This document shows, in pieces, positions 1-64,000 of a stretch of 64,000 nucleotides of DNA; the first letter of the stretch is position 1, and every line of letters begins with the position of its first letter. The stretch lies in NCBI GenBank assembly GCA_004299485.1, contig SCQP01000012.1:1-64000 (forward strand), in the 5' to 3' direction. Origin of the DNA: Acidobacteriota bacterium. GTDB lineage: Bacteria; Acidobacteriota; Terriglobia; Terriglobales; SCQP01. A model generated the notes under the pieces. It saw nothing but the letters and a program-made list of their open reading frames with translations. It made no database searches and was not told the origin of the DNA. Both the position numbers and the translations under genes were made by a program.

Positions 1-372
1 TACAACGATTGTGGGAAGAGGTCGCGACAGTGGCTCGCCGTCAAGAAGCTGTACAACCGTACGCCGGGACTGTTACGACCGCTGATCCTATATCCGATTG
101 CCGGCGCGAAGCGCCTGAATTACATCCGCAAGCGGTCGGCAAGACGCGAGCAAGGCGCCGCAGAAGCGAAAATCGCACGGGGCATGTCCTGGTGGTACGA
201 CACTCGTGACTGGATCGGCGGTTATCCCTACGAGTTCGCCTCGCCGGCCGCCATCGAAGAGTTTTTGACCGGACGCGGATTCAGCATGCGCGAATTAGTC
301 GCGCGCAATGGCAAGGGCTGCAACGAGTTTCTGTTTGTCAATACCGGATTGGCCGGAGTGCGGGGAGAATAG
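1..372 (+). CDS. Class I SAM-dependent methyltransferase, C-terminal part (cut by window start)
   Basis: The reading frame is open from base 1 and ends at TAG 370-372, giving the last 123 residues of a longer protein. The stretch SRQWLAVKKLYNRTP and, nearer the end, WYDTRDWIGGYPYE resemble the C-terminal part of UbiE/Methyltransf_11-type sugar or quinone methyltransferases found in polysaccharide loci. The SAM-binding motifs would lie upstream of the window. It sits just before the rhamnose/heptose genes on the same strand, so a role in modifying a surface glycan is reasonable but inferred. The substrate cannot be told from this fragment. Confidence 0.7.
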   Translation, partial: YNDCGKRSRQWLAVKKLYNRTPGLLRPLILYPIAGAKRLNYIRKRSARREQGAAEAKIARGMSWWYDTRDWIGGYPYEFASPAAIEEFLTGRGFSMRELVARNGKGCNEFLFVNTGLAGVRGE

Positions 373-462
373 CGCGGGCAGGCCGGAATCAACGCTGTGG
401 TTGGTGGAAGGGGGCGCATGCGTACCATCGGCAAGTACCACTCGCCGCCACCAAACTCTCCC

Positions 463-1164
463 ATGTCCGACGTGCTCGAGCTGGATGCCGCCATACTGTG
501 CGGAGGACTGGGCACGCGGCTGCGCGGGGCGCTGCCGGGGCTGCCCAAAAGTCTCGCACCCATCGCCGGCGAGCCGTTTCTGGACCGGCTGCTGGAGCAG
601 CTTGCGAGCGCCGGCTGCCGGCAGGTGGTGTTGTGCACCGGCTATAAATCAGAGGAGATTGAGAGGCAGTATGGGCGGGCGGCGGGCGGATGCGAGATTG
701 TGTTTTCGCCGGAGCCGGCACCGCTGGGGACGGGCGGGGCGCTGGGGCTGGCGCGGAAGCTCTTGCGTACCGATCCGGTGCTGGTGATGAACGGGGACAG
801 CATTGTGCCGGGACTGGATTTTGCGGCTTTGCGGCGGGCGGCAGTGGGCGCGGCGGGGGCGCTGGTGGTCGTAGCGGCGGACGGGAGGGGCGATACCGGG
901 GCGATCACGCTCGATGCTACTGGACGGGTGCGGGGATTTGCGGAAAAACCGGCAGCGGGAGTGACGGGGTACCAAAGCGCCGGGGTGTACCTGCTGACGC
1001 GGCGGCTGCTGGGGGAGATTCCCGAGGGCGAGGCGTCGTCGCTGGAACGGGATTGGTTTCCGCGCTGGGTTGGGGCGGGGCTTGCCGGCTATTTGCACGC
1101 CGGAGCGCTTATCGATATTGGGACGCCGGAGCGGTGGCAGCGGGCGCAGGAGGAGTTGCGATGA
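463..1164 (+). CDS. hddC: D-glycero-D-manno-heptose 1-phosphate guanylyltransferase-like nucleotidyltransferase
   Basis: A 233-residue NTP-transferase. The N-terminal signature ILCGGLGTRL (residues 11-20), PKSLAPI, the metal-binding NGDS, an EKP motif and the C-terminal DIGTPE mark the sugar-1-phosphate nucleotidyltransferase fold. The GDP-heptose assignment comes from context: gmhA (phosphoheptose isomerase) and hddA (heptose-7-phosphate kinase) are in the same locus, and those three enzymes plus GmhB make GDP-D-glycero-alpha-D-manno-heptose. An upstream in-frame start at 397 exists, but conserved sequence begins only after ATG 463. The stop overlaps the ATG of rfbB (ATGA), so the two are translationally coupled. 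Another hexose-1-phosphate specificity cannot be excluded. Confidence 0.78.
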   Translation: MSDVLELDAAILCGGLGTRLRGALPGLPKSLAPIAGEPFLDRLLEQLASAGCRQVVLCTGYKSEEIERQYGRAAGGCEIVFSPEPAPLGTGGALGLARKLLRTDPVLVMNGDSIVPGLDFAALRRAAVGAAGALVVVAADGRGDTGAITLDATGRVRGFAEKPAAGVTGYQSAGVYLLTRRLLGEIPEGEASSLERDWFPRWVGAGLAGYLHAGALIDIGTPERWQRAQEELR

Positions 1165-2198
1165 GGCGCTGGCTGGTGACAGGCGGCTGCGGGTTTATCG
1201 GGTCGCATTTTGTGCGATTGCTGCTGCGCGAACGGCCGGAGGCGGCGGTGCTGAACCTCGATGCGCTGACTTATGCCGGCAGGCCGGAGAATGTGGCGGA
1301 TTGCGCTGGCGACGCACGCTACCGGTTTGTGCGGGCCGACATTGCCGAGCACGCGGCGGTGGCGAGCGCGTTTGCGGAGTTTCAGCCCGAGGTGGTGGTG
1401 CATTTCGCGGCGGAGAGCCATGTGGACCGGAGCATCCTGAACGCCGACGCGTTTTTGCGCGCCAACGTGCTGGGGACGCAGGTGTTGCTCGAGGCGGCGC
1501 GGCGCGGGGTCGTAGGGCGGTTTGTGCAGGTGTCGAGCGATGAGGTCTACGGCAGCATCGCGGCGCCGGGGCGGGCGAGCGAAGAGGCGGCTCTGGCGCC
1601 GAACTCGCCGTATGCGGCCTCGAAGGCGGCGGCGGACCTGCTGGCACGCGCGGCCATGCAGACCTACGGGCTGGCGGTGGTCATCACGCGCGGAAGCAAT
1701 ACCTACGGACCGAATCAGTACCCGGAAAAGCTGATTCCGCTAGCGATCACGAACGCGCTGGCGGGGCAGGCGATTCCGCTCTATGGCGATGGCGGGCAGG
1801 CACGCAGCTGGCTGCATGTCGAAGACCACTGCCGGGGAGTGCTGGCGGCGGCGGAGCGGGGCACGCCGGGAGGAATCTACAACCTGGGGAGCGAGGAAGA
1901 GACGACCAACCGGGCGCTGCTAGGGGAGTTACTGAAGCTTATGGGGCTGCCGCGGGAGTTGATCCAGAGGGTGGCGGACCGGCCGGGGCATGACCGGCGT
2001 TATGCGCTGGATAGCGGGCGGGCGCGGCGGGAACTGGGGTGGCAACCACGCTGGTCACTGGCCGAAGGCCTGCCGCAAACCCTAGAATGGTATGGCACGC
2101 ACGCGGACTGGGTAGCTGCGGCGCGCGCGCAGGACTTTGATGCCTACTACCGCCGCCAATACGGATCCGCGTCGTCTGCGCCCACTGCCGGGGGCTGA
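1161..2198 (+). CDS. rfbB: dTDP-glucose 4,6-dehydratase
   Basis: A 345-residue extended SDR enzyme that converts dTDP-glucose to dTDP-4-keto-6-deoxyglucose, step two of dTDP-rhamnose synthesis. Visible are the NAD-binding glycine motif TGGCGFIGSHF at the N-terminus, HFAAESHVDRS, the active-site segment SSDEVYGS and the catalytic Tyr-x-x-x-Lys in YAASKAAADLL. The length is normal for RfbB/RmlB. The ATG at 1161 overlaps the hddC stop. The 3' end overlaps the long-ORF start of rfbC by about 60 bases, so the operon is tightly packed. Confidence 0.95.
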   Translation: MRRWLVTGGCGFIGSHFVRLLLRERPEAAVLNLDALTYAGRPENVADCAGDARYRFVRADIAEHAAVASAFAEFQPEVVVHFAAESHVDRSILNADAFLRANVLGTQVLLEAARRGVVGRFVQVSSDEVYGSIAAPGRASEEAALAPNSPYAASKAAADLLARAAMQTYGLAVVITRGSNTYGPNQYPEKLIPLAITNALAGQAIPLYGDGGQARSWLHVEDHCRGVLAAAERGTPGGIYNLGSEEETTNRALLGELLKLMGLPRELIQRVADRPGHDRRYALDSGRARRELGWQPRWSLAEGLPQTLEWYGTHADWVAAARAQDFDAYYRRQYGSASSAPTAGG

Positions 2199-2721
2199 GG
2201 GCGGACTGCGGCTGGCGGTCTGTGCGCGGGCGCAGCGGGATGTTGGGGTGGTCATTGCCGCGCCTGGCGGCGAGGGGCTGATTGCGGGCGTCGCCATCAC
2301 CGAAGGCAAGCTCTGGCCGGATGACCGCGGGTTTTTTACCGAGCTATTTCGGCTGCCGGGCGGGGCCGGCGTGACGCAAGTTTCTGCGGCGCTGAGTTAT
2401 CCACAGGTGGTGAAGGGGGTTCACTACCATCGCGTACAAACGGATTGCTGGGCGCCGGTGCGGGGCGAGTTTCAACTGGCATTGTTTGACCTGAGGTGCG
2501 ATTCGCCCACGTTTGGCGCGGTGAACACGCTGTTTGCGGGGGAGTGGCGGCCGTGGCGCATCCGAATTCCTCCCGGCGTGGGGCATGGGTACAAGGTGCT
2601 GGGCAGCGAGCCGGGACTGATGGTGTACGCCACGGACCGGTACTACGATCCGGAAGATGAGGGCCGGATTGCGTTTGACGACAGCGGACTGAACTACGCC
2701 TGGGAGACCCAATACCGGTGA
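2140..2721 (+). CDS. rfbC: dTDP-4-dehydrorhamnose 3,5-epimerase
   Basis: A cupin-fold epimerase of the RmlC family, the third dTDP-rhamnose step. Recognisable blocks are DDRGFFTELF, GVHYHR with the catalytic His, LRCDSPTFG, PPGVGHGYKVL and the Tyr-containing ATDRYYDPEDEGRI. The sequence is rather divergent: the usual Gln after GLHF is replaced by His. The start is uncertain. ATG 2140 (or TTG 2137) lies within rfbB and adds about 36 residues the family normally lacks; GTG 2248 would give a family-like N-terminus. The gene is followed directly by a short GTGGC/GCCAC palindrome before rfbA. Confidence 0.88.
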   Translation: MPTTAANTDPRRLRPLPGAEGGLRLAVCARAQRDVGVVIAAPGGEGLIAGVAITEGKLWPDDRGFFTELFRLPGGAGVTQVSAALSYPQVVKGVHYHRVQTDCWAPVRGEFQLALFDLRCDSPTFGAVNTLFAGEWRPWRIRIPPGVGHGYKVLGSEPGLMVYATDRYYDPEDEGRIAFDDSGLNYAWETQYR

Positions 2722-2722
2722 T

Positions 2723-2734
2723 GTGGCTCGCCAC
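2723..2734. repeat. Head-only copy of palindromic repeat A (GTGGC-TC-GCCAC)
   Basis: The 5' palindrome of repeat family A lies immediately after the rfbC stop and is followed by CTTATTTC, but the next ~90 bases do not match the A consensus. The gap before rfbA (2722-2827) is unusually long for this operon and contains a further inverted segment TTGCCGGCAA. It is either a decayed A element or an insertion of only its head. Confidence 0.5.
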
Positions 2735-2827
2735 TTATTTCGGGACGCTCGCTTTCGCTCGCTACTCCGTGCTGCGCTTGCCGGCAAGGCACGCCCACAA
2801 GCACGCAGATCGTGTCCGGGGTACCGC

Positions 2828-3547
2828 GTGCGGGGGGTGATTCTGGCGGGGGGGCTGGGAACGCGGCTGTACCCGCTCACGAAGGTGACGAACAAGCACC
2901 TGCTGCCAGTGTATGACCGGCCGATGATTTTTTATCCGCTAAAGACTTTAGTGACGGCGGGGATTACCGAGATTCTGCTGGTGACCGGCGGGCAACACGC
3001 CGGGGACTTTCTGCGATTGCTGGAAAACGGGGAGGAATTTGGTTGCTCGCTACGATATGCTTATCAGCACGGAGAGGGAGGCATTGCGGCGGCGCTGCGA
3101 TTGGCGCGGGAGTTTGCCGCAGGCGAGAAACTGGCAGTGATTCTGGGCGACAACCTGTTTGAGCGCGGAATTGGCGACGGCTGCCGGGCGTTTGCGGCGC
3201 AGGCACAGGGAGCACGGCTGCTGCTGAAGCAGGTGCCGGACCCGGAGCGGTTCGGGGTGGCGACGCTGGAAGGCGGCCGCATCACGGGCATTGAGGAAAA
3301 GCCGGCGGCGGCGCGCTCGGACTGGGCGGTAACGGGCTGCTACTTTTACGACGGCACGGTGTTCGACAAGATTGACCGCTGCCGACCGTCGGGGCGGCAG
3401 GAACTGGAAATTACCGACGTGAATAACTTGTATCTGCAGGAAGGCACGCTGGAGCACTCCACGGTTGAGGGCTGGTGGACCGACGCGGGGACGTTTGCGT
3501 CGCTGCATCGGGCCTCGGCGCTGATCGAGGAGGCGTCGCGACGGTAA
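2828..3547 (+). CDS. rfbA: Glucose-1-phosphate thymidylyltransferase
   Basis: Joins dTTP and glucose-1-phosphate, the first step of dTDP-L-rhamnose synthesis. The N-terminus reads VILAGGLGTRLYPLT, followed by KHLLPVYDRPMI, the metal-binding GDN, VPDPERFGVA and EEKP. I chose GTG 2828 because the preceding in-frame codons (from 2723) encode a non-conserved Arg-rich stretch lying over repeat sequence. The resulting 239 residues are about 50 shorter at the C-terminus than classical RmlA (about 290), so it belongs to a short form of the family. It completes the rhamnose set with rfbB, rfbC and rfbD. Confidence 0.92.
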   Translation: MRGVILAGGLGTRLYPLTKVTNKHLLPVYDRPMIFYPLKTLVTAGITEILLVTGGQHAGDFLRLLENGEEFGCSLRYAYQHGEGGIAAALRLAREFAAGEKLAVILGDNLFERGIGDGCRAFAAQAQGARLLLKQVPDPERFGVATLEGGRITGIEEKPAAARSDWAVTGCYFYDGTVFDKIDRCRPSGRQELEITDVNNLYLQEGTLEHSTVEGWWTDAGTFASLHRASALIEEASRR

Positions 3548-3562
3548 GGAGGCGATAGGGAG

Positions 3563-4993
3563 ATGTCTGCCGCTGCCCCCCAAGTGGCGCCCGAGGCAAG
3601 CCGGCCGGCGCGGCCGAGGCGGAGCCGTGCGGCGGTGTGGATGCGGGTGGGGGGACAGATCCTCACGCCGGCGATTGTGTTTGGCAGTTTATGGCTGTCG
3701 GTGCAGCTGCGCGGGCTGGAATTTGGGCGCGGCTACGAGGCACTGGGGATTATTGCCTGCCTGGTATGCGTGCTGGTGTTTCAGGGGTTCGGCATCAGCC
3801 ACGCGCGCTGGCGCACCGGGAGCCTGATGGATCTGGGGTCGCTGTCGCTGGCGTGGATCGTCTCCATCGCGATGTTGCTGGCGCTGGGCTACCTGACCAA
3901 GACCACCGATCAGTATTCGCGTATTGCGCTGACGACGTGGTTCGTGCTGGGGCTATTGCTGCTGTGCCTGCTGCACTTGTTGTTGTGGTCGTACTTTGGC
4001 TGGCTGCGGGAGCGCGGCATCGGGGCGGTTTCGGCGGTGATCGGGCCGCCGACGTCGGCGGCGCAGCGGCTGGCGGCGACGTTTCAGGCGGATGCGAGTC
4101 TGGGAGTGCAGCTTTGCGGCTATTTTGGGGAGCTCGGCCAGTGTGGAATCGAGGGCCTGCCGCGGCTGGGCGCGCTGCATGATCTGGCGGCCTACGTGCG
4201 GCTCAAGGGAGTCGATGCGGCCTATTTGTCGCTGGAACACTCCGGGGCGCAGCTACCGGATCTGATGCAAGCGTTGCAGGGCGGACGCACGTCGGTATTT
4301 CTGATCCCCAATGTCTTTGCGTTTGATTTGCTGCAATCCGAACTGCAGAGCGTGAACGGCATCCCGGTGCTGGCGGTGGGCGGCGCGGAGATGAGTCCGC
4401 TGGGAGGCGCCGTCAAGCGACTTATGGATCTGACGCTCTCCGGGCTGGCGCTGTTGGTGCTGTCGCCGCTGCTGTTGGTGATCGCGGCGGCGATCAAGCT
4501 GGACTCGCCCGGGCCCGTAATCTTCCGGCAGCGGCGCTACGGCATACACAGCGAAGAAATTGAGGTGTGGAAGTTCCGCTCGATGCGGACACTGGATAAC
4601 GACCGGGGGGCGATCGCGCAAGCGGTGCGCGGCGACTGGCGGGTTACGCGCGTGGGCGCCTGGCTGCGGAAGACATCGCTGGATGAACTGCCGCAGTTTT
4701 GGAATGTGTTGCGCGGCGCCATGTCGCTGGTGGGCCCGCGGCCACACGCGGTAGCGCACAACGAGCTCTATCGGGACAAGCTGCGGGGATACATGCTGCG
4801 CCATCGGGCGCGGCCGGGCATGACCGGCTGGGCGCAGGTTAACGGCTGCCGGGGCGAGACCGACACGATCGAGAAGATGCAGCGGCGGCTGGATTATGAT
4901 TTGGAGTACATCCGGCGGTGGTCGCCGGTGCTGGATGTGTGGATTTTGCTGCGCACGATCCCGGCGCTGCTGCTGAACCGCGATGTCTACTGA
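3563..4993 (+). CDS. Undecaprenyl-phosphate sugar phosphotransferase (WcaJ/WbaP-type)
   Basis: A 476-residue polyprenyl glycosylphosphotransferase that starts repeat-unit synthesis by moving a sugar-1-phosphate onto undecaprenyl phosphate at the inner membrane. The N-terminal half has about four hydrophobic segments (residues 30-150), then a CoA-binding-like domain. The C-terminal catalytic domain shows KRLMDLTLSG, GPVIFRQRRYG, KFRSMR, TSLDELPQFWNVLRG, SLVGPRP and RPGMTGWAQVNG, all diagnostic. A good Shine-Dalgarno (AAGGAGG, 3546-3552) precedes the ATG. The stop overlaps gmhA by 11 bases. Glucose or galactose as the transferred sugar cannot be decided from sequence. Confidence 0.93.
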   Translation: MSAAAPQVAPEASRPARPRRSRAAVWMRVGGQILTPAIVFGSLWLSVQLRGLEFGRGYEALGIIACLVCVLVFQGFGISHARWRTGSLMDLGSLSLAWIVSIAMLLALGYLTKTTDQYSRIALTTWFVLGLLLLCLLHLLLWSYFGWLRERGIGAVSAVIGPPTSAAQRLAATFQADASLGVQLCGYFGELGQCGIEGLPRLGALHDLAAYVRLKGVDAAYLSLEHSGAQLPDLMQALQGGRTSVFLIPNVFAFDLLQSELQSVNGIPVLAVGGAEMSPLGGAVKRLMDLTLSGLALLVLSPLLLVIAAAIKLDSPGPVIFRQRRYGIHSEEIEVWKFRSMRTLDNDRGAIAQAVRGDWRVTRVGAWLRKTSLDELPQFWNVLRGAMSLVGPRPHAVAHNELYRDKLRGYMLRHRARPGMTGWAQVNGCRGETDTIEKMQRRLDYDLEYIRRWSPVLDVWILLRTIPALLLNRDVY

Positions 4994-5561
4994 AGAACTG
5001 TTTCGCTCGAATTTTGCCGGATCGCAGGCGGTGGCGCAGGCCACGCTGGGGGCGTGCGGCGGGGCGCTGACGCGCGCGGCGGACGTGCTGGTCGCTTGCT
5101 ACCGCGCGGGCGGGAAGGCGCTGTTTTGCGGCAACGGAGGGAGCGCGGCACAGGCGCAGCATCTGGCGGCGGAGTTTGTGGGGCGGTATTTGCGGGAGCG
5201 GCGGCCGCTGGCGGCGCTGGCGCTGCACAGCAACAGCTCGACGTTGACAGCGATTGGGAACGACTACGGCTACGAGCAGAGTTTTGCGCGGCCGGTGGAG
5301 GCGTTTGCGCGACGGGGTGACGTGATTGTGGGGCTGAGCACGTCGGGCAATTCACCGAATGTGGTGGAGGCGCTGCGGCGGGGGCGCGAATTGGACTGCA
5401 CGGCGATTGCGCTGACGGGCGAGGGTGGCGGGAAGATGGCGGCGGAGGCAGACATTTTGATTGCGGTGCCGAGCCGGGAGACGCCGCGGATTCAGGAGTG
5501 CCATCTGCTGATTGGGCACTGCCTGTGCCAGGCGGTGGAAGAGGCGCTGTTTGGGCGCTGA
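4983..5561 (+). CDS. gmhA: Phosphoheptose isomerase
   Basis: A 192-residue SIS-domain protein that converts sedoheptulose-7-phosphate to D-glycero-D-manno-heptose-7-phosphate in the cytosol. Motifs include FCGNGGSAAQAQHLAAEF, SSTLTAIGNDYGYEQ, LSTSGNSPNVVEA and the C-terminal IQECHLLIGH with metal-binding residues. Length is typical of GmhA. It is the first enzyme of the GDP-heptose branch; hddA and hddC are in this locus, while the phosphatase gmhB is not in the window. It overlaps both neighbours by 11 bases, so expression is coupled with the sugar transferase and rfbD. Confidence 0.93.
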   Translation: MSTEELFRSNFAGSQAVAQATLGACGGALTRAADVLVACYRAGGKALFCGNGGSAAQAQHLAAEFVGRYLRERRPLAALALHSNSSTLTAIGNDYGYEQSFARPVEAFARRGDVIVGLSTSGNSPNVVEALRRGRELDCTAIALTGEGGGKMAAEADILIAVPSRETPRIQECHLLIGHCLCQAVEEALFGR

Positions 5562-6399
5562 ATTTGCCGTCGTCGGCTCGCGGGGGCAGTTGGGGCAGGA
5601 GTTTCTGCGGGTGCTGGGGCGGCGGGCGGTGGGGCTGGAGCGTCGGCAGCTTGACGTTGCTGATGCCGAGGCGTGCGCGCGGGTGCTGGGGGAGCTAGGG
5701 CCGCGGGTGGTGATCAACTGCGCGGCGTTCAACCAGGTGGATTGGGCGGAGACGCGGCACGCGGCGGCGCTGGCAGCGAATGCCGAGGGGCCGGGACACT
5801 TGGCGGCGTTGGCGGCGGCGCGGGGTTTCCGATTGGTGCATTTCAGCACCGATTACGTATTTGGCGGGGATGGGTTGACGCGGCCGCGGACGGAAAATGA
5901 TGCGCCCGCGCCGGTGAATTTTTACGGCTACAGCAAGCTGCTGGGCGAGGAGGCGGTGCTGCGGACGTGTCCCAGCGCGCTGGTGCTGCGGGTGGCGCAT
6001 TTGTACGGTGGGCGGTCGCGGTCGCCGGGACGCGCCAGTTTGGTGGAGAGATTCGTGGAGCGGGCGCGGGCGGGCGAGGCGATTGCGGTGACGCGCGGGC
6101 AGTGGTTGAATCCGACTTCGGTGCGCGACATTGTGGCGGCGACACTGCGGCTGCTGCCCATGGGCGCGCACGGGCTGTTTCACCTGACCGGCGAAGGCGC
6201 CTGCGAGGCGGATACGTTCGCGCGGGAAGTGTGCCGGCGGGCGGGGCTGCGGCCGAAGCTGCGCTACGTCACGCACGATGAGCGGCCGGCGCGGCGAGCG
6301 GCGCACACGGTGCTGGCCAACGCGCGCTGGGCGGCGCTGGGGCTGGGGCCGCTGCCGGACTGGCGCACATCGCTTGCAGGCGGCGACGCAGCGCGCTAA
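5551..6399 (+). CDS. rfbD: dTDP-4-dehydrorhamnose reductase
   Basis: The last enzyme of dTDP-L-rhamnose synthesis, an NAD(P)H-dependent SDR of about 282 residues. The nucleotide-binding motif is near the start (VVGSRGQLGQEF), followed by NCAAFNQVDWAE, HFSTDYVFGGDG and the catalytic Tyr-x-x-x-Lys in FYGYSKLLGEE, then WLNPTSVRDI. TTG 5551 is preferred because it gives a family-like N-terminus (MGAEFAVVGS) and an 11-base overlap with gmhA, the same overlap seen one gene upstream; TTG 5512 is the alternative. The gene ends 3' to 3' with the next gene, sharing three bases. Confidence 0.92.
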   Translation: MGAEFAVVGSRGQLGQEFLRVLGRRAVGLERRQLDVADAEACARVLGELGPRVVINCAAFNQVDWAETRHAAALAANAEGPGHLAALAAARGFRLVHFSTDYVFGGDGLTRPRTENDAPAPVNFYGYSKLLGEEAVLRTCPSALVLRVAHLYGGRSRSPGRASLVERFVERARAGEAIAVTRGQWLNPTSVRDIVAATLRLLPMGAHGLFHLTGEGACEADTFAREVCRRAGLRPKLRYVTHDERPARRAAHTVLANARWAALGLGPLPDWRTSLAGGDAAR

Positions 6400-7103
6400 G
6401 CGAGCCGCTGGAACGCGACTTGACGATAGAGCGGCGTCGACCCGAGAAGCGAGAAGCCGGCTCCGGTCCTGGCCACGAACTCGCTGAAGGCACGGAATTC
6501 GTGCTGGGGGCTGGAGAATTCATCCAGGTAGACATAGGTTCCCGGCTTGATCCAGGGATGCAGGACTCCGAGGATCAGCGCGGTGGAGGAGTACAGATCC
6601 GCATCGAGGTTGAGAACCAGCACGTCGTGAACGGGCGGCTCATACTGGGGCAGGGTGTCCTGGAACCGGCCCTTGAAAAACTTGACGCGCGGGTCGTCGA
6701 CCTGCGGGATTTTGCCGTCCTGCGAGAAGGTTCCCTTCGGCATTGTTCCCCATTTTTCTGGCAGGCCTTCGAAGCTATCGAAGCCGTGCAAGTTGCTCGC
6801 CGGATTTCTGAGGAGGCGTGACCAGTAGCGCGTTGCGGCGCCTGCGGCCACGCCAAATTCCAAATACAGCACGTTCTGGTCGCGGACCGATTGGCCGATC
6901 TGTTCCCAGAGATCCTCCCTGACCTTCGCACCGTGCCCGGGGCCGAAATTGTTTTCACGTAACCAGCGGCCGACCTCCAAGTAACCAGTCACGTTTTGCA
7001 ACTTGCGGGCAAAGCCGCCGGGGAGCCAGCGGCCGGTATGAATGAGTGAGCCGCGAAGGGGATCCAGCGGTGGCACGTCCACAAGACTAGCGGAAGCGCC
7101 CAC
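6396..7103 (-). CDS. TylF/MycF-family class I SAM methyltransferase
   Basis: A 235-residue O-methyltransferase of the TylF (macrocin O-methyltransferase) group, known for sugar or small-molecule methylation and common in glycan loci. Visible motifs are LYLEFGVAAGAATRYW (SAM-binding loop), LHGFDSFEGLPE, the metal/substrate segment NLDADLYSST and VYLDEFSS. It is transcribed against the rhamnose operon and lies downstream of hddA on the same strand with a 39-base gap, so the two probably form one transcript. The substrate is unknown; a deoxy-sugar or heptose unit of the polysaccharide would fit. Confidence 0.8.
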   Translation of the reverse strand: MGASASLVDVPPLDPLRGSLIHTGRWLPGGFARKLQNVTGYLEVGRWLRENNFGPGHGAKVREDLWEQIGQSVRDQNVLYLEFGVAAGAATRYWSRLLRNPASNLHGFDSFEGLPEKWGTMPKGTFSQDGKIPQVDDPRVKFFKGRFQDTLPQYEPPVHDVLVLNLDADLYSSTALILGVLHPWIKPGTYVYLDEFSSPQHEFRAFSEFVARTGAGFSLLGSTPLYRQVAFQRLA

Positions 7104-7142
7104 GGAATAAATACCCCGCCGATGGGGGGGCCCGGGGCCGCG

Positions 7143-8180
7143 TCAGGCGGCGATGCGGTAGCTGCGGCGGAGGGGCTCGGCGGCGGGGACGAAGACGTCT
7201 TCGCTGGCGAGGACCAGCTCGCTGCCCTGGGCGGGAAACGAGAAGGGGACGTGCATGAGCGGCGCCATGCGCTCGTGGAACGCGGCGGCGCGTTCAGGCG
7301 GGACGAAGAAAAGGAAAAAACCGCCGCCACCGGCGCCGAGGAGCTTGCCGCCGAGGGCGCCGGCAGCACGGGCGCGGTCGTAGATGGCGTCCATGTCAGG
7401 GTTAGAGATGCGGTTGCTGAGGCGGCGCTTGCACATCCAGGCCTGATGCAGCAGGGCGCCGAATTCGGCCAGCGGCGCGTCGCCGCTGAGGAGGCGCTCG
7501 CCTTCCTCAACCATGGCCTGCATGGCCTGCAGCTCGGCGGTGCGGGCGGGAATGTTGGCGATCTGCTCGCCAGCAATCTCGGAGGCGGTGCGGGCGAAGC
7601 CGGTGAAGTAGAGGTGCAGATGCGCGCGCAGCGCGGCGAGGCGCTCGGGCGGGACGGCGACGGGCTCGAGCTGGAAGCGGCCGTCGGGATGGAAGCGAAT
7701 CAACTGCAGGCCGCCGAAGGCGGCGGCGATCTGATCCTGAGCGCCGACGTTTTCGCCCAGCTCCTGCTGCTCGATGCGGATGGCGGCCCGCGCCAGCGCG
7801 GCGGGCTCGCGCGGCTGCTGGCAGAGGGCGTTGAGGGCGTGCAGCAGGCCGACGACGAAGGTGGAGCTGGTGCCGAGGCCGGTGCGCGCGGGCAGGTCGG
7901 CATCATGGTGGATTTCAACCCCGTCGGTGATGCCGAGCGAGCGCAGGCAGGCGCGCACGGCGGGGTGCTCGATGCGGGCGTTGTCGGGCACGTTTTCCAC
8001 GCGGGTGTAGATAATCCGACTGTGGTGCTCGAAAAACGGCGGCAGGTAGCGGCAGGTGATGTAGCAGTACTTGTCGATCGCCGTGGTCAACACCGCGCCG
8101 CCGTGCTCGCGGTACCAGGCCGGATAGTCCGTGCCCCCGCCGAAAAAGGAAATGCGGAAGGGGGTGCGGGTGACGATCAT
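7143..8180 (-). CDS. hddA: D-glycero-alpha-D-manno-heptose-7-phosphate kinase (GHMP kinase)
   Basis: A 345-residue GHMP kinase. The N-terminal RTPFRISFFGGGTDYPAW is the signature of the HddA group, with the ATP-binding motif LPARTGLGTSSTFVVG (about residues 95-115) and the C-terminal GKLLGAGGGGFFLFF. It makes heptose-1,7-bisphosphate for the GDP-D-glycero-alpha-D-manno-heptose route, fitting with gmhA and hddC on the other strand. It is divergent from dnaK, with a 205-base gap that holds the dnaK promoter. Confidence 0.88.
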   Translation of the reverse strand: MIVTRTPFRISFFGGGTDYPAWYREHGGAVLTTAIDKYCYITCRYLPPFFEHHSRIIYTRVENVPDNARIEHPAVRACLRSLGITDGVEIHHDADLPARTGLGTSSTFVVGLLHALNALCQQPREPAALARAAIRIEQQELGENVGAQDQIAAAFGGLQLIRFHPDGRFQLEPVAVPPERLAALRAHLHLYFTGFARTASEIAGEQIANIPARTAELQAMQAMVEEGERLLSGDAPLAEFGALLHQAWMCKRRLSNRISNPDMDAIYDRARAAGALGGKLLGAGGGGFFLFFVPPERAAAFHERMAPLMHVPFSFPAQGSELVLASEDVFVPAAEPLRRSYRIAA

Positions 8181-8338
8181 GACAGACTCCTTCGGGCGGT
8201 CGTGAATGTGCTCTGAGCAGAGATGGCGGCCAGCTCGGATTGGGGCAGCCTGTCGAAATGGGGAATCTGCGGGACGGCAGTCAGCTTGTCAGCGCACGGG
8301 CAAGCGGAGATGTTGATAATGCCAGACTAAGATTTTGG

Positions 8339-8367
8339 TTGACAGCAACATACTCATCTTGTAGGCT
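8339..8367 (+). promoter_or_regulatory. Predicted sigma70-type promoter of dnaK
   Basis: A perfect -35 TTGACA (8339-8344), a 17-base spacer and a weak -10 TAGGCT (8362-8367) precede dnaK. A GGAGG Shine-Dalgarno follows at 8371-8375, 10 bases before the ATG. I looked for a CIRCE element or a full HspR-type inverted repeat (CTTGAGT-N7-ACTCAAG) in 8181-8385 and saw neither. Control by HspR, encoded at the end of the operon, is expected from other bacteria but not shown here. Confidence 0.55.
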
Positions 8368-8385
8368 GTGGGAGGCAGGCAAATC

Positions 8386-10332
8386 ATGGCAAAGATTATC
8401 GGAATTGACCTTGGCACCACCAACAGCGTGGTTGCCGTCATGGAAAACGGCGAACCCAAAGTGATCGCCAACGCCGAAGGCGGGCGGACGACGCCGTCGG
8501 TGGTGGCGTTCACCAAGAATGGCGAGCGGCTGGTGGGCCAGGTGGCCAAGCGGCAGGCGATTACCAACCCGGATGGGACGGTGTATTCGATCAAGCGCTT
8601 CATGGGGCGGCGCTACAACGAAGTCAGCGAAGAGATGAAGATGGTGCCCTACAAGGTGGTGCAGCAGGGCGACCACGTGGCGGTGGAGGTGCAGGGGAAG
8701 ACGTATACGCCGCCGGAGATTTCGGCGTTCATTCTGCAGAAGCTGAAACAGGCGGCGGACGATTACCTGGGCGAAAAAGTTACCGAAGCGGTGATCACCG
8801 TGCCGGCGTACTTTAACGACGCGCAGCGGCAGGCGACGAAGGACGCGGGGCGGATTGCGGGCCTGGACGTCAAGCGCATTGTGAACGAGCCGACGGCGGC
8901 GGCGCTGGCGTATGGCCTCGACAAGCAGAAGGAAGAGACCATCGCCATTTATGACTTTGGCGGCGGAACGTTCGACATTTCAATTCTGGAAGTGGGCGAG
9001 GGCGTGGTCGAGGTGAAATCGACCAACGGGGACACGCACCTGGGCGGCGACAACATCGACCAGCGGCTGGTGGACTGGCTGGTGGACGACTTCAAGAAAG
9101 ACGAAGGCATCGACCTGCGCGGGCGCGGCAACGAGATGGCGCTGCAGCGGCTGAAGGACGCGGCGGAGAAGGCCAAGATGGAGCTGTCGACGACGATGGA
9201 GACGGAGATCAACCTGCCCTTCATCACCGCCGACGCCAGCGGGCCGAAACACCTGCTGAAAAAGCTGTCACGCTCGCAGTTTGAGCGCATGGTGGAAGAG
9301 ATTTTGCAGCGCTCGGTGGCGCCCTGCCAGCAGGCGCTCAAAGACGCCGGCCTCACCGCGGACAAGATCAACGAAGTGGTGCTGGTGGGCGGCTCGACGC
9401 GCATTCCGCGGGTGCAGCAGATCGTGAAGGACCTGTTCCACAAGGAGCCGCACAAGGGCGTGAATCCGGACGAAGTGGTGGCGGTGGGGGCGGCGGTGCA
9501 GGCGGGCGTGCTGGCGGGCGAGGTGAAAGACCTGCTGCTGCTGGACGTGACGCCGCTGTCGCTGGGCATCGAGACTCTGGGCGGGGTGAACACGGTGCTG
9601 ATCCAGCGCAACACCACGATTCCGACGCGGAAGAGCGAGACGTTTTCGACCGCGGCCGACAACCAGACGTCGGTTGAGGTACACGTGCTGCAAGGCGAGC
9701 GGCCGATGGCGGCGCAGAACCGGACGCTGGGGAAGTTCCATCTGGTGGGTCTGCCGGCGGCGCCGCGCGGGATTCCGCAAATTGAGGTGACGTTCGACAT
9801 TGACGCCAACGGCATCGTGAACGTGAGCGCCAAGGATCTGGGCACGAGCAAGGAGCAGAAGATCACCATCACCAGCTCCAGCGGCTTGTCGAAGGACGAG
9901 ATCGACCGCATGACCAAGGAGGCCGAGGCGCACTCGGACGAGGACAAGCAGCGGCGCGAAGAGGTGGAGGCGCGCAATCAGCTCGACAGCCTGGTGTACA
10001 ACACCGACAAGATGCTGAAGGAGAACCGGGAGAAGGTTCCGGCGAGCGATGCGCAGGCGGTGGACGCGGCGCTGGCGGACGGGCGCAAGGCCCTGGAAGG
10101 CGGCGATACGGCGGCGATGGTGGCGGCCAAGGATGCGCTGACCGCGGCCACGCACAAGCTGGCGGAGGCGCTGTACAAGAACGCCAGCGCGCAGCCGGGC
10201 GGGCAGGCGCCGCCGAGCGAGCCGGAGCCGGGCGCGGGCGCGGCGCCGGGTACGGGCAATGGCGAGGCGAAGCCGGGGGACGTGATCGACGCCGAATATG
10301 TGGATGCCGACGGCGACGGCAAGAAGGGCTAA
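8386..10332 (+). CDS. dnaK: Molecular chaperone DnaK (Hsp70)
   Basis: A 648-residue cytosolic Hsp70. Present are the nucleotide-binding motifs [26 protein letters not shown] and the [13 protein letters not shown] block, the interdomain linker [19 protein letters not shown], the substrate domain and the acidic tail DVIDAEYVD. An Ala/Gly/Pro-rich low-complexity linker precedes the tail. ATG 8386 is chosen because GGAGG lies 10 bases upstream and the protein then begins [10 protein letters not shown]; an in-frame GTG at 8368 overlaps the ribosome-binding site. First gene of dnaK-dnaJ-hspR; no grpE is adjacent. Confidence 0.98.
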
Positions 10333-10344
10333 CATTCCCTTAAC

Positions 10345-11553
10345 GTGCCCACGGCCACCAAAGACTACTACGCCGTATTAGGAATCAAGCGGGGCGCCAC
10401 GGCGGACGAGATCCGCAAGGCGTACCGGCGGCTGGCGCGCAAGCTGCACCCGGACGTCAACCCGGGCAACAAGACGGCGGAAGACCGCTTTAAGCAGGTA
10501 CAGGAAGCCTACGACATCCTGAGCGACGCGAAGAAGCGGGATTTTTTCGACAAAACCGGTTTCTACAACGACCAGGCGTTTCAGCAGGGCGCGGACGTGT
10601 TTACGGGCGCGGCGCAGGGCGCGGCGGCCGGCGGTGCGCGCGGAGAAGGACGCTGGACGGGAGCGCCGCCGCCGGGATTTGATTTTTCCGGCTTCGATTT
10701 CTCGGGCTTTGAGCCGGGGGCGGCGGGCGCGGGGCGCAAGACGGCGGGCGGAGGGTCGTTCCGCGATATTTTTTCGAGCATCTTCAACCGCCAGGGCGCG
10801 CCCGCGGAGACGACCGGGAGCGATCTGGAGTATCAGGTGACGGTCGGGTTCTGGGATGCGATCCGGGGCTCGGTGCTGCGGCTGAATGTGCCGCGCCAGG
10901 ACCGCTGCCCGCAGTGCAACGGCACGGGCACGGGCGGACGCGGGGGAGTGTGTCCGGAGTGCGGCGGTAAGGGGCAGGTTTCGCAGACCGTCAATGGGAT
11001 GAAGTTCAACCTGCGCTGCGGCACCTGCGGCGGAACGGGCAAGGCGGGCGCGGCTTGTCCGCGCTGTCACGGCCAGGGCAGGGTGCAGCAGACCGAATCG
11101 CTGCAGGTGCAACTCAAGCCGGGCACGCGCGAAGGGGCGCGGCTGCGGATCCCGGGCAAGGGCAATTGGGGATCGGAAGGCAGCGGCGATCTGTACGTGA
11201 TCGTGCGCATCAAGCCGCATGCGCTGTTCCAGCGGCAGGCGGACGACATTTACGTGAAGGTGCCGATCAGCATTACGGAGGCGGCGCTGGGGGCCAAGAT
11301 CGGCGTGCCCACGATCGAGGGCAAGGCGCTGCTGAATATTCCGGCGGGGACGCAGTCGGGGCAGAAGTTCCGGATGCGCGAGCGCGGCGTCGCCAACGCG
11401 CAGCACGGCGAGGTGCGCGGGGATGAATACGTGGAAGTGCAGGTGGTGGTGCCGCACCTGCGCGACGAGCAGAGCCGCGAGCTGCTGCGCGAGTTCGCGC
11501 GGCTCAATCCCGAAGACGCGCGCGAGGCGGTTCTGAAGCAGGCGCAAGGGTAG
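10345..11553 (+). CDS. dnaJ: Co-chaperone DnaJ (Hsp40)
   Basis: A 402-residue class A J-protein that stimulates DnaK ATPase. The J domain (residues 7-70) contains [10 protein letters not shown] with the HPD triad. A Gly/Phe-rich linker with repeated FDFSGF follows. The zinc domain has four Cys pairs: [24 protein letters not shown] and CPRCHGQG. The C-terminal peptide-binding domains are complete. Translation starts at GTG 10345, 12 bases after the dnaK stop, so the two are co-transcribed. Confidence 0.97.
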
Positions 11554-11561
11554 GGGGCAGG

Positions 11562-11969
11562 ATGGTCCGCAAAAAAGGCCGCGCTGCGTACATGATTTCC
11601 GCTGTCGCCGAGCAGTACGGCGTGCATCCGCAGACACTGCGGCTGTACGAGCGCGAAGGGCTGCTGAAGCCGTCACGCACGGAAGGCAACACGCGGCTGT
11701 ACACGGAGGAGGACCTGCAGCGGCTGGAGGTGATTCTGTCGCTGACGCGCGACATGGGGGTGAATCTGGCGGGGGTTGAGGTGATCCTGAATCTGCGCGA
11801 GCGCATGCAGCAGATGCAGCAGCAGATGCAGGAGTTCGTGGACTTTGTGCAGCACGATCTGGTGAACCGCGGGATGGGTCTCGGCGGGACGAGCGAGGCG
11901 CTGGTGCCGGTGCGGCAGGGGCCGGGAGGCAGGGGTCAGGGGTCAGGGGCCAGGGGCCAGGGCCGCTAG
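11562..11969 (+). CDS. hspR: MerR-family heat-shock repressor HspR
   Basis: A 135-residue MerR-type regulator. The winged-helix domain reads YGVHPQTLRLYEREGLLKP and TEGNTRLYTEEDLQRLE, the HspR signature, followed by a Gln/Met-rich coiled helix MQQMQQQMQEF. In bacteria with this gene order HspR represses its own operon together with DnaK; that is family knowledge. The last ~20 residues (Gly/Gln/Arg-rich, ending GARGQGR) are encoded by a tandem AGGGGTCAGGGG/CCAGGGG repeat at about 11930-11966 and look like a recent low-complexity addition. Confidence 0.93.
   Translation: MVRKKGRAAYMISAVAEQYGVHPQTLRLYEREGLLKPSRTEGNTRLYTEEDLQRLEVILSLTRDMGVNLAGVEVILNLRERMQQMQQQMQEFVDFVQHDLVNRGMGLGGTSEALVPVRQGPGGRGQGSGARGQGR
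11930..11966 (+). repeat. Tandem AGGGGTC/AGGGGCC low-complexity repeat inside hspR 3' end
   Basis: About five near-repeats of a 7-base G-rich unit (CAGGGGT, CAGGGGC) encode the Gly/Gln tail of HspR. The same G-rich words recur at 49010-49035 in the kinase gene and 60390-60410 between dnaN and lolA, next to GGGAAAAGGG tracts. Confidence 0.7.
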
Positions 11970-11981
11970 GGCGGGTACATC

Positions 11982-12497
11982 ATGGCGGTGCGGTCCAAGC
12001 CGTATGGGTTGAGCGTGCCGGTTGCCTTGCCGGAGCAGGGGACGGCGTGGGAGCGGGCGCAGCACTGGCTGGCGATTGGCGGCCCGATCGGACTGATTCC
12101 CTGGGTGCCGGCGACGATTGCCTCCGCCATCGTTGCGGCGGTGTGCTGGTGGCGGCCGCCGGCGTGGGCATTTATCGTGCCCGCCGTCATCGTGCTGTTC
12201 ATCGCCGGCGGGTTTGCGGGGACGACGTCGGAGCGATTGCTGGGCGTCGAAGACCCGCGCAATGTGGTGCTCGACGAAATTGCCGGGCAGTTGCTGACGT
12301 TCGTCTTTGTACTGCCGACCAGCGCCGCGGCGGCGATTGCGGGCTTCGTGCTGTTCCGCATCTTCGATGTCATCAAGCCGCCGCCGGCACGCGCGGCCGA
12401 GCGGCTGCGCGGCGGCTGGGGGATCATGGCCGACGATCTGGTCGGGGGGCTGTATGCGGCGGTGATTCTGTGGCTGCTGGCGCGGGTGTTGCGCTAG
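11982..12497 (+). CDS. pgpA: Phosphatidylglycerophosphatase A
   Basis: A 171-residue membrane enzyme that dephosphorylates phosphatidylglycerol phosphate in phospholipid synthesis. Family motifs are VEDPRNVVLDEIAGQ, FRIFDVIKPPP and GGWGIMADDLVGG, with acidic active-site residues. Three to four hydrophobic helices are visible. It begins 12 bases after hspR, on the same strand, so it may be read through from the chaperone operon. The length is normal. Confidence 0.93.
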   Translation: MAVRSKPYGLSVPVALPEQGTAWERAQHWLAIGGPIGLIPWVPATIASAIVAAVCWWRPPAWAFIVPAVIVLFIAGGFAGTTSERLLGVEDPRNVVLDEIAGQLLTFVFVLPTSAAAAIAGFVLFRIFDVIKPPPARAAERLRGGWGIMADDLVGGLYAAVILWLLARVLR

Positions 12498-12586
12498 GGT
12501 GGGAGCCGCGAGGCGGGCTATCGATCTGGGCTATCCGCCATCAGCGGCCAGCCATCAGCTCGACTGGTGCGGCGCCCGGCTCCTGG

Positions 12587-13630
12587 TCATGCGCGGGCCG
12601 CAGGCGTAAACAGGACGCGGCTGCTGAGGGGGATTTCGCGCAGCTTGGCTACCTGCCAGCCGGATTGCGACGCGAGCGCGGCGAAGGCGGAGGCGGTGCG
12701 GGGATGGGTGGCGGCGCCGCGGTCCTGCCGCAGCTTGCGCGAGAGGTCGTCGTCGCTGGTGAAGGTGCCGGCGACGGCAAGCACATTGCCGGCGCGCGCC
12801 AGCACCGCCAGATTCGCCGCGATCGTGGCATCGTCGCCGTACTCGAATAAGCCGCCTTCGGAGGAGGCAACCGTGATCGTGGCCGACGCGCGGGCTGACA
12901 AGGCTGATTGCAGCGATGCCGTGTCGCGCCAGTCGTAGGGGATGTGGCGAAACGAAATGGCCAGACCGGCGAGGGGTGCACCTGGCGCGCAGAGCGCGGC
13001 GAGGGCCGCGCGGCCGAAGGCGGGGCCGGCGTCGTCCTGATCGAAGACGTCGATGGCGATCGGGCGGTGCTCGAGTAGTGCGGGCGCGTGCTGGTGGAGG
13101 AGCAGAAGCGCATTCCAGGTGTCGGCGGCCGGGCCGCCGGCGATGTCCACAAACTGGAGCGGAGCCTGCGGGTTGGCCGCCAGCACCGGGCCGAGAACAT
13201 CCGCCAGGTAGTGCGCCATATCGTGCAGGCGCAGTCGCATGGCGAGGAGCGACGGCCCCTGTGCGAAGTGACGGTCGAGGGGCTGGGCGTAGGTGGCGCC
13301 GAGCATGTCGGGACCGAGCTTCATGAGGTAGGTGCTCGTGCCGCTGACGAATGAGTTGCGCGACTCGAGCAAGCAGCGGCCCACGAGCGAGCGGCGCATC
13401 ATGCGCTGGAACAGCAGGGAGCGCAGAAACCGGGGCAGGCGGCGAAAGGGACTGCGCTCGAGGAAGCGGGTAAAGCGCTCCTGCAGCTCGGCGTCGCTGA
13501 GGGCCGGTTCGGCGAAGGCGGGATGAGTGATGTCGATGACCGGCAGCTCGAGGCCGTCGGGCGTGAGTGCGTAGCAGACGCCAAGTTTCTTGTTGGCTTC
13601 GAGGCGCGCGGGGGCGGGCGGCGGCGTCAC
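12587..13630 (-). CDS. Uncharacterised protein with a methyltransferase-like Rossmann core
   Basis: 347 residues, not confidently assigned. The central FVDIAGGPAADTWNALLLL resembles a SAM-binding motif I, followed after the expected distance by an acidic IDVFDQDD and later PYDWRD and ASSEGGLFEYGDD. The N-terminal 150 residues are helical and Arg-rich with no known domain. GTG 13630 overlaps the stop of the ImmA-like gene (GTGA), so it is translationally coupled to an XRE regulator/metallopeptidase pair. That link suggests a conditionally expressed effector rather than a housekeeping enzyme, which is inference. Only 40% sure it is a genuine methyltransferase. Confidence 0.75.
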   Translation of the reverse strand: MTPPPAPARLEANKKLGVCYALTPDGLELPVIDITHPAFAEPALSDAELQERFTRFLERSPFRRLPRFLRSLLFQRMMRRSLVGRCLLESRNSFVSGTSTYLMKLGPDMLGATYAQPLDRHFAQGPSLLAMRLRLHDMAHYLADVLGPVLAANPQAPLQFVDIAGGPAADTWNALLLLHQHAPALLEHRPIAIDVFDQDDAGPAFGRAALAALCAPGAPLAGLAISFRHIPYDWRDTASLQSALSARASATITVASSEGGLFEYGDDATIAANLAVLARAGNVLAVAGTFTSDDDLSRKLRQDRGAATHPRTASAFAALASQSGWQVAKLREIPLSSRVLFTPAARA

Positions 13631-14064
13631 GGCTTCAGCCGCAGGCGCGCCAGATGGATTTCAACTGCTTTCGCGCTCACCGAGAATTGCTTGCTGAGCG
13701 GTTCGGCCGCATAAGAGTTGAAGGTGGGCGCGTCGACGCCTGCGCCGAGCCCCGCCGCGTGCTTAACCTGGGTTGAGTACGCAGCCTCGATTGCTTTGGG
13801 CGGCATGAGCACGCAGCCTGCGAAGTTGTTGGCGTCTGCTTCCCACGCGTCCAGGCTCTGCGTGGGCAAAGCCGCCAAAAACGCGCGGTACTCTTCGATC
13901 GACGACATGCGCTTTTCTGCGTAGACGTCCGCATGCAGCACGCGGTGCCCGATTTCGTGCGCCAGGGTAAAGCGATAGCGCTCCGAGTAGGTGCTCATCA
14001 TGTAGTCATCTACATAAATTGCGGAAAAATCGCTCGCCAGAAACCCGTCCACGTAGGCAAGCAT
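13627..14064 (-). CDS. ImmA/IrrE-family zinc metallopeptidase
   Basis: A 145-residue DUF955/ImmA protein. The zinc site HEIGHRVLH (HExxH plus downstream His) and the helix WEADANNFAGCVLMP are diagnostic. Members usually cleave or inactivate a partner XRE repressor in response to a signal, and the XRE gene lies 3 bases upstream in the same operon. It is coupled by a 4-base overlap to the downstream methyltransferase-like gene. It is shorter than IrrE-type regulators and has no separate N-terminal DNA-binding domain, consistent with a split XRE + ImmA arrangement. Confidence 0.88.
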   Translation of the reverse strand: MLAYVDGFLASDFSAIYVDDYMMSTYSERYRFTLAHEIGHRVLHADVYAEKRMSSIEEYRAFLAALPTQSLDAWEADANNFAGCVLMPPKAIEAAYSTQVKHAAGLGAGVDAPTFNSYAAEPLSKQFSVSAKAVEIHLARLRLKP

Positions 14065-14067
14065 TGC

Positions 14068-14433
14068 TTAGCTGCTGCGAATCTTCTCGATCAGCGCATC
14101 CATGTGCTTGCCGTCCAGACCGTTGTTGCGAATGGTCCGGAACAGAAGCGGCAACCGGGCCACCACTTCCTCCTCTGAGGTCATATACGCAGGCATCGTA
14201 CCAGCCCCGGCTGCCGCCAGGTCGAAGAACTCGTACCACTCCGGCGAGGCCTCTTTCAACCGAAGATCGGCTGCGTACTGCTCCAGCTTCGCCCGCGCGT
14301 CAGGCGGCGGCAGCAGCCCGCGCTCCAGTTTGCTGATATTGCCAGGATCGTAGCCATGCTGCACACAGAATTCGCGCAACCCCTCGCCGTTGCGCAGACG
14401 GCACTCTTTGAAAAAGCTGCCAAAGCTCTTCAT
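14068..14433 (-). CDS. XRE-family transcriptional regulator
   Basis: A 121-residue protein with an N-terminal helix-turn-helix: LREFCVQHGYDPGNISKLERG (about residues 19-39) matches the Cro/CI pattern. The rest is helical. It is the first gene of the XRE-ImmA-methyltransferase-like operon. A perfect 7-base inverted repeat covering a good -10 box lies 31-48 bases upstream, pointing to autorepression relieved by the ImmA protease. Confidence 0.87.
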   Translation of the reverse strand: MKSFGSFFKECRLRNGEGLREFCVQHGYDPGNISKLERGLLPPPDARAKLEQYAADLRLKEASPEWYEFFDLAAAGAGTMPAYMTSEEEVVARLPLLFRTIRNNGLDGKHMDALIEKIRSS

Positions 14434-14463
14434 GGCTGTCCCCCTCCCTTCTCCGGGGCCTCC

Positions 14464-14481
14464 GTTGTATTAGTATACAAC
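14464..14481 (-). promoter_or_regulatory. Operator palindrome overlapping the -10 box of the XRE-ImmA operon
   Basis: GTTGTAT (14464-14470), four-base spacer, ATACAAC (14475-14481): a perfect 7-base inverted repeat. On the minus strand the sequence TATACT (14472-14477) inside it is a near-consensus -10 for the XRE gene starting at 14433; the matching -35 position (14495-14500, GTCGCA) is weak. An A/T-rich palindrome in 65% GC surroundings stands out. A repressor bound here would block RNA polymerase. Confidence 0.65.
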
Positions 14482-14521
14482 GCGCGTACCACGGTGCGAC
14501 CTAGTTCCCGCTTGACGTTAG

Positions 14522-15868
14522 TTATTCAGCGAGGCGAGCGAACTGCTCGCCGGTGGGTTCGGCTCAACAGAACCAGGGTTCGTCGAGGTAGGGGATGGTC
14601 GCGCGAACGGGCGCCGCGGCGGGGAGATGCACGCCGCCGACCAGGTTGGCGATTGCGGCGAAGATTTCGGGGCGGGGGCGCTGGGTTTTGGTGGCGTGGG
14701 CAACCGTGTCTTGCACAGCGGAGCAGAGATCGTCGGCGGTGGGGTCGAGCGGGCGCCAGAGGTAGCTGAGGGCGGCGGGGTCGAAGTCGCCGAGCCATTC
14801 GGCGGCGCCGGGCAGGTTGAGCATCAGCGAGCCTTGGGGGATCAACAGGCGGATGCCGAACTGGACGGGGGCGATCTGGGTGACGAGATCATGCGCGGCG
14901 AGGGCGTCGAGCATGGCGCGGAAGCTGGCGGGCGTCGTCCAGGGGGTGAAGCTGACGAAGGTGGGGTTGAGCGGGAGGCCGAGGCTGCGCGTCAGCTCCA
15001 GGGCGCGGAAGAAGTCGGCGGCGGTGTGGCCTTTGTCGAGCCGGGCGAGAACGGCGTCGTCAAACGACTCGACGGCGGTGGTGATGAGGGCGCAGCCGGC
15101 GTCGCGCAGGCGCGGCAACAGCGCGGCGTGCTGGAGCAGGTGCTCAACCTTGATGGTGGCGTCGAAGCTGAGGGTAGGAAATTCGCGGTGGAGGGCGTCG
15201 ACGATGCGCAGGGCGTGGGTGGGACCGTTGAGGAAATCGGGGTCGCCGAAGGTGATGTGCTGGGCGCCGGCGGCGACTTGCTGGCGGATATCGGCGAGCA
15301 CCACATCGGGCGCGACGATGCGGAAGCGGCCCTGGTAAATCGGCACGATGGGGCAGTGGCGGCAGTGATGCTTGCAGCCGCGCGAGGCTTCGGTGTAGCC
15401 GGCGATGCGGCGCGCGCCATCGGGCAGGTGCAGATGCGCATATTCACTGAGGGGCGGCAGATCGCGGCGGTCGGGCACAGCAAAGGTCAGGCGCGCAAGG
15501 CCGGGCGCGGGTTCGGTGGCGCCGGCGGCCAAGTCGGCCTCGAACTCCGGTCCGAGGATGGTGTCCACGCCGGCATCGCGCAGTAGACTGGCGTTCATGG
15601 GCGCGTAAAGGCCGAAAGCGACGATGCGCGCACGGGACGCAAGCTGACGCAGGCGCGGCAGAAGAGCCAGCACGAGGCGCGTGGCGGTGTGCATGGGCAG
15701 GTAGAGGCCGACGAGGTCCGCGGCCGCGAGGGCGTGCTCGTCGAGCTGCTGGCGCGAGAGGTCGGCGCAGGTGACGTCCCAGCCGGCGCGGCGGAGCCAG
15801 GCGGCGGGCGAGGCCAGGCCGAAGGGCTGGCGCCCCATCTCGTAGGTCCCGATCAGTACTGCCCGCAT
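14522..15868 (-). CDS. B12-binding-like radical SAM protein with predicted selenocysteine tail (CUAEP type)
   Basis: From ATG 15868 to the TGA at 14564-14566 the protein has 434 residues: an N-terminal cobalamin-binding-like domain (FGLASPAAWLRRAGWDV, LVGLYLPMHTATR) and a radical SAM core with the 4Fe-4S motif GCKHHCRHCP. The apparent C-terminus is EPWFC. Reading TGA as selenocysteine gives Cys-Sec-Ala-Glu-Pro, then TGEQFARLAE and TAA at 14522-14524. This matches the 'CUAEP/CCAEP-tail' radical SAM family as I recall it, where the residue is Sec or Cys. A hairpin suited to a bacterial SECIS lies 12 bases after the TGA. Total 448 residues. ATG 15892 is an alternative start. Substrate unknown. 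It is divergent from an SDR gene. Confidence 0.85.
14533..14551 (-). promoter_or_regulatory. Predicted bacterial SECIS hairpin
   Basis: On the minus strand, GGCGAGC (14551-14545), loop AGTTC, GCTCGCC (14539-14533): a perfect 7-bp stem starting 12 bases after the in-frame TGA. In E. coli fdhF the SelB-binding stem-loop starts about 11 bases after UGA and has a G-U in the apical loop; here the loop also holds G followed by U. It lies wholly within the predicted coding tail. Confidence 0.65.
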
Positions 15869-15925
15869 AGTCTCATGATAGCGAGCTGCCATTTTGTGCC
15901 ATGCTGAATGGTTCTAGGAGGGGCG

Positions 15926-16702
15926 ATGCGGATTGCGGTGGTGACGGGGGCGGCGCAGGGGATTGGACGCACAACGGCGGAGGTGCTGGCGGAGCGGGGC
16001 TATGCGCTGGCGCTGTTTGACCTGCAAGGGTCGGAGGCGACGGCCAAGGCGGTGCGCGGGATGGGGACGCCGGAGCCGCCGCTCGATGTCCGCGGCGATG
16101 TCAGCGACGCGGGTGCGGTTGCCGCGCTGGCGGCGGCGGTGCAGCAGCGCTGGGGACGCGCGGATGTGCTGGTCAATAACGCCGGCATCAGCTTTATTGA
16201 GCCGGCCGAGGATCTGGACGCGGCGCGGGCGCGGAAGGTGCTGGAAGTGAACCTGCTGGGGCCGATGCTGCTGTCGCAGGCCTTCGGGCGGATGATGCTG
16301 GCAGCGGCGAGCGGCAGCATCATCAACGTCGCCTCGGTCGCCGGGCTTAAGGGGATCGCGGACCGCAGCGTGTACAACGCCACCAAGCACGGCCTGATTG
16401 GCTATACGCGGACGCTGGCGGTGGAGTGGGGCGGGCGCGGCGTGCGCGTCAATGCGGTCTGCCCGGGATGGGTCAAGACGGACATGGACGACACGGCGCA
16501 GGCGTCGGGACTGTATTCCGACAGCGACATCACCAACCACGTGCCCATGGGCCGCTTCGCGCTGCCGGAAGACGTCGCGCGCGCGATCGCGTTTCTGGCT
16601 GACCCGGTGGAGAGCAGCTTCATCAATGGCGTGGCGCTGCCGGTGGACGGCGGATGGACGGCGGATGGAAGCTGGCAGAAGTTGCGCCTGTCGAAGCGGT
16701 AG
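15926..16702 (+). CDS. SDR-family NAD(P)-dependent oxidoreductase
   Basis: A 258-residue classical short-chain dehydrogenase. The coenzyme motif TGAAQGIG is at the N-terminus, then LVNNAGIS, the catalytic Ser in IINVASVAG and Tyr-x-x-x-Lys in YNATKHGLIG, and VNAVCPGWVKTDM. The tail VALPVDGGWTADGSW is typical of acyl-, sugar- or steroid-type SDRs. ATG 15926 has AGGAGG at 15916-15921; the in-frame ATG 15908 lies before it. The gene is divergent from the radical SAM gene across about 57 bases, so they may share control. The substrate is unknown. Confidence 0.9.
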   Translation: MRIAVVTGAAQGIGRTTAEVLAERGYALALFDLQGSEATAKAVRGMGTPEPPLDVRGDVSDAGAVAALAAAVQQRWGRADVLVNNAGISFIEPAEDLDAARARKVLEVNLLGPMLLSQAFGRMMLAAASGSIINVASVAGLKGIADRSVYNATKHGLIGYTRTLAVEWGGRGVRVNAVCPGWVKTDMDDTAQASGLYSDSDITNHVPMGRFALPEDVARAIAFLADPVESSFINGVALPVDGGWTADGSWQKLRLSKR

Positions 16703-16710
16703 CGAGTTTC

Positions 16711-16860
16711 GTGGCACAGCCACCTTTTGCTGGAGCCGCCCTCCCACTGCCACCCCAAGCCGCCTGCGGCTTGGGGGCCCAGGCGCTGGTCGGGCTGTGG
16801 CTGGGCTTCGCTCCCCGGCAAACGCCCGCAGGTGCTCATGGCGTCTCCAAGTTGCCGCGA
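16711..16860 (+). repeat. Palindromic repeat family B, copy 1 (with nested hairpin)
   Basis: Begins with the palindrome GTGGC-ACA-GCCAC (16711-16723), continues CTTTTGCTGGAGCCGCCCTC and ends CTCCAAGTTGCCGC. It matches the copy inside rsmG (62851-62963) at both ends. Relative to that copy it carries an extra ~35 bases with a perfect 11-bp stem (CCCCAAGCCGC/GCGGCTTGGGG, loop CT) at 16753-16776. It fills the gap between the SDR gene and brnA, and joins a family C fragment. Confidence 0.8.
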
Positions 16861-16861
16861 A

Positions 16862-16908
16862 TTGACTGGCGCGGGGCCTGGCGTGGCTGCGGCCACCGCG
16901 TTCAGCGG
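16862..16908 (+). repeat. Repeat family C, partial copy 1
   Basis: ATTGACTGGCGCGGGGCCTG followed by GCGTGGCTGCGGCCACCGCG matches the start of the two C copies in the VPS10 gene (36267, 36765). The stem is imperfect here and the 3' half is missing. It follows directly after repeat B copy 1. Confidence 0.55.
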
Positions 16909-17138
16909 ACGCGCTGGGAGGCGCGAATCTCTCGTTGTAGGATGGCGGTCACAAACTCTGAGAGCGTGACGCCGCTAGCGGTGGCCTGAGCGGCGAGGAG
17001 GTCCCAAACCTCCTTGTCGACGGAAATCGGCAAGAGCACACGTTTTTCCGCGGGGATGTAGTGCAGCCCGCGCGTGCCACGGCGGAAGTCGATCTCGCCT
17101 GGCATTTCGCCGGCATGCTCGGATTTTCCCTGGCTCAT
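16902..17138 (-). CDS. brnA: BrnA-type antitoxin
   Basis: 78 residues. The C-terminal half (LPISVDKEVWDLLAAQA, GVTLSEFVTAILQREI) has a ribbon-helix-helix-like pattern, as in BrnA/CopG antitoxins. It overlaps the upstream brnT by 4 bases and is transcribed after it, the usual brnT-brnA order. It would neutralise BrnT and repress the operon. Confidence 0.75.
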   Translation of the reverse strand: MSQGKSEHAGEMPGEIDFRRGTRGLHYIPAEKRVLLPISVDKEVWDLLAAQATASGVTLSEFVTAILQREIRASQRVR

Positions 17139-17440
17139 AAGCGCTCTTCGTACTGTTCGCGTTCGGCTCGGCTCGCCCGCCGAGCCGATATCAGTCTAAT
17201 CCTAATTATCGCCGGCTCTTGCGCCGTCCAGGAGTAGGCGACGGCGAGGAGCGCGCCGTTGCGGGCCATGCCGAGGGAAAACCACCGCTCCTCGGTCGCG
17301 CTGTGCTCGAGATCTGCGGTGGTCAAAAGATGGGGGTCGTGAAAAATGGAAGCGGCCATAGCGAGTGAAACGCCGTGCTTGCGGCGGTTGCGGGCCGCTT
17401 TCGCCTCGTCCCACTCGAATGTAAACGTCTGCACCGGCAT
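17135..17440 (-). CDS. brnT: BrnT-family toxin (RelE-like ribonuclease)
   Basis: 101 residues. FEWDEAKAARNRRKHGVSL at the N-terminus, FHDPHLLT, EERWFSLGM and IRIRLISARRASRAERE are the family blocks. BrnT cleaves mRNA and halts growth when the antitoxin is lost. No disruption is visible. Its start is 17 bases upstream of the stop of the membrane-protein gene that follows in the other direction of numbering (17458), on the same strand. Confidence 0.88.
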   Translation of the reverse strand: MPVQTFTFEWDEAKAARNRRKHGVSLAMAASIFHDPHLLTTADLEHSATEERWFSLGMARNGALLAVAYSWTAQEPAIIRIRLISARRASRAEREQYEERL

Positions 17441-17457
17441 GCCTGGCTATGCACGGG

Positions 17458-18084
17458 TTAGCGGCGCCGGTCGAAGTGGGGAAGGATGAGCATGGCGAGG
17501 AAGAGGAGGGCGAGGACGTAGAGGCCGACTTCGGGGTGGACGCCGACGGAGGATTGTAACTGGGGCGGAAGTTTGAGCGAGAGGCCACGGAGAAGGCCGG
17601 ATAGGCCGTGCTGGAGGTGGGCGAGGAGGCGGGTGATTTCGGCCTGGGCGGCGCGGGTGAGGAGCCAGCTTACGACGATGGCGTAGGCGCAGGAGAGCAG
17701 GCCGATTAGGGCGTCGAGCCAATAGAGCCAGCCGAGGCGCAGGGCGAGCCAGAGAAAGCTAAGAAGGGCGCAAAGACCGGCGATCACAGCGGCGGTTGGA
17801 ATCAGAGCTGCCAGGGTGATGGCGCGTTCGAGACGTGGAGAGGGTTGACCGCCTCCGAACTCACGATTGAGCTGCTGCGCCTGGTGGATGATTTCGCGCA
17901 GGGAGGGGCGGCCGGGCCGGCGCGGTGCGGTGGCAAGATGCACGGCCTCTGTGGCGAGCTGGGCGACGGTCCACTTACGCGGGGTGGTGAGGGGCGATTG
18001 GGCGGTGAGCGCGGGCAAAAAGATGATCGCCAGAAGCGCGAGGATTGACGCAGACCATTGACTGGCGTGGCGCAGAGCCCTCAT
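17458..18084 (-). CDS. Uncharacterised secreted/membrane protein
   Basis: 208 residues with an N-terminal signal-like segment (SILALLAIIFLPALTAQ), a charged periplasmic region (residues 30-95), two long hydrophobic stretches (about 88-140), a helical segment and a C-terminal transmembrane helix YVLALLFLAMLIL followed by Arg residues. No family recognised. It is preceded by a small coiled-coil ORF on the same strand and followed by brnT. Confidence 0.7.
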   Translation of the reverse strand: MRALRHASQWSASILALLAIIFLPALTAQSPLTTPRKWTVAQLATEAVHLATAPRRPGRPSLREIIHQAQQLNREFGGGQPSPRLERAITLAALIPTAAVIAGLCALLSFLWLALRLGWLYWLDALIGLLSCAYAIVVSWLLTRAAQAEITRLLAHLQHGLSGLLRGLSLKLPPQLQSSVGVHPEVGLYVLALLFLAMLILPHFDRRR

Positions 18085-18102
18085 AGGGCCATAGGATAAA
18101 GC

Positions 18103-18297
18103 CTAACTGCTCCTTTGGAGATTGCGGAGCTTGATCACTTCGGTGCGGGTGCGATCGAGCACGGCCATGGCTTCCTGGAGTTTGCGCTCGGCATCCTGAC
18201 GGCGCTGGATGGAATAGACGTGGCGCGCGAGCTCGATTTGCAGCGCTTCCACTTTCCGGTAGGCAGACCGGTAGGCACGTTCCTGAGGTGATTCCAC
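18103..18297 (-). CDS. Small helical (coiled-coil) hypothetical protein
   Basis: 64 residues from GTG 18297, strongly helical with heptad-like spacing (KVEALQIELARHVYSIQ, AERKLQEAMAVLDRTRTEV) and no hydrophobic segment. It lies 18 bases upstream of the membrane-protein gene on the same strand, so they could form an operon. A head-only GTGGC/GCCAC palindrome sits just upstream. No family is recognised. Confidence 0.5.
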   Translation of the reverse strand: MESPQERAYRSAYRKVEALQIELARHVYSIQRRQDAERKLQEAMAVLDRTRTEVIKLRNLQRSS

Positions 18298-18312
18298 GCT
18301 GAAGCTCTCCCG

Positions 18313-18325
18313 GTGGCACAGCCAC
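18313..18325. repeat. Head-only copy of repeat B (GTGGC-ACA-GCCAC)
   Basis: The 13-base palindrome followed by CTCTTGTTGG lies in the divergent gap between the 18103-18297 and 18385-19011 genes. Identical 13-mers occur at 16711, 19016 and 33658. Confidence 0.6.
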
Positions 18326-18384
18326 CTCTTGTTGGTGAATTGGATGCAGAAATCTCCATTTGGGACAGCCGCTAGACTAATGGG

Positions 18385-19011
18385 ATGAGTGATCGGATTC
18401 GGCTCAGCCTATGGTTCGAGAGCCAGACGAAGGCACAAATGCTGCCGCGGCTGGCGCTGGCGGCGGAAACGCTGCCGCAGGAGGCCGTCGAGCGCGGGGT
18501 GCAGCAGTTTGCCGTCACCGCGATGGACTGGAACGAAGCACCGTTAGTCGATGAACGAGCCCAGCCGGGCGTGGTGATAAGCGAGGCGCTGGAGGCGATG
18601 CGCGAATTTGCGCAAGACGATTGCGCCTGCGAAATCGAGATGATGTGGTCGTTATGGACATATGGTGGGGGCAAATGGAACCAAAGCCCGCAGGCGCTGC
18701 GTCTGACCAGTATGGGCGCCGCATTCGGAGACGCGAACCTACGGGATGACGGGGATTTAACTGTCGATTTCGGCATGGACGAGGCTTTTCTCGCCGAGCT
18801 GGCGCCTTGGAACCGCGAAACCCGACAACACTTGCAGGCCAACATTGTGCAGTTGCTGGTCTACTGCCGGCGGCTGGAAGAAATGCTCAAGCCGATGCAA
18901 CGGCGGTTGTGGTCAGAGGATGAAGAGGGCGACTGGACGGAAAAGCTGAAGCAGCGGTTGGAGATGGCCTCGTCGGAAGCCGGAGAAGGGTCGGAAAGGC
19001 TTGTCCAATAA
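18385..19011 (+). CDS. Hypothetical cytosolic protein
   Basis: 208 residues, acidic, without signal or membrane segments. It contains IEMMWSLWTYGGGKWNQ, LRLTSMGAAFGD and a C-terminal helical region with many Gln and Glu. No family is recognised. Base composition and codon use match the neighbours, so it is likely a real gene. Its 3' end overlaps the TTG start proposed for the next gene by 11 bases. Confidence 0.7.
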   Translation: MSDRIRLSLWFESQTKAQMLPRLALAAETLPQEAVERGVQQFAVTAMDWNEAPLVDERAQPGVVISEALEAMREFAQDDCACEIEMMWSLWTYGGGKWNQSPQALRLTSMGAAFGDANLRDDGDLTVDFGMDEAFLAELAPWNRETRQHLQANIVQLLVYCRRLEEMLKPMQRRLWSEDEEGDWTEKLKQRLEMASSEAGEGSERLVQ

Positions 19012-19600
19012 GTTTGTGGCACAGCCACCTTTGGCGGTGTTTTCGTGTGTGGCTTTACTAGCCATGCTGGTGTGCAGCGCACGCGCGCAGGATCCGGCGG
19101 ACAGCTACGATCATCCGGCGGGGAACGTCAATGAGCTCACGCTGGCGGGACTGCGGCCGGGGCAGAGCAGGATTGCACAGGCCGAGGCGCTGTGGGGCAA
19201 ACAATGGCATCATCCGTCGCGCGATGAGGATGATGTTTACGTCTGGTGCGACGCGCGCAGCCACCTCCAGCTCAGTCTTGAAGCCACCCGCGAAGGCCTG
19301 ATCCGCGTAGTGACGGTAAGCCGCATGCGACCGGCGCCGGCGGCAGGCGGCTGCACCGCCGTGCTTGGGGATGGAGCGGCGAAAACCGGGCGCGGCGTGC
19401 GGCTGGGCGATTCGCCGCAGCGGCTCAAACACGTGTATGGCAAGCCATTCTTCACCGGCCCTTCCAGTTGGAGGGGCCGGGATGTGAACATGGTCGTCTT
19501 CAACTTTTCCTGGGCGGGGACGAGCAAGCCCCAGATTCTGGAATCCTCGTTTGCGGGCGGCAAGCTGGTGAAGATGACGCTTTCCGCCGAGTATTACTAG
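19001..19600 (+). CDS. Hypothetical secreted protein
   Basis: 199 residues from TTG 19001, or 194 from GTG 19016. The N-terminal AVFSCVALLAMLVCSARAQ is a signal peptide ending in a plausible Ala-x-Ala site. The mature part has LAGLRPGQSR, VYVWCDARSHLQL and a paired Cys. The codons just before the signal peptide are the GTGGC-ACA-GCCAC palindrome (19016-19028), so a repeat element supplies the very N-terminus (Val-Ala-Gln-Pro-Pro). Function unknown. Confidence 0.7.
   Translation: MSNKFVAQPPLAVFSCVALLAMLVCSARAQDPADSYDHPAGNVNELTLAGLRPGQSRIAQAEALWGKQWHHPSRDEDDVYVWCDARSHLQLSLEATREGLIRVVTVSRMRPAPAAGGCTAVLGDGAAKTGRGVRLGDSPQRLKHVYGKPFFTGPSSWRGRDVNMVVFNFSWAGTSKPQILESSFAGGKLVKMTLSAEYY
19016..19028. 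repeat. Head-only copy of repeat B at the N-terminus of a secreted protein gene
   Basis: The palindrome GTGGC-ACA-GCCAC followed by CTTTGGCGG coincides with a possible GTG start codon of the gene. It is read as Val-Ala-Gln-Pro-Pro, immediately before the signal peptide. Confidence 0.6.
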
Positions 19601-19629
19601 TGGCCACCGCCGCCAGCATCTGAGTAATC

Positions 19630-20298
19630 GTGCTGCCCACAGGGAATGGCTGGCTAGCCGGGCTTTTTTACTTTTTCGTGGGCCTGGGCGCGCCCGGACT
19701 GTTTCTGCTGGGGGTGCTGGATTCCAGCTTTCTGACGCTGCCGTTTGCCAACGACATCGCGGTGATCGTGCTGGTGTCGCTGCACCACGAGCGCCTGCTG
19801 CAGTACGTGATTGCGGCAACGGCGGGCTCGGTCGCGGGCTGCTGGATCATGTTCTGCATCGGGGAAAAGGGCGGGGAGAGCTTTATCCGCTCGCACATGT
19901 CGCCGCAGCGGTTCGAACGGCTGCACGCCGCGATCGGGAAAAAGGGGCCGGTGCTGCTGGCCATGCCGGCGCTGATACCGCCGCCGTTTCCCTTCACCGC
20001 GTTCGTGCTGGGGGCGGGGGCGCTGGAGGTGAAACGCACGCCGTTTTTCCTGATGCTGACGGCGATGCGCCTTGCGCGCTTTTTGGCCGAGGGCATCGCG
20101 GCGATCTATTTTGGCCGGGGCATCGTGAAGTGGCTGGATACGCCGGGCTTCCACCTGTTCATTCAGATCCTGATGGGGATCGCCATTCTGGCGAGTGCGT
20201 ACTCAATTCTCCGGCTGGTGAAGGCGTCGCGGACACGGCCGATCACCGATCCGCAGCGGCAGATCGAAGAGGGAAAAGGGAAGAGGGAAAAGGGGTAA
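19630..20298 (+). CDS. DedA/YqaA-family membrane protein
   Basis: 222 residues from GTG 19630 with four to five hydrophobic helices. GAPGLFLLGVLDSSFLTLPF and CIGEKGGESFI match SNARE-associated/DedA-type proteins of the YqaA branch, which help lipid-carrier recycling or membrane homeostasis in related bacteria. The C-terminus ends in EEGKGKREKG, which is encoded by a GGGAAAAGGG purine tract continuing beyond the stop. Confidence 0.8.
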   Translation: MLPTGNGWLAGLFYFFVGLGAPGLFLLGVLDSSFLTLPFANDIAVIVLVSLHHERLLQYVIAATAGSVAGCWIMFCIGEKGGESFIRSHMSPQRFERLHAAIGKKGPVLLAMPALIPPPFPFTAFVLGAGALEVKRTPFFLMLTAMRLARFLAEGIAAIYFGRGIVKWLDTPGFHLFIQILMGIAILASAYSILRLVKASRTRPITDPQRQIEEGKGKREKG

Positions 20299-20328
20299 GG
20301 GAAAAGGGGGGAGGGAAAAGGGGAGGCG
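20266..20328 (+). repeat. Purine-rich GGGAAAAGGG tract
   Basis: Tandem copies of GGGAAAAGGG/GGGAAGAGGG words run from the DedA-like gene's last codons into the convergent gap before caxA. The same motif is found at 22126-22164, 49036-49095 and 60412-60455. Confidence 0.7.
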
Positions 20329-21408
20329 TTATAAGGGGACGAAATAGAAGCCGACGACCAGGATGATGTAGACGGCGACGAGCTGCGAGCCTTCGAGCCA
20401 GTTGGTTTCGCCATCGGCGGCGATCATGCCCACCATCACCGTCGACAACACCACCGCCACCACCTCGATGCCGGTGAAGACCAGGGTCATGGGATGGCCG
20501 AGCAGCAGCGAAATGAAGACCAGCGCGGGGGCCAGCAGGAGGGCGATTTGCAGGCTGGAACCGGCTCCGATGGCCATGGCGAGATCCATGTCGTTGTGCA
20601 AGGCGGCGATGACGGCGACACCGTGCTCGGCGGCGTTGCCGATGAGCGCAAACACAACTCCGCCCCAAAACAAATCAGTGCCGTGGAAGGCCGCTTGTGC
20701 GATATGAAGCTCGTGCACCAGCAATTCGCTGAGCAGCGCGATCAGGATGACGGCCGCGAGCAACTGCACGGCAACGCCGCCGCGGCGGCCGGAGGCCTGG
20801 ACGCGGCCGGTGCGGCGCGCCAGCCGCAACTGGAAACACAGGCTGATGCCGTAGAGCACGATCAGCACGCCGGCGGTCCAGAGGCTGAGGTGTTCGATGC
20901 CGGCGGCGGCGCCGGGCGCGCCGCCCACACTCCAGGCAAAGACAGCAGGCACGACCAGGCCCACGGCGGCGAGGAAGAGCATGGTGGCATTGCTGGCGGC
21001 GATGGATTTGTTCACCGTCTGGCGCTCGAACCTCAGACCGCCAAACAGCATCGCGAGGCCGAGCACCAGCAGCAGGTTGCTGATGATGCTGCCGGTGAGG
21101 GAGGCTTTGACGATTTCGAGCAGACCGGCACGCAGCGCCACGATGGCCAGGATGAGTTCACTGGCGTTGCCCAGAGTGGATTGCAGGATGCCTGCGGCGA
21201 GCGGTCCCAGGCGCTCGGCCAGCAGATCGGTGGCGGCGCCGAGCACGGCAGCGAGAGGAATCAGCCCCAGTGCGGAGAGAATGAAAATCCACAGCGGGCT
21301 GCCGCCCGCGAGCGCCAGCACAACGGCCGCCACGACGGCCAGCAGCAACAGGTCCAGCAGCCGCGAACCAGTGAGGATGATGTTGCTTTTGCTCACACCA
21401 GCATTCAC
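20329..21408 (-). CDS. Ca2+/H+ antiporter (CaxA-like)
   Basis: About 359 residues with 10-11 transmembrane helices. The two repeated antiporter motifs GNASELILAIVALRAG (first alpha repeat) and IGNAAEHGVAVIAALHNDM (second) mark the CaCA superfamily, Ca2+/H+ exchanger branch. It exports Ca2+ at the cytoplasmic membrane. Two GTG codons (21408 and 21396) are plausible starts; upstream in-frame sequence overlaps the divergent secreted-protein gene and is not conserved-looking. Confidence 0.87.
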   Translation of the reverse strand: MNAGVSKSNIILTGSRLLDLLLLAVVAAVVLALAGGSPLWIFILSALGLIPLAAVLGAATDLLAERLGPLAAGILQSTLGNASELILAIVALRAGLLEIVKASLTGSIISNLLLVLGLAMLFGGLRFERQTVNKSIAASNATMLFLAAVGLVVPAVFAWSVGGAPGAAAGIEHLSLWTAGVLIVLYGISLCFQLRLARRTGRVQASGRRGGVAVQLLAAVILIALLSELLVHELHIAQAAFHGTDLFWGGVVFALIGNAAEHGVAVIAALHNDMDLAMAIGAGSSLQIALLLAPALVFISLLLGHPMTLVFTGIEVVAVVLSTVMVGMIAADGETNWLEGSQLVAVYIILVVGFYFVPL

Positions 21409-21444
21409 GGTACACTGAAAATAATTTTTGGTGGTAGCCGCCTG

Positions 21445-22125
21445 ATGACCTGTCGCCTTTTGCCCTCCCTCTTGCTGCTTGCCGGACTGCTGAGTCCTGC
21501 GGGTGCGCAACTGCCGTTTTTCCGGCACGACAATGCTTCCGGTTTCCACAGCTACGGAAAAATCACCTCCTTTCTGCTGAACTCGCCGCTGTCGTCACCG
21601 CCGCTGGCCTCGCTAGAGCAGTTTCCGCTGAAGGATTTCACCTACGTCCTCTATCCCACGGCAGCTTCGGGCGCAGACGGGATGATCCCGGGCAATACGG
21701 TGACGGGCGAGCCGGTGATGATCACGGTGCAGAACGGCCTCTACGATCACCACCAGGACACCGACCACCCGCTGGAATTTCAGGTCATCAAGGATCAGAC
21801 GGCGAAGCTGCCGCACGCGCCGGGCAAACAGGGTCTGCTGGTGTATAGCGTGCTCTATACCGGGGCGAAGCTTGCCAACTGCACCGGCATTGTACAGGTG
21901 CTGGAGATGAAGAAGGGCAAGCTGCTGCTGGCGGATCAGTTCAGTTACGATTGCCGCGGCGGCGCGGGAGCGGAATGGAACGCCGAGAAGCGCCAGCTCA
22001 CCCTGCGCGCGGCGCGCTACTCATTTGGTGACAAGCCGTGCTGCCCCAGCCGCTATGACAGCGTTGTGTTCAAGCTGGACGGGCGGTCGATCGGGACGGG
22101 GGACAAGGTGATTGGGGATCAGTGA
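21445..22125 (+). CDS. Hypothetical secreted protein
   Basis: 226 residues from ATG 21445. RLLPSLLLLAGLLSPAGAQ is a signal peptide. The mature part has several Cys residues (ANCTG, YDCRGG, KPCCPSRYDSVVF), suggesting disulfides outside the cytoplasm. It has no recognised domain and is divergent from caxA with a 36-base gap. The gene ends at a strong inverted repeat shared with the convergent neighbour. Confidence 0.75.
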   Translation: MTCRLLPSLLLLAGLLSPAGAQLPFFRHDNASGFHSYGKITSFLLNSPLSSPPLASLEQFPLKDFTYVLYPTAASGADGMIPGNTVTGEPVMITVQNGLYDHHQDTDHPLEFQVIKDQTAKLPHAPGKQGLLVYSVLYTGAKLANCTGIVQVLEMKKGKLLLADQFSYDCRGGAGAEWNAEKRQLTLRAARYSFGDKPCCPSRYDSVVFKLDGRSIGTGDKVIGDQ

Positions 22126-22151
22126 GGGCAGGGGGATAAGGGAAAAGGGAT

Positions 22152-22198
22152 AAGGGAAGAGGGAATCAGCGGCCGTGCCCTCTTCCCTCTTCCCTTTT
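22152..22198. terminator. Bidirectional-type terminator hairpin built from purine repeat
   Basis: AAGGGAAGAGGGA (22152-22164) and TCCCTCTTCCCTT (22184-22196) form a perfect 13-bp stem with a 19-base loop, followed by TTTT. It lies between two convergent genes (stop at 22125 on plus, stop at 22197 on minus). The left arm is part of a GGGAAAAGGG tract, so a repeat seems to have been recruited as terminator. Confidence 0.65.
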
Positions 22199-23480
22199 AG
22201 TTCGCCGGTTTCGGGAGCTCGAGAGGGTGGTCGAGGCGGACGGCGATGGTTTCGCCGGCGCGGAGGGTGATGTCCTTTTTGTGAGAGATGAGGACGCCGG
22301 CGGTGCCGACCGCGGCGCCGGCAATGGCGCCGCGCGCCAGGCCGCCGTAGCCGCCGAAAATGCCGCCCAATACGGCACCGATGGCGGCACCGGTGCCTGC
22401 TTTTTTGGCGGTATCGGCGCCCTGGCCGTTGACCGTGCCTTCCTGGCCATTCACCGTTTGCGCGCTGTTGCCGACGCCGTTGGTCGTGGCGTTCAGCGGA
22501 ATGGGGGCCTGGCCGGGAACGATGAGGTTGTTGTACTGCAATTGCAATTGGGCGTGGCCGCTGAGCTTGCCGCCGCGCTGGACGGATTGCACGATACCGG
22601 AAATCTTTGAGCCCGCGGGAATCGCCGCCACCGCACCGACCCAGACGGGGACGGTGGTGGTGAGGGTGAAGGCTTCGCCGGCGTACGCGTCCTTGGTGTC
22701 GAGCTCTTTGTCGAGCTGGGTCCGGATGACGGTGCCCTGGGCGACTAGAATGCCGTTGTCATAAACGCCGCTGGGGCGGGTGGCGGCATCGGTGGCGCTT
22801 AGGGGAAGATCATTCGCGCCAGCCGCCGCTGCGGGCGCCGCCGTGGTGCGGGCGCCGATGGCGGAGTTGTAGAGGTGGTGGTTGAAGCCGTCATCGTAGC
22901 CTTGGGTGAATCCGCGACGGAAGGCGGTCTGGTAATCGGTGCTGCTGCCGAGGGAGGCGGTGTAACCGACGAGGCCTTGCTTGTATTCGTTGCTGGCGGT
23001 GGAATTGTAGACGGCGTTGGAGTTGGCGTCGGATTGGCCGATGTTGTAGCCCTCGCGGTAGCCGCTGGCTTTAGCGTTCGTGGCTTCGGGTGGCTGCCCT
23101 GCTTCGCGCGGTGCGCTACGCAGGGCGCCAGCGCCGCGCGGCGGCGCTGGCGGCGGGGCGAGGAGGGCGCGCTCGCGGCCGTTGTAGCCGTCGAAGTAGC
23201 CATCGGAAAAGCCATTCTGGAAGCGGGTGCGGTAGGTTTGTCTGGAGCCGTAGGCCGCGGTGTAGCCTGCGGAGCCGTCTTCGTAGGCGGTGAATTTGCG
23301 GGCGTTGGCGCCGGCGCCGGCGGCCTTATCCTTTACCCCCAGAGCATAGGCGGCGTTGTAGCCGGCGGCATAGGCGGTGTCAACGCCGGTGTTGGTTTGC
23401 GCGGCCAGTGCCACCGTCATGGCTGCCGACACGATCAGTGCCAGGATGGGCGCCCCAGTATGCAATATCCTCTCCCGCAT
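22197..23480 (-). CDS. Secreted Gly/Tyr-rich repeat protein with glycine-zipper-like C-terminus
   Basis: 427 residues with an N-terminal signal peptide (ALIVSAAMTVALAAQ). The first half has repeated YxxGYxxG units (AYAAGYNAAYALG, FQNGFSDGYFDGYNG, YREGYNIGQ, FRRGFTQGYDDGFN). Then come a beta-rich part and a Gly-rich hydrophobic segment (AAIGAVLGGIFGGYGG) like glycine-zipper outer-membrane proteins. Residues GALRSAPREAG are encoded by palindromic repeat D (23096-23151), apparently inserted in frame between two repeat blocks. Function unknown; a surface role is inferred. Confidence 0.8.
   Translation of the reverse strand: MRERILHTGAPILALIVSAAMTVALAAQTNTGVDTAYAAGYNAAYALGVKDKAAGAGANARKFTAYEDGSAGYTAAYGSRQTYRTRFQNGFSDGYFDGYNGRERALLAPPPAPPRGAGALRSAPREAGQPPEATNAKASGYREGYNIGQSDANSNAVYNSTASNEYKQGLVGYTASLGSSTDYQTAFRRGFTQGYDDGFNHHLYNSAIGARTTAAPAAAAGANDLPLSATDAATRPSGVYDNGILVAQGTVIRTQLDKELDTKDAYAGEAFTLTTTVPVWVGAVAAIPAGSKISGIVQSVQRGGKLSGHAQLQLQYNNLIVPGQAPIPLNATTNGVGNSAQTVNGQEGTVNGQGADTAKKAGTGAAIGAVLGGIFGGYGGLARGAIAGAAVGTAGVLISHKKDITLRAGETIAVRLDHPLELPKPAN
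23096..23151 (-). repeat. Twin-hairpin repeat family D, copy 1 (inside a coding gene)
   Basis: Exactly 56 bases: stem GCCCTGC/GCAGGGC with a 17-base loop, then directly an 11-bp stem GCCAGCGCCGC/GCGGCGCTGGC with a 3-base loop. Copy 2 (61472-61527) has the same lengths but different stem bases that still pair. On the coding strand both give Gly-x-Leu-Arg-Ser-Ala-x-Arg-Glu-Ala-Gly. Confidence 0.75.
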
Positions 23481-23547
23481 GCGAGTACCTCCTAGATCTT
23501 TCGACGCTGCACCCCGGGCCGGGGTTTCGGCTGGGATAATTGAAGTT

Positions 23548-24927
23548 GTGAACTATCTTAGGCCGAATCGGGCGTGGCGCTGCGGTGAACGGATTTATAC
23601 GCTGGGCGCGCGGACGTGGGTGATGGCGATTGTCAACCTCACGCCGGATTCATTTTATGCCGCCAGCCGGCTGGCGCCGGGCGAGCCGGAGGCGGTGGTG
23701 CGGCGCTGCAGCGAGGCGCTGGAGGCGGGCGCGGACATTGTGGAATTGGGCGCGGAATCGACCCGGCCGGGATCGAGGCCCTTGAGCTCCGAAGAAGAAC
23801 AGGCGCGCCTGCTGCCAGCGCTCGTCGCGGTGCGGCGGGCGCTGCCCGAGGCGCTGCTTTCGGTGGATACGCGGCATGCGAAAACGGCGGCGGCGGCGCT
23901 CGACGCGGGCGCAGACATTATCAATGACGTAGTCGGCGGCGGCGACCGGGAAATGCTGCCGCGGCTGGCGCGCACCCGGTGCGGCATAGTGCTGATGCAT
24001 GCGCGCGGGGAGTTTGCCACGATGCAAAAGCTGCCGCGGCTGGAGGATCCGCTGGCGACGGTCGCGGCGGGACTGGCCGCGATTGCAAAGCGGGCGGCCG
24101 ATGCTGGAATCGGGGGAGAGCGCGTCATGCTCGACCCTGGGTTTGGTTTTGGGAAGAACCTGGACGAGAACTTTCCGCTGCTGGCGGGACTCGACCGGCT
24201 GCACGCACTCGGGCACGCGCTGCTGGTGGGGGTTTCGCGGAAATCCTTCCTGCAACGCGCGCGGGAATCGGGGCCGGAAACGCGGTTGGCGGCGAGTCTG
24301 GCGGCGGCGACGGCGGCGGTGCTCGCGGGCGCGCATATGCTGCGGGTGCATGATGTCCCGGCCACGGTGGAAGCGGCGCGGATTGCCGACCGGGTGTTGA
24401 TCACGATCCGGCGGGCGGCGACGAGGGACGTAGAGGCGATTGCGGCGCTGCTGGGAGCCAGCGCGCACGAACATGGAGGCGAGCTGACCGGACCGTTCCG
24501 GGAGTCGCGGGTGGCGAAATGGGTTGCGGGTTCCTTGCCGGTTCTCGTCGCGGAACAAGCAGGCGAGTTACAAGGCGTGCTGGTGACCAGCGAGCCGCAC
24601 GCGCGCAGCTCACGCGCCGTGGCGGCGATGCTGGCGGCTTATCCGGCGCGCGACGGAGCTTACGTGTATGGGCCGGTTTGTCTGGCGGCGGGCGCGCGCG
24701 GGCACGGCATCGCCGCGGCACTCTACACCGAAGTCCAGCGGCTGCTGCCGGGCCGCGAGGCCATACTGTTCATCCGCGAGGACAATGCGCGCTCGCTGCG
24801 GGCGCACGAAAAGCTGGGGATGGGGCGCGTGGCCGGGTTTCAGTATGACGGCGCGGGGTTTGCGGTGTTCAGCGACATTGACTCGACTGAGGGGCGCGGG
24901 GCCGGGCGGGGACGCAAACCGTTGTAA
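23548..24927 (+). CDS. folP: Dihydropteroate synthase fused to a GNAT acetyltransferase
   Basis: 459 residues from GTG 23548. Residues ~20-290 are dihydropteroate synthase (folate pathway: p-aminobenzoate plus pterin pyrophosphate). Motifs are VNLTPDSF, LGAESTRPGSRPL, SVDTRHAKTA, GADIINDVVGG, MLDPGFGFGKNLDEN and GVSRKSFL. A continuous frame then enters a ~150-residue GNAT domain (ITIRRAATRDVEAIAALLGA, VCLAAGARGHGIAAALYTEV, FIREDNARSLRAHEKLGM). The GNAT acetyl-CoA loop is AGARGHGIA. The substrate of the second domain is unknown. Upstream in-frame codons from 23377 overlap the divergent secreted-protein gene and are unlikely to be translated. Confidence 0.9.
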   Translation: MNYLRPNRAWRCGERIYTLGARTWVMAIVNLTPDSFYAASRLAPGEPEAVVRRCSEALEAGADIVELGAESTRPGSRPLSSEEEQARLLPALVAVRRALPEALLSVDTRHAKTAAAALDAGADIINDVVGGGDREMLPRLARTRCGIVLMHARGEFATMQKLPRLEDPLATVAAGLAAIAKRAADAGIGGERVMLDPGFGFGKNLDENFPLLAGLDRLHALGHALLVGVSRKSFLQRARESGPETRLAASLAAATAAVLAGAHMLRVHDVPATVEAARIADRVLITIRRAATRDVEAIAALLGASAHEHGGELTGPFRESRVAKWVAGSLPVLVAEQAGELQGVLVTSEPHARSSRAVAAMLAAYPARDGAYVYGPVCLAAGARGHGIAAALYTEVQRLLPGREAILFIREDNARSLRAHEKLGMGRVAGFQYDGAGFAVFSDIDSTEGRGAGRGRKPL

Positions 24928-24961
24928 AATGAGCCTCAGCCTGCCCGAGGATTTCCCGTTC

Positions 24962-26641
24962 ATGTCGGATTCCGCTTTTTCCCAACCTGAAAGCCCTGCT
25001 GTCGCCACCGATAGCGCCTCCTTTGCCCAGCTTCTGGCGCAGTTCGATAAAGAAAACGAATCGGCGGGACCGGCCATCGGCGAGCGCCGCACCGGCCACG
25101 TGGTGAACCTGCGCGAGGACGTGGCCCTGGTGGACATTGGCGCCAAGGCGGAGGGCGTATTGCCGCTGGATGTCTGGCGCGAGCAGGGGCCGGGCGGCGA
25201 GCTGACACCGGGCGTGGCGATTGAGGTCGTGGTCGAAGGGCGCGACCCGGAGGGCAGCTTCAAGCTCAGCCCGTTTTCGCCGGACCGGCCGCGCTCGCTG
25301 GCGGATGCGCGAGTGGCATTCGCCGAAGGGCGGGTGCTGCGGGGCAAGGTGACGGGCGTGGTCAAGGGCGGACTGACGGTGGATGTCGGACTGCATGGGT
25401 TTATCCCGCAATCGAAAAGCGGGGTGCGCAATCCCGATGACATGCACAAGCTGGTGGGGCAGGAAGTGTTTTGCCGCATCACGCGGGAGCCGGAAGAGAA
25501 GCGGCTGGTGCTCGACCGGCGCAGTCTGCTCGAGGAACAGCAGGCGACGCAGCAGCAGCAGACGCTGGAGCGGATTCAGCAAGGCGACGAGCTGCCGGGG
25601 ACAGTGACGAGCCTGGCGACGTACGGCGCGTTTGTGGATATCGGCGGCGTCGATGCCCTGCTGCACGTCTCCGACATGAGCTGGACGCGGGTGGCCGAGC
25701 CGGCGCAGGCACTGACGCTGGGGCAGGCGCTGACGGTGAAGGTGCTGAAGATCGACCGCGAGAAGAAGCGCATCTCGGTGGGGCTGAAGCAGCTCTCGCC
25801 CGATCCGTGGGCGGGCGTGCCGGAGCGGTATCCCGAGGGCACGCGCGTGCGCGGGGTGGTAACGCGGACGGCGGATTTTGGGGCGTTCGTCGAGCTCGAG
25901 CCGGGCATTGAGGGGCTGGTGCATATCAGCGAAATGTCCTGGTCGCGGCGCGTGCACAAGCCCACCGATGTGGTGCAAGTGGGCGAGATGGTGGAGACCG
26001 TGGTGCTGGGCGTGCACCGCAAAGAACGGCGGATTTCACTGGGGCTGAAGCAGGCGCTGGGCGATCCGTGGGCCGAGGCGGAGACCAAATTCAAGGTCGG
26101 CACGGTGGTCGAGGGCAAGGTGCGCAATCTGCAGCAGTTCGGCGCGTTTCTGGAAATTGCCGAAGGCGTGGACGGCATGGTACACATCGGCGACATCAGC
26201 AACGAACGCCTGCAGCACCCCAGCGCGGTGCTCAAGGTGGGCGACGTGGTGCGGGCGCAGGTGCTGGAACTCGATCTGCCGCAGCGGCGGCTGCGGCTGG
26301 GGATGAAGCAGCTCATCCCCACACCGTTTGAAGAGTTTGTAAACGCGCACCAGGTGGGCGATGAACTGACGGCGCGGGTGGTGAAGGCGTATCCGGGGCG
26401 CGTGCAGGTGGATGAGGGTATTGAAGCCGCGTGCCCAACTGCCGCGGCGCCGGTGCGCGTGATCGAGGAAGGCTCGCTCGCCGCCAAGCTGGCCGCCGTC
26501 TGGAAGCCGGCGCAGGCCGCGGCGGCCAAGGCGGCTGCGGAAGAACCCAAAGGCGTGCAGCTCAAAAACGGCGAGGTAAGGAAGTTCCGGATCACGCGGC
26601 TGGAGGCCGAGCGGCACCAGATTGAGGTCGAGCCGGTTTAG
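24962..26641 (+). CDS. rpsA: 30S ribosomal protein S1 (multi-S1-domain RNA-binding protein)
   Basis: 559 residues with six S1 OB-fold repeats starting near residues 38, 120, 207, 292, 379 and 465; the central ones (TSLATYGAFVDIGG, TRTADFGAFVELEPG, RNLQQFGAFLEIAEG) are the most canonical. S1 binds mRNA on the 30S subunit. A GAGG at 24946-24949 precedes ATG 24962; ATG 24929, two bases after the folP stop, is an alternative giving 11 more residues. It is followed 3' to 3' by a toxin gene. Confidence 0.92.
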   Translation: MSDSAFSQPESPAVATDSASFAQLLAQFDKENESAGPAIGERRTGHVVNLREDVALVDIGAKAEGVLPLDVWREQGPGGELTPGVAIEVVVEGRDPEGSFKLSPFSPDRPRSLADARVAFAEGRVLRGKVTGVVKGGLTVDVGLHGFIPQSKSGVRNPDDMHKLVGQEVFCRITREPEEKRLVLDRRSLLEEQQATQQQQTLERIQQGDELPGTVTSLATYGAFVDIGGVDALLHVSDMSWTRVAEPAQALTLGQALTVKVLKIDREKKRISVGLKQLSPDPWAGVPERYPEGTRVRGVVTRTADFGAFVELEPGIEGLVHISEMSWSRRVHKPTDVVQVGEMVETVVLGVHRKERRISLGLKQALGDPWAEAETKFKVGTVVEGKVRNLQQFGAFLEIAEGVDGMVHIGDISNERLQHPSAVLKVGDVVRAQVLELDLPQRRLRLGMKQLIPTPFEEFVNAHQVGDELTARVVKAYPGRVQVDEGIEAACPTAAAPVRVIEEGSLAAKLAAVWKPAQAAAAKAAAEEPKGVQLKNGEVRKFRITRLEAERHQIEVEPV

Positions 26642-26658
26642 GGCATACGGACCCGCGG

Positions 26659-27036
26659 TTACCGGAGCGAGCAGAAATTCAGTTTCGCGGCGCGGCTGAA
26701 GGTAGCAAACCAAGGTCGTTCGTGGTTCCGAAACTCCCGAAGAATTCTGGATTTCAGGTTGATGATGGCTGCGACCCACTCGTCCGGGTTCGGCACGGTG
26801 TTATGGGCGGTCGAAAGGATCGCTACATCGGTGCGGATTATGTGCTGGCGGTGGCGGTTCCGCATCTCGTGGTCGGCCGTAACGAGGAGCCATCCGTGTC
26901 GAGCGCAGAACGCGATTACGTCCGTGTCCGGCACGTTCCGCAGGGCCTTGTCCGACTCGTCTCTAAACCAGTGATGGAATCGCTGAACGGTGAACCCGGC
27001 GGTTGACAGCCTGCGTGCGATTGATTCGGAAGACAA
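26659..27036 (-). CDS. PIN-like toxin of the VapC45/DUF5615 type (start unclear)
   Basis: 125 residues from TTG 27036. VPDTDVIAFCARHGWLLVTADHEM carries the conserved acidic pair (Asp-Thr-Asp and Thr-Ala-Asp) of PIN-like nucleases. Continuing the frame upstream reads CVLFLDEGLS, which looks like the first beta strand with the first catalytic Asp (27043-27045). That Asp lies before any ATG/GTG/TTG; the open frame reaches 27093, where only ATT is start-like. The start may therefore be ATT, or the gene may have lost its start. It follows the DUF433-type antitoxin gene, as in mycobacterial VapBC45. Confidence 0.75.
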   Translation of the reverse strand: MSSESIARRLSTAGFTVQRFHHWFRDESDKALRNVPDTDVIAFCARHGWLLVTADHEMRNRHRQHIIRTDVAILSTAHNTVPNPDEWVAAIINLKSRILREFRNHERPWFATFSRAAKLNFCSLR

Positions 27037-27064
27037 CCCTTCGTCGAGAAATAGAACGCATTCC

Positions 27065-27766
27065 TCATGCCGTTTTTTGATGTATTTGGAAATGGGTCAG
27101 CGCCTGGCGGACGATTTCCGCGTTGAGACCATACTCGCTAGCGATGTCTGTCGTGTCCCTGCCGGACCGACGCATCCCTGCCAGCGTACTGACCGGGATT
27201 CGTGTATCGACCACAACAAGTCTGCCTGACATGATATTCGGGCTGATTGAAACCGGCCGCGTTTGAGAGTCCCTGGCAGCATATCTCCACGGGTAGATAA
27301 ACTCCCCGCTTACGATCCTTTGTGAAAACAAGTCCGCGACTTCTGCGAATATCGTCTGCCCCGGATGCGAACCGATGGAGACAACCTCGCGGGGGTGCGT
27401 GCCTCGGGCCTGCTTGTGGTAGACCAGATCGTTCATGCACACCTTGATCGCATCGTCACGGCGGAGCGGGTGCGTCGTTCGGAATTTACGCCTGGCGTAA
27501 GTCATAACGCGGCGCAGGTACTGAAGCGCAAAGCCGTACTTTGTCCGGAGCAAGTGAACGCGGTACGCCTCTTCAAGGTCTCGGTAGGAGAGCAGGCGAA
27601 TGGTCCCGATGATCGCGGAGGGAATGAGAACAGGGGCACGGCCGCCGTACCAGTCAAACATCGTGCGGGTTGGGATCGCCAACGTCTGAGCAGCTTCCGG
27701 AATGGTGTACGTAGGAAACTCTTCCAACCGCTGGCGAGGCTGGCGGACAGGTTTGTCTTTTAGCAT
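27065..27766 (-). CDS. DUF433-type antitoxin (VapB45-like)
   Basis: 233 residues from ATG 27766. An N-terminal MerR/HTH-like segment (YTIPEAAQTLAIPTRTMFDWY) is followed by a helical middle and the C-terminal DUF433 helix-turn-helix (GRLVVVDTRIPVSTLAGM, GRDTTDIASEYGLNAEIVRQAL). Such proteins pair with PIN-like toxins and repress the operon. The open frame extends to 28018 through repeat A copy 2, but those codons are not conserved-looking and an ATG is present at 27766. Confidence 0.85.
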   Translation of the reverse strand: MLKDKPVRQPRQRLEEFPTYTIPEAAQTLAIPTRTMFDWYGGRAPVLIPSAIIGTIRLLSYRDLEEAYRVHLLRTKYGFALQYLRRVMTYARRKFRTTHPLRRDDAIKVCMNDLVYHKQARGTHPREVVSIGSHPGQTIFAEVADLFSQRIVSGEFIYPWRYAARDSQTRPVSISPNIMSGRLVVVDTRIPVSTLAGMRRSGRDTTDIASEYGLNAEIVRQALTHFQIHQKTA

Positions 27767-27905
27767 TCCTTGTGGTCGGCGTGTAGCACGGCACCGATTC
27801 GCCGCCGCGCACGCTGGACCAGTGCCACCCCCCTCCTCGCCCCAGTGTAACCGGAGATGGCCTCGTTCGGCGAAAGAGCCGAGTGTATCGCTGTCCGGGT
27901 TCTCA

Positions 27906-28017
27906 AGTGGCTCGCCACTTTTTGCCCTGGTCGCTCCCGATGGTCGCTTGGAGTGCGGGCTTCGATTGCCGGCAGGGTCCGACCGCTGGCGCTCAGGGCT
28001 CCTCCAAGCTGCCGCCA
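27906..28017 (+). repeat. Palindromic repeat family A, copy 2
   Basis: A full-length ~112-base copy: AGTGGC-TC-GCCACT palindrome, then TTTTGCCCTGGTCGCTCCC, GATGGTCGCTTGGAGTGCGG, GCTTCGATTGCCGGCAGGGT and the end CTCCTCCAAGCTGCCGCCA. It occupies the 388-base divergent gap between the antitoxin (27766) and the VPS10 gene (28155); apart from it I see no gene in that gap. Two of three frames on each strand are stop-free. Confidence 0.88.
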
Positions 28018-28154
28018 AGTGGTGAACCCTCCGGATTGACTACGGCCCGCGACGGGCCACGTTGGGATTTCCAAACATGACGAGGCAATTCGGGATTGAC
28101 GGTGGCGCGGAGCAGGTCGTAGTGTTACGTATGCGCCAAGGTGGGAGCCTCGTC

Positions 28155-31100
28155 ATGAAAAACTTTTCATTCCGGAAAATGCGGTTTTGGATTGCGGTCG
28201 GCGGCTGCGGGTTGGTGGCCGCGCTCGCGCTGGGAGCGGGGGCGCAGACCGTGCCGGTCGCGCAGCTTACGCGGGCGTTGCGGTGGCGGAGCGTGGGGCC
28301 GTACGTCGGCGGACGCGCGACCGCGGTGGCGGGCATCGCGAGCGAGCCGAACGTGTATTACGTGGGCACGGCGGGGGGCGGCATCTGGGAGACGAGGGAT
28401 GCGGGACGGCAGTGGGAGAATATCTCCGACCGCTACTTCAAGACCGGCAATATCGGGGCGCTGGCGGTGGCGCCGTCGAAGCCCAGCATTATTTACGCCG
28501 GCGCGGGCGACTCGGGCGACCGCAACACGGTACTGACGGCGGGCGCGGGGCGGGGCGGGGTGTACAAGTCCCGCGACGGCGGCACGACCTGGACGCAGAT
28601 GGGGCTGGCGGATACGGGCGTCATAAGCTGGATCGTTGTCGATCCGCACAATCCGGACGTGGTCTATGCAGCGGCATTCGGGCGTGTGTTTGCGCCGGAT
28701 ACGGAGCGGGGCGTTTACAAGTCGACCGACGGCGGCACGACCTGGAAAAAAGTTTTGTATGTGAACGACCACACGGCGGCGGAGAGTCTGGCGATCGATC
28801 CGCAGAACCCGCAGATTGTTTACGCCACCATGTGGCAGGTGTGGCGGCGGGCGTGGGCGCTCTCGAGCGGCGGCCCGGGCAGCGGGATTTACAAGACCAC
28901 CGACGGGGGCGCGCACTGGAGCAACATCACGCGCAGCCCGGGACTGCCGAAGGGCATTCTCGGCAAGGTGGATATCGCGCTGGCGCCGAGTGCGCCGAAC
29001 GTGCTGTACACCGTGATTCAGGCGGACTACAAGCCGGGACTGCCGGGCGGGCTTTTCCGGTCGGAGAATGGCGGCCAGAGCTGGACGCTGATGAACGACA
29101 GCCTGGAGGTTTCTCAGCGCGCCTACTATTACGGGCGCGTGTACGTGGACCCGCAGGACGCGAACACGGTGTATGTACCCAATGTGGGCGTGTTTGTGTC
29201 GCACGACGGCGGCAAGACGCTGATTTCGCTGCACCCGCCGCATGGTGACAACCACGTTTTCTGGATCAACCCCGACCATCCGCAGGATCTGATCGAGGGC
29301 AACGACGGCGGGGCGACGGTGTCGCTCGACGGCGGCAAGACGTGGAGCTCGGAAGACAACCAGCCCACGGGGCAGTTCTACCACGCGAACCTGGACGAGC
29401 AGTTCCCTTTTCATATTTACGGCGCGCAGCAGGATGAGGGATCGTCGGAAGCACCGAGCGCGGAAGCGGGCGGGCTGATTCCGGCGGTGTGGACGCGGCT
29501 GGCGGGCGGAGAGGAGTGCTGGGTGGTGCCGGTGCCGGAAAAGCCGTGGATCACTTATTCCTGCGGCTACTTCAGCATCAACTCGAGAGAGAACCGGCGC
29601 ACCGGCGAGGTGAGCGAGGTCAGTCCCTGGCCGGACGACAAGAACGGCTCGGCGGGCAACCAGATGAAGTATCGCTGGGGCTGGAATCATCACGCCGAGA
29701 CGACGTCGCCGACCAATCCGAAACTGTTCGTGCTGGGCGCGAACGTGCTGTTCGAGACGAGCGACGAGGGCGATACCTGGAAGCAGATCAGCCCCGATCT
29801 GACGCGCAACGACCAGAGCAAACAGGACCGCTCGGGCGGACCGATCAGCAAGGACCAGACGGGCGAGGAGATGTACGACACCATTTCGGCGGTGGCGTTC
29901 TCGCCGCTGAGCGACCAGGTCATCTGGGCGGGCTCGGACGACGGGCTGGTGCACGTGACCACCGACGGCGGGGCGCACTGGAGCGGGGTGCGGCCGCCGG
30001 AGCTGCCGACGTGGGCGATCATCACCAGCATCGAGCCATCACATTCGGAGGCGGGCGCGGCGTATCTTTCGGCTAGCCGGTACATGTGGGACGACTGGAA
30101 ACCCTACGTCTTCAAGACCACTGATTTTGGCAAGCACTGGACAGCGATCACCAACGGCCTGCCCAGCGATGAATACGTCAACAGCGTGCGCCAGGACCCG
30201 AACGATCCGGACTTGCTGCTTGCCGGCACGGCACGGACGGTGTACATGAGTCTCAATGGCGGCGGGCAGTGGATGCCGCTGGGGCTCAACCTGCCGCCGG
30301 TACGGGTGAACGACATCGAGATTCAGCCGCAGCAGCACGCGGTGGTGCTGGCAACGTTCGGGCGCGCGTTCTGGGTGCTGGACGATCTGCAATTTTTGGA
30401 GCAGTTGCGCGGCGCCAAGGCGGAGCGCGATGCGGCGTATCTGTTCCGGCCGCAGCAGGCGTGGCTGGTGAAACGCAGCAGCTTCGCGTTTGGCCGGGCA
30501 AGGGTGGGCGGACAGAATCTGGCGGCGGGCGCGACGGTGTTTTTTCATTTGCCGGCGAACTATAATGCCGCCACGCCGGTGAAGCTGACCTTCAGCAACG
30601 CCGCGGGCGCGGTGATTGCGAGCGTCCCGCTGCCGGAGAAGCCGGCGCGAGGGCGCTTTGGCCGGGTGCGCCGGGCGGCGAAGCTGCGGCCGGGGATGAA
30701 CCGGTTCCAGTGGAACCTGCGCTATCCGGACGCCACCGACGTAAATGGCATCTTGTGGTCGGTCAACGGGGCGTCGGAACCGGTGGGACCGGAAGTTGTG
30801 CCGGGAACGTACTATGTGCAGTTGTCGTACGGCGATTCGCAGACGCCGAAGCAGCCGCTGGTGGTGAAGCTGGACCCGCGCCTCAGCACGACGCAGGCGC
30901 AACTGGAGCAGCGCTTCGCGCTGATGATGCGGATTTACGACGCCGAGAATCAGCTCGACGGCACGCTGAACCAGGCGCTGGAGGTGCAGCGGCAGCTTGC
31001 CAAGGCAGTGGCGGCAGATCCGGGAGCCACGCGGGCGGCGCTGCAGGCGAGCTACGACGGGCTGAGCAAACAGATCGGTGAGCTGGTGGATCTGCGGATT

Positions 31101-31301
31101 CAGTCGAGCGAAGGCGGGCTGATGTTCCGCGCCATGCTGCACGCCTGGCTGACCAACATCGGCAAGCAGGTGGACCAGCAGTTCCGGGCGCCGACGCCGG
31201 GGATGGCGCAGGTTGCGGACCTGTACATTCAGCAGGCGGACGCGGGCGTGGCGGGATTGAAGGCGGAGCTGGCGAAGGCGAAGACGGCGCTGGGGAACTA
31301 G
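28155..31301 (+). CDS. VPS10/sortilin-type BNR-repeat exported protein, paralog 1
   Basis: 1048 residues. ATG 28155 with GGGAG upstream starts a signal peptide (WIAVGGCGLVAALALGAGAQ). The body has many BNR/Asp-box-like beta-propeller blades (VYKSRDGGTTWTQMG, VYKSTDGGTTWKKV, IYKTTDGGAHWSNI, LFRSENGGQSWTLM), as in VPS10 domains and sialidase-like 'glycosyl hydrolases' that are numerous in acidobacteria. A C-terminal beta domain (FQWNLRYPDA) and a helical end follow. It is probably periplasmic or extracellular. The enzymatic activity is unproven. Paralogs lie at 33605-36922 and 51532-54702; this one has no repeat insertions. Confidence 0.88.
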   Translation: MKNFSFRKMRFWIAVGGCGLVAALALGAGAQTVPVAQLTRALRWRSVGPYVGGRATAVAGIASEPNVYYVGTAGGGIWETRDAGRQWENISDRYFKTGNIGALAVAPSKPSIIYAGAGDSGDRNTVLTAGAGRGGVYKSRDGGTTWTQMGLADTGVISWIVVDPHNPDVVYAAAFGRVFAPDTERGVYKSTDGGTTWKKVLYVNDHTAAESLAIDPQNPQIVYATMWQVWRRAWALSSGGPGSGIYKTTDGGAHWSNITRSPGLPKGILGKVDIALAPSAPNVLYTVIQADYKPGLPGGLFRSENGGQSWTLMNDSLEVSQRAYYYGRVYVDPQDANTVYVPNVGVFVSHDGGKTLISLHPPHGDNHVFWINPDHPQDLIEGNDGGATVSLDGGKTWSSEDNQPTGQFYHANLDEQFPFHIYGAQQDEGSSEAPSAEAGGLIPAVWTRLAGGEECWVVPVPEKPWITYSCGYFSINSRENRRTGEVSEVSPWPDDKNGSAGNQMKYRWGWNHHAETTSPTNPKLFVLGANVLFETSDEGDTWKQISPDLTRNDQSKQDRSGGPISKDQTGEEMYDTISAVAFSPLSDQVIWAGSDDGLVHVTTDGGAHWSGVRPPELPTWAIITSIEPSHSEAGAAYLSASRYMWDDWKPYVFKTTDFGKHWTAITNGLPSDEYVNSVRQDPNDPDLLLAGTARTVYMSLNGGGQWMPLGLNLPPVRVNDIEIQPQQHAVVLATFGRAFWVLDDLQFLEQLRGAKAERDAAYLFRPQQAWLVKRSSFAFGRARVGGQNLAAGATVFFHLPANYNAATPVKLTFSNAAGAVIASVPLPEKPARGRFGRVRRAAKLRPGMNRFQWNLRYPDATDVNGILWSVNGASEPVGPEVVPGTYYVQLSYGDSQTPKQPLVVKLDPRLSTTQAQLEQRFALMMRIYDAENQLDGTLNQALEVQRQLAKAVAADPGATRAALQASYDGLSKQIGELVDLRIQSSEGGLMFRAMLHAWLTNIGKQVDQQFRAPTPGMAQVADLYIQQADAGVAGLKAELAKAKTALGN

Positions 31302-31346
31302 CTCGTAGCTCGTAGCTGGTAGGAAGGCTCGGGCGCGCCTCGGACC

Positions 31347-32003
31347 TCACGAGCCCGGCACGGTGAGGCCGGTGACTTCCTGGTGCTGGCGGTAGATGAC
31401 GGCTGGGCTGACTTCGCCTACGGCGTCGACGTTGACGGTGTAGGCGCCGGGCGGCAGGAAGACGGTGAAGGGCAGCTCGCCGGTGGATTGCTGGTTGGTG
31501 AGCTCCTGGTGGGTGTAGCGGAGCGAGAAAGCTTTGTGGGTGTCGTTGGCGACGGCGACGACGATCACCGTCAGGCCGAGAGTCTGGCCGCTGTTGTTGC
31601 GGACCTCGATGGCGCCCTTGAGATCCTGGCCGCTGACCTGCGGCTTCTGAGTCCATTTCAGCGTCAGCGGGGCGCTGGCACTGGAGGGTAGCAGGCGGGT
31701 TTCTTCGAGCGGCGGCTGGCTGGAATCGGCGACGGCAATTAGCACCGAATAAGGCTCGCTAGTGCGGGGCAGGCCCGCGATGACACCGGTCTGCGGGTTC
31801 AGGCTGAGGCCTTCGGGGAGTGTGCCCTGCGCGATGCGCCAGGTGTAGGGCAGGCTGCCGCCGGTGGCCAGAAGCTGAGCCTTATAGGGTTGATTTTGCC
31901 GGGGGCGCGGGAGGTGCGTGGTCAGGATCTGGAACGGTTGCTGGGCCGCGAGGGCGGCGGCCAGGAGGACGAACAGGGCGGCGGATTTACGACAGGTCCG
32001 CAA
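31347..32003 (-). CDS. Secreted protein with a He_PIG/Ig-like domain
   Basis: 218 residues from TTG 32003, which has GGAGGG just upstream and overlaps the oxidoreductase gene by 17 bases. Signal peptide SAALFVLLAAALAAQ. Residues ~30-95 form a putative Ig (He_PIG) domain: YKAQLLATGGSLPYTWRIA, LPEGLSLNPQTGVIAGLP. The second half is beta-rich (IEVRNNSGQTLGLTVIVVAV, LPPGAYTVNVDAVG). The function is unknown; it is co-transcribed with the oxidoreductase gene. Confidence 0.75.
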   Translation of the reverse strand: MRTCRKSAALFVLLAAALAAQQPFQILTTHLPRPRQNQPYKAQLLATGGSLPYTWRIAQGTLPEGLSLNPQTGVIAGLPRTSEPYSVLIAVADSSQPPLEETRLLPSSASAPLTLKWTQKPQVSGQDLKGAIEVRNNSGQTLGLTVIVVAVANDTHKAFSLRYTHQELTNQQSTGELPFTVFLPPGAYTVNVDAVGEVSPAVIYRQHQEVTGLTVPGS

Positions 32004-33486
32004 GGGCCCTCCTGGCGGCTTGGGCGCCGCACAGGCCGTGGACGCCGCCGCCGGGCGGCGTTGAAGCCGAGCACAAGTAGACGCCGGGAATGGGGGTGCT
32101 GTAGCCGCGGCGGGTGGGCCGGAACAGGATTTGGCCGAGCGAGTTGCGGCCGCCGCCAATGTCGCCACCCAGCAGGTTGGCATTGTACAGCTCGAGCGTG
32201 GCGGGCAGGCGGACGCTGCGCGCCAAGATTAGTTTGCTGAAGCCTGGGGCGAAGCGCTCCATCTGGGCTTCGATGCGGGCGGCCATTTCGGCGCCGCCGT
32301 CGGCCGGGGCATAGCCGTTGGGCACGTGGCAGTAGGCCCAGCCGGTGTGCCGGCCCTCGGGGGCGCGCGAAGCGTCGAACAGACTGGGCTGGCTGACCAG
32401 CACGAAGGGCTGCTCGGAGACCTGGGGATAATCGCGGGCGCAGGAGCGGCCTTCCGAAGAGGCGATTTCCTGCAACGTGCCACCGACGTGCACGGTGCCG
32501 GCGGCGCAGCACTCGGCTGCGGTCCAGGGAATGGGCCCGCGGAGCGCCCAGTCGAGCTTGACGACGCCGGGGCCGGGACGGAACTGTTGCAGCTTGCGCG
32601 CGTAGCTCGCGGGCAGGCGCTTGCCGCAGAGCACGACCAGCGCGCGGGGCGAGACGTCGCAGAAGATGGCCCGCGCGGCGGGCAGATCGGCGAGCGAGGC
32701 GATGCGCTGGCCGGTGATGATTTCGCCGCCGAGGGATTTGAGGTAGGCGGCCATGGCGTCGGCGATGGCCTGCGAGCCGCCACGCGCGATGGGCCAGCCG
32801 CCGCGATGGGCCGCGGCGGCGAGAATCAGCGCGATGGCGGCGCTGCCGCGCTCTTCCAGCGGAATCATGGAATGGGCGGCGAGGCCGGCGAAGAGCGCGC
32901 GGGCGGGTGCGGAGAGAAAGATTTTTTCGGCGAGCGAGCGGGCAGGCTTCATGGCGCGAAGGCCGAAGCGTGCCAACGGCATCTTCTGCGCGGGCCAGTG
33001 GAGGGGACGAAATGCTCCGGCCTCGATCGCCGACCAATCTTTCACCACGGGCGCGATCAGGCGGCGATAGTTAGGCTCATCCTGTTCGCCCAGGCGCTCG
33101 GCGGTACGCTCGCCATTGCGCTCAACCAGAACCGCGGTGCCGTCGTCGAGCGGATGCGCCAGGGCGAGCGGGGGGTGAATCCATTCCAGGCCGTATTCCT
33201 CGAGCGGCAAGGACGGCAGAAACGAGGTCGAGACTGCCATGGGGTGGACGGCCGAGCAGACGTCGTGGTGAAAGCCGGGCAGCGTGAGCTCCGCGGTGCG
33301 GGCGCCGCCGCCGATTTCCGGCTCAGCTTCATAGACCGTGACGCTGCCGCCCGCCTGCGCCCAAACGATGGCTGCGGCGAGACCGTTGGGGCCGGAGCCG
33401 ACCACAATTGCATGGCGCGAGGCGTGCATTGCCTGTGCATCGTCTGCGGTTTCGGTGAGCACGGATGCGGAAATTTCGGGTTTCAT
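31987..33486 (-). CDS. Phytoene desaturase-related FAD-dependent oxidoreductase
   Basis: About 499 residues from ATG 33486. The dinucleotide-binding motif IVVGSGPNGLAAAIVWAQAG is followed by GSVTVYEAEPEIGGGARTAE; near the C-terminus IPGVYLCSASTPPGGGVHG binds FAD. This is the COG1233 pattern (phytoene dehydrogenase and related). No carotenoid genes are nearby, so the substrate is unknown. It is coupled by overlap to the Ig-like protein gene. ATG 33522 is an upstream alternative. Confidence 0.88.
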   Translation of the reverse strand: MKPEISASVLTETADDAQAMHASRHAIVVGSGPNGLAAAIVWAQAGGSVTVYEAEPEIGGGARTAELTLPGFHHDVCSAVHPMAVSTSFLPSLPLEEYGLEWIHPPLALAHPLDDGTAVLVERNGERTAERLGEQDEPNYRRLIAPVVKDWSAIEAGAFRPLHWPAQKMPLARFGLRAMKPARSLAEKIFLSAPARALFAGLAAHSMIPLEERGSAAIALILAAAAHRGGWPIARGGSQAIADAMAAYLKSLGGEIITGQRIASLADLPAARAIFCDVSPRALVVLCGKRLPASYARKLQQFRPGPGVVKLDWALRGPIPWTAAECCAAGTVHVGGTLQEIASSEGRSCARDYPQVSEQPFVLVSQPSLFDASRAPEGRHTGWAYCHVPNGYAPADGGAEMAARIEAQMERFAPGFSKLILARSVRLPATLELYNANLLGGDIGGGRNSLGQILFRPTRRGYSTPIPGVYLCSASTPPGGGVHGLCGAQAARRALADLS

Positions 33487-33604
33487 CCGCAGCCACCCTC
33501 GGCCGAAAGGATCAATGCACACCGGCTGATTGGTGTGAACCCATTTAGGTTGTGCGATTTGGCTCGCTTTTGCACAGAGTTTTCCGCTCTACGACTACTG
33601 TTTT

Positions 33605-36600
33605 TTACTTTTGATTTAGAGACTCTAAGCCGCAGTGTTGGGGTGTGAGTTTGGGTTGTGGCACAGCCACCTGTTTGGGAAGTTCGTTCCATGAAGCGAC
33701 GGCGCTATTGTACTGGGAGCAGAGGCCGTGGACGGTTTCGGTGACTTCGGCGCCGGGAGCGGCGTCGGCTTGGGTTACGCCGGAGAGCAGGCGGGCCTGG
33801 CGAAGATTGAGATGGCCGAAGGTCTTTTTGAGAGCATCGACCGATTGATCTGGAGAGGCGGCGGAGGCGGCCTGGTAGGCGTGGGTGCTGAGTTGAAGGC
33901 CGTCGGCAAGGCTTTGGGCGACGGCGAGCTGGTGGACGAGATCGGCTTGTGTAACGTTGGCGAGGCGAGGATCGAGCTTTACCGTGAGCGGTTCGGTGTA
34001 GCGTTGACCGGCGACGGTGAGAACGAGCTTGTAGATGCCGGGGACGACCATGGGGCCTTGGGGCTCGTGCCAGGGTGTGTTGTGCGGGATGGCGTGGTCG
34101 GCCAGGGTGTACTCGAAGTAGTCGCGCTGAAAGCCGAAGTAGGTGAAGAGAATGTGCGGCGGGTCGGGGTAGCGCAGGTTCCAGACGAAGCGGTTGATAC
34201 CGGCATGGTTGGGTAGCAGGGTTGGAGGGGCGAGCCAGTAGCCGGCGACGTTGACCACGTAGGGTGGCTCGCCACTTATTGCCCTGGTCGCTCCCGCTGG
34301 TCGCTTGGAGTGCGGGCTTCGATTGCCGGCAGGGTCCGCCCGCTGGCGCTCAGGGCTCCTCCAAGCTGCTGCCAGAGTCTTGTCGGGGCCAACGCTGGAG
34401 TAGGAGTTAATCAGATGGCCTTGGGAGTCGTAAATCTGGAGAGTTAAGGGCTGGACGGCGGGCGACTTCAGGTAGTAGTCGATGATGGCGCCGTCGGGGG
34501 GATTTTTGGAATGCGGTTCGTCGGGGTTGAGTGGGGTGTCGGTGTAGTCATCCCATTGGAGGCGGATGGCGGGTGAGGGACGGAATAGATGCGCGGTCGA
34601 CCGCGCTACGTTTGGCGACAGTTGTCGTAGCGAGGCGATGTCGTCGAGCGACCAGAGGCCGCGGCCGTAGGTGGAAATGACTAAATGATTGTGACGAAGC
34701 TGGAGGTCGGTGACGCGGGAGGCGGGCAGGTTTAGCTGGAGCGACTGCCAATTGCTACTATTGTCGAAATATGCGAATACTCCCGCATCGGCGGCGGCGA
34801 AAAGTAGGTTGTGATTGGTTGCATCCTGGCGGATAGCGTTGACGCGACCGGGAATGGTTGCGGAAATCGGCCGCCAATTACTACCATTGTCACTTGTGTA
34901 ATAGGCCGTACCGCTGGCGACCACGAAGGCGACACCTGCTTTGCGCTGGCCGGGCTCGATCATGGTGATGTAGCCCTTAAAGCCTTTGGGTGTAACGTCG
35001 TGCCAAATACGACCATTGTCGGTTGTGAGCTGGATGAGGCCGTTTGAAGTACCGACCCAGATCGCGTTGGGGTTGACGGGCGAGGGGGCGATGGCGGTGA
35101 TGGCGCCTTTGCCGGAGGTCAGATCGGGGCTGATAGCCTTCCAGTGATCACCGGCGTCGCTGGTGGCGAGCACGTACTGGGTGCCGAGCAGCAGCGTATG
35201 GAGATCACCAGGCAGGAAGACCATGGGCATGAAGCGGGCTTCACGGTATTTGGGGTTGCGCTCGAAGACGTGGACGGACTGGCCGGTGACGTGGTCGGTG
35301 CGGATGACGCTGCCGAACCAGCCGGTGGCGAAGACGATGTTGGGATGCAAGGGGTCGGGGGTGATGACGGCGCTTTCGAAGCCGTTGGTGGTCCACCAGT
35401 CGCGGTAGGTGATCTGGCCATCGTTGGCGCGGATGGGAACGGCGACGGTACCGCTGTCCTGCTGGGAGGCGTAGAGGTGGAAGGGGAACTGGTCGTCGGT
35501 TGAGACGTTGTACATCTGGCCGGTGGGCTGGTTATACCAGGTGGACCAGGTGCGGCCGGCGTTGAGGCTGATCTCGGTGCCCTGGTCGACGGCCAGGGCC
35601 ATGCGGCGGGAGCCGGTGGGGTCGATCCACATGGCGTTGAAGTCGTCGCCGCTGGGGGCGCCCTGGAAGGCTTGCCAAGTGGCGCCGGCGTCGGTGGAGC
35701 GATAGACGGCGGTTTCCATGGCGTAGAGGACGTTGGCGTCTGCGGGATCGACGTAGATGTGAAAGAACTGGCCGCCGCCGACCAGACGGGGGTCGTTTGA
35801 CGCCAGACGCCAGTGGGCGCCGGCGTCATCGGAACGGAACACACCTTGCGCCATGTAGGCGTAGACGCGCTGGCCGTGGGTGCCGGGTGCGACGGCGAGC
35901 GAAACGCGGCCGCGGGCATCGGGCGGGAGGCCGGTGCCGGCGACGGCACTCCAGGTGCGGCCGGCGTCGGTGGAGCGATAGATGGGCAGGGTGGCGATGC
36001 GGGCGCTGGGGAACAGGCCGGCGCGGCCGGTGTGAAAGGCGGCGTAAATTGTAGCCGGCGCATCGGGGGCGGATTCCAGTGCGACCGCTTCGCCGCCGAC
36101 GGTTTTGGCGCTGAGGGCGAGCGTCCAGGTGTTGCCGCCGTCACTGGAGCGGGAGATGCCTTCGCTCGACGCCGCGAGGACGAGTTGCGTATTGTGCGGA
36201 TCGAGCCAGACTTTGAAGACGGGATGGCCGCGCAGGGCGACCAGCGCCAAGTGGGCGCCGGCGTCGATTGATTGGCGCGGGGCCTGGCGTGGCGCAGCCA
36301 CGCCACCCGCTTGACGCTCGGCCGGGCCGGGGGCCGCGCGAGCCCCAGCCCGGCCTTCGCGGAGGCTCGCCACTTTTTGCCCTGGTCGCTCCCGATGGTC
36401 GCTTGGAGTGCGGGCTTCGATTGCCGGCAGGGTCCGCCCGCTGGCGCTCAGGGCTCCTCCAAGCTGCCGCCAGGTGTAGCGATACAGGCCCTCCGGGCCG
36501 GCGCTGCCGAGGGAGCGGTCGACGGCGACGTAGAGCAAGTTGGGGCCAGCGGCGGCGAGGGCGCCGATGCCGGTGAGGCGCTCGGGGTCCGTAATGTTGC

Positions 36601-36922
36601 GCCAGGTGCGACCGGCATCGTCGGTTTTCCAGACGCCGCTGGAATCGGTGCCCATGTAGAAGACTGCCGGACGGTCAGTCAGGCCGACGACCGCGGTGGC
36701 TTTGCCGCCGCGCCAGGGGCCGAGGAGGCGCCAGCGGAGGCTGGAAAAAAGAGAGGGGTTCACTATTGATTGGGGCGGGGCCGGGCGTGGCTGCGCCACG
36801 CCACCCGCTAGACGCTCGGCCGGGCCGAGGGCCCCGGGAGCCCCAGCCCGGCCTGCGCGTTGGGCTGCGAGTGAGGTCGCGGCGAGGGTCAGAAATAAGG
36901 CAAGCGGTGCGATACGCCTCAT
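33605..36922 (-). CDS. VPS10/sortilin-type BNR-repeat exported protein, paralog 2, with four in-frame repeat insertions
   Basis: 1105 residues with a signal peptide (RIAPLALFLTLAATSLAAQ) and BNR blades (GISRSSDGGNTWTLALS, PIYRSTDAGRTWSAVAG, AVYRSTDAGATWQAFQG). The frame stays open through four repeats. C3 (36765-36859) lies right after the signal peptide. A4 (36361-36472) and C2 (36267-36361) are fused and split an early blade (...YTWRQLGGALSASGRTLP...). A3 (34264-34374) lies in the C-terminal beta domain and is read in another frame (WRSPERQRADPAGNRSP). A repeat B head palindrome covers codons near the C-terminus. Inserted Arg/Pro/Ala-rich peptides total roughly 135 residues. Whether the protein folds is unknown. 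Transcription is divergent from the GntR gene. Confidence 0.85.
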   Translation of the reverse strand: MRRIAPLALFLTLAATSLAAQRAGRAGAPGALGPAERLAGGVAQPRPAPPQSIVNPSLFSSLRWRLLGPWRGGKATAVVGLTDRPAVFYMGTDSSGVWKTDDAGRTWRNITDPERLTGIGALAAAGPNLLYVAVDRSLGSAGPEGLYRYTWRQLGGALSASGRTLPAIEARTPSDHRERPGQKVASLREGRAGARAAPGPAERQAGGVAAPRQAPRQSIDAGAHLALVALRGHPVFKVWLDPHNTQLVLAASSEGISRSSDGGNTWTLALSAKTVGGEAVALESAPDAPATIYAAFHTGRAGLFPSARIATLPIYRSTDAGRTWSAVAGTGLPPDARGRVSLAVAPGTHGQRVYAYMAQGVFRSDDAGAHWRLASNDPRLVGGGQFFHIYVDPADANVLYAMETAVYRSTDAGATWQAFQGAPSGDDFNAMWIDPTGSRRMALAVDQGTEISLNAGRTWSTWYNQPTGQMYNVSTDDQFPFHLYASQQDSGTVAVPIRANDGQITYRDWWTTNGFESAVITPDPLHPNIVFATGWFGSVIRTDHVTGQSVHVFERNPKYREARFMPMVFLPGDLHTLLLGTQYVLATSDAGDHWKAISPDLTSGKGAITAIAPSPVNPNAIWVGTSNGLIQLTTDNGRIWHDVTPKGFKGYITMIEPGQRKAGVAFVVASGTAYYTSDNGSNWRPISATIPGRVNAIRQDATNHNLLFAAADAGVFAYFDNSSNWQSLQLNLPASRVTDLQLRHNHLVISTYGRGLWSLDDIASLRQLSPNVARSTAHLFRPSPAIRLQWDDYTDTPLNPDEPHSKNPPDGAIIDYYLKSPAVQPLTLQIYDSQGHLINSYSSVGPDKTLAAAWRSPERQRADPAGNRSPHSKRPAGATRAISGEPPYVVNVAGYWLAPPTLLPNHAGINRFVWNLRYPDPPHILFTYFGFQRDYFEYTLADHAIPHNTPWHEPQGPMVVPGIYKLVLTVAGQRYTEPLTVKLDPRLANVTQADLVHQLAVAQSLADGLQLSTHAYQAASAASPDQSVDALKKTFGHLNLRQARLLSGVTQADAAPGAEVTETVHGLCSQYNSAVASWNELPKQVAVPQPKLTPQHCGLESLNQK
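33658..33670. repeat. Head-only copy of repeat B within the 3' end of VPS10 paralog 2
   Basis: GTGGC-ACA-GCCAC followed by CTGTTTGG; on the coding strand it is read as part of QVAVPQPKL, about 20 residues before the stop. Confidence 0.6.
34264..34374 (+). repeat. Palindromic repeat family A, copy 3 (inside VPS10 paralog 2)
   Basis: GTGGC-TC-GCCAC head, then TTATTGCCCTGGTCGCTCCC, GCTTGGAGTGCGGGCTTCGA, CAGGGTCCGCCCGCTGGCGC and the end CTCCAAGCTGCTGCCA. It differs from copies 2 and 4 by a few bases and lies entirely within an open reading frame on the minus strand. Confidence 0.88.
36267..36361 (+). repeat. Repeat family C, copy 2 (inside VPS10 paralog 2)
   Basis: ATTGATTGGCGCGGGGCCTG, then stem GGCGTGG/CCACGCC with loop CGCAG (36286-36304), CGCTTGACGCTCGGCCGGGC and AGCCCCAGCCCGGCC. 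The loop is the reverse complement of the loop in copy 3 (CTGCG), as if the hairpin had been inverted. It runs straight into repeat A copy 4. Confidence 0.82.
36361..36472 (+). repeat. Palindromic repeat family A, copy 4 (inside VPS10 paralog 2)
   Basis: The head is slightly altered (GGAGGC-TC-GCCACT), the remainder nearly identical to copy 2, ending CTCCTCCAAGCTGCCGCCA. It is read on the minus strand as an in-frame ~37-residue insertion, in a different frame from copy 3. Confidence 0.88.
36765..36859 (+). repeat. Repeat family C, copy 3 (inside VPS10 paralog 2)
   Basis: ATTGATTGGGGCGGGGCCGG, stem GGCGTGG/CCACGCC with loop CTGCG (36784-36802), CGCTAGACGCTCGGCCGGGC and AGCCCCAGCCCGGCCTGCGC. 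It encodes residues directly after the signal peptide (QRAGRAGAPGALGPAERLAG). Confidence 0.82.
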
Positions 36923-36937
36923 GAAGAAATCCCTTTA

Positions 36938-36963
36938 GACTTTTGCTTTAGTCTTTTGCTTTA
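36938..36963 (+). promoter_or_regulatory. Tandem 13-base direct repeat in the VPS10/GntR divergent promoter region
   Basis: GACTTTTGCTTTA and GTCTTTTGCTTTA are adjacent (one mismatch), in the 52-base gap between two divergent genes. A/T-rich in a GC-rich genome, they could be promoter elements or a regulator site. TACACT (36962-36967) lies 7 bases before the GntR ATG and would imply a nearly leaderless transcript. Confidence 0.35.
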
Positions 36964-36974
36964 CACTAGGCCAC

Positions 36975-37646
36975 ATGGCAGACGGCCCGATTCAACGGCA
37001 GTCGCTGGCGTCGGCGGTGGCCGACAAGCTGCGCGACAAGATTATCCTAGGCGAATTGCAGGAAGGCGAACAATTGCGCCAGGATGTGATTGCGGCCGAA
37101 CTGCAGGTCAGCCGGATTCCGGTGCGGGAGGCGTTCCGGGAGCTGCTGGCGGAGGGGCTGATCAACATCACGCCGAACCGGGGGGCGGTGGTGTCGGCGC
37201 TGCAGCCTTCCGAAGTCGAAGAGCTGTTCCATATGCGCGCGGTGCTGGAGCGGGAGGTGCTGCGGGCGTCGATTCCGCGGCTGACGGAGGAGGAGCTGGC
37301 CGCCGCGGCAGCGATTCACGAACGCTTCCGGCAGGAAGTGATGGTGACCGGCGGGGTCAGCGCGTGGGGACGATTGAACAGCCAGTTTCACGCCGCGCTG
37401 TACGCGGGGGCGACGATGCCGCAGTTCAAGTCCGTGCTGCGGACCATTAACAACAATGGCGACCGCTATACGCGGCTGCAGTTGTTTCTCACCGAAGGCC
37501 GCGAGCGTGCGGTGAGCGAGCATCAGCGGCTGCTGGATTTGAGCCGGGCGCGCGACGTCGAGGCCGCGTGTGAGCTGCTGGTGGCGCATGTGCGGCACGC
37601 GGGGGAATCGCTGCGGACGCTGCTGGAGTCGAGAAGGAAGACGTGA
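36975..37646 (+). CDS. GntR-family (FadR/FCD subfamily) transcriptional regulator
   Basis: 223 residues. The N-terminal winged helix (LRDKIILGELQEGEQLRQDV, VSRIPVREAFRELLAEGLI) is followed by the all-helical FCD ligand-binding domain (MRAVLEREVLR, LNSQFHAALYAGA, EHQRLLDLSRARDVEAA). Such regulators sense small carboxylic acids. It lies beside a hydroxyproline catabolic cluster, so hydroxyproline or its keto-acid product is the likely ligand. A candidate operator lies at 40290-40311 in the divergent promoter of that cluster. Confidence 0.88.
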   Translation: MADGPIQRQSLASAVADKLRDKIILGELQEGEQLRQDVIAAELQVSRIPVREAFRELLAEGLINITPNRGAVVSALQPSEVEELFHMRAVLEREVLRASIPRLTEEELAAAAAIHERFRQEVMVTGGVSAWGRLNSQFHAALYAGATMPQFKSVLRTINNNGDRYTRLQLFLTEGRERAVSEHQRLLDLSRARDVEAACELLVAHVRHAGESLRTLLESRRKT

Positions 37647-37652
37647 AGAAAA

Positions 37653-37756
37653 GTTGTCAGTCATCAGTTGTCAGTTTTCAGTCGTGCGAGGCGGCCGATG
37701 CGGTATCGGCGGGCGTGCCCGCCAGAACTGATAACTGAAGACTGAGAACTGACGAC
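37653..37756. repeat. Inverted arrays of TCAGT-type words between convergent genes
   Basis: The left part reads TTGTCAGTCATCAGTTGTC then AGTTTTCAGTC. The right part reads AACTGATAACTGAAGACTG then AGAACTGACGACT, the reverse sense. Together they could pair into a long imperfect hairpin between the GntR gene and the convergent aldehyde dehydrogenase, which suits a bidirectional terminator. Similar words occur at 59002-59022 and 62562-62580. Confidence 0.55.
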
Positions 37757-39276
37757 TAATCCCGCGAGGGGTTGCCGTCTTTGAGGCGCCAGATGCGCAA
37801 GGGGTTGGCGTCCTTCAGCTCGTCGGGGAGGGCGAAGGCGGGCATGTCCTGGTAGCAGACGGGACGGACGAAACGCACGATGGCGCGGGTGCCGACCGAG
37901 CTTTGGGGGAGCGAGGACGCGGGGTAAGGGCCGCCGTGGACCATGGCGGAGGTGACGGCGACGCCGGTGGGGAAACCGTTGATGACGAGACGGCCGACGC
38001 GGGCGGTTAAGACTTCGATGAGGCCGGAGTTTTCGCGGAGATCGTCGTCGGTAGCGTGCAGCGTGGCGGTGAGATGGCCGCCGAGGGAGCGGGCGACGCG
38101 CAGGAGATCGTCTTTGCCGCCGTGGCGGACGGCGAGGGTGGCGGGGCCGAACAATTCTTCGCCCAGGTGCGGCTGCTGCAGGAGTTGGTCAGCGGTGGTT
38201 TCGAACAGCCAGGCGGAGAGGGCGGCGTTGGCCGGGTGCGCCAGAGTTTTCACGTGGGTACTTGCGGCGCGGGCCGCGGCGCCGGAGCGGAAGCTGCGGG
38301 CGATGGACTCGGTGAGGAGCGTGAACGCCGGGGCGGCGGCCATTTGCTCGGCGGTGGTCTGCAGGAAAGCATCGCCCGCCGGGGTTTGCGGCACAAGCAC
38401 CAGGCCGGGCTTGGTGCAGAACTGGCCGGCGCCGAGGGTGACGGATTGCACCAGGCCGGCGGCGAGCGAGGCGGCGCGCTCGGCGAGGGCGTGGGGCAGA
38501 ATGAAGACGGGATTGACGCTGCCCATTTCGGCGTAGACCGGAATTGGTTCGGGGCGCGCGGCGGCGAGATCCATCAGTTTGCGGCCGCCCTGGAGGGAGC
38601 CGGTAAAGCCGACGGCACGGATGGCGGGGTGCTGGACGAGGGCGGCGCCGACGGCGATGCCGGAATCGAACAGCAGCGAGAACACGCCTTCGGGCATCTT
38701 GGTCTGGGCGGCGGCGGCGCGGATGGCATCGGCTACGAGGGCGCTGGTGCCAGGATGGGCGGGATGGGCTTTGACGATGACGGGATTACCGCCGGCTAAG
38801 GCCGAGGTGGTATCGCCGCCGGCGACGGAAAATGCCAGGGGGAAATTGCTGGACCCAAAAACGGCGACGGGGCCGAGGGGGTGGAGCATACTGCGGAGGT
38901 CGGGCTTGCGAGGCGCGCTGGGATGCTCAACCGCAGTATCCAGGCGCGCATCCACCCACGAGCCTTCTTCAATCAGCTCCGCGAACATCCGTAATTGCGC
39001 CGTGGTGCGGGCGGATTCGCCCTGCAGGCGCGCGGCGGGCAGCGCCGTCTCGAGCCCGGCACGGGCGACGATCTGGGGGGCGGCGGCCTCGATGTGCGCG
39101 GCAATGGCGCGCAGAAAAGCGCCACGCTCGCGGCCGCTGCAGCGCGCATAGACGGGCGCTGCGGCCGCGGCGCCCGCTGCGGCGCGCTCGAGGTCGGCCG
39201 CACTGGCGGAGTGAAACACCGGATCGAGCCACTCGCCGGTAGCAGGATTGCGGGCTTGAAAGCTTTCCGCCGCCAT
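37756..39276 (-). CDS. 2,5-dioxovalerate (alpha-ketoglutarate semialdehyde) dehydrogenase
   Basis: A 506-residue aldehyde dehydrogenase oxidising 2,5-dioxopentanoate to 2-oxoglutarate, the last step of hydroxyproline (and some sugar-acid) breakdown. It shows VFGSSNFPLAFSVAGGDTTS, GNPVIVKAHPAHPGTS, VGFTGSLQGGRKL and the catalytic Cys in TLGAGQFCTKPGLVL. These are typical of the KGSADH group rather than general ALDHs. ATG 39276 overlaps the stop of the deaminase gene by one base (TAATG). Confidence 0.92.
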   Translation of the reverse strand: MAAESFQARNPATGEWLDPVFHSASAADLERAAAGAAAAAPVYARCSGRERGAFLRAIAAHIEAAAPQIVARAGLETALPAARLQGESARTTAQLRMFAELIEEGSWVDARLDTAVEHPSAPRKPDLRSMLHPLGPVAVFGSSNFPLAFSVAGGDTTSALAGGNPVIVKAHPAHPGTSALVADAIRAAAAQTKMPEGVFSLLFDSGIAVGAALVQHPAIRAVGFTGSLQGGRKLMDLAAARPEPIPVYAEMGSVNPVFILPHALAERAASLAAGLVQSVTLGAGQFCTKPGLVLVPQTPAGDAFLQTTAEQMAAAPAFTLLTESIARSFRSGAAARAASTHVKTLAHPANAALSAWLFETTADQLLQQPHLGEELFGPATLAVRHGGKDDLLRVARSLGGHLTATLHATDDDLRENSGLIEVLTARVGRLVINGFPTGVAVTSAMVHGGPYPASSLPQSSVGTRAIVRFVRPVCYQDMPAFALPDELKDANPLRIWRLKDGNPSRD

Positions 39277-40184
39277 TAAGCTTTGCCCGCCATCGCCGCG
39301 GGCCGCTCGGCGAGCACGGCGCGGATGGTTTTCAGCGCGGCATCACGCTCAGCGCCGGCCAGCTCCAGGCGCGGGGGCCGCACGCGTTCGCTGCCCAGGC
39401 CCGCTTCCTGCTGGATGAGCTTGATGAGCTGCACGAATTTGGGCACGGTATCCATGCGCAGCAGCGGCAGCAGCCAGCGATAGAGCTCGACGGCTTCTTC
39501 GCCGGCGCCATGATGCGCGGCGCGATACATGGCGACGGTCTCTTCCGGCAGGGCGTTGGTGACGCCGGCGATCCAGCCTACCGCGCCCATGGCGGTGCCT
39601 TCGAGGACACAATCATCGACGCCGACCAGGACCTGGAGGCGGTCGCCGCAAAGGGCGCGAATGGCGGTAACGCGGCGGGCGTCGGTGCTCGACTCCTTGA
39701 CGGCTTCGAGGTTCGCGTGCTCGCTCGCCAGCTCGGCGATCTGCTCGGGCAGGAAATCGGTGCCGTAGGCGACCGGGTTGTTGTAGAGCATGCAGGGCAG
39801 CGGGGTGGCGTTGAGAATAGCGCTCATGTGCGCCTTGGTTTCGCGCCAGTCGCCGAGGTAGACATACGGCGGCAACGCCATCAGCGCCGGACAACCGAGC
39901 CGCTCGGCATCACGCGCGAGCGCGACGGCTTCGGCGGTGCTCAGCGCCGGGATGCCCGCGACCAGCGGCGCCTTGCCCTGGAGGGCGTGAAGAAAGGTGC
40001 TTAGAATGGCGCGCTTTTCTTCTGGCGTCAGCGTCGCCGCCTCGCCCAGCGAGCCCAGCGCCACGATACCGGTACAGCCGGCGGCGATCAGGCGGCGAGC
40101 GTGGGATTCCAGAAATTTGTGATCCACCCCCAAGTGGGTATCGAAGCAGGTTGTGATTGCCGGTAGTACACCGCTCCAATTCAT
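39276..40184 (-). CDS. DapA-family lyase, probable delta1-pyrroline-4-hydroxy-2-carboxylate deaminase
   Basis: A 302-residue TIM-barrel enzyme of the dihydrodipicolinate synthase family. Visible are GSLGEAATLTPEEKR, the catalytic Tyr in MLYNNPVAYG and the Schiff-base Lys in LEAVKESSTD. In trans-4-hydroxyproline catabolism a DapA-like enzyme deaminates the pyrroline intermediate to 2,5-dioxovalerate; the downstream aldehyde dehydrogenase and divergent epimerase/dehydrogenase genes support that role over lysine synthesis. It is the first gene of its transcript. Confidence 0.85.
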   Translation of the reverse strand: MNWSGVLPAITTCFDTHLGVDHKFLESHARRLIAAGCTGIVALGSLGEAATLTPEEKRAILSTFLHALQGKAPLVAGIPALSTAEAVALARDAERLGCPALMALPPYVYLGDWRETKAHMSAILNATPLPCMLYNNPVAYGTDFLPEQIAELASEHANLEAVKESSTDARRVTAIRALCGDRLQVLVGVDDCVLEGTAMGAVGWIAGVTNALPEETVAMYRAAHHGAGEEAVELYRWLLPLLRMDTVPKFVQLIKLIQQEAGLGSERVRPPRLELAGAERDAALKTIRAVLAERPAAMAGKA

Positions 40185-40210
40185 ATGACGTTCTCCCTTG
40201 TGCCCTCATC

Positions 40211-40286
40211 GCGGCTACGCCGCGCGTCCCGCTAATGCACGCGCCACGCCGGGGTCCCATAGCCCCGGCCGTCGCTGCGCTAGCGC
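40211..40286. other. Cluster of short GC-rich palindromes upstream of the deaminase gene
   Basis: Three inverted repeats follow one another: GCGGC-TAC-GCCGC (40211-40223), CCGGGG with CCCCGG (40249-40268, 8-base loop) and the perfect GCGCTAGCGC (40277-40286). They fill the divergent gap before the operator-like A/T-rich palindrome. No gene is seen; they may be a decayed repeat element. Confidence 0.4.
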
Positions 40287-40289
40287 CGC

Positions 40290-40311
40290 AACTGTATACA
40301 ATATACCAGTT
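40290..40311. promoter_or_regulatory. Candidate GntR operator in the hydroxyproline cluster
   Basis: Arms AACTGTATA (40290-40298) and TATACCAGTT (40302-40311) are inverted repeats with one bulged base; the centre contains TGTATACA. GntR/FCD regulators typically bind GT-N-AC-type short palindromes such as TGTATACA. It lies between the divergent deaminase (40184) and epimerase (40360) genes, where a shared operator is expected. Confidence 0.5.
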
Positions 40312-40359
40312 CAGCCTTCGCGGTACAGTAAGCTAGGTAACAAATAGGAAATTAGCACC

Positions 40360-41301
40360 GTGCCCACAATCTCCATTCTTGATTCCCATACGGAAGGTGA
40401 ACCCACACGCCTGGTGCTGGCCGGAGGCCCGGACTTGGGCTCGGGCTCGTTGGCCGAGCGATTGGCACGCTTCCGCGGCGATTATGACGCTTTTCGTTCC
40501 ACGGTGGTGAATGAACCGCGCGGCTCGGACGTGATCGTGGGCGCGTTGTTATGTGAGCCGCAAGACCCGGGATGCGCAGCGGGCGTAATCTTTTTTAATA
40601 ATGTCGGCTATTTGGGCATGTGTGGGCATGGAACCATCGGGCTGATCGCGTCGCTGGCCTACCTGGGGCGGATCAAGCCGGGGCAGCACCGGGTGGAAAC
40701 GCCGGTGGGCGAGGTGCAGACGACGCTGCACGCCAGCGGCGAGGTGACGGTGGCGAATGTGGCGAGCTACCGGCACCGTGCGGGGGTACGGATTGAGGTG
40801 CCGGGGTATGGAACGGTGACCGGCGATGTCGCCTGGGGCGGGAATTGGTTCTTTCTGGTGACCGAACACACGCACAAGTTTGCGCTGGAGCTGACGAATG
40901 TGGACGAGCTGACGGCCTATACCTGGGCAATCCGGCAGGCGCTACCTGGGGCGGGAGTGACGGGCAAGGACGGCGCGGAGATTGATCACATCGAGTTGTA
41001 CGGAACGTCGGCGCGGGGGGCGAACAGCAAAAATTTCGTCCTTTGTCCGGGCCGCGCCTATGACCGGTCTCCCTGCGGGACCGGAACCAGCGCCAAAATG
41101 GCGTGTCTGTATGCCGATGGCAAGCTGGCGCCGGGCCAAACGTGGCGGCAGGCGGGCATTTTGGACACGGAATTCCGGGGTTCGATTGAAATCCGTCACG
41201 GCGTGCTCTATCCTTCAATTACGGGCCGCGCCTGGGTGACCGCACGGGCAGAGCTGCTGCGCGAGCCTGGGGATCCATTCGGCGACGGCATTCGAAGTTA
41301 A
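40360..41301 (+). CDS. 4-hydroxyproline 2-epimerase (proline racemase family)
   Basis: 313 residues from GTG 40360. The two catalytic Cys are in GMCGHGTIG and DRSPCGTGTSAKMA, the signature of 4-hydroxyproline epimerases (Cys/Cys pair, unlike the Cys/Thr dehydratases). The N-terminal DSHTEGEPTRLVLAGGP also matches. It converts trans-4-hydroxy-L-proline to cis-4-hydroxy-D-proline. The next gene starts 3 bases after its stop, so they form an operon with the dehydrogenase genes. Confidence 0.93.
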   Translation: MPTISILDSHTEGEPTRLVLAGGPDLGSGSLAERLARFRGDYDAFRSTVVNEPRGSDVIVGALLCEPQDPGCAAGVIFFNNVGYLGMCGHGTIGLIASLAYLGRIKPGQHRVETPVGEVQTTLHASGEVTVANVASYRHRAGVRIEVPGYGTVTGDVAWGGNWFFLVTEHTHKFALELTNVDELTAYTWAIRQALPGAGVTGKDGAEIDHIELYGTSARGANSKNFVLCPGRAYDRSPCGTGTSAKMACLYADGKLAPGQTWRQAGILDTEFRGSIEIRHGVLYPSITGRAWVTARAELLREPGDPFGDGIRS

Positions 41302-41304
41302 AAC

Positions 41305-42429
41305 ATGGCCAAAGGGGTAGTGATCGTAGTCGGGGCAGGCATTGTGGGAGCGGCCTGTGCCGATGCCTGCGCCCGCGCCGGTTACGAAGTGACGGTCTGC
41401 GAAGCGGCGGGCATTGGCGGTGGGGCAACGGCGGCGGGGATGGGGCATCTGGTGGTGATGGATGACTCGGAGGCGCAGTTTGCGCTGACGGACCGCTCGC
41501 AACGGCTGTGGCGGACGCTGGCGCCGAAGCTGCCGGCAGCGGCCGAATTTGCGTCGAGCGGAACCATCTGGGTGGCGGCGGACGCGGAGGAGATGACCGC
41601 GGTTGAACAGAAGCATGCCTACTATGGCGAGCGCGGCATTGAGACAACGATTCTGGATGCGGCGGCGCTGGCCCGTGAAGAACCGAACCTGCGGGGCGGT
41701 CTCGCCGGGGGCTTGCTGGTTGCCAGCGACTGCGTCGTATATCCGCCGGTGGCGGCGGAGTTTCTGCTCGAACGTTCGGGCGCGACGATCAAAATGGGCG
41801 AGCCAGTGGTGGCGCTGGGCCAGGGTGAAGTGCGCTTTCGCAGCGGGGCGGCGCTGCAGGCCGACGTTATCGTGAATGCCGCGGGGATGGCGGCGGGCCG
41901 GCTGACGCCGGGGCTGCCGATCCGCGCGCGCAAAGGACATTTGCTGATTACCGACCGCTATCCCGGCTGGGTGCGGCATCAATTGGTGGAGCTGGGCTAC
42001 CTCAAGAGCGCGCATTCGCAGGATGGCGACTCAGTAGCGTTCAACGCGCAGCCGCGGCCGACGGGGCAGGTTCTGATTGGGTCGTCGCGGCAATTTGGGG
42101 TAACCGATGCGGCCGTGGACCGGGCGATGCTGGCACGGATGCTGCGGCGCGCGGAGCAATACATGCCGGCACTGGCGGGGCTGAGTGCGATCCGCACCTG
42201 GACGGGCGTGCGCGCGGCGACGCCCGATGGCCTGCCGCTCATCGGGCCTGCACGCGAGGATGCCACGGTGCTGGTCGCCTCAGGCCACGAGGGCTTGGGC
42301 ATCACCACGGCGCTGGTGACGGGCGAGCTGATCGCGGCCATTCTCACCGGCGGGGCGTCGGCGATTCCGCCCGAGCCGTATTTGCCCACGCGCTTTCAGG
42401 AGACAGAAGCTTATGGTCATCACGGTTGA
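41305..42429 (+). CDS. FAD-dependent D-hydroxyproline dehydrogenase subunit (DAO family)
   Basis: 374 residues of the D-amino-acid oxidase/glycine oxidase fold. The N-terminal VVGAGIVGAACADACARAG binds FAD, and IRTWTGVRAATPDGLPLIGPA and GHEGLGITTALVTGELIA close the FAD site. It oxidises cis-4-hydroxy-D-proline to pyrroline-4-hydroxy-2-carboxylate, passing electrons to the ferredoxin/flavoprotein encoded next. Its stop overlaps the next start by 17 bases. Confidence 0.9.
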   Translation: MAKGVVIVVGAGIVGAACADACARAGYEVTVCEAAGIGGGATAAGMGHLVVMDDSEAQFALTDRSQRLWRTLAPKLPAAAEFASSGTIWVAADAEEMTAVEQKHAYYGERGIETTILDAAALAREEPNLRGGLAGGLLVASDCVVYPPVAAEFLLERSGATIKMGEPVVALGQGEVRFRSGAALQADVIVNAAGMAAGRLTPGLPIRARKGHLLITDRYPGWVRHQLVELGYLKSAHSQDGDSVAFNAQPRPTGQVLIGSSRQFGVTDAAVDRAMLARMLRRAEQYMPALAGLSAIRTWTGVRAATPDGLPLIGPAREDATVLVASGHEGLGITTALVTGELIAAILTGGASAIPPEPYLPTRFQETEAYGHHG

Positions 42430-43876
42430 CGGCCAGCCGGTCGAGGTGCAGCGGGGCGTGAGCGTGGCCGCGGCGGTGTCGGCGGCCAAAGGGTACACGC
42501 GACGTTCGGTTTGTGGGGAAGCGCGCGGGCCGCTGTGCGGCATGGGGATTTGCTTCGAGTGCCGGGTGACGATCGATGGGCACGCGCAGCAGCGGAGCTG
42601 CCAGATTCCCGCGGCGGCGGGGATGCAGATTGCGACTGAGGTTGTAATCGAGCGGCCGGCGGCGAGCGTGGGACACGGGCGGCGCGCGGCGGATGTGGTG
42701 GTGGTGGGCGCGGGGCCGGCGGGATTGGCGGCGGCGACGGCGGTGGTGCGTGGCGGGCAGCGGGCGATTCTGATTGACGACAATCCCGCGGTGGGCGGGC
42801 AGATTTGGCGCGCGGGGGGCGTGCCGGTGGCGCCGAGCATTGAGCTGCACTGCCAGACGCGGGTGGTCGATCAGCCGGCGCCGGGCGTGCTGCGGGCGGA
42901 AAACCCGGATGGCATTATAGATTTCAGTTACCGCAAGCTCGTGCTCGCCACGGGTGCGCGCGAGCGGTTTCTGCCGTTTCCGGGCTGGACGTTGCCGCGT
43001 GTGCTGGGCGCGGGCGGTCTGCAAGCGATGGTGAAAGCGGGCCTGCCGATTGCGGGCAAGCGCGTCGTGGTCGCCGGCACCGGTCCGCTGCTGCCGCTGG
43101 TGGCGGCATACTTGCGGCAGCACGGCGCCAAAATCATTGCTATCGCCGAGCAGCAGCAGGCGCCTCTCCTGATGAAATTTCTTTCGGCGCTGCCGCCGAA
43201 AAAGATCCTCGAGCTGATGAAAATGGCGCCGGCGCTGGCGGGCGTGCCGGTGTGGAGCTCGACCTGGCCGGCAGAGGCGTACGCCGGCGGCGTTACGCTG
43301 AACCGCTGGGGCAAGCTGAAGAAGATCGCCTGTGACTACGTGGCGTGCGGGTTTCATCTCATTCCGAACACGGAACTGGCGCGGATGCTGGGTTGCGCGA
43401 TGCAGAACGGCTGCGTGGTGGTGAACGAGCGGCAGGAGACCAACGTCGCCGATGTGTACTGCGCCGGCGAGCCGACGGGCGTGGGTGGCGTGGAGCTGGC
43501 CGAAGCCGAAGGCGCGATCGCGGGCACCGCGGCGGCGGGACAGGGGCCAAGTAAAAAGTTGCTGAAGCAGAGGGAGCGCTATCGGCGCTTTGCCGACCGG
43601 CTGGACGAAGTCTGCGCGCTGCGGCCGGAGCTGCGCGATCTTCCGCGGGCCGATACCGTTGTCTGCCGCTGCGAAGACGTGACCTATGGGCAGCTCACCG
43701 CGCAGCCGGATACGCGCGCGGCGAAGTTGCTGACGCGCTGCGGCATGGGTCCGTGCCAGGCGCGGGTGTGCGGGCCGGCGTGCGAGTTTTTGCTGGGGTG
43801 GTCAGCGCCCGCGGTGCGGCCGCCGGTGTTTCCGGCGCGGGTGGCGGCGTTCAGTGCGAGCGCGAGCCGGGAGTAG
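42413..43876 (+). CDS. Fused 2Fe-2S / FAD-NAD(P) oxidoreductase / BFD-type subunit of D-hydroxyproline dehydrogenase
   Basis: 487 residues with three parts. Residues 1-85 are a ferredoxin-like 2Fe-2S domain with Cys in SVCGEARGPLCGMGICFECR and QRSC. The centre is a pyridine nucleotide-disulfide oxidoreductase (VVVVGAGPAGLAAATAVV, LVLATGARERFLPFPGW, VYCAGEPTGVGG). The C-terminus (CRCEDVTYGQL, RCGMGPCQARVCGP) is a BFD-like 2Fe-2S domain. In many organisms these are separate small and large subunits; here they form one chain. It likely takes electrons from the preceding FAD subunit. The substrate assignment rests on the cluster. Confidence 0.9.
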   Translation: MVITVDGQPVEVQRGVSVAAAVSAAKGYTRRSVCGEARGPLCGMGICFECRVTIDGHAQQRSCQIPAAAGMQIATEVVIERPAASVGHGRRAADVVVVGAGPAGLAAATAVVRGGQRAILIDDNPAVGGQIWRAGGVPVAPSIELHCQTRVVDQPAPGVLRAENPDGIIDFSYRKLVLATGARERFLPFPGWTLPRVLGAGGLQAMVKAGLPIAGKRVVVAGTGPLLPLVAAYLRQHGAKIIAIAEQQQAPLLMKFLSALPPKKILELMKMAPALAGVPVWSSTWPAEAYAGGVTLNRWGKLKKIACDYVACGFHLIPNTELARMLGCAMQNGCVVVNERQETNVADVYCAGEPTGVGGVELAEAEGAIAGTAAAGQGPSKKLLKQRERYRRFADRLDEVCALRPELRDLPRADTVVCRCEDVTYGQLTAQPDTRAAKLLTRCGMGPCQARVCGPACEFLLGWSAPAVRPPVFPARVAAFSASASRE

Positions 43877-43904
43877 GGCGCGGGCGGCTATTCTGACGGC
43901 AAGC

Positions 43905-43991
43905 ATGGCCGAGAAACGCGAGCACCTCAAGAACGCGCCCATCGAGGAGGCAATCATCGAGTTCAGGGTGCGGCCGCGGGAGGGCCTGCCT
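43905..43991 (+). pseudogene. Remnant of a TIGR04255-family gene (N-terminus only)
   Basis: ATG 43905 starts MAEKREHLKNAPIEEAIIEF, the characteristic beginning of TIGR04255 proteins (normally around 250 residues). After about 28 codons the similarity ends; the following sequence makes sense only in another frame as a different protein. An internal deletion has probably joined this stub to the next gene. Confidence 0.5.
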
Positions 43992-44041
43992 CGGCCCAGA
44001 CGGCGGGCAGCAGCTACGCGGCCGATGAACTGGCGTCGCTG

Positions 44042-44434
44042 TTGTGCAACGCCCTGGTGCATTGGGCGCCGACGGCCAGTCTCGGCGCGACGCTGCAGGA
44101 GCTCGAGGAAGCTCGCACCGACGCTTCAGTTCCCGATTGGTCTGACGACGGCGACGAGCCTATGTCTGCCGCCGGATATGCTCAAGCGCGGCGGCTAGTC
44201 ACCGCCCTGTTGCCGTGGGGACCACGGCCCGATATTTCGACGGAACCTAATGGCGAGCCCGCGTTTGACTGGAACTTCGGACCGGACCGCTGGCTGGTAG
44301 CCAGCATTGACGGCGTCGGGCGAATCAATTTTGCGAGCCGGCAGGGCTTGGAGCGGCTCGGCGGCACGACCTATTTCTTCGGCTCAGCGCCTTCGCGCAT
44401 CGTTTCGATCCTTGCCGAACTGCAGCGTGCGTAG
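44042..44434 (+). CDS. Hypothetical protein, N-terminally truncated
   Basis: 130 residues from TTG 44042. The frame is open upstream to 43877 but without ATG or GTG; sensible coding (AQTAGSSYAADELASLL) begins near 43995, at the junction with the TIGR04255 stub. Contains NFGPDRWLVASIDGVGRINF. No family recognised. It is likely the surviving 3' part of the gene that followed the TIGR04255 gene in an intact island. Confidence 0.5.
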   Translation: MCNALVHWAPTASLGATLQELEEARTDASVPDWSDDGDEPMSAAGYAQARRLVTALLPWGPRPDISTEPNGEPAFDWNFGPDRWLVASIDGVGRINFASRQGLERLGGTTYFFGSAPSRIVSILAELQRA

Positions 44435-44497
44435 CGTGCCCCCTGGGAGCTCGGCGCGGCTGGTCTCGCTACCCGCTATCTGCACCACGCGAAGCAG

Positions 44498-44914
44498 TTG
44501 CGGTCGCCGGTGCCACACCGGGAATTCATGCCGCGCAAGGGCGAGGTTTCGGTGGCTCACATTTTCGGCCTGGCCGAGGAGGAGGTCTGGGCTGTCGGCC
44601 AGCACACGTTGAGCGTGAGCACGGGCCGCACCCAGGTGCGCGGTCGTGCCGACCTACCGGTTGCTGCCGTCCGGGGTGTCAGCTTGCGTGCGGCGCGCGA
44701 CGACGTCGGGTTCGAGCGACATAGCGCCATCACCGGCTGGCCCGGCGGTGATGATGCCGATGTGCGCCATAAAGAACTCGCCAAGGAGCTGGCGATGGTT
44801 GCGAAGCTCGTTATCCGATATCGGCGACCAGAGCGTTGGCCTCATGAATTTCGGCGGCGTGCTGGCAGTTCCAATCTCGGAGGTACCGATGCGACGCGGA
44901 TCAAGTGCCTATAA
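44498..44914 (+). CDS. Hypothetical protein associated with TIGR04255 island
   Basis: 138 residues from TTG 44498; the frame is open back to the TAG at 44432 (ELGAAGLATRYLHHAKQLR) but has no canonical start there. The sequence REFMPRKGEVSVAHIFGLAE, then DVGFERHSAITGW looks coding. The last ~35 residues are Arg-rich and may be frameshifted. With its neighbour it forms a poorly preserved accessory segment. Confidence 0.45.
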   Translation: MRSPVPHREFMPRKGEVSVAHIFGLAEEEVWAVGQHTLSVSTGRTQVRGRADLPVAAVRGVSLRAARDDVGFERHSAITGWPGGDDADVRHKELAKELAMVAKLVIRYRRPERWPHEFRRRAGSSNLGGTDATRIKCL

Positions 44915-44921
44915 TGCAGCT

Positions 44922-45170
44922 ATGCTGTCGCGCGATACGAGCCCGGAGATGGAGCAGCGCCAGATTGAGCGCTGGCGGCAGATGACGGCGGCGGAAAAGC
45001 TGCGGCTGGTGGGCATGCTGCGCGCGAGCGTGCTGCAGCTTGCGGGCACCGGCGTGCGAATGCGGTTTCCGGAGGCGGGGGAGCGGGAAGTGTTTTTGCG
45101 GGTGGCTGAGCTGGCGCTGGGCCCGGCGCTGGCGCGCAAGGCCTATCCGGAGATCGACTGGCCGGCATGA
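44922..45170 (+). CDS. Small helical protein paired with a nucleotidyltransferase
   Basis: 82 residues from ATG 44922. The sequence [21 protein letters not shown] followed by helical segments and AYPEIDWPA is the type of short partner protein often found directly upstream of AbiEii-like nucleotidyltransferases. It overlaps the next gene's ATG by four bases, so the two are coupled. It may act as antitoxin or accessory factor; this is inferred from position only. Confidence 0.65.
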
Positions 45171-45736
45171 ACGCACAGGCCGACGATACGCCGCGGATCG
45201 CGGTGCAAGTGGCCGCCGCGCTGGAGGCGAGCGGAATCCGGTACGTCATTGGGGGCTCGGTGGCGAGCTCGATCGCGGGGGAACCACGTTCGACGCTGGA
45301 TATCGACATCGCGGTCGAGCTAAGCGAGTCGGCGCTCGTGCGGCTGACCGCCGCGCTCGGGCCGGATTTTTACTTGGATGGCGATGCCGCCCGGGCAGCG
45401 CTGCGGGCAAGGATCAGCTTCAACGCCATTCACATTGCCACCAGCGTCAAAGTCGATTTTTTTGCGATTCGCACTGCCTTTGAGCGGTTGCAGGCGGAGC
45501 GGCGGCAGCGGGTGCGGCTGACCAGCCCGGACGGATATGCGTACGTCTGTACGCCCGAGGACATCCTGCTGCAGAAGCTGCTGTGGTATCGGGCAGGGGG
45601 AGAGATTTCGGATCGGCAGTGGCGAGATGTTCTGGGGATTGTACGCGTGCAAGGTGCTCGGCTGGACCGCGGGTATCTGGGCGCACAGGCGGGCGAGGCC
45701 GGGGTGGGCGATCTGCTGGAGCGAGCGCTCGCTTGA
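45167..45736 (+). CDS. Nucleotidyltransferase (AbiEii/DUF6036-like, toxin-antitoxin type)
   Basis: 189 residues. [20 protein letters not shown] followed by LDIDIAV gives the GGS...DxD catalytic motif of the nucleotidyltransferase superfamily; [12 protein letters not shown] supplies the third acidic residue and [14 protein letters not shown] is a conserved later block. Such proteins transfer NMP groups to tRNA or proteins in AbiE-type toxin systems. It forms a two-gene unit with the small protein upstream. Confidence 0.78.
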
Positions 45737-45742
45737 GTGGTC

Positions 45743-48115
45743 TCACTCGTGGCGGAGGGCTTCCACGGGGTTGACGCGGGCGGCGCGGCGGGCGGGGAGC
45801 CAGGCGGCGAGGAGAGCCACCGCGAGCAGGATGGCAATGCCGATGGCGAGGCTGGCGGGGTCGCCGGGGGAGACGTGGTAGAGGAGGGTGGCGAGCGAGC
45901 GGCCAGCGGCGTAGGCGGCGGCGCCGCCCACGATGGCGCCGATGACGGCCCAGCGCAGGGCGCGGCCGATGACCAGCGACGTGACGCCGGCGCGGGAGGA
46001 GCCCAGGGCAAGGCGGACGCCCATTTCCTGGGTGCGCTGGCTGACCCAGTAGCTGACGGTGCCGTAGATGCCAATGGCGGCGAGCGCGAGGGCGAGCAGG
46101 GCGGCGAGCTCGAGCACGAGCTCGAGGAAGCGCTGACTCGAGATTTCGCCTTGCATGATGCCGGTCATGGTCTGGGGGGTGAAAACAGCGTTGGGTGCGA
46201 GTGCGGCGACCAGGTGGCGTAGCGGTGGGGTGAGCGCGGCGGGATCGCCGTGGGCGCGGAGCACCAGGCTGTAGCCGCTCTGGGGGAACTGCACGCGCGA
46301 GAAGTAGGCGCGGCCAGCGGCGGAAAGCGGACCAGAATTGTCTTCGTGGACGTCGTGGGCGATGCCGATCACCGTCCAGGGGCCCTTGCGACCCGCCCAG
46401 TGCAGATTGAACTGCTTGCCGAGCGCGTTCTGGTCTGGCCACCACTGCGAGGCCAGCCGATGGCTCACGATGACGGCGCCGGGCGCATTCGCGGTGTCCG
46501 TGGCGGCGAAGGCGCGGCCGTGCAGCAGCGGGATCTGCATGGTGCGGAGATAACCGGGGGAAATCATCGCCAACTGCATTTGCCGGTCGTGGCCGTCGAG
46601 CAGGGCGGTCGTAAACATGGTTCCGGTATAGGGCAGAATGCTGGCGAGCGCGGCGGATTCGACGCCGGGCAGGGCGCGGGCGCGGTCGAGCATCTGCGTA
46701 TACAGCAGGTTCGAGGCGGCGTTGCTGGAAGCGGTGAACTGCTTCTGAGGGAGCATGACCTGGGCGGTGAGCAAGTGATTGGGGTTGAAGCCGGAGGGGC
46801 GTGCTTCGAGCTGCATGACGGTGCGAATGAGCAAGGCCGAAGAGACGGCGAGCACCAGGGCGAGGGCGACTTCAAAGGCAATCACGCTGCCGCGCAGGCG
46901 GCGGGGTGCGAGGGCGGATTGCTGCGAGGCGGCGAGGCTGTGGGCGGCGCGCCAGGCGGGGAGGAGGCTGCACAGCAGACCGGCGGCGATGCTGATGAGG
47001 GCGGCAAACAGAAGCGGGGCGGGCGAACCGGAGGGCGCGGAGGTCGACATCCAATAGGGCAGGTGGAGACCGGCCGTGGCATGCAGGGCGGCCCAGGCAA
47101 TCCACCAGGCGAGCACGCCCCCGGCGGTGCCGAGCGCCAGGCCTTCAAAGAGAATTTGGCGCAGGAGGCGGGCGCGGGAAGCCCCGAGGGCAAGGCGGAT
47201 AGCGAACTCCTGCCCGCGAACGGTGACACGGGCGAGCAGGACGCTGGCGACGTTGACGCAGGCCAACCACAGGAGGAGCAGCGCGGCGCCTTCGAGTAGT
47301 TTCGGGACCGCGCCGAGGTCGCGGTTCGCCGCCGCGAGGCTGGTCACGTCAAACGACAGCGGGCCCAGGTTGCTGCGCAACCGGGGATATTGCTGCGACA
47401 AGCGCGCCGCGAGCGCTGAGGCTTGCTGGGTGGCGGCGGCGGGCGTGATGCCCGGGCGGAGGCGTCCGATGGCGCCATACCTGCCGGCGAACATGCGTGT
47501 ATCGGGCGGGAGCGGCAGAAAAATATCAAGGCGGTTGCCGCCGCCGAGGAAGCTTGAAAAATCGGGCGAGACGACACCGACGATGCGGTGCGGGATGCCG
47601 TTGTAAGCGAGGGTCTGGCCAAGGGCGGAGGCGGCGCCGAAACGCTGACGGGCAAAGGGAGCGCTGACGATCATGACGGGCTCGGCGCCTTTACGGGTGT
47701 CGGCAGCGTTGAAGGCGCGGCCCTGGCTGGGGCCGATGCTGAGCGCGCGAAATAGGCTGGGCGCGGCCTGCAGCACGCTTTCTTTTTTCGCGGGGCCATG
47801 GCCGGTGATGACGCCGATGTCCCAGGAATAAAGGCCGACGCCGGCGAGGGTTGGGCTATGATCGGCGAGTTGCCGCATGGCAGGCTGCGATACGTTCAGG
47901 CCGTGCATTTGTGTGCCGTAGGCGCCGGTGATGGTGACCAACTGGTCGCTGTGGGGATACGGCAGCGGTTGCCAGAGCGCTGCGTACAGAGCGTTGAAGA
48001 TGGCGAAGCTGACGCCGAGGCCGATGGCCAGGGTGAGCAGCGCGGCCAGGCTGACGGCGGGAGCGCGCCTGAGGCTGCGCCAGCTCTCGCGGAACATGCG
48101 GGCTTCTATCTGCAT
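45743..48115 (-). CDS. ADOP-type MacB/FtsX ABC-transporter permease
   Basis: 790 residues from ATG 48115. The N-terminal segment MFRESWRSLRRAPAVSLAA and then LLTLAIGLGVSFAIFNAL are hallmarks of the acidobacterial duplicated orphan permease family. The order is: first TM helix, periplasmic MacB domain, FtsX block of three TM helices (~270-420), a second periplasmic domain and a second FtsX block, ending LPARRAARVNPVEALRHE. No ATPase gene is adjacent, as usual for ADOP. It is divergent from the kinase gene, with 41 bases between them. Confidence 0.92.
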   Translation of the reverse strand: MQIEARMFRESWRSLRRAPAVSLAALLTLAIGLGVSFAIFNALYAALWQPLPYPHSDQLVTITGAYGTQMHGLNVSQPAMRQLADHSPTLAGVGLYSWDIGVITGHGPAKKESVLQAAPSLFRALSIGPSQGRAFNAADTRKGAEPVMIVSAPFARQRFGAASALGQTLAYNGIPHRIVGVVSPDFSSFLGGGNRLDIFLPLPPDTRMFAGRYGAIGRLRPGITPAAATQQASALAARLSQQYPRLRSNLGPLSFDVTSLAAANRDLGAVPKLLEGAALLLLWLACVNVASVLLARVTVRGQEFAIRLALGASRARLLRQILFEGLALGTAGGVLAWWIAWAALHATAGLHLPYWMSTSAPSGSPAPLLFAALISIAAGLLCSLLPAWRAAHSLAASQQSALAPRRLRGSVIAFEVALALVLAVSSALLIRTVMQLEARPSGFNPNHLLTAQVMLPQKQFTASSNAASNLLYTQMLDRARALPGVESAALASILPYTGTMFTTALLDGHDRQMQLAMISPGYLRTMQIPLLHGRAFAATDTANAPGAVIVSHRLASQWWPDQNALGKQFNLHWAGRKGPWTVIGIAHDVHEDNSGPLSAAGRAYFSRVQFPQSGYSLVLRAHGDPAALTPPLRHLVAALAPNAVFTPQTMTGIMQGEISSQRFLELVLELAALLALALAAIGIYGTVSYWVSQRTQEMGVRLALGSSRAGVTSLVIGRALRWAVIGAIVGGAAAYAAGRSLATLLYHVSPGDPASLAIGIAILLAVALLAAWLPARRAARVNPVEALRHE

Positions 48116-48156
48116 GGCGACTCCCTGCGGCTGGTTTTCCCTGCTATTGTAGGGCG

Positions 48157-50802
48157 ATGCCGCTCGCAAACGGAATCGTGGCGGGACCGTACCGCATCGA
48201 GAGCCTCATTGGGACGGGAGGCATGGGGGAAGTGTATCGGGCCGAGGATACACGGCTGAAGCGGGCGGTGGCGCTGAAGCTGCTGCCCGCAGGGGTTGCG
48301 GACGACGCCAACCGGCTGGCGCGGTTTGAGCAGGAAGCGCGGGCGGTGGCGGCGCTGAACCATCCCAATATTCTGGCGATTTACGATTTTGGCGCGTACG
48401 AAGGACAGCCGTATCTGGTGGCCGAGCTGCTGGAGGGACAGTCGCTGCGGCAACGGCTGCAGTCTGGGCGCATCGGGCCGCGGAAGGTGGCGGAGTACGG
48501 CGCGGCGATTGCGCATGGGCTGGCGGTGGCGCATGCGCATGGATTCGTGCACCGCGACATCAAGCCGGAAAACATCTTTATTACCAAAGATGACCGGGTC
48601 AAGATTCTGGATTTTGGTTTGGCCAAGGCGGGAGCGGGGGTGAGCGCGCTGGCCGATCCGGAGGCGCCGACGATTGCCGCGGCGACGACGCCGGGCGCGG
48701 TGCTCGGAACGGTGGGTTACATGGCGCCGGAGCAGGCGCGGGGCGAGGCGACCGACGCGCGGTCGGATATTTTCAGCCTGGGGACGGTGCTGTATGAAAT
48801 GGCCAGCGGGCGGCGGGCGTTTAAGCGGGCTACCGGCGTCGAGACGCTGACGGCGATTCTCAATGATGAGCCGCCGGAGCTGGGGAGCTCGGATCGCGAG
48901 TTGCCGCCGGCGCTGACGCGGATTATTGAACGCTGTCTGGAGAAGGCGCCGGAGCGGCGGTTGCAGAGCGCGCAGGATTTGGCATTTGCGCTGGAGAACG
49001 CGACGGAGCAGGGGTCAGGGATCCGGGACCAGGGGGCGGGGGAAAGGGAAGAGGGAAAAGGGAAACGGGAAGAGGGAAAAGGGAAAAGGGGACGGGGGCG
49101 GCGGTGGGTTTGGTGGGTGACGCCGGCGGCGGTGGTGATTGCGGCGGCGGCGACGTGGTGGTTTGCGCGCGGAGGGGGGAACGCGGCGCCGATGCAGTTT
49201 ACGCAGCTCACCTTCCGGCAGGGGACGATCAACAACGCGCGCTACGAGCCAGGCGGCGGGGTGATGTACTCGGCGGCGTGGGATGGGGGGGCGCCGGAGA
49301 TTTTTGAGCTGCGCGCGGGCGATGAGCGGCCGCGGGCGCTGGGCGTGCCGGGAGCGCTGGCAGATGTCTCGAGCACGGGGCAACTGGCGGTGATCCAGAA
49401 CTGCACGCCCACATTTTTTACGGGCTGCCAGGGCACGCTGGCGCTGGCTTCGGGCGGAGCGGCGCGGCCGGTGGCGAACGATGCGTTTGCAGCGGCGTTT
49501 TCGCCCGCGGGGCAGTTGGCGGTGGTGCGTCAAGCCGGGGTGCGGGTGCAACTGGAATACCCGCTCGGCCACATCCTGTGGCAGGCGCCGCTGGGAGCGT
49601 TTATCGGGCCTGTGCGGTTTTCTCCCGATGGGCGGTCGATTGCCTTCCTGTTTTATCCCAACATTAGTGCCGATGGCGGAGGTGTAGAGGTCATTGCGGC
49701 AGCGGGAGGCCAGCCGCGGGTGCTGGCGCAGGGGTTTGCGTCGGTGGAGGGGTTGAGCTGGGAGGCGAATGGCCGCGCGGTAGAGGTGGCCGGGACGCGG
49801 CATGAGGATTCGGCCAATGCCATTCAGGAAATCACTCTCGCGGGAAAGGATCGCGTCGTCCAGCGCTACCCGTCGTCCATTCAATTGTTGGATCTGGAGC
49901 CAGGCGGAAAGATGCTGCTCGCGCGCGATGATTGGCGCGAGCAGATGCTGGGGCACTTTCCGGGGGATGCGGGCGTTCGTGATCTGACGTGGCAGGACTG
50001 GAGCACCGTGGACGCGATTACGCCCGACGGCAAGCAGGTGGTGTTTTGCGAATGCGGAGTGGGTGGCGGACCAGCGCTTTCTGCCTACATTCGTCCCACC
50101 GACGGCGGGCCGGCGGTGCGGCTGGGCGATGGATCGCCGCAGAGCGTGTCGCCGGACGGAAAGTACGTTCTGGCAGCCCTATTGGGAGGAGCGAACGCCA
50201 AGTTCGAGCTGCTGCCCACCGGTGTGGGTGCGATGACGACGGTGCCTTCCCAAGAGTTTCGACTGTTGACAGGGTTCTTCGTGCCCGGCAGGCGAGGCGT
50301 GATCCTGATCGGCCTGAAGAATGGCCAGGCACGGGCTTACTTGCAGCGACTGAAGAATGACCAACTCGATGGCGAGCCGGAAGTGTTCAGCGGCTCGGTG
50401 TTCCAGGGGGCGCCACCGGCGCCGGGCGGCGTGGGCGTTCCCATGAAAAGCGCGGCCGACCACAAGTGGTATATGTACCCGCTGCCGGGATCGGCGGGTG
50501 GGAGCGCACCGCGGTTGTTGCCCTGGAGTTTGGCGACGGGCGAGCGGGCGGTAGGCTGGTCGGCTGACGGGCGCAAGTTGTACGTGCAGGTCAACCACGG
50601 GATTACGGCGACGATTGTGGCGCTGGACAGCGCCACGGGCAAGCGCACGCCGGTGCTGAGCGTGACGCCGGCGGATCCAGCAGGGGTGACGAAGGCCCCC
50701 AAGGTGGAGATCACACCGGATGGCCGCTACTACGCCTACAGCGTCTCCCGCTTAAAGTCGTCGCTGATCGAAGCGCAGCCGGCGGGCGCGCGGCGCCGGT
50801 GA
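48157..50802 (+). CDS. Membrane Ser/Thr protein kinase with beta-propeller sensor domain
   Basis: 881 residues. The PknB-type kinase domain is residues ~12-275: IGTGGMGEVYRAEDTRLKRA (Gly loop), VALKLL (Lys), HRDIKPENIF (catalytic loop), ILDFGLAKAG (DFG) and GTVGYMAPEQARGE. Then an Arg/Glu/Gly/Lys-rich linker encoded by purine repeats, one TM helix (~307-325) and an extracytoplasmic WD40/TolB-like beta-propeller. These kinases are abundant in acidobacteria. The divergent ADOP permease is a common neighbour and possible functional partner. Confidence 0.93.
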   Translation: MPLANGIVAGPYRIESLIGTGGMGEVYRAEDTRLKRAVALKLLPAGVADDANRLARFEQEARAVAALNHPNILAIYDFGAYEGQPYLVAELLEGQSLRQRLQSGRIGPRKVAEYGAAIAHGLAVAHAHGFVHRDIKPENIFITKDDRVKILDFGLAKAGAGVSALADPEAPTIAAATTPGAVLGTVGYMAPEQARGEATDARSDIFSLGTVLYEMASGRRAFKRATGVETLTAILNDEPPELGSSDRELPPALTRIIERCLEKAPERRLQSAQDLAFALENATEQGSGIRDQGAGEREEGKGKREEGKGKRGRGRRWVWWVTPAAVVIAAAATWWFARGGGNAAPMQFTQLTFRQGTINNARYEPGGGVMYSAAWDGGAPEIFELRAGDERPRALGVPGALADVSSTGQLAVIQNCTPTFFTGCQGTLALASGGAARPVANDAFAAAFSPAGQLAVVRQAGVRVQLEYPLGHILWQAPLGAFIGPVRFSPDGRSIAFLFYPNISADGGGVEVIAAAGGQPRVLAQGFASVEGLSWEANGRAVEVAGTRHEDSANAIQEITLAGKDRVVQRYPSSIQLLDLEPGGKMLLARDDWREQMLGHFPGDAGVRDLTWQDWSTVDAITPDGKQVVFCECGVGGGPALSAYIRPTDGGPAVRLGDGSPQSVSPDGKYVLAALLGGANAKFELLPTGVGAMTTVPSQEFRLLTGFFVPGRRGVILIGLKNGQARAYLQRLKNDQLDGEPEVFSGSVFQGAPPAPGGVGVPMKSAADHKWYMYPLPGSAGGSAPRLLPWSLATGERAVGWSADGRKLYVQVNHGITATIVALDSATGKRTPVLSVTPADPAGVTKAPKVEITPDGRYYAYSVSRLKSSLIEAQPAGARRR
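49010..49096 (+). repeat. G-rich and GGGAAAAGGG tract inside the kinase gene
   Basis: CAGGGGTCAGGG-like words (49010-49035) followed by GGGAAGAGGGAAAAGGGAAA-type units encode the juxtamembrane linker (GEREEGKGKREEGKGKRG). The same words occur elsewhere in the window between genes. Confidence 0.7.
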
Positions 50803-50824
50803 TATCATTGATGTCATCGGTATT

Positions 50825-51100
50825 ATGGCGACGGCAAAGAAGAAATCGGCGAGCATTCTGGTGCGCGGGCTGGCGCCAGAGGTAAAGCGGAAGCTGCGGG
50901 TGCGCGCGGCCGAGCATGGGCGATCGCTCGAGGCCGAGGCACGGGCGGTGCTGGCCGATTCGGTGGGCGCGGGCAGCGAGCCGAAGGAGCATTTTTTCGA
51001 TTGGATGCACCGACATTTCGCCAAGTACGGGGGCATCGAGCTCGAGATTCCGCCGCGCACTGCCTGGCGTCCGCCGCCGACCTTCGAGCCGGACAAATAG
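50825..51100 (+). CDS. VapB/FitA-type antitoxin
   Basis: 91 residues. The N-terminal ILVRGLAPEVKRKLRVRAAE and HGRSLEAEARAVLADSV form the ribbon-helix-helix of FitA-like antitoxins; the C-terminal Pro-rich tail likely wraps the toxin. The stop TAG shares its last base with the GTG of the toxin gene (TAGTG), so the pair is coupled. Confidence 0.85.
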   Translation: MATAKKKSASILVRGLAPEVKRKLRVRAAEHGRSLEAEARAVLADSVGAGSEPKEHFFDWMHRHFAKYGGIELEIPPRTAWRPPPTFEPDK

Positions 51101-51525
51101 TGCTGCTGCTCGACACCAACATGCTTTCCGCTCTCATGCAGCCGGTGCTGCCGGTTGAGGTGCTGCGTTTACGTGAAATCTTTGCGCGCGAACGGGTGGT
51201 GACCGGGGCAGTGTGCGAGGCGGAGGTGCTGGCTGGGATTGCCGCTATGCCGGAGGGGCGGCGCCGGCAAGCGCTGGAACGGGACGCGCGATTGTTGTTT
51301 GAGCGCAGGCTCGCCGGGGACGTGCTGCCCTTCGACCGCGCCGCGGCGGCCGAATATGCCGTTTTATTTGGGCAGTGCCGGCGGGCTGGGACACCGATCG
51401 AGGCCCCCGATATGATGATTGCCGCCATCGCGCGCGTGCACGGAGCGACGGTGGTGACGCGCAACGCGCGTCACTTCGAGCCGTGCGGGGTGGACATTCT
51501 TGATCCCTGGGAGGGGCAGGGATAG
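51100..51525 (+). CDS. VapC/FitB-type PIN-domain toxin
   Basis: 141 residues from GTG 51100. LLLDTNMLSALM provides the first acidic residue, TGAVCEAEVLAGIAAMPEGRR the second, and IEAPDMMIAAIARVHGATVV plus TRNARHFE the remaining ones; this is the complete PIN active site of a VapC ribonuclease. GTG 51100 is chosen because the PIN fold begins directly after it; the open frame from 51001 overlaps the antitoxin. Confidence 0.88.
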   Translation: MLLLDTNMLSALMQPVLPVEVLRLREIFARERVVTGAVCEAEVLAGIAAMPEGRRRQALERDARLLFERRLAGDVLPFDRAAAAEYAVLFGQCRRAGTPIEAPDMMIAAIARVHGATVVTRNARHFEPCGVDILDPWEGQG

Positions 51526-51531
51526 CGCGTT

Positions 51532-54500
51532 TCAGCGGCGGGCGGGCGGGTCCGCGCGGGGTGGCGTGACGCCGAGGGCGGGGATGTGGGCCTGGCGCAT
51601 GAGGTCGTTGAGGTGAGCGACGTCGGTCGAGAGCAGGGAGCGCCACTGGGAGGAGAGCTGGTCGAGCTGGGTGCGGTACTGCGCGGCCAGCGCCACATCG
51701 GCCGCGGTGGGGGCGGTGTCGCCGTCTTCTACGCCGCCTTCCAGATACGACAACTGGCTGCTGAGCATGTTGCCGTAGTTGAGCTGATCTTCGTCGGCGG
51801 TGGATTCGAGCGATACCAGCTTGCCTTCGAGGGCGGTCATTTTCGTGCCGATATCCTTGGCGGCGGTGGTGATACCGCTGACGGCGGGGCTGGGATCGGC
51901 GGCCAGGCGCGTGCCCAGGAGCTTCAGTTGCGCGTCGAGGGAGCGCATCTCGAGGACCGTCGAGTGATCGAGGGTGATGAGCTTGCAGAGGCCGGTGGCC
52001 AGATTGAACTGGGCTTCGAGATCGGCCATGGACGTGTGGACGCGCGGATCGGGGACGACGGTGATGGGAGCGGTGTAGGTCTGGCCATCAACCGTGAGGC
52101 GCGTTTCGTAATGGCCGGGCAGAGCGAGGACGCCGACCGGCGGGCCGTTGTCATACACGGCGTGGGGCAGCGCCGTCGGCGTCTGATAGCGGAGGTTCCA
52201 GACGAAGCGGTTCAGGCCGGCTTTTTTGGGAAGCCGTGCCGGCGGCGGGCCGAAGCCGGGCGTTGGCGGATGGGGCGGATGAGCCGGAGGCTTGCTGGAG
52301 TAGGTGCGAATCACGGTGCCTTTCGCATCGAGGATTTCCAGCGAAATGTTGCCTGACGGCGCCGCGTGCAGCTCGTAGTCGAGGATGACGCCGGCGGGAG
52401 GGTTGGCGCCGGAGGTGGGATTGCGTCCGAAAAATCCGCTGCCGCCGTGGAAGCGGTAGGCGGGAGGGGGATTGAACAGATGCACGGGCGCGGTGAGCGC
52501 GGCATCCGACATTTGGCGCAGTGGGTTGAGGTCGTCAAGAATCCAGAAGGCGCGGCCGTGGGTGGCGACAACGAGGTCGTCATCGTGAATGGCCAGGTCG
52601 CGGATCGAGACGGTGGGCATGTTCAGCTTCAGCGATTGCCATTGATCGCCATCGTTGAAGGAGACGTAGACGCCGGTCTCGGTGGCGGCGTAGAGCAGGC
52701 CCTGGCGTTTGGGATCTTCGCGCACGGCGTGGACGTAGGAACCGTCGGGGATGCCGTTGACGATCTTCGTCCAGGTGGCGCCGAAGTCGCGGGTGCGGTA
52801 GATGTAGGGCGCGAGATCGTCGTTCTTGTTGCGGTTCACGGCGGCGTAGGCGGTGCCGGCGGCGAAGGGCGAAGCTTCGATGAGGCTGATTTTGGACCAA
52901 GCTGGCAGGCCCGGCGGTGTTACGTCGGTCCAATGCGCGCCGGCATCGCGCGTGATGTGGATGAGGCCGTCGTCGCTGCCGGCCCAAATCAGACCGTGCT
53001 GGATGGATGAAGGCGCGATGGTGAAGATGGTGTCGTAGAACTCGACGCTGGTGCTGTCGTGCTGGAGCGGGCCGCCCGGGATCTGCTGTTTACTTTTGTC
53101 GTTGCGGGTGAGATCGGGGCTGATGGCCGTCCAATGCTGGCCGTTATCAGTCGAGCGGAACAGCACCTGCGCGCCAATGTAGAGGGTGTTGGGCGCGAGC
53201 GGATCGAAGACGATGGGCGCGGTCCATTGAAAGCGGTATTTTTGGTCGGCCGCGGCGGAGCCATCCATGAGTACCGGGTCGGGCGTGACCAGGTGCGCCT
53301 GATCGGTGGCCTTATCCCAGCGGGTGATGATGCCGTAGTTGCCACCGGCGTAGACGATCTGACCCTTGGGTTCGGGCGCGACGTAGCCGCTCTCGCCGCC
53401 GCCGACCTGATACCAGTCGCCGGGGCCGATGGCGCCGTGATTGGTGGCGCTGGCGATGGCGACGGTGGTGTTGTCCTGCTGGGCGCCGTAGACGTAGTAG
53501 AGCAGTTGATTATCAGTCGCGACGTGATAGAACTGGGCGGTGGGCTGGTTGTTCTGGGTCGACCAGGTGGTGCCGCCGTCGGTGCTGATGGTGGCGCCGC
53601 CGTCGTTGCCCTCGATCATCCAGCGGGAGTTGGCGGGATTGATCCAGAAGCCGTGGCAATCGCCGTGGCCGGCATGCACGGTCTGCCAGGTTTTGCCCTG
53701 GTCGGTGGAGCGGTAGGTGGAGGTGTTCAGGATCCAGATGGTGTTGGCGTCGTGAGGGTCGGCAAAGACGTGGATGTAGTAGAAGGCGCGCTCGAGGAAG
53801 CGATGGTCGCCGGTGATGAAGTGCCAGGTGGCGCCGGTATCGTTGGACTCGTAGAGGCCGGAGCCCTTGTGGGCGACGATGAGGGCATAGACGCGATTGG
53901 GATCAGCGGCCGAGACGGCGACGCCGATCTTGCCGAGAATGCCGGAGGGCAGGCCGTGGCCCTCGAGATGCTTCCAGGTGGCGCCGTCGTCGGTGGACTT
54001 GTATAGGCCGCTGCCGGGGCCACCGCCGATGAAGGTCCAGGGCTTGCGCACCTGTTGATACATGGCGGCGAAGAGGACGTGCGGGTTGTTGCCGTCGAAG
54101 GTCAGATCGACGGCGCCGGTTTGGTCGTTGACGTAGAGGACCTTCTGCCAGGTTTTGCCGCCGTCAAGCGAGCGGAAGATGCCGCGCTCGGCGTTGGGGC
54201 CGAAGGCGTGGCCTTCGGCGGCAACGAAGACGCGGTTGGGGTCGTGCGGATCGATGAGCACGCGGGCGATGTGGCGCGAGTCGTCGAGGCCGATATGGGT
54301 CCAGGTAGCGCCGCCGTCGAGAGACTTATACATGCCATTGCCGTAGGAGATGTCGCCGCGGAAGCATTCTTCGCCGGTGCCGACGTAGACGATGTTGGGA
54401 TCGGAGGGGGCGACGGCGATGGCGCCGATCGAAGACACGGGCTCATGGTCGAAGATGGGGCGCCAGGACTGGCCTGCATTGTCGGTTTTCCAGACGCCTC

Positions 54501-54702
54501 CGCCGGCGGCGCCGAAGTACCATTCGCTCGGGTTGCCGATGACGCCGGTGACGGCTTCGGCGCGGCCGCCGCGAAAGGGACCGATGAGGCGGTACTTCAT
54601 GCCCGCCAGGCTATCTTTTTGGAGGGCTTGTCCGCCCAGAACGCCAGCCACCAGTACGAAAGCGAGCAGAGCGCCCGCGCACTTCGTTGCTAACCGCCGC
54701 AT
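51532..54702 (-). CDS. VPS10/sortilin-type BNR-repeat exported protein, paralog 3
   Basis: 1056 residues from ATG 54702. Signal peptide CAGALLAFVLVAGVLGGQA. The propeller blades repeat the Asp-box (MYKSLDGGATWTHIG, IFRSLDGGKTWQKVL, LYKSTDDGATWKHLE, TYRSTDQGKTWQTVH). A C-terminal beta domain (LNRFVWNLRYQTP, VLALPGHYETRLTVDGQTY) and a helical end follow, as in paralog 1. It has no repeat insertions. It starts 3' to 3' with the vapC gene, six bases apart. Function inferred only as an exported beta-propeller; 'glycosyl hydrolase' is the usual database label. Confidence 0.88.
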   Translation of the reverse strand: MRRLATKCAGALLAFVLVAGVLGGQALQKDSLAGMKYRLIGPFRGGRAEAVTGVIGNPSEWYFGAAGGGVWKTDNAGQSWRPIFDHEPVSSIGAIAVAPSDPNIVYVGTGEECFRGDISYGNGMYKSLDGGATWTHIGLDDSRHIARVLIDPHDPNRVFVAAEGHAFGPNAERGIFRSLDGGKTWQKVLYVNDQTGAVDLTFDGNNPHVLFAAMYQQVRKPWTFIGGGPGSGLYKSTDDGATWKHLEGHGLPSGILGKIGVAVSAADPNRVYALIVAHKGSGLYESNDTGATWHFITGDHRFLERAFYYIHVFADPHDANTIWILNTSTYRSTDQGKTWQTVHAGHGDCHGFWINPANSRWMIEGNDGGATISTDGGTTWSTQNNQPTAQFYHVATDNQLLYYVYGAQQDNTTVAIASATNHGAIGPGDWYQVGGGESGYVAPEPKGQIVYAGGNYGIITRWDKATDQAHLVTPDPVLMDGSAAADQKYRFQWTAPIVFDPLAPNTLYIGAQVLFRSTDNGQHWTAISPDLTRNDKSKQQIPGGPLQHDSTSVEFYDTIFTIAPSSIQHGLIWAGSDDGLIHITRDAGAHWTDVTPPGLPAWSKISLIEASPFAAGTAYAAVNRNKNDDLAPYIYRTRDFGATWTKIVNGIPDGSYVHAVREDPKRQGLLYAATETGVYVSFNDGDQWQSLKLNMPTVSIRDLAIHDDDLVVATHGRAFWILDDLNPLRQMSDAALTAPVHLFNPPPAYRFHGGSGFFGRNPTSGANPPAGVILDYELHAAPSGNISLEILDAKGTVIRTYSSKPPAHPPHPPTPGFGPPPARLPKKAGLNRFVWNLRYQTPTALPHAVYDNGPPVGVLALPGHYETRLTVDGQTYTAPITVVPDPRVHTSMADLEAQFNLATGLCKLITLDHSTVLEMRSLDAQLKLLGTRLAADPSPAVSGITTAAKDIGTKMTALEGKLVSLESTADEDQLNYGNMLSSQLSYLEGGVEDGDTAPTAADVALAAQYRTQLDQLSSQWRSLLSTDVAHLNDLMRQAHIPALGVTPPRADPPARR

Positions 54703-54858
54703 GAGTTTGCCTCCGGCCACCGCACCCGGAAAGCTCTGCAGAACAAGGTGAGTGGCGGGGCCGATGGTACTTCGGGGCAGCCGGAGAAGTCAAGGACTGG
54801 GGCGCGGGGGTGCGCCATCGGGGCGTTGGGCGTGCTGGCGGCGAGGTAGGATGAGGAC

Positions 54859-55035
54859 ATGGTGGTCCTGGTGCTGACGATGGTGGCGCTGTTCGTCACA
54901 AAATCGTGGTGGCCGCTGTGGGTGGCGTGCGGCTATTACGCAACCGTGATGATTTGGGGTCTCGCTTTGAGCCGCAGCGCGGAGCGGAAGCGAGCGCGCG
55001 AGTATCGCGAGCTCTATGCCAGCTTCCGCCGCTAG
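54859..55035 (+). CDS. Small two-helix membrane protein
   Basis: A 58-residue ORF (ATG 54859, TAG 55033-55035). Two hydrophobic segments, VVLVLTMVALFV and PLWVACGYYATVMIWGLAL, are followed by a charged tail SRSAERKRAREYRELYASF, a positive-inside layout. A GAGG motif lies very close to the ATG, which weakens the start. No family recognised. It occupies the otherwise empty 54703-55091 gap. Confidence 0.45.
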   Translation: MVVLVLTMVALFVTKSWWPLWVACGYYATVMIWGLALSRSAERKRAREYRELYASFRR

Positions 55036-55091
55036 TTGAAGGATGGCGAGGGTCTGGCGGCGGTGCGTGCTAGCATCGGAGGGGGTGAGCG

Positions 55092-55394
55092 ATGGCGAAG
55101 CGGAGAGTGCAATTGCGCGAGGATCAGGATTCGCTGACGGCGTTCCGGCGGAACTCGGCGGAGTATTTGAAGCGGCTGCGGCGGACGAAGCGGCCGCTAG
55201 TGCTAACGGTGAACGGGAAAGTAGCGGCGGTGGTTCAGGACGCGGCGGAATATCAGCGGCTGCGGGATCTGGCCGCGGAGGCGGACGTGGCGGAGGGGAT
55301 ATGGCAAGGCCGCGAGGATGTGGCGCAGGGGCGGGTGCGGGACGCGCGCGAATTCTTCGCGGAGTTCGAAGCCGAGCATGGCTTACGCCGTTAA
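55092..55394 (+). CDS. Phd/YefM-family antitoxin
   Basis: 100 residues. The N-terminal DSLTAFRRNSAEYLKRLRRT and RPLVLTVNGKVAAVVQDAAEY match the Phd/YefM fold that binds DNA and the toxin; the C-terminal part (REFFAEFEAEHGLRR) would bind the ParE/RelE partner. A GGGGGTGAG ribosome-binding sequence precedes the ATG. It overlaps the toxin gene by 17 bases. Confidence 0.85.
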   Translation: MAKRRVQLREDQDSLTAFRRNSAEYLKRLRRTKRPLVLTVNGKVAAVVQDAAEYQRLRDLAAEADVAEGIWQGREDVAQGRVRDAREFFAEFEAEHGLRR

Positions 55395-55680
55395 GCTGGC
55401 GGAGCGGGCCAAACAGGACCTGCGGCGGATTTACCGCCAGATCGGCGCGGGGGAATCGGCGGCGGCAGAGCGGTGGTACTGGGGCCTGCGGGATGCGGTG
55501 CTGAGTCTGGAGGAGTTTCCGGAGCGGTGTGCGCAGGCGCCGGAAGGTGACGGGTTGCGGCAACTCGTGTATGGGCACGGCCGAGGCCGCTATCGTGTTC
55601 TGTTCGAGCTTCGCGACACGACCGTCCTCGTAATGCATATCCGGCACGGCGCGCGGGAGTGGCCGGAAGGCGCGGGTTAG
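55378..55680 (+). CDS. RelE/ParE-family toxin
   Basis: 100 residues from ATG 55378. YAVKLAERAKQDLRRIYRQI, LEEFPERCAQAPEGDGLRQL and YRVLFELRDTTVLVMHIRHG match the RelE/ParE superfamily core with the C-terminal basic/aromatic segment. Whether it cuts mRNA or poisons gyrase is not decidable from sequence. It forms an intact pair with the Phd-like antitoxin upstream. Confidence 0.85.
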   Translation: MAYAVKLAERAKQDLRRIYRQIGAGESAAAERWYWGLRDAVLSLEEFPERCAQAPEGDGLRQLVYGHGRGRYRVLFELRDTTVLVMHIRHGAREWPEGAG

Positions 55681-55747
55681 ATCTGCGGTTTCGGTCGAGC
55701 CAGTACGGAGCCGATTTCGGGCGGCGTGGCAGCGCGAGGGACGGCCG

Positions 55748-56263
55748 TTAGGGGCGGGTTTGGAGGTCGGGCTTGTGCTTTTTGGTGAAGCGGTCGGCGC
55801 GGTCGTAGAGGGAACCGGCGAAGCGCTCGGCTTTGTACTGGATTGAGGCGACGGGGCTTTCGCCGGGGCCGGGTTCGATGCGAATGAGGCCGATGCGTCC
55901 CATGCCGCCGGGGTTAAGCAGGGCGAGAGGCGGAACGGGGAGTTCGACGCCGGGTTCGGCCACCAGCGCGAGCCAGGTATAGTTGGCGGGGGTGGTGAGC
56001 AGGAGCTTGCGCGCTTGCACCAGATCGTTGTGGGTGTAAACGGCCTTGACCTCAACCGCGTGAACGTCGCCGGAGCCAGCGCGGTCGATGGCGAGGACGT
56101 CGAGAGTGCGCTTGGGCTGCCAGGCGGCGTCGAAATAGATATTGGGAACGATTAAAAATCGGCGCAACCATTCGGCGATTGCCGCCTTTGCACGGCGCTC
56201 TTCGTGCTTGGGCGAGTGCAGCCGCTTTTTCTCCTCCACGGTCATTAAGGCGCTCATGTTCAT
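55748..56263 (-). CDS. Hypothetical protein with a PD-(D/E)xK nuclease-like core
   Basis: 171 residues. TLDVLAIDRAGSGDVHAVEVKAVY contains an Asp followed by Glu-x-Lys at the spacing expected for restriction-endonuclease-like folds. No family name is certain. Its ATG overlaps the stop of the upstream frameshifted HEPN-like gene (ATGA), so the two were one operon, downstream of gyrB. It may act as an effector nuclease paired with that small helical protein; this is speculative. Confidence 0.65.
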   Translation of the reverse strand: MNMSALMTVEEKKRLHSPKHEERRAKAAIAEWLRRFLIVPNIYFDAAWQPKRTLDVLAIDRAGSGDVHAVEVKAVYTHNDLVQARKLLLTTPANYTWLALVAEPGVELPVPPLALLNPGGMGRIGLIRIEPGPGESPVASIQYKAERFAGSLYDRADRFTKKHKPDLQTRP

Positions 56264-56536
56264 GGCAGCAAGGCAGCGCTGAGATCAAAGGCGTTGTTGA
56301 CCCAAGCGTAAAATCTCTCTGCCTGATTGTAGGCCAGATCAATTTCGTCTGGTGCGACCACGCGTTCGCCGTATTCCCAGTCGGTTTTGTTGCGTACGAG
56401 CTTCTCGAGATGGGCAACGCCGCTGGCTTTGGCCTGACCGCAAAGGGTGCGGAGTGCGGAGGCGGCCTCTGGCTCGATAGTAAGCGTCGGCCCTGTCCCG
56501 GTACAGCGTCCAGCGGTCGCGCGGAACCGGCTTCAT
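56260..56536 (-). pseudogene. Small helical (HEPN-like) gene with an apparent one-base frameshift
   Basis: From ATG 56536 the frame reads MKPVPRDRWTLYRDRADAYY; near 56470 the plausible coding frame changes and continues AASALRTLCGQAKASGVAHL, EKLVRNKTDWEYGERVV, DEIDLAYNQAERFYAWVNN and ends at TGA 56260-56262. Together about 92 mostly helical residues. The second frame has no start codon of its own. It starts 8 bases after the gyrB stop and its end overlaps the nuclease-like gene. Either a real mutation, a sequencing error, or programmed frameshifting. Confidence 0.55.
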
Positions 56537-56544
56537 GGGCGGGT

Positions 56545-59022
<2,478 letters not shown>

Positions 59023-59188
59023 TATTCAGTAAAGGCTCGGGAGCGAGGCGGGCGGAAGTCGCTACCCAAGCCAGGAGCTGGAGTGCGGAAGCGTTAAAAT
59101 GCGCACTACCAGAATAGCACGGAGAGGCGTTTCTGCCAAGTGCTAAGTATATGGAAAATCAGTGATTTGCAGCGACTTTCGGGGCGCG

Positions 59189-60343
59189 TCAGATGCGCAT
59201 GGGCATGACGACGTAGCGGTACTCGGCACCGTCGCTGTCGCCGGGGCGGAGCTGGGCGGCGGAGGACTCGTCTTTGAACTCCAGCAGCACCGATTCGGTG
59301 TCCACGACCTGGAGGAAGTCCTGCAGGTATTGGGCGTTGAAGCCGATGACGACGGCGTCGCCTTCGAAGGCGATATCGAGCTCTTCTTCGGACTCGCCCA
59401 TGTCGCTGTTGGAGGCGGTGAGGACCAGCTTGCCGGACTCGACGCGGATGCGGATGGCGTGGGAGCGCTCGTCGGCGAACTGGGCGACGCGGGCGATGGA
59501 GGCAGCGAACTCGTCGCGGCGCAAGGAGACGGAGTGGAGGTTTGCCTTGGGGAGAACGGCTTCGTAGTTGGGAAACTGGCCGGTGAGTTTGCGCACGCTG
59601 AGGAGGCGGGTGGCGCCGTCGGCTCCGGCTTCGGCTTCGCCGCTGGGGACGCGGAAGTAGAGGTGGGTGTCGTCCTGGGCGAACTCGACCTGGGCGTCAT
59701 CCTTGACGCGGTCGAGCATGCTGGCCAGCTCGCCCATGGCTTTTTTGGGCACCAGGGCTTTGATTTCGGCGGTGACGCCGGTGAGGGTGAGGCCGTCCTG
59801 AACGATGTGCGCCAGGCGGTGGCCGTCGGTGGTGACCAGGCCGAGGGAGGCGGGTTTGAGCACCATGAGGGCGCCGTTGAGGGTGTAGCGGGATTCTTCC
59901 GTCGCCACCGCAAAGGCGGTTTTGGCGATCATCATTTTGAGCGGGCCGGCGGGCAAGGTGAGGGCGCCGGAGGGCGGAAAGGCGGCGAGCTCGGGGAAGT
60001 TTTCGCGCGACATGCCCACCATGCGGGTGTTGGCACGGCCGCAGCGCAGCGAGACCCAGTGGTTTTCGAGGCGCTTGAGGGTGATGGTGGCGTCGGGCAG
60101 GAGCTTGACGTAGTCGAGCAGCTTGCGCGCGGGCAGGGCGCAGGCGCCACTCTTTTTTACCGTCGCGGGGCAGGCGGTTTCCAGACCGAGCTCGAGATCG
60201 GTGGCGGCCAAAAGGAGGCGGCCTTCAGGGGTGGCCTCGGCCAGGATGTTGGCGAGGATGGGGATGGTCGTCTTGCGCTCCACCGCGCCTTGCAGCAGCA
60301 GCAGTTCTTTCAACAGGTCGAACTTGCGGACGGTGATTTCCAT
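59189..60343 (-). CDS. dnaN: DNA polymerase III beta subunit (sliding clamp)
   Basis: 384 residues, the normal DnaN length of three topologically equal domains. N-terminal EITVRKFDLLKELLLLQGAV and RKTTIPILANILAEA, LELGLETACPATV, and the C-terminal AEYRYVVMPMRI (the PMRI end is typical) are visible. It forms the ring clamp that tethers the replicative polymerase to DNA. Beside gyrB it marks an origin-proximal replication block, though dnaA and recF are not here. Confidence 0.97.
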   Translation of the reverse strand: MEITVRKFDLLKELLLLQGAVERKTTIPILANILAEATPEGRLLLAATDLELGLETACPATVKKSGACALPARKLLDYVKLLPDATITLKRLENHWVSLRCGRANTRMVGMSRENFPELAAFPPSGALTLPAGPLKMMIAKTAFAVATEESRYTLNGALMVLKPASLGLVTTDGHRLAHIVQDGLTLTGVTAEIKALVPKKAMGELASMLDRVKDDAQVEFAQDDTHLYFRVPSGEAEAGADGATRLLSVRKLTGQFPNYEAVLPKANLHSVSLRRDEFAASIARVAQFADERSHAIRIRVESGKLVLTASNSDMGESEEELDIAFEGDAVVIGFNAQYLQDFLQVVDTESVLLEFKDESSAAQLRPGDSDGAEYRYVVMPMRI

Positions 60344-60385
60344 GGCTGCCCCCCTCGAAAACCCTCTGATTGTAGCAGGGGGAAG

Positions 60386-60470
60386 GGCAAGGGAACAGGG
60401 GTCAGGGGACGGGGAAGAGGGGGGAGGGAAAAGGGGAGAGGGAAGAGGGAGTGGGGGCGGGCGGAAGGAG
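60386..60470 (+). repeat. G-rich/purine tract between dnaN and lolA
   Basis: GGGAACAGGGGTCAGGGGAC followed by GGGAAGAGGGGGGAGGGAAA-type words. It is the intergenic form of the tracts found in coding DNA at 11930-11966 and 49010-49096. Confidence 0.65.
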
Positions 60471-60521
60471 CGGAGCCGGGGCGTAGGGGCCCCCGGCGCA
60501 GCGGCTTGGCGGCCTTAGAGA

Positions 60522-60556
60522 GCGGGCCCCCGGGCGAAGCCCGGGTGGGAGCCCGC
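60522..60556. terminator. Nested GC hairpin downstream of lolA
   Basis: Inner stem CCCGGGC/GCCCGGG with loop GAA (60529-60545) and outer arms GCGGGC/GCCCGC (60522-60527, 60551-60556). It lies just after the lolA stop on the minus strand. There is no T-tract, so factor-independent termination is doubtful; it could instead be a further small palindromic repeat. Confidence 0.4.
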
Positions 60557-60559
60557 GAT

Positions 60560-61252
60560 TTAGAAATGCGGGGTGATGACGGTGGCGCCGGGGAAGGAGG
60601 TGGAGAACAGGGGGTCGCTCAGTTTGGGGTTGAGCTTGATCGCTGACAGGGTCAGGAGGTGGTAGTCGCCGCCGGGCTGCCAGATTTTTTGCTGCACGCC
60701 GATCCAGGTGCGGGGGTTGTACCAGATGTCGAGGCGGGTGATCTTGCTTTTGAGCTTGTCGGAGCGGGGCGTCAGGGTCAGTTCGACCGTGACCTTGCCC
60801 TTGAGCTGGACGGGGCCGTCGAGAGTGACGGTGAAGGCGCGGGTCAGGTCGGCGCCGGTGGCGCCCATGCCCAGCAAGAGGTATTGGTCGATCCCCGCGG
60901 GATTTTTGCCCAGGGGGTACTTCATGACTTGCTTGGCGCTGGGGGTGTAGACGTAGGCGGTGTGATCGACGTAGAGGAGCTTCTTGGCGGTGGCGCGGGG
61001 CTGGATGAGGTCCAGCACGTAACGGGGACCGTGCGCCTCGAAGTAGAGCTTGCCGGAGCTGTGGTCGGCTTCGTCGACCAGGGCGGTGTAGTCCACAACC
61101 GCGGCGGCGGCTTGGAGGGAATGAATTTTTGGGGCTGCGGCGGTGAGATGGTCAAGGACTTGGGGGAGGGTCCAGGTTGACTGCGGGGGCGCAAGGCCGA
61201 GCAGAGAGATGCTGAGCAGGGCGGCGGCGGCCGCGGTGAGGACACGCTTCAT
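60560..61252 (-). CDS. lolA: LolA-like outer-membrane lipoprotein carrier protein
   Basis: 230 residues from ATG 61252 with a signal peptide (VLTAAAAALLSISLLGLA). LPQVLDHLTAAAPKIHSLQA, GKLYFEAHGPRYVLDLIQP and RLDIWYNPRTWIGVQQKIW fit the LolA/LolB beta-barrel-like fold, periplasmic carriers of lipoproteins. Sequence identity to classical LolA is probably low, so this is a family-level call. It overlaps the small membrane-protein gene upstream by 4 bases. Confidence 0.8.
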   Translation of the reverse strand: MKRVLTAAAAALLSISLLGLAPPQSTWTLPQVLDHLTAAAPKIHSLQAAAAVVDYTALVDEADHSSGKLYFEAHGPRYVLDLIQPRATAKKLLYVDHTAYVYTPSAKQVMKYPLGKNPAGIDQYLLLGMGATGADLTRAFTVTLDGPVQLKGKVTVELTLTPRSDKLKSKITRLDIWYNPRTWIGVQQKIWQPGGDYHLLTLSAIKLNPKLSDPLFSTSFPGATVITPHF

Positions 61253-61434
61253 CGATGGGCTGGGGTTGCAACCCGGGCCGTGATGGCGGTGTGGGGGTGC
61301 GGAGGATGATGGAACCAGGAGCGCGGCGAGAGGAAGATGAAGGCCAGGATCACCGCGACCATGATGTCGTACTCGAGGCTGCCGCGCGGGTAGCTCCACC
61401 AGATAAAGGAGGCGATTTTGCGGCCGAGGTCCAT
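61249..61434 (-). CDS. Small membrane protein
   Basis: 61 residues: a polar start (MDLGRKIASFIWWSYPRGSL), one transmembrane helix (YDIMVAVILAFIFLSP) and a His/Pro-rich tail. It is coupled by a 4-base overlap to lolA and starts 5 bases after the aroF stop, so the three are one transcript. No family name known; it looks like a conserved small ORF because of its tight packing. Confidence 0.65.
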   Translation of the reverse strand: MDLGRKIASFIWWSYPRGSLEYDIMVAVILAFIFLSPRSWFHHPPHPHTAITARVATPAHR

Positions 61435-61439
61435 GAACG

Positions 61440-62555
61440 CTAAGACTCTATTGTGGCTGTGGACGTATGGGACCCTGCTTCGCGCTGCGCGCTTCGCAGG
61501 GTGCCGCTGCTGCTGCGCAGCAGCGGCAGCGGCTTCATTACGGTGCGGTTGAGGATGGGGGCGATCTGGCGGACCGACTGCATCAGTGCGGCAAATTGCT
61601 CCGGGTACAACGACTGCATGCCGTCGCTGAGGGCTTCTTCGGGTTTGGGATGGACTTCGATGATGAGGCCGTCGGCGCCGACGGCGATGGCGGCGCGGCC
61701 GAGGGGCGTGACCTGGTTACGCTTGCCGGTGCCGTGGCTGGGGTCCACGAGGATGGGCAGATGGCTGAGGCGCTGGACCGCGGGGACGATGCTGAGATCG
61801 AGGGTGTTGCGGGTGTGGTCGGTAAAGGTGCGGATGCCGCGCTCGCACAGCGCCACCTGGTAATTCCCTTCCGCCATGATGTATTCGGCGGCCTGCAGGA
61901 GCTCGTCGAGGGTCGCCGAGAGGCCGCGCTTGAGGAGCACGGGTCTGGAGGCGCGGCCAGCGCACTTGAGGAGCGAATAGTTCTGCATGTTGCGCGCGCC
62001 GATCTGGATGACGTCGGCGTAGCGGGTCACCAGATCGAGGGAGCGTTCGTCGATGGCTTCGGTGACGATGAGCAGGCCGAAGCGATCGCGGACTTCGGCG
62101 AGGATCTTGAGGCCGTCTTCTTCCAGACCCTGGAAGGAGTAGGGCGAGGTGCGGGGCTTGAAGGCGCCGCCACGGAAAAAGTGCGCGCCGGCGGCGGCGA
62201 CGGCGGCGGCGGTGGCGAAGGTTTGCTCGCGGGTTTCGACCGCGCAGGGGCCGGCGATGATGGCCAAATCGGGACCGCCGATGGTGGCGGCGTAGCCGGG
62301 GAAAGAGATAACCGTGGTGTCGGGGCGCAACTCGCGGCTGACGAGCTTGTAGGGCTTGGTGACGATAATGACTTCGGCCACGCCGGGCATTTCGCCAAAG
62401 GCCGCCGGCTCGACCGGGCCCTGATTGCCGGTGATGCCGATGGCCGTGCGCTGCGCGCCGGGGATGGCGTGCGGGCGCATGCCCAGATAGGTAATGCGTG
62501 CGCAGACGGCCTGGATTTGCTCTTCGGTGGCGGCCGGCTGCATGACGATTAACAC
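61440..62555 (-). CDS. aroF: 3-deoxy-7-phosphoheptulonate (DAHP) synthase
   Basis: 371 residues from GTG 62555 (ATG 62543 possible). First enzyme of the shikimate pathway, condensing PEP and erythrose-4-phosphate. An N-terminal ferredoxin-like regulatory domain (residues 1-85) precedes the catalytic barrel, as in the Thermotoga-type I-beta enzyme: [69 protein letters not shown] and [13 protein letters not shown]. The last ~25 residues ([20 protein letters not shown]...) are not family-like and are encoded by repeat D copy 2. Confidence 0.95.
61472..61527 (-). repeat. Twin-hairpin repeat family D, copy 2 (inside aroF 3' end)
   Basis: 56 bases: stem ACCCTGC/GCAGGGT with a 17-base loop, then stem GCCGCTGCTGC/GCAGCAGCGGC with a 3-base loop. 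The same sizes as copy 1 (23096-23151), with stem bases changed in pairs. Read on the minus strand as Leu-Arg-Ser-Ala-Gln-Arg-Glu-Ala-Gly, the same frame as copy 1. Confidence 0.75.
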
Positions 62556-62653
62556 GTTTATCAGTTTATCAGTTGGTCAGTAAAAGGCTCGTCCGGCGGG
62601 GTCGTCGTGGGGTGCGGACCGCGTCGCTCGGGGGAATGGGGTAGGCTGCTGGG

Positions 62654-63421
62654 ATGGGTTCTTTCGAGGGGTTGCTGGCACGGTGGTTGCCGGAGTATGG
62701 CTGCGAGCCGGGCGAGGAGGTGGTGGCAACGCTGGCACGCTATCTGGAGCTGGTGGCGGCGGCGCAGGGGCGGGTAAGACTGGTGGGATCGATCGAACCG
62801 GAAGTGCTGGTGCGGCGGCATGTGGGGGAATCGGTGGCGCTGCTGCGATTGTGGCACGGCCACCACTTGCTGGAGCCGCCCTCCCGGTGGTCGGGCTGTG
62901 GCCGAGCGTCGCTCCCCGGCAACGGACGCCCGCTGGCGCTCAGGGCGTCTCCAAGTTGCCGCGTGTGGGCGCTTACGGGTGGGCGGGTGGTGGACCTGGG
63001 GTCGGGGGCGGGATTTCCGGGGCTGGTACTGGCGCTGGTGCGACCAGAACTAGAAACTACATTAGTAGAAGCAACGCACAAGAAGGCGGTATTTCTGGAA
63101 GAGGCGGTTGCGGAGCTGGGGTTGGCGGGGCGGGTGAGGGTGGAGAACCGGTTTGTAGCGCGGCAGCCGCCACGCGGGGAACGCACGCCGATCGCGGGGG
63201 CGGCGTTGGTGACGGTGCGGGCACTGGAGGGGATGGAGGAGGCGCCGCGCTGGCTGGGGCGCTGGTTGGACCCGGAGGCCGAGGCCGCTTTTTGGGTTAC
63301 GAGGGAGCGGGCGGAACAGTGGCGGCGGCAGTATCCGGCGTGGCGCTGGGGCGCGTTTGAGGCGCTGCCGGGAGCGCACAGCCGGGGCCTCGTGCTGGCG
63401 CAAAAACCGGCGGGAGTGTAG
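62654..63421 (+). CDS. rsmG: 16S rRNA (guanine527-N7)-methyltransferase with a ~37-residue repeat insertion
   Basis: 255 residues against about 210 usual for RsmG. The N-terminal helical part and RRHVGESVALL are followed by HGHHLLEPPSRWSGCGRAS... up to ASPSCR, encoded by repeat B copy 2 (62851-62963), and then the normal SAM motif VVDLGSGAGFPGLVLAL, THKKAVFLEEAVAELGL and VTVRALEG. The insert sits just before motif I at a loop, without breaking the frame. RsmG methylates G527 of 16S rRNA. The gene usually heads the rsmG-parA-parB block near the origin, as here. Confidence 0.92.
   Translation: MGSFEGLLARWLPEYGCEPGEEVVATLARYLELVAAAQGRVRLVGSIEPEVLVRRHVGESVALLRLWHGHHLLEPPSRWSGCGRASLPGNGRPLALRASPSCRVWALTGGRVVDLGSGAGFPGLVLALVRPELETTLVEATHKKAVFLEEAVAELGLAGRVRVENRFVARQPPRGERTPIAGAALVTVRALEGMEEAPRWLGRWLDPEAEAAFWVTRERAEQWRRQYPAWRWGAFEALPGAHSRGLVLAQKPAGV
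62851..62963 (+). repeat. Palindromic repeat family B, copy 2 (inside rsmG)
   Basis: Head GTGGC-ACG-GCCAC, then CACTTGCTGGAGCCGCCCTC, GCTCCCCGGCAACGGACGCC and CGCTGGCGCTCAGGGCGTCT, ending CCAAGTTGCCGCG. The last 40 bases resemble those of family A, so A and B are related. Confidence 0.85.
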
Positions 63422-63466
63422 CCCGCGCGGGCGGGCACGCGACCGGCAGGCCAGGCCATATCAGGG

Positions 63467-63577
63467 GTGGCTCGCCACTTTTTGCCCTGGTCGCTCCCGA
63501 TGGTCGCTTGGAGTGCGGGCTTCGATTCCCGGCAGGGTCCGCCCGCTGGCGCTCCGGGCTCCACCGAGCTGCCGCCA
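63467..63577 (+). repeat. Palindromic repeat family A, copy 5
   Basis: GTGGC-TC-GCCAC head and the full A body ending GAGCTGCCGCCA. It differs from copy 2 by a handful of bases (GATTCCCGGCAGG, CTCCGGGCTCCACCGAG). It lies between rsmG and the first parS site. Confidence 0.88.
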
Positions 63578-63596
63578 CTGGTTGTGCTCTGGGGAG

Positions 63597-63612
63597 TGTT
63601 CCACGTGAAACA
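63597..63612. other. parS centromere-like site 1
   Basis: TGTTCCACGTGAAACA, one mismatch to the consensus parS palindrome TGTTTCACGTGAAACA that binds ParB. It lies 277 bases upstream of parA. Confidence 0.9.
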
Positions 63613-63647
63613 CTCCAGCGGCCGGCTGACTGACTGAGAACGGCCGG

Positions 63648-63685
63648 GAGGAGGCGCCGCGCGGACTGGGGCGCTGGCTGGACCC
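63648..63685 (+). repeat. Duplicated 38-base fragment of rsmG between two parS sites
   Basis: Matches rsmG 63236-63273 at 35 of 38 bases and ends one base before the second parS palindrome. It is not part of an intact gene here. Confidence 0.75.
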
Positions 63686-63686
63686 A

Positions 63687-63702
63687 TGTTTCACGTGAAA
63701 CA
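63687..63702. other. parS centromere-like site 2 (perfect)
   Basis: TGTTTCACGTGAAACA, identical to the consensus ParB-binding parS site. Located 187 bases upstream of parA, between repeat A copies 5 and 6. Confidence 0.95.
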
Positions 63703-63730
63703 CTTTCTCCCTCGCCCGGTCGAACTGAAA

Positions 63731-63842
63731 AGTGGCTCGCCACTTTTTGCCTTGGTCGCTCCCGATGGTCGCTTGGAGCCCGGGCTTCGATTCCCGGCAG
63801 GGTCCGCCCGCTGGCGCTCAGGGCTCCTCCGAGCTGCCGCCA
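63731..63842 (+). repeat. Palindromic repeat family A, copy 6
   Basis: AGTGGC-TC-GCCACT head and the full A body ending GAGCTGCCGCCA. It lies 46 bases upstream of the parA start, in the parA promoter region. Confidence 0.88.
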
Positions 63843-63855
63843 ACTGATGTACTGA

Positions 63856-64000
<145 letters not shown>

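Follow-up and report, generated by a model that had tools for sequence, protein, structure and literature searches.

A predicted selenoprotein of the CUAEP/CCAEP-tail radical SAM family in an acidobacterium and its probable ATP-grasp ligase partner

Sequence comparison places ArsL, an enzyme of arsinothricin biosynthesis, as the nearest characterised kin of the protein described here; ArsL reportedly cleaves SAM, and the 3-amino-3-carboxypropyl (ACP) radical so formed is joined to As(III) (PMC8552651). The protein's own family has already been named by NCBI, as the CUAEP/CCAEP-tail radical SAM (seleno)proteins (NF040546, an equivalog family), and is described there as containing selenoproteins; the protein studied here is a new member. 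A 2026 review of selenoproteins, which suggests that Sec in SaoB and SaoC may be a metal ligand (PMC13188914), names neither CUAEP nor NF040546, and our literature search found no paper naming CUAEP or RCCLKC, the C-terminal motif of ArsL.

The gene and its family

The gene lies on the minus strand of the window, a 64,000-nucleotide stretch of contig SCQP01000012.1 from an Acidobacteriota bacterium. Its features are as follows.

14522..15868, minus: CUAEP-tail radical SAM selenoprotein gene (predicted), 448 codons, Sec at codon 435, then TAA
15545..15859, minus: N-terminal Rossmann domain, B12-binding-like (PF02310, residues 4-108; fold closest to AprD4, OxsB and TsrM)
15353..15376, minus: radical SAM cluster motif C165-x3-C169-x2-C172, invariant in the alignment
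14561..14569, minus: putative vicinal chalcogen pair, Cys434-Sec435-Ala436, aligning with the Cys-Cys of the ArsL RCCLKC tail
14564..14566, minus: TGA very probably read as selenocysteine (Sec435), from the codons of homologues (TGA in 78, TGC/TGT in 37) and the Sec machinery
14533..14551, minus: bacterial SECIS-type hairpin GGCGAGC-AGUUC-GCUCGCC, from its fold and its covariation in TGA homologues; at chance level in Cys homologues
14522..14524, minus: predicted true stop codon TAA, from frame translation

The frame from 15868 to 14525 reads MRAVLIGTYEMGRQPFG...YLDEPWFC-TGA-AEPTGEQFARLAE-TAA, with the 13 residues AEPTGEQFARLAE between the TGA (14566-14564) and the TAA (14524-14522). With U for the TGA, the product has 448 residues and the C-terminus ...ATIPYLDEPWFCUAEPTGEQFARLAE, followed by TAA; the original prediction had placed the gene correctly and gave the tail after the TGA as it is found, leaving the minus strand unsaid. 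The ATG at 15892, further upstream, could also serve as the start, but the family alignment begins at MRAVLIG.

Against NF040546 the extended protein reaches 585.9 bits over residues 4-444 (curated cut-off, 500 bits), and the tail, which ends in the family's Cys-(Sec/Cys)-Ala-Glu-Pro motif at the C-terminus, adds 20 bits to a score of 565.4 without it. The CUAEP/CCAEP assignment made in the original prediction is thereby upheld, the AEP tail being invariant in the aligned relatives. Pfam places the radical SAM domain PF04055 at residues 162-299 (53 bits), with the CX3CX2C motif at C165, C169 and C172, and a B12-binding-like domain (PF02310) at the N terminus with 28.7 bits, below the gathering score of 32.1. 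The only other strong family match was to ArsL (NF040542; 235.8 bits), below the cut-off of 450.

Several neighbouring genes were noted in passing. Directly downstream, at 13627-14433 on the minus strand, come an HTH-like regulator gene and then an ImmA/IrrE-like peptidase gene (PF06114), whose stop is overlapped (GTGA) by the start of a minus-strand gene at 12587-13630. The latter encodes a 347-residue protein that has no Pfam or NCBIfam match; its VDIAGGPAADTW stretch resembles a SAM-dependent methyltransferase. On the plus strand, at 8368-11969, dnaK, dnaJ and a MerR/HspR-like regulator stand in a row in what looks like an ordinary heat-shock operon.

Predicted selenocysteine at codon 435

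The gene is very probably that of a genuine selenoprotein, in which tRNA-Sec, SelA, SelB and SelD, working with the SECIS hairpin, would insert selenocysteine at the UGA of codon 435. The original prediction had proposed Sec at this TGA and expected all four components to be encoded elsewhere in the genome, and a family-by-family search of the assembly (3.3 Mb, 22 contigs, 98.8% complete) located each of them: tRNA-Sec at C14:280669-280759 (73.1 bits against a gathering score of 47; called tRNA-SeC by ARAGORN, with anticodon TCA, that is, UCA), selA at C14:333333 (440.6 bits; cut-off, 267.9), selB at C7:28238 (320.5 bits; cut-off, 242), and selD at C16:330177 (347.5 bits; cut-off, 125). The same proposal is supported by the common AEP tail and by Cys codons in relatives. 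The chance of A-E-P directly after a TGA is about 3e-4 at this base composition.

Among 115 distinct homologous tails, taken from all loci fetched, codon 435 is TGA in 78 and TGC or TGT in 37; the Cys-codon homologues that the original prediction had proposed to look for thus make up about a third of the tails, and they have the AEP tail in common with the TGA forms. Within the phylum sample of 396 genomes, 61 encode a protein that passes the NF040546 cut-off, and in most of them the gene holds a single internal TGA. In an alignment of 19 of these proteins, Cys434 is followed by Cys or Sec at position 435 and then by Ala, Glu and Pro, without exception. On a tree of 118 proteins the Sec/Cys state changes 16 times by parsimony, at least 9 of these changes being forced by well-supported branches, compared with about 32 when the labels are shuffled; Sec and Cys have therefore replaced each other many times. 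Such repeated mutual replacement is typical of real selenoproteins. The distribution of selA follows the same line: it was found in 46 of the 47 genomes with a TGA form and in 5 of the 10 with a full-length Cys form (Fisher p 3e-4, phylogeny ignored), and the sole TGA-form genome that lacks it is a 75% complete assembly.

Further support comes from the mRNA. After the UGA follow GCCGAACCCACC and then GGCGAGC-AGUUC-GCUCGCC, a 7-bp stem with the loop AGUUC (-15 to -19 kcal/mol for the stretch); the hairpin begins 12 nt past the UGA, overlapping the tail codons, and its loop begins 19 nt past the UGA. These properties agree with the constraints on bacterial SECIS elements (bSECIS) given in PMC13188914. 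Single-sequence folding of the region gives unremarkable z-scores (-0.2 to -1.3), and it is the alignment alone that shows the element to be real. In 32 TGA-form homologues, chosen by hand out of 76 so that all loops had the same length, five, a six-pair helix is paired in 96.9% of cells, 41 cells are changed on both sides, and the covariation of the helix is 0.625, versus 0.200 when shuffled and at most 0.217 for the best slid control. In 26 Cys-form homologues, by comparison, the helix is paired in 49.4% of cells versus 45.5% when shuffled, no better than chance. When all 76 TGA forms are taken ungapped, the helix with its seventh pair is paired in 82.5% of cells, against 46% in 37 Cys forms. 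A few Cys forms, L061, L076 and L100 among them, keep an intact SECIS-like hairpin, which suggests that these are recent Sec-to-Cys conversions.

Were the TGA an ordinary stop, the protein would end at Cys434 and the AEP tail would be a product of chance or a relic. TGA does stop other genes of this genome in the normal way, and the standard annotation of a relative ends at the same place: in the plasmid record of Thermomicrobium roseum DSM 5159 (WP_012643191.1), where the CUAEP gene likewise has TGA at this codon (L175 7366-7380), the coding sequence ends ...ESWFC directly before TGA-GCG-GAG-CCG, which encodes AEP. Against this reading stand the invariance of the CUAEP tail with Cys codons substituting at the TGA, a hairpin that covaries in the TGA forms only, the presence of the Sec machinery in the genome, and the tracking of SelA by the TGA forms; we consider it very improbable. 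The Thermomicrobium record also bears out, in a relative, the earlier warning that the tail would be lost in conventional annotation.

Other accounts of the TGA are a recent mutation of a Cys codon (TGC) to a stop, an error of sequencing, or recoding throughout the genome. The existence of Cys forms among relatives might lend these some colour, but they are more improbable still, given the 78 homologues with TGA (the nearest relative, L054, an Acidobacteriales metagenome-assembled genome with 66% identity, among them), the intact hairpin of the gene itself, and the behaviour of TGA in the rest of the genome. There, TGA is the stop of 27 of the 78 genes predicted in 111 kb, and dnaK, atpA and similar conserved genes are open, without internal TGA; TGA is therefore not reassigned, and genome-wide recoding is rejected. 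A look at a few conserved genes had given no TGA stops among them, a small-sample impression superseded by the larger count.

Neither of the two outcomes named beforehand as counting against Sec, a genome lacking the machinery and unrelated sequence after the Cys in homologues, was seen. The covarying SECIS in the TGA forms, the match between TGA forms and SelA, and the normal TGA stops elsewhere are independent lines of support that go beyond what the original prediction had anticipated, and sequence evidence can hardly make the selenoprotein status more secure. The residue that defines the family is where standard gene callers end the enzyme, as in the public Thermomicrobium roseum record. 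The repeated Cys/Sec exchange, with matching gain and loss of the SECIS, also offers a clean natural comparison of Sec with Cys in one enzyme.

The ATP-grasp ligase and other neighbours

Clustering of the open reading frames around 113 CUAEP genes revealed one family that is next to the gene at most loci. Its members are ATP-grasp proteins composed of the ATP-grasp domain PF13535 and the L-amino-acid-ligase C-terminal domain LAL_C2 (PF18603). Among the 100 loci with enough sequence, this ligase is in reach of the CUAEP gene in 70, and in 56 of these it lies directly downstream on the same strand; the linked loci come from Acidobacteriota and also from Proteobacteria, Chloroflexi, Methylomirabilota and Latescibacterota. 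In the genome studied here the ligase is a 428-aa open frame unlinked to the CUAEP gene (C16:137218-138492; L178 8216-9493). This copy lies near fmt and ATP synthase genes.

When the same 396 genomes were searched for orthologues with this ligase protein (E 1e-50), it turned up in 67; these include 63 of the 65 genomes that carry CUAEP (Fisher p 1e-65, phylogeny ignored); four genomes have the ligase only, two of them incomplete assemblies, and two have CUAEP only. Because the co-occurrence is near-perfect, the ligase and the CUAEP protein probably act as a pair, even when they are not neighbours. No paper that we found states this link, and an earlier mention is possible in the Haft 2023 and 2025 selenoprotein papers; the literature search also gave no paper joining selenoprotein, ATP-grasp and radical SAM, or arsinothricin and ATP-grasp. 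As far as we checked, the ligase partnership is new. The co-occurrence gives a testable two-enzyme pathway beside the organoarsenical enzyme ArsL, and a first handle on the product of the family.

Two other kinds of neighbour fit an iron-sulfur enzyme: about one locus in two has YggX (PF04362, iron-trafficking) near the CUAEP gene, and in a subset of loci a NifU-like Fe-S protein (PF01106) is a frequent neighbour.

Proposed chemistry and comparison with known systems

Our proposal for the reaction takes ArsL as its model. The Cys-Sec pair, on a flexible C-terminal tail and in the position that Cys-Cys has in ArsL, would hold a soft heteroatom near the [4Fe-4S] cluster, the candidate atom being As(III) or another thiophilic atom; a SAM-derived fragment, probably 3-amino-3-carboxypropyl as in ArsL, would be joined to it; and the resulting amino acid would be coupled to another amino acid by the ATP-grasp ligase. 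As a whole, this sequence of holding, joining and coupling is put forward tentatively. Several observations speak against it, namely the lack of adjoining ars genes, a likeness to ArsL of only 30-40%, the position of AprD4 as best fold match, and the low confidence of the modelled tail (pLDDT 64-75).

The arsenic genes were sought in about 120 CUAEP loci by tblastn at E 1e-6 with ArsH, ArsC, ArsB, ArsR, ArsQ, ArsM, aquaporin and ArsN as queries, and these gave one ArsM-like and one ArsC-like match only; ArsR, ArsB, ArsQ and aquaporin matched in none of the loci. An arsenic island is thus rejected for these neighbourhoods, which are almost without ars genes; CUAEP is not simply ArsL in an ars cluster, and the absence of such genes nearby argues against a dedicated arsenic pathway. 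A search of the phylum sample for ArsL at E 1e-120 gave no match, the controls likewise giving none. On a Priestia plasmid (L177 1635-6275), a gene with an RCCLKC tail, ArsL-like, has an ATP-grasp gene in its vicinity, together with genes for an ArsR/SmtB regulator and an aquaporin; this set may be a cluster that produces an organoarsenical amino acid in ligated form, and its ATP-grasp ligase is only about 22% identical to the CUAEP partner ligase.

The main rival to the soft-atom chemistry accepts the selenoprotein and gives the Cys-Sec pair a different role, as a redox centre in which a reductant would cycle a selenenylsulfide, or as a cluster ligand; the reaction would then be another radical step, for example a dehydration or methylation of the kind found in the AprD4/OxsB/TsrM fold group. 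An AlphaFold2 model of the protein (mean pLDDT 90, the tail being its least certain part) matches AprD4 (PDB 6fd2; Z 27.8, the best), OxsB, MgmA and TsrM, with Z 24-28, and these fold matches favour such a role, as do the lack of ars genes nearby and the frequent replacement of Sec by Cys. The fold alone does not give the reaction; AprD4 is a diol dehydratase. No solved ArsL structure was among the sequence or fold matches. Set against a redox or ligand role are the closest family by sequence, which is ArsL, with a Cys-Cys tail at the same place, and the amino-acid ligase partner, which suits an amino-acid product. We regard this role as possible, and hold it with reserve.

Extended to the whole family, the soft-atom chemistry would make CUAEP and the ligase an uncharacterised, widespread selenium-dependent pathway of Acidobacteriota and several other phyla, in which a heteroatom amino acid (with an ArsL-like C-As bond, a C-Se bond or similar, the atom being presented by Cys-Sec) would be made and then coupled to another amino acid; in this full form we consider the idea rather unlikely.

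Among known systems, ArsL is a sister family with the same layout of Rossmann and radical SAM domains and the same CX3CX2C motif, and the Cys-Cys of its C-terminal RCCLKC aligns with Cys434-Sec435; the identity is 30-32% in the alignment, the linker is longer here, and the tail is CUAEP in place of RCCLKC, with the Cys pair alone in common. AprD4, OxsB and TsrM have the same fold, a Rossmann domain with a radical SAM barrel, but are at most 19% identical, and the Cys-Sec tail falls outside the well-aligned part. TIGR04167 is also a radical SAM selenoprotein, and SaoC, a Cys-Cys-COOH selenoprotein, also has a Cys-Sec pair, but both belong to different families (PMC13188914). The partner ligase has the same ATP-grasp and LAL_C2 make-up as the L-amino-acid ligases BacD and DdaF, but scores far below the cut-offs of those equivalogs. 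Compared with NF040546 itself, the protein matches over its full length above the equivalog cut-off, tail motif included, with Sec predicted at the expected place and no difference at the protein level; for this family, the covariation of the SECIS, the co-distribution with SelA and the partnership with the ligase are measured here.
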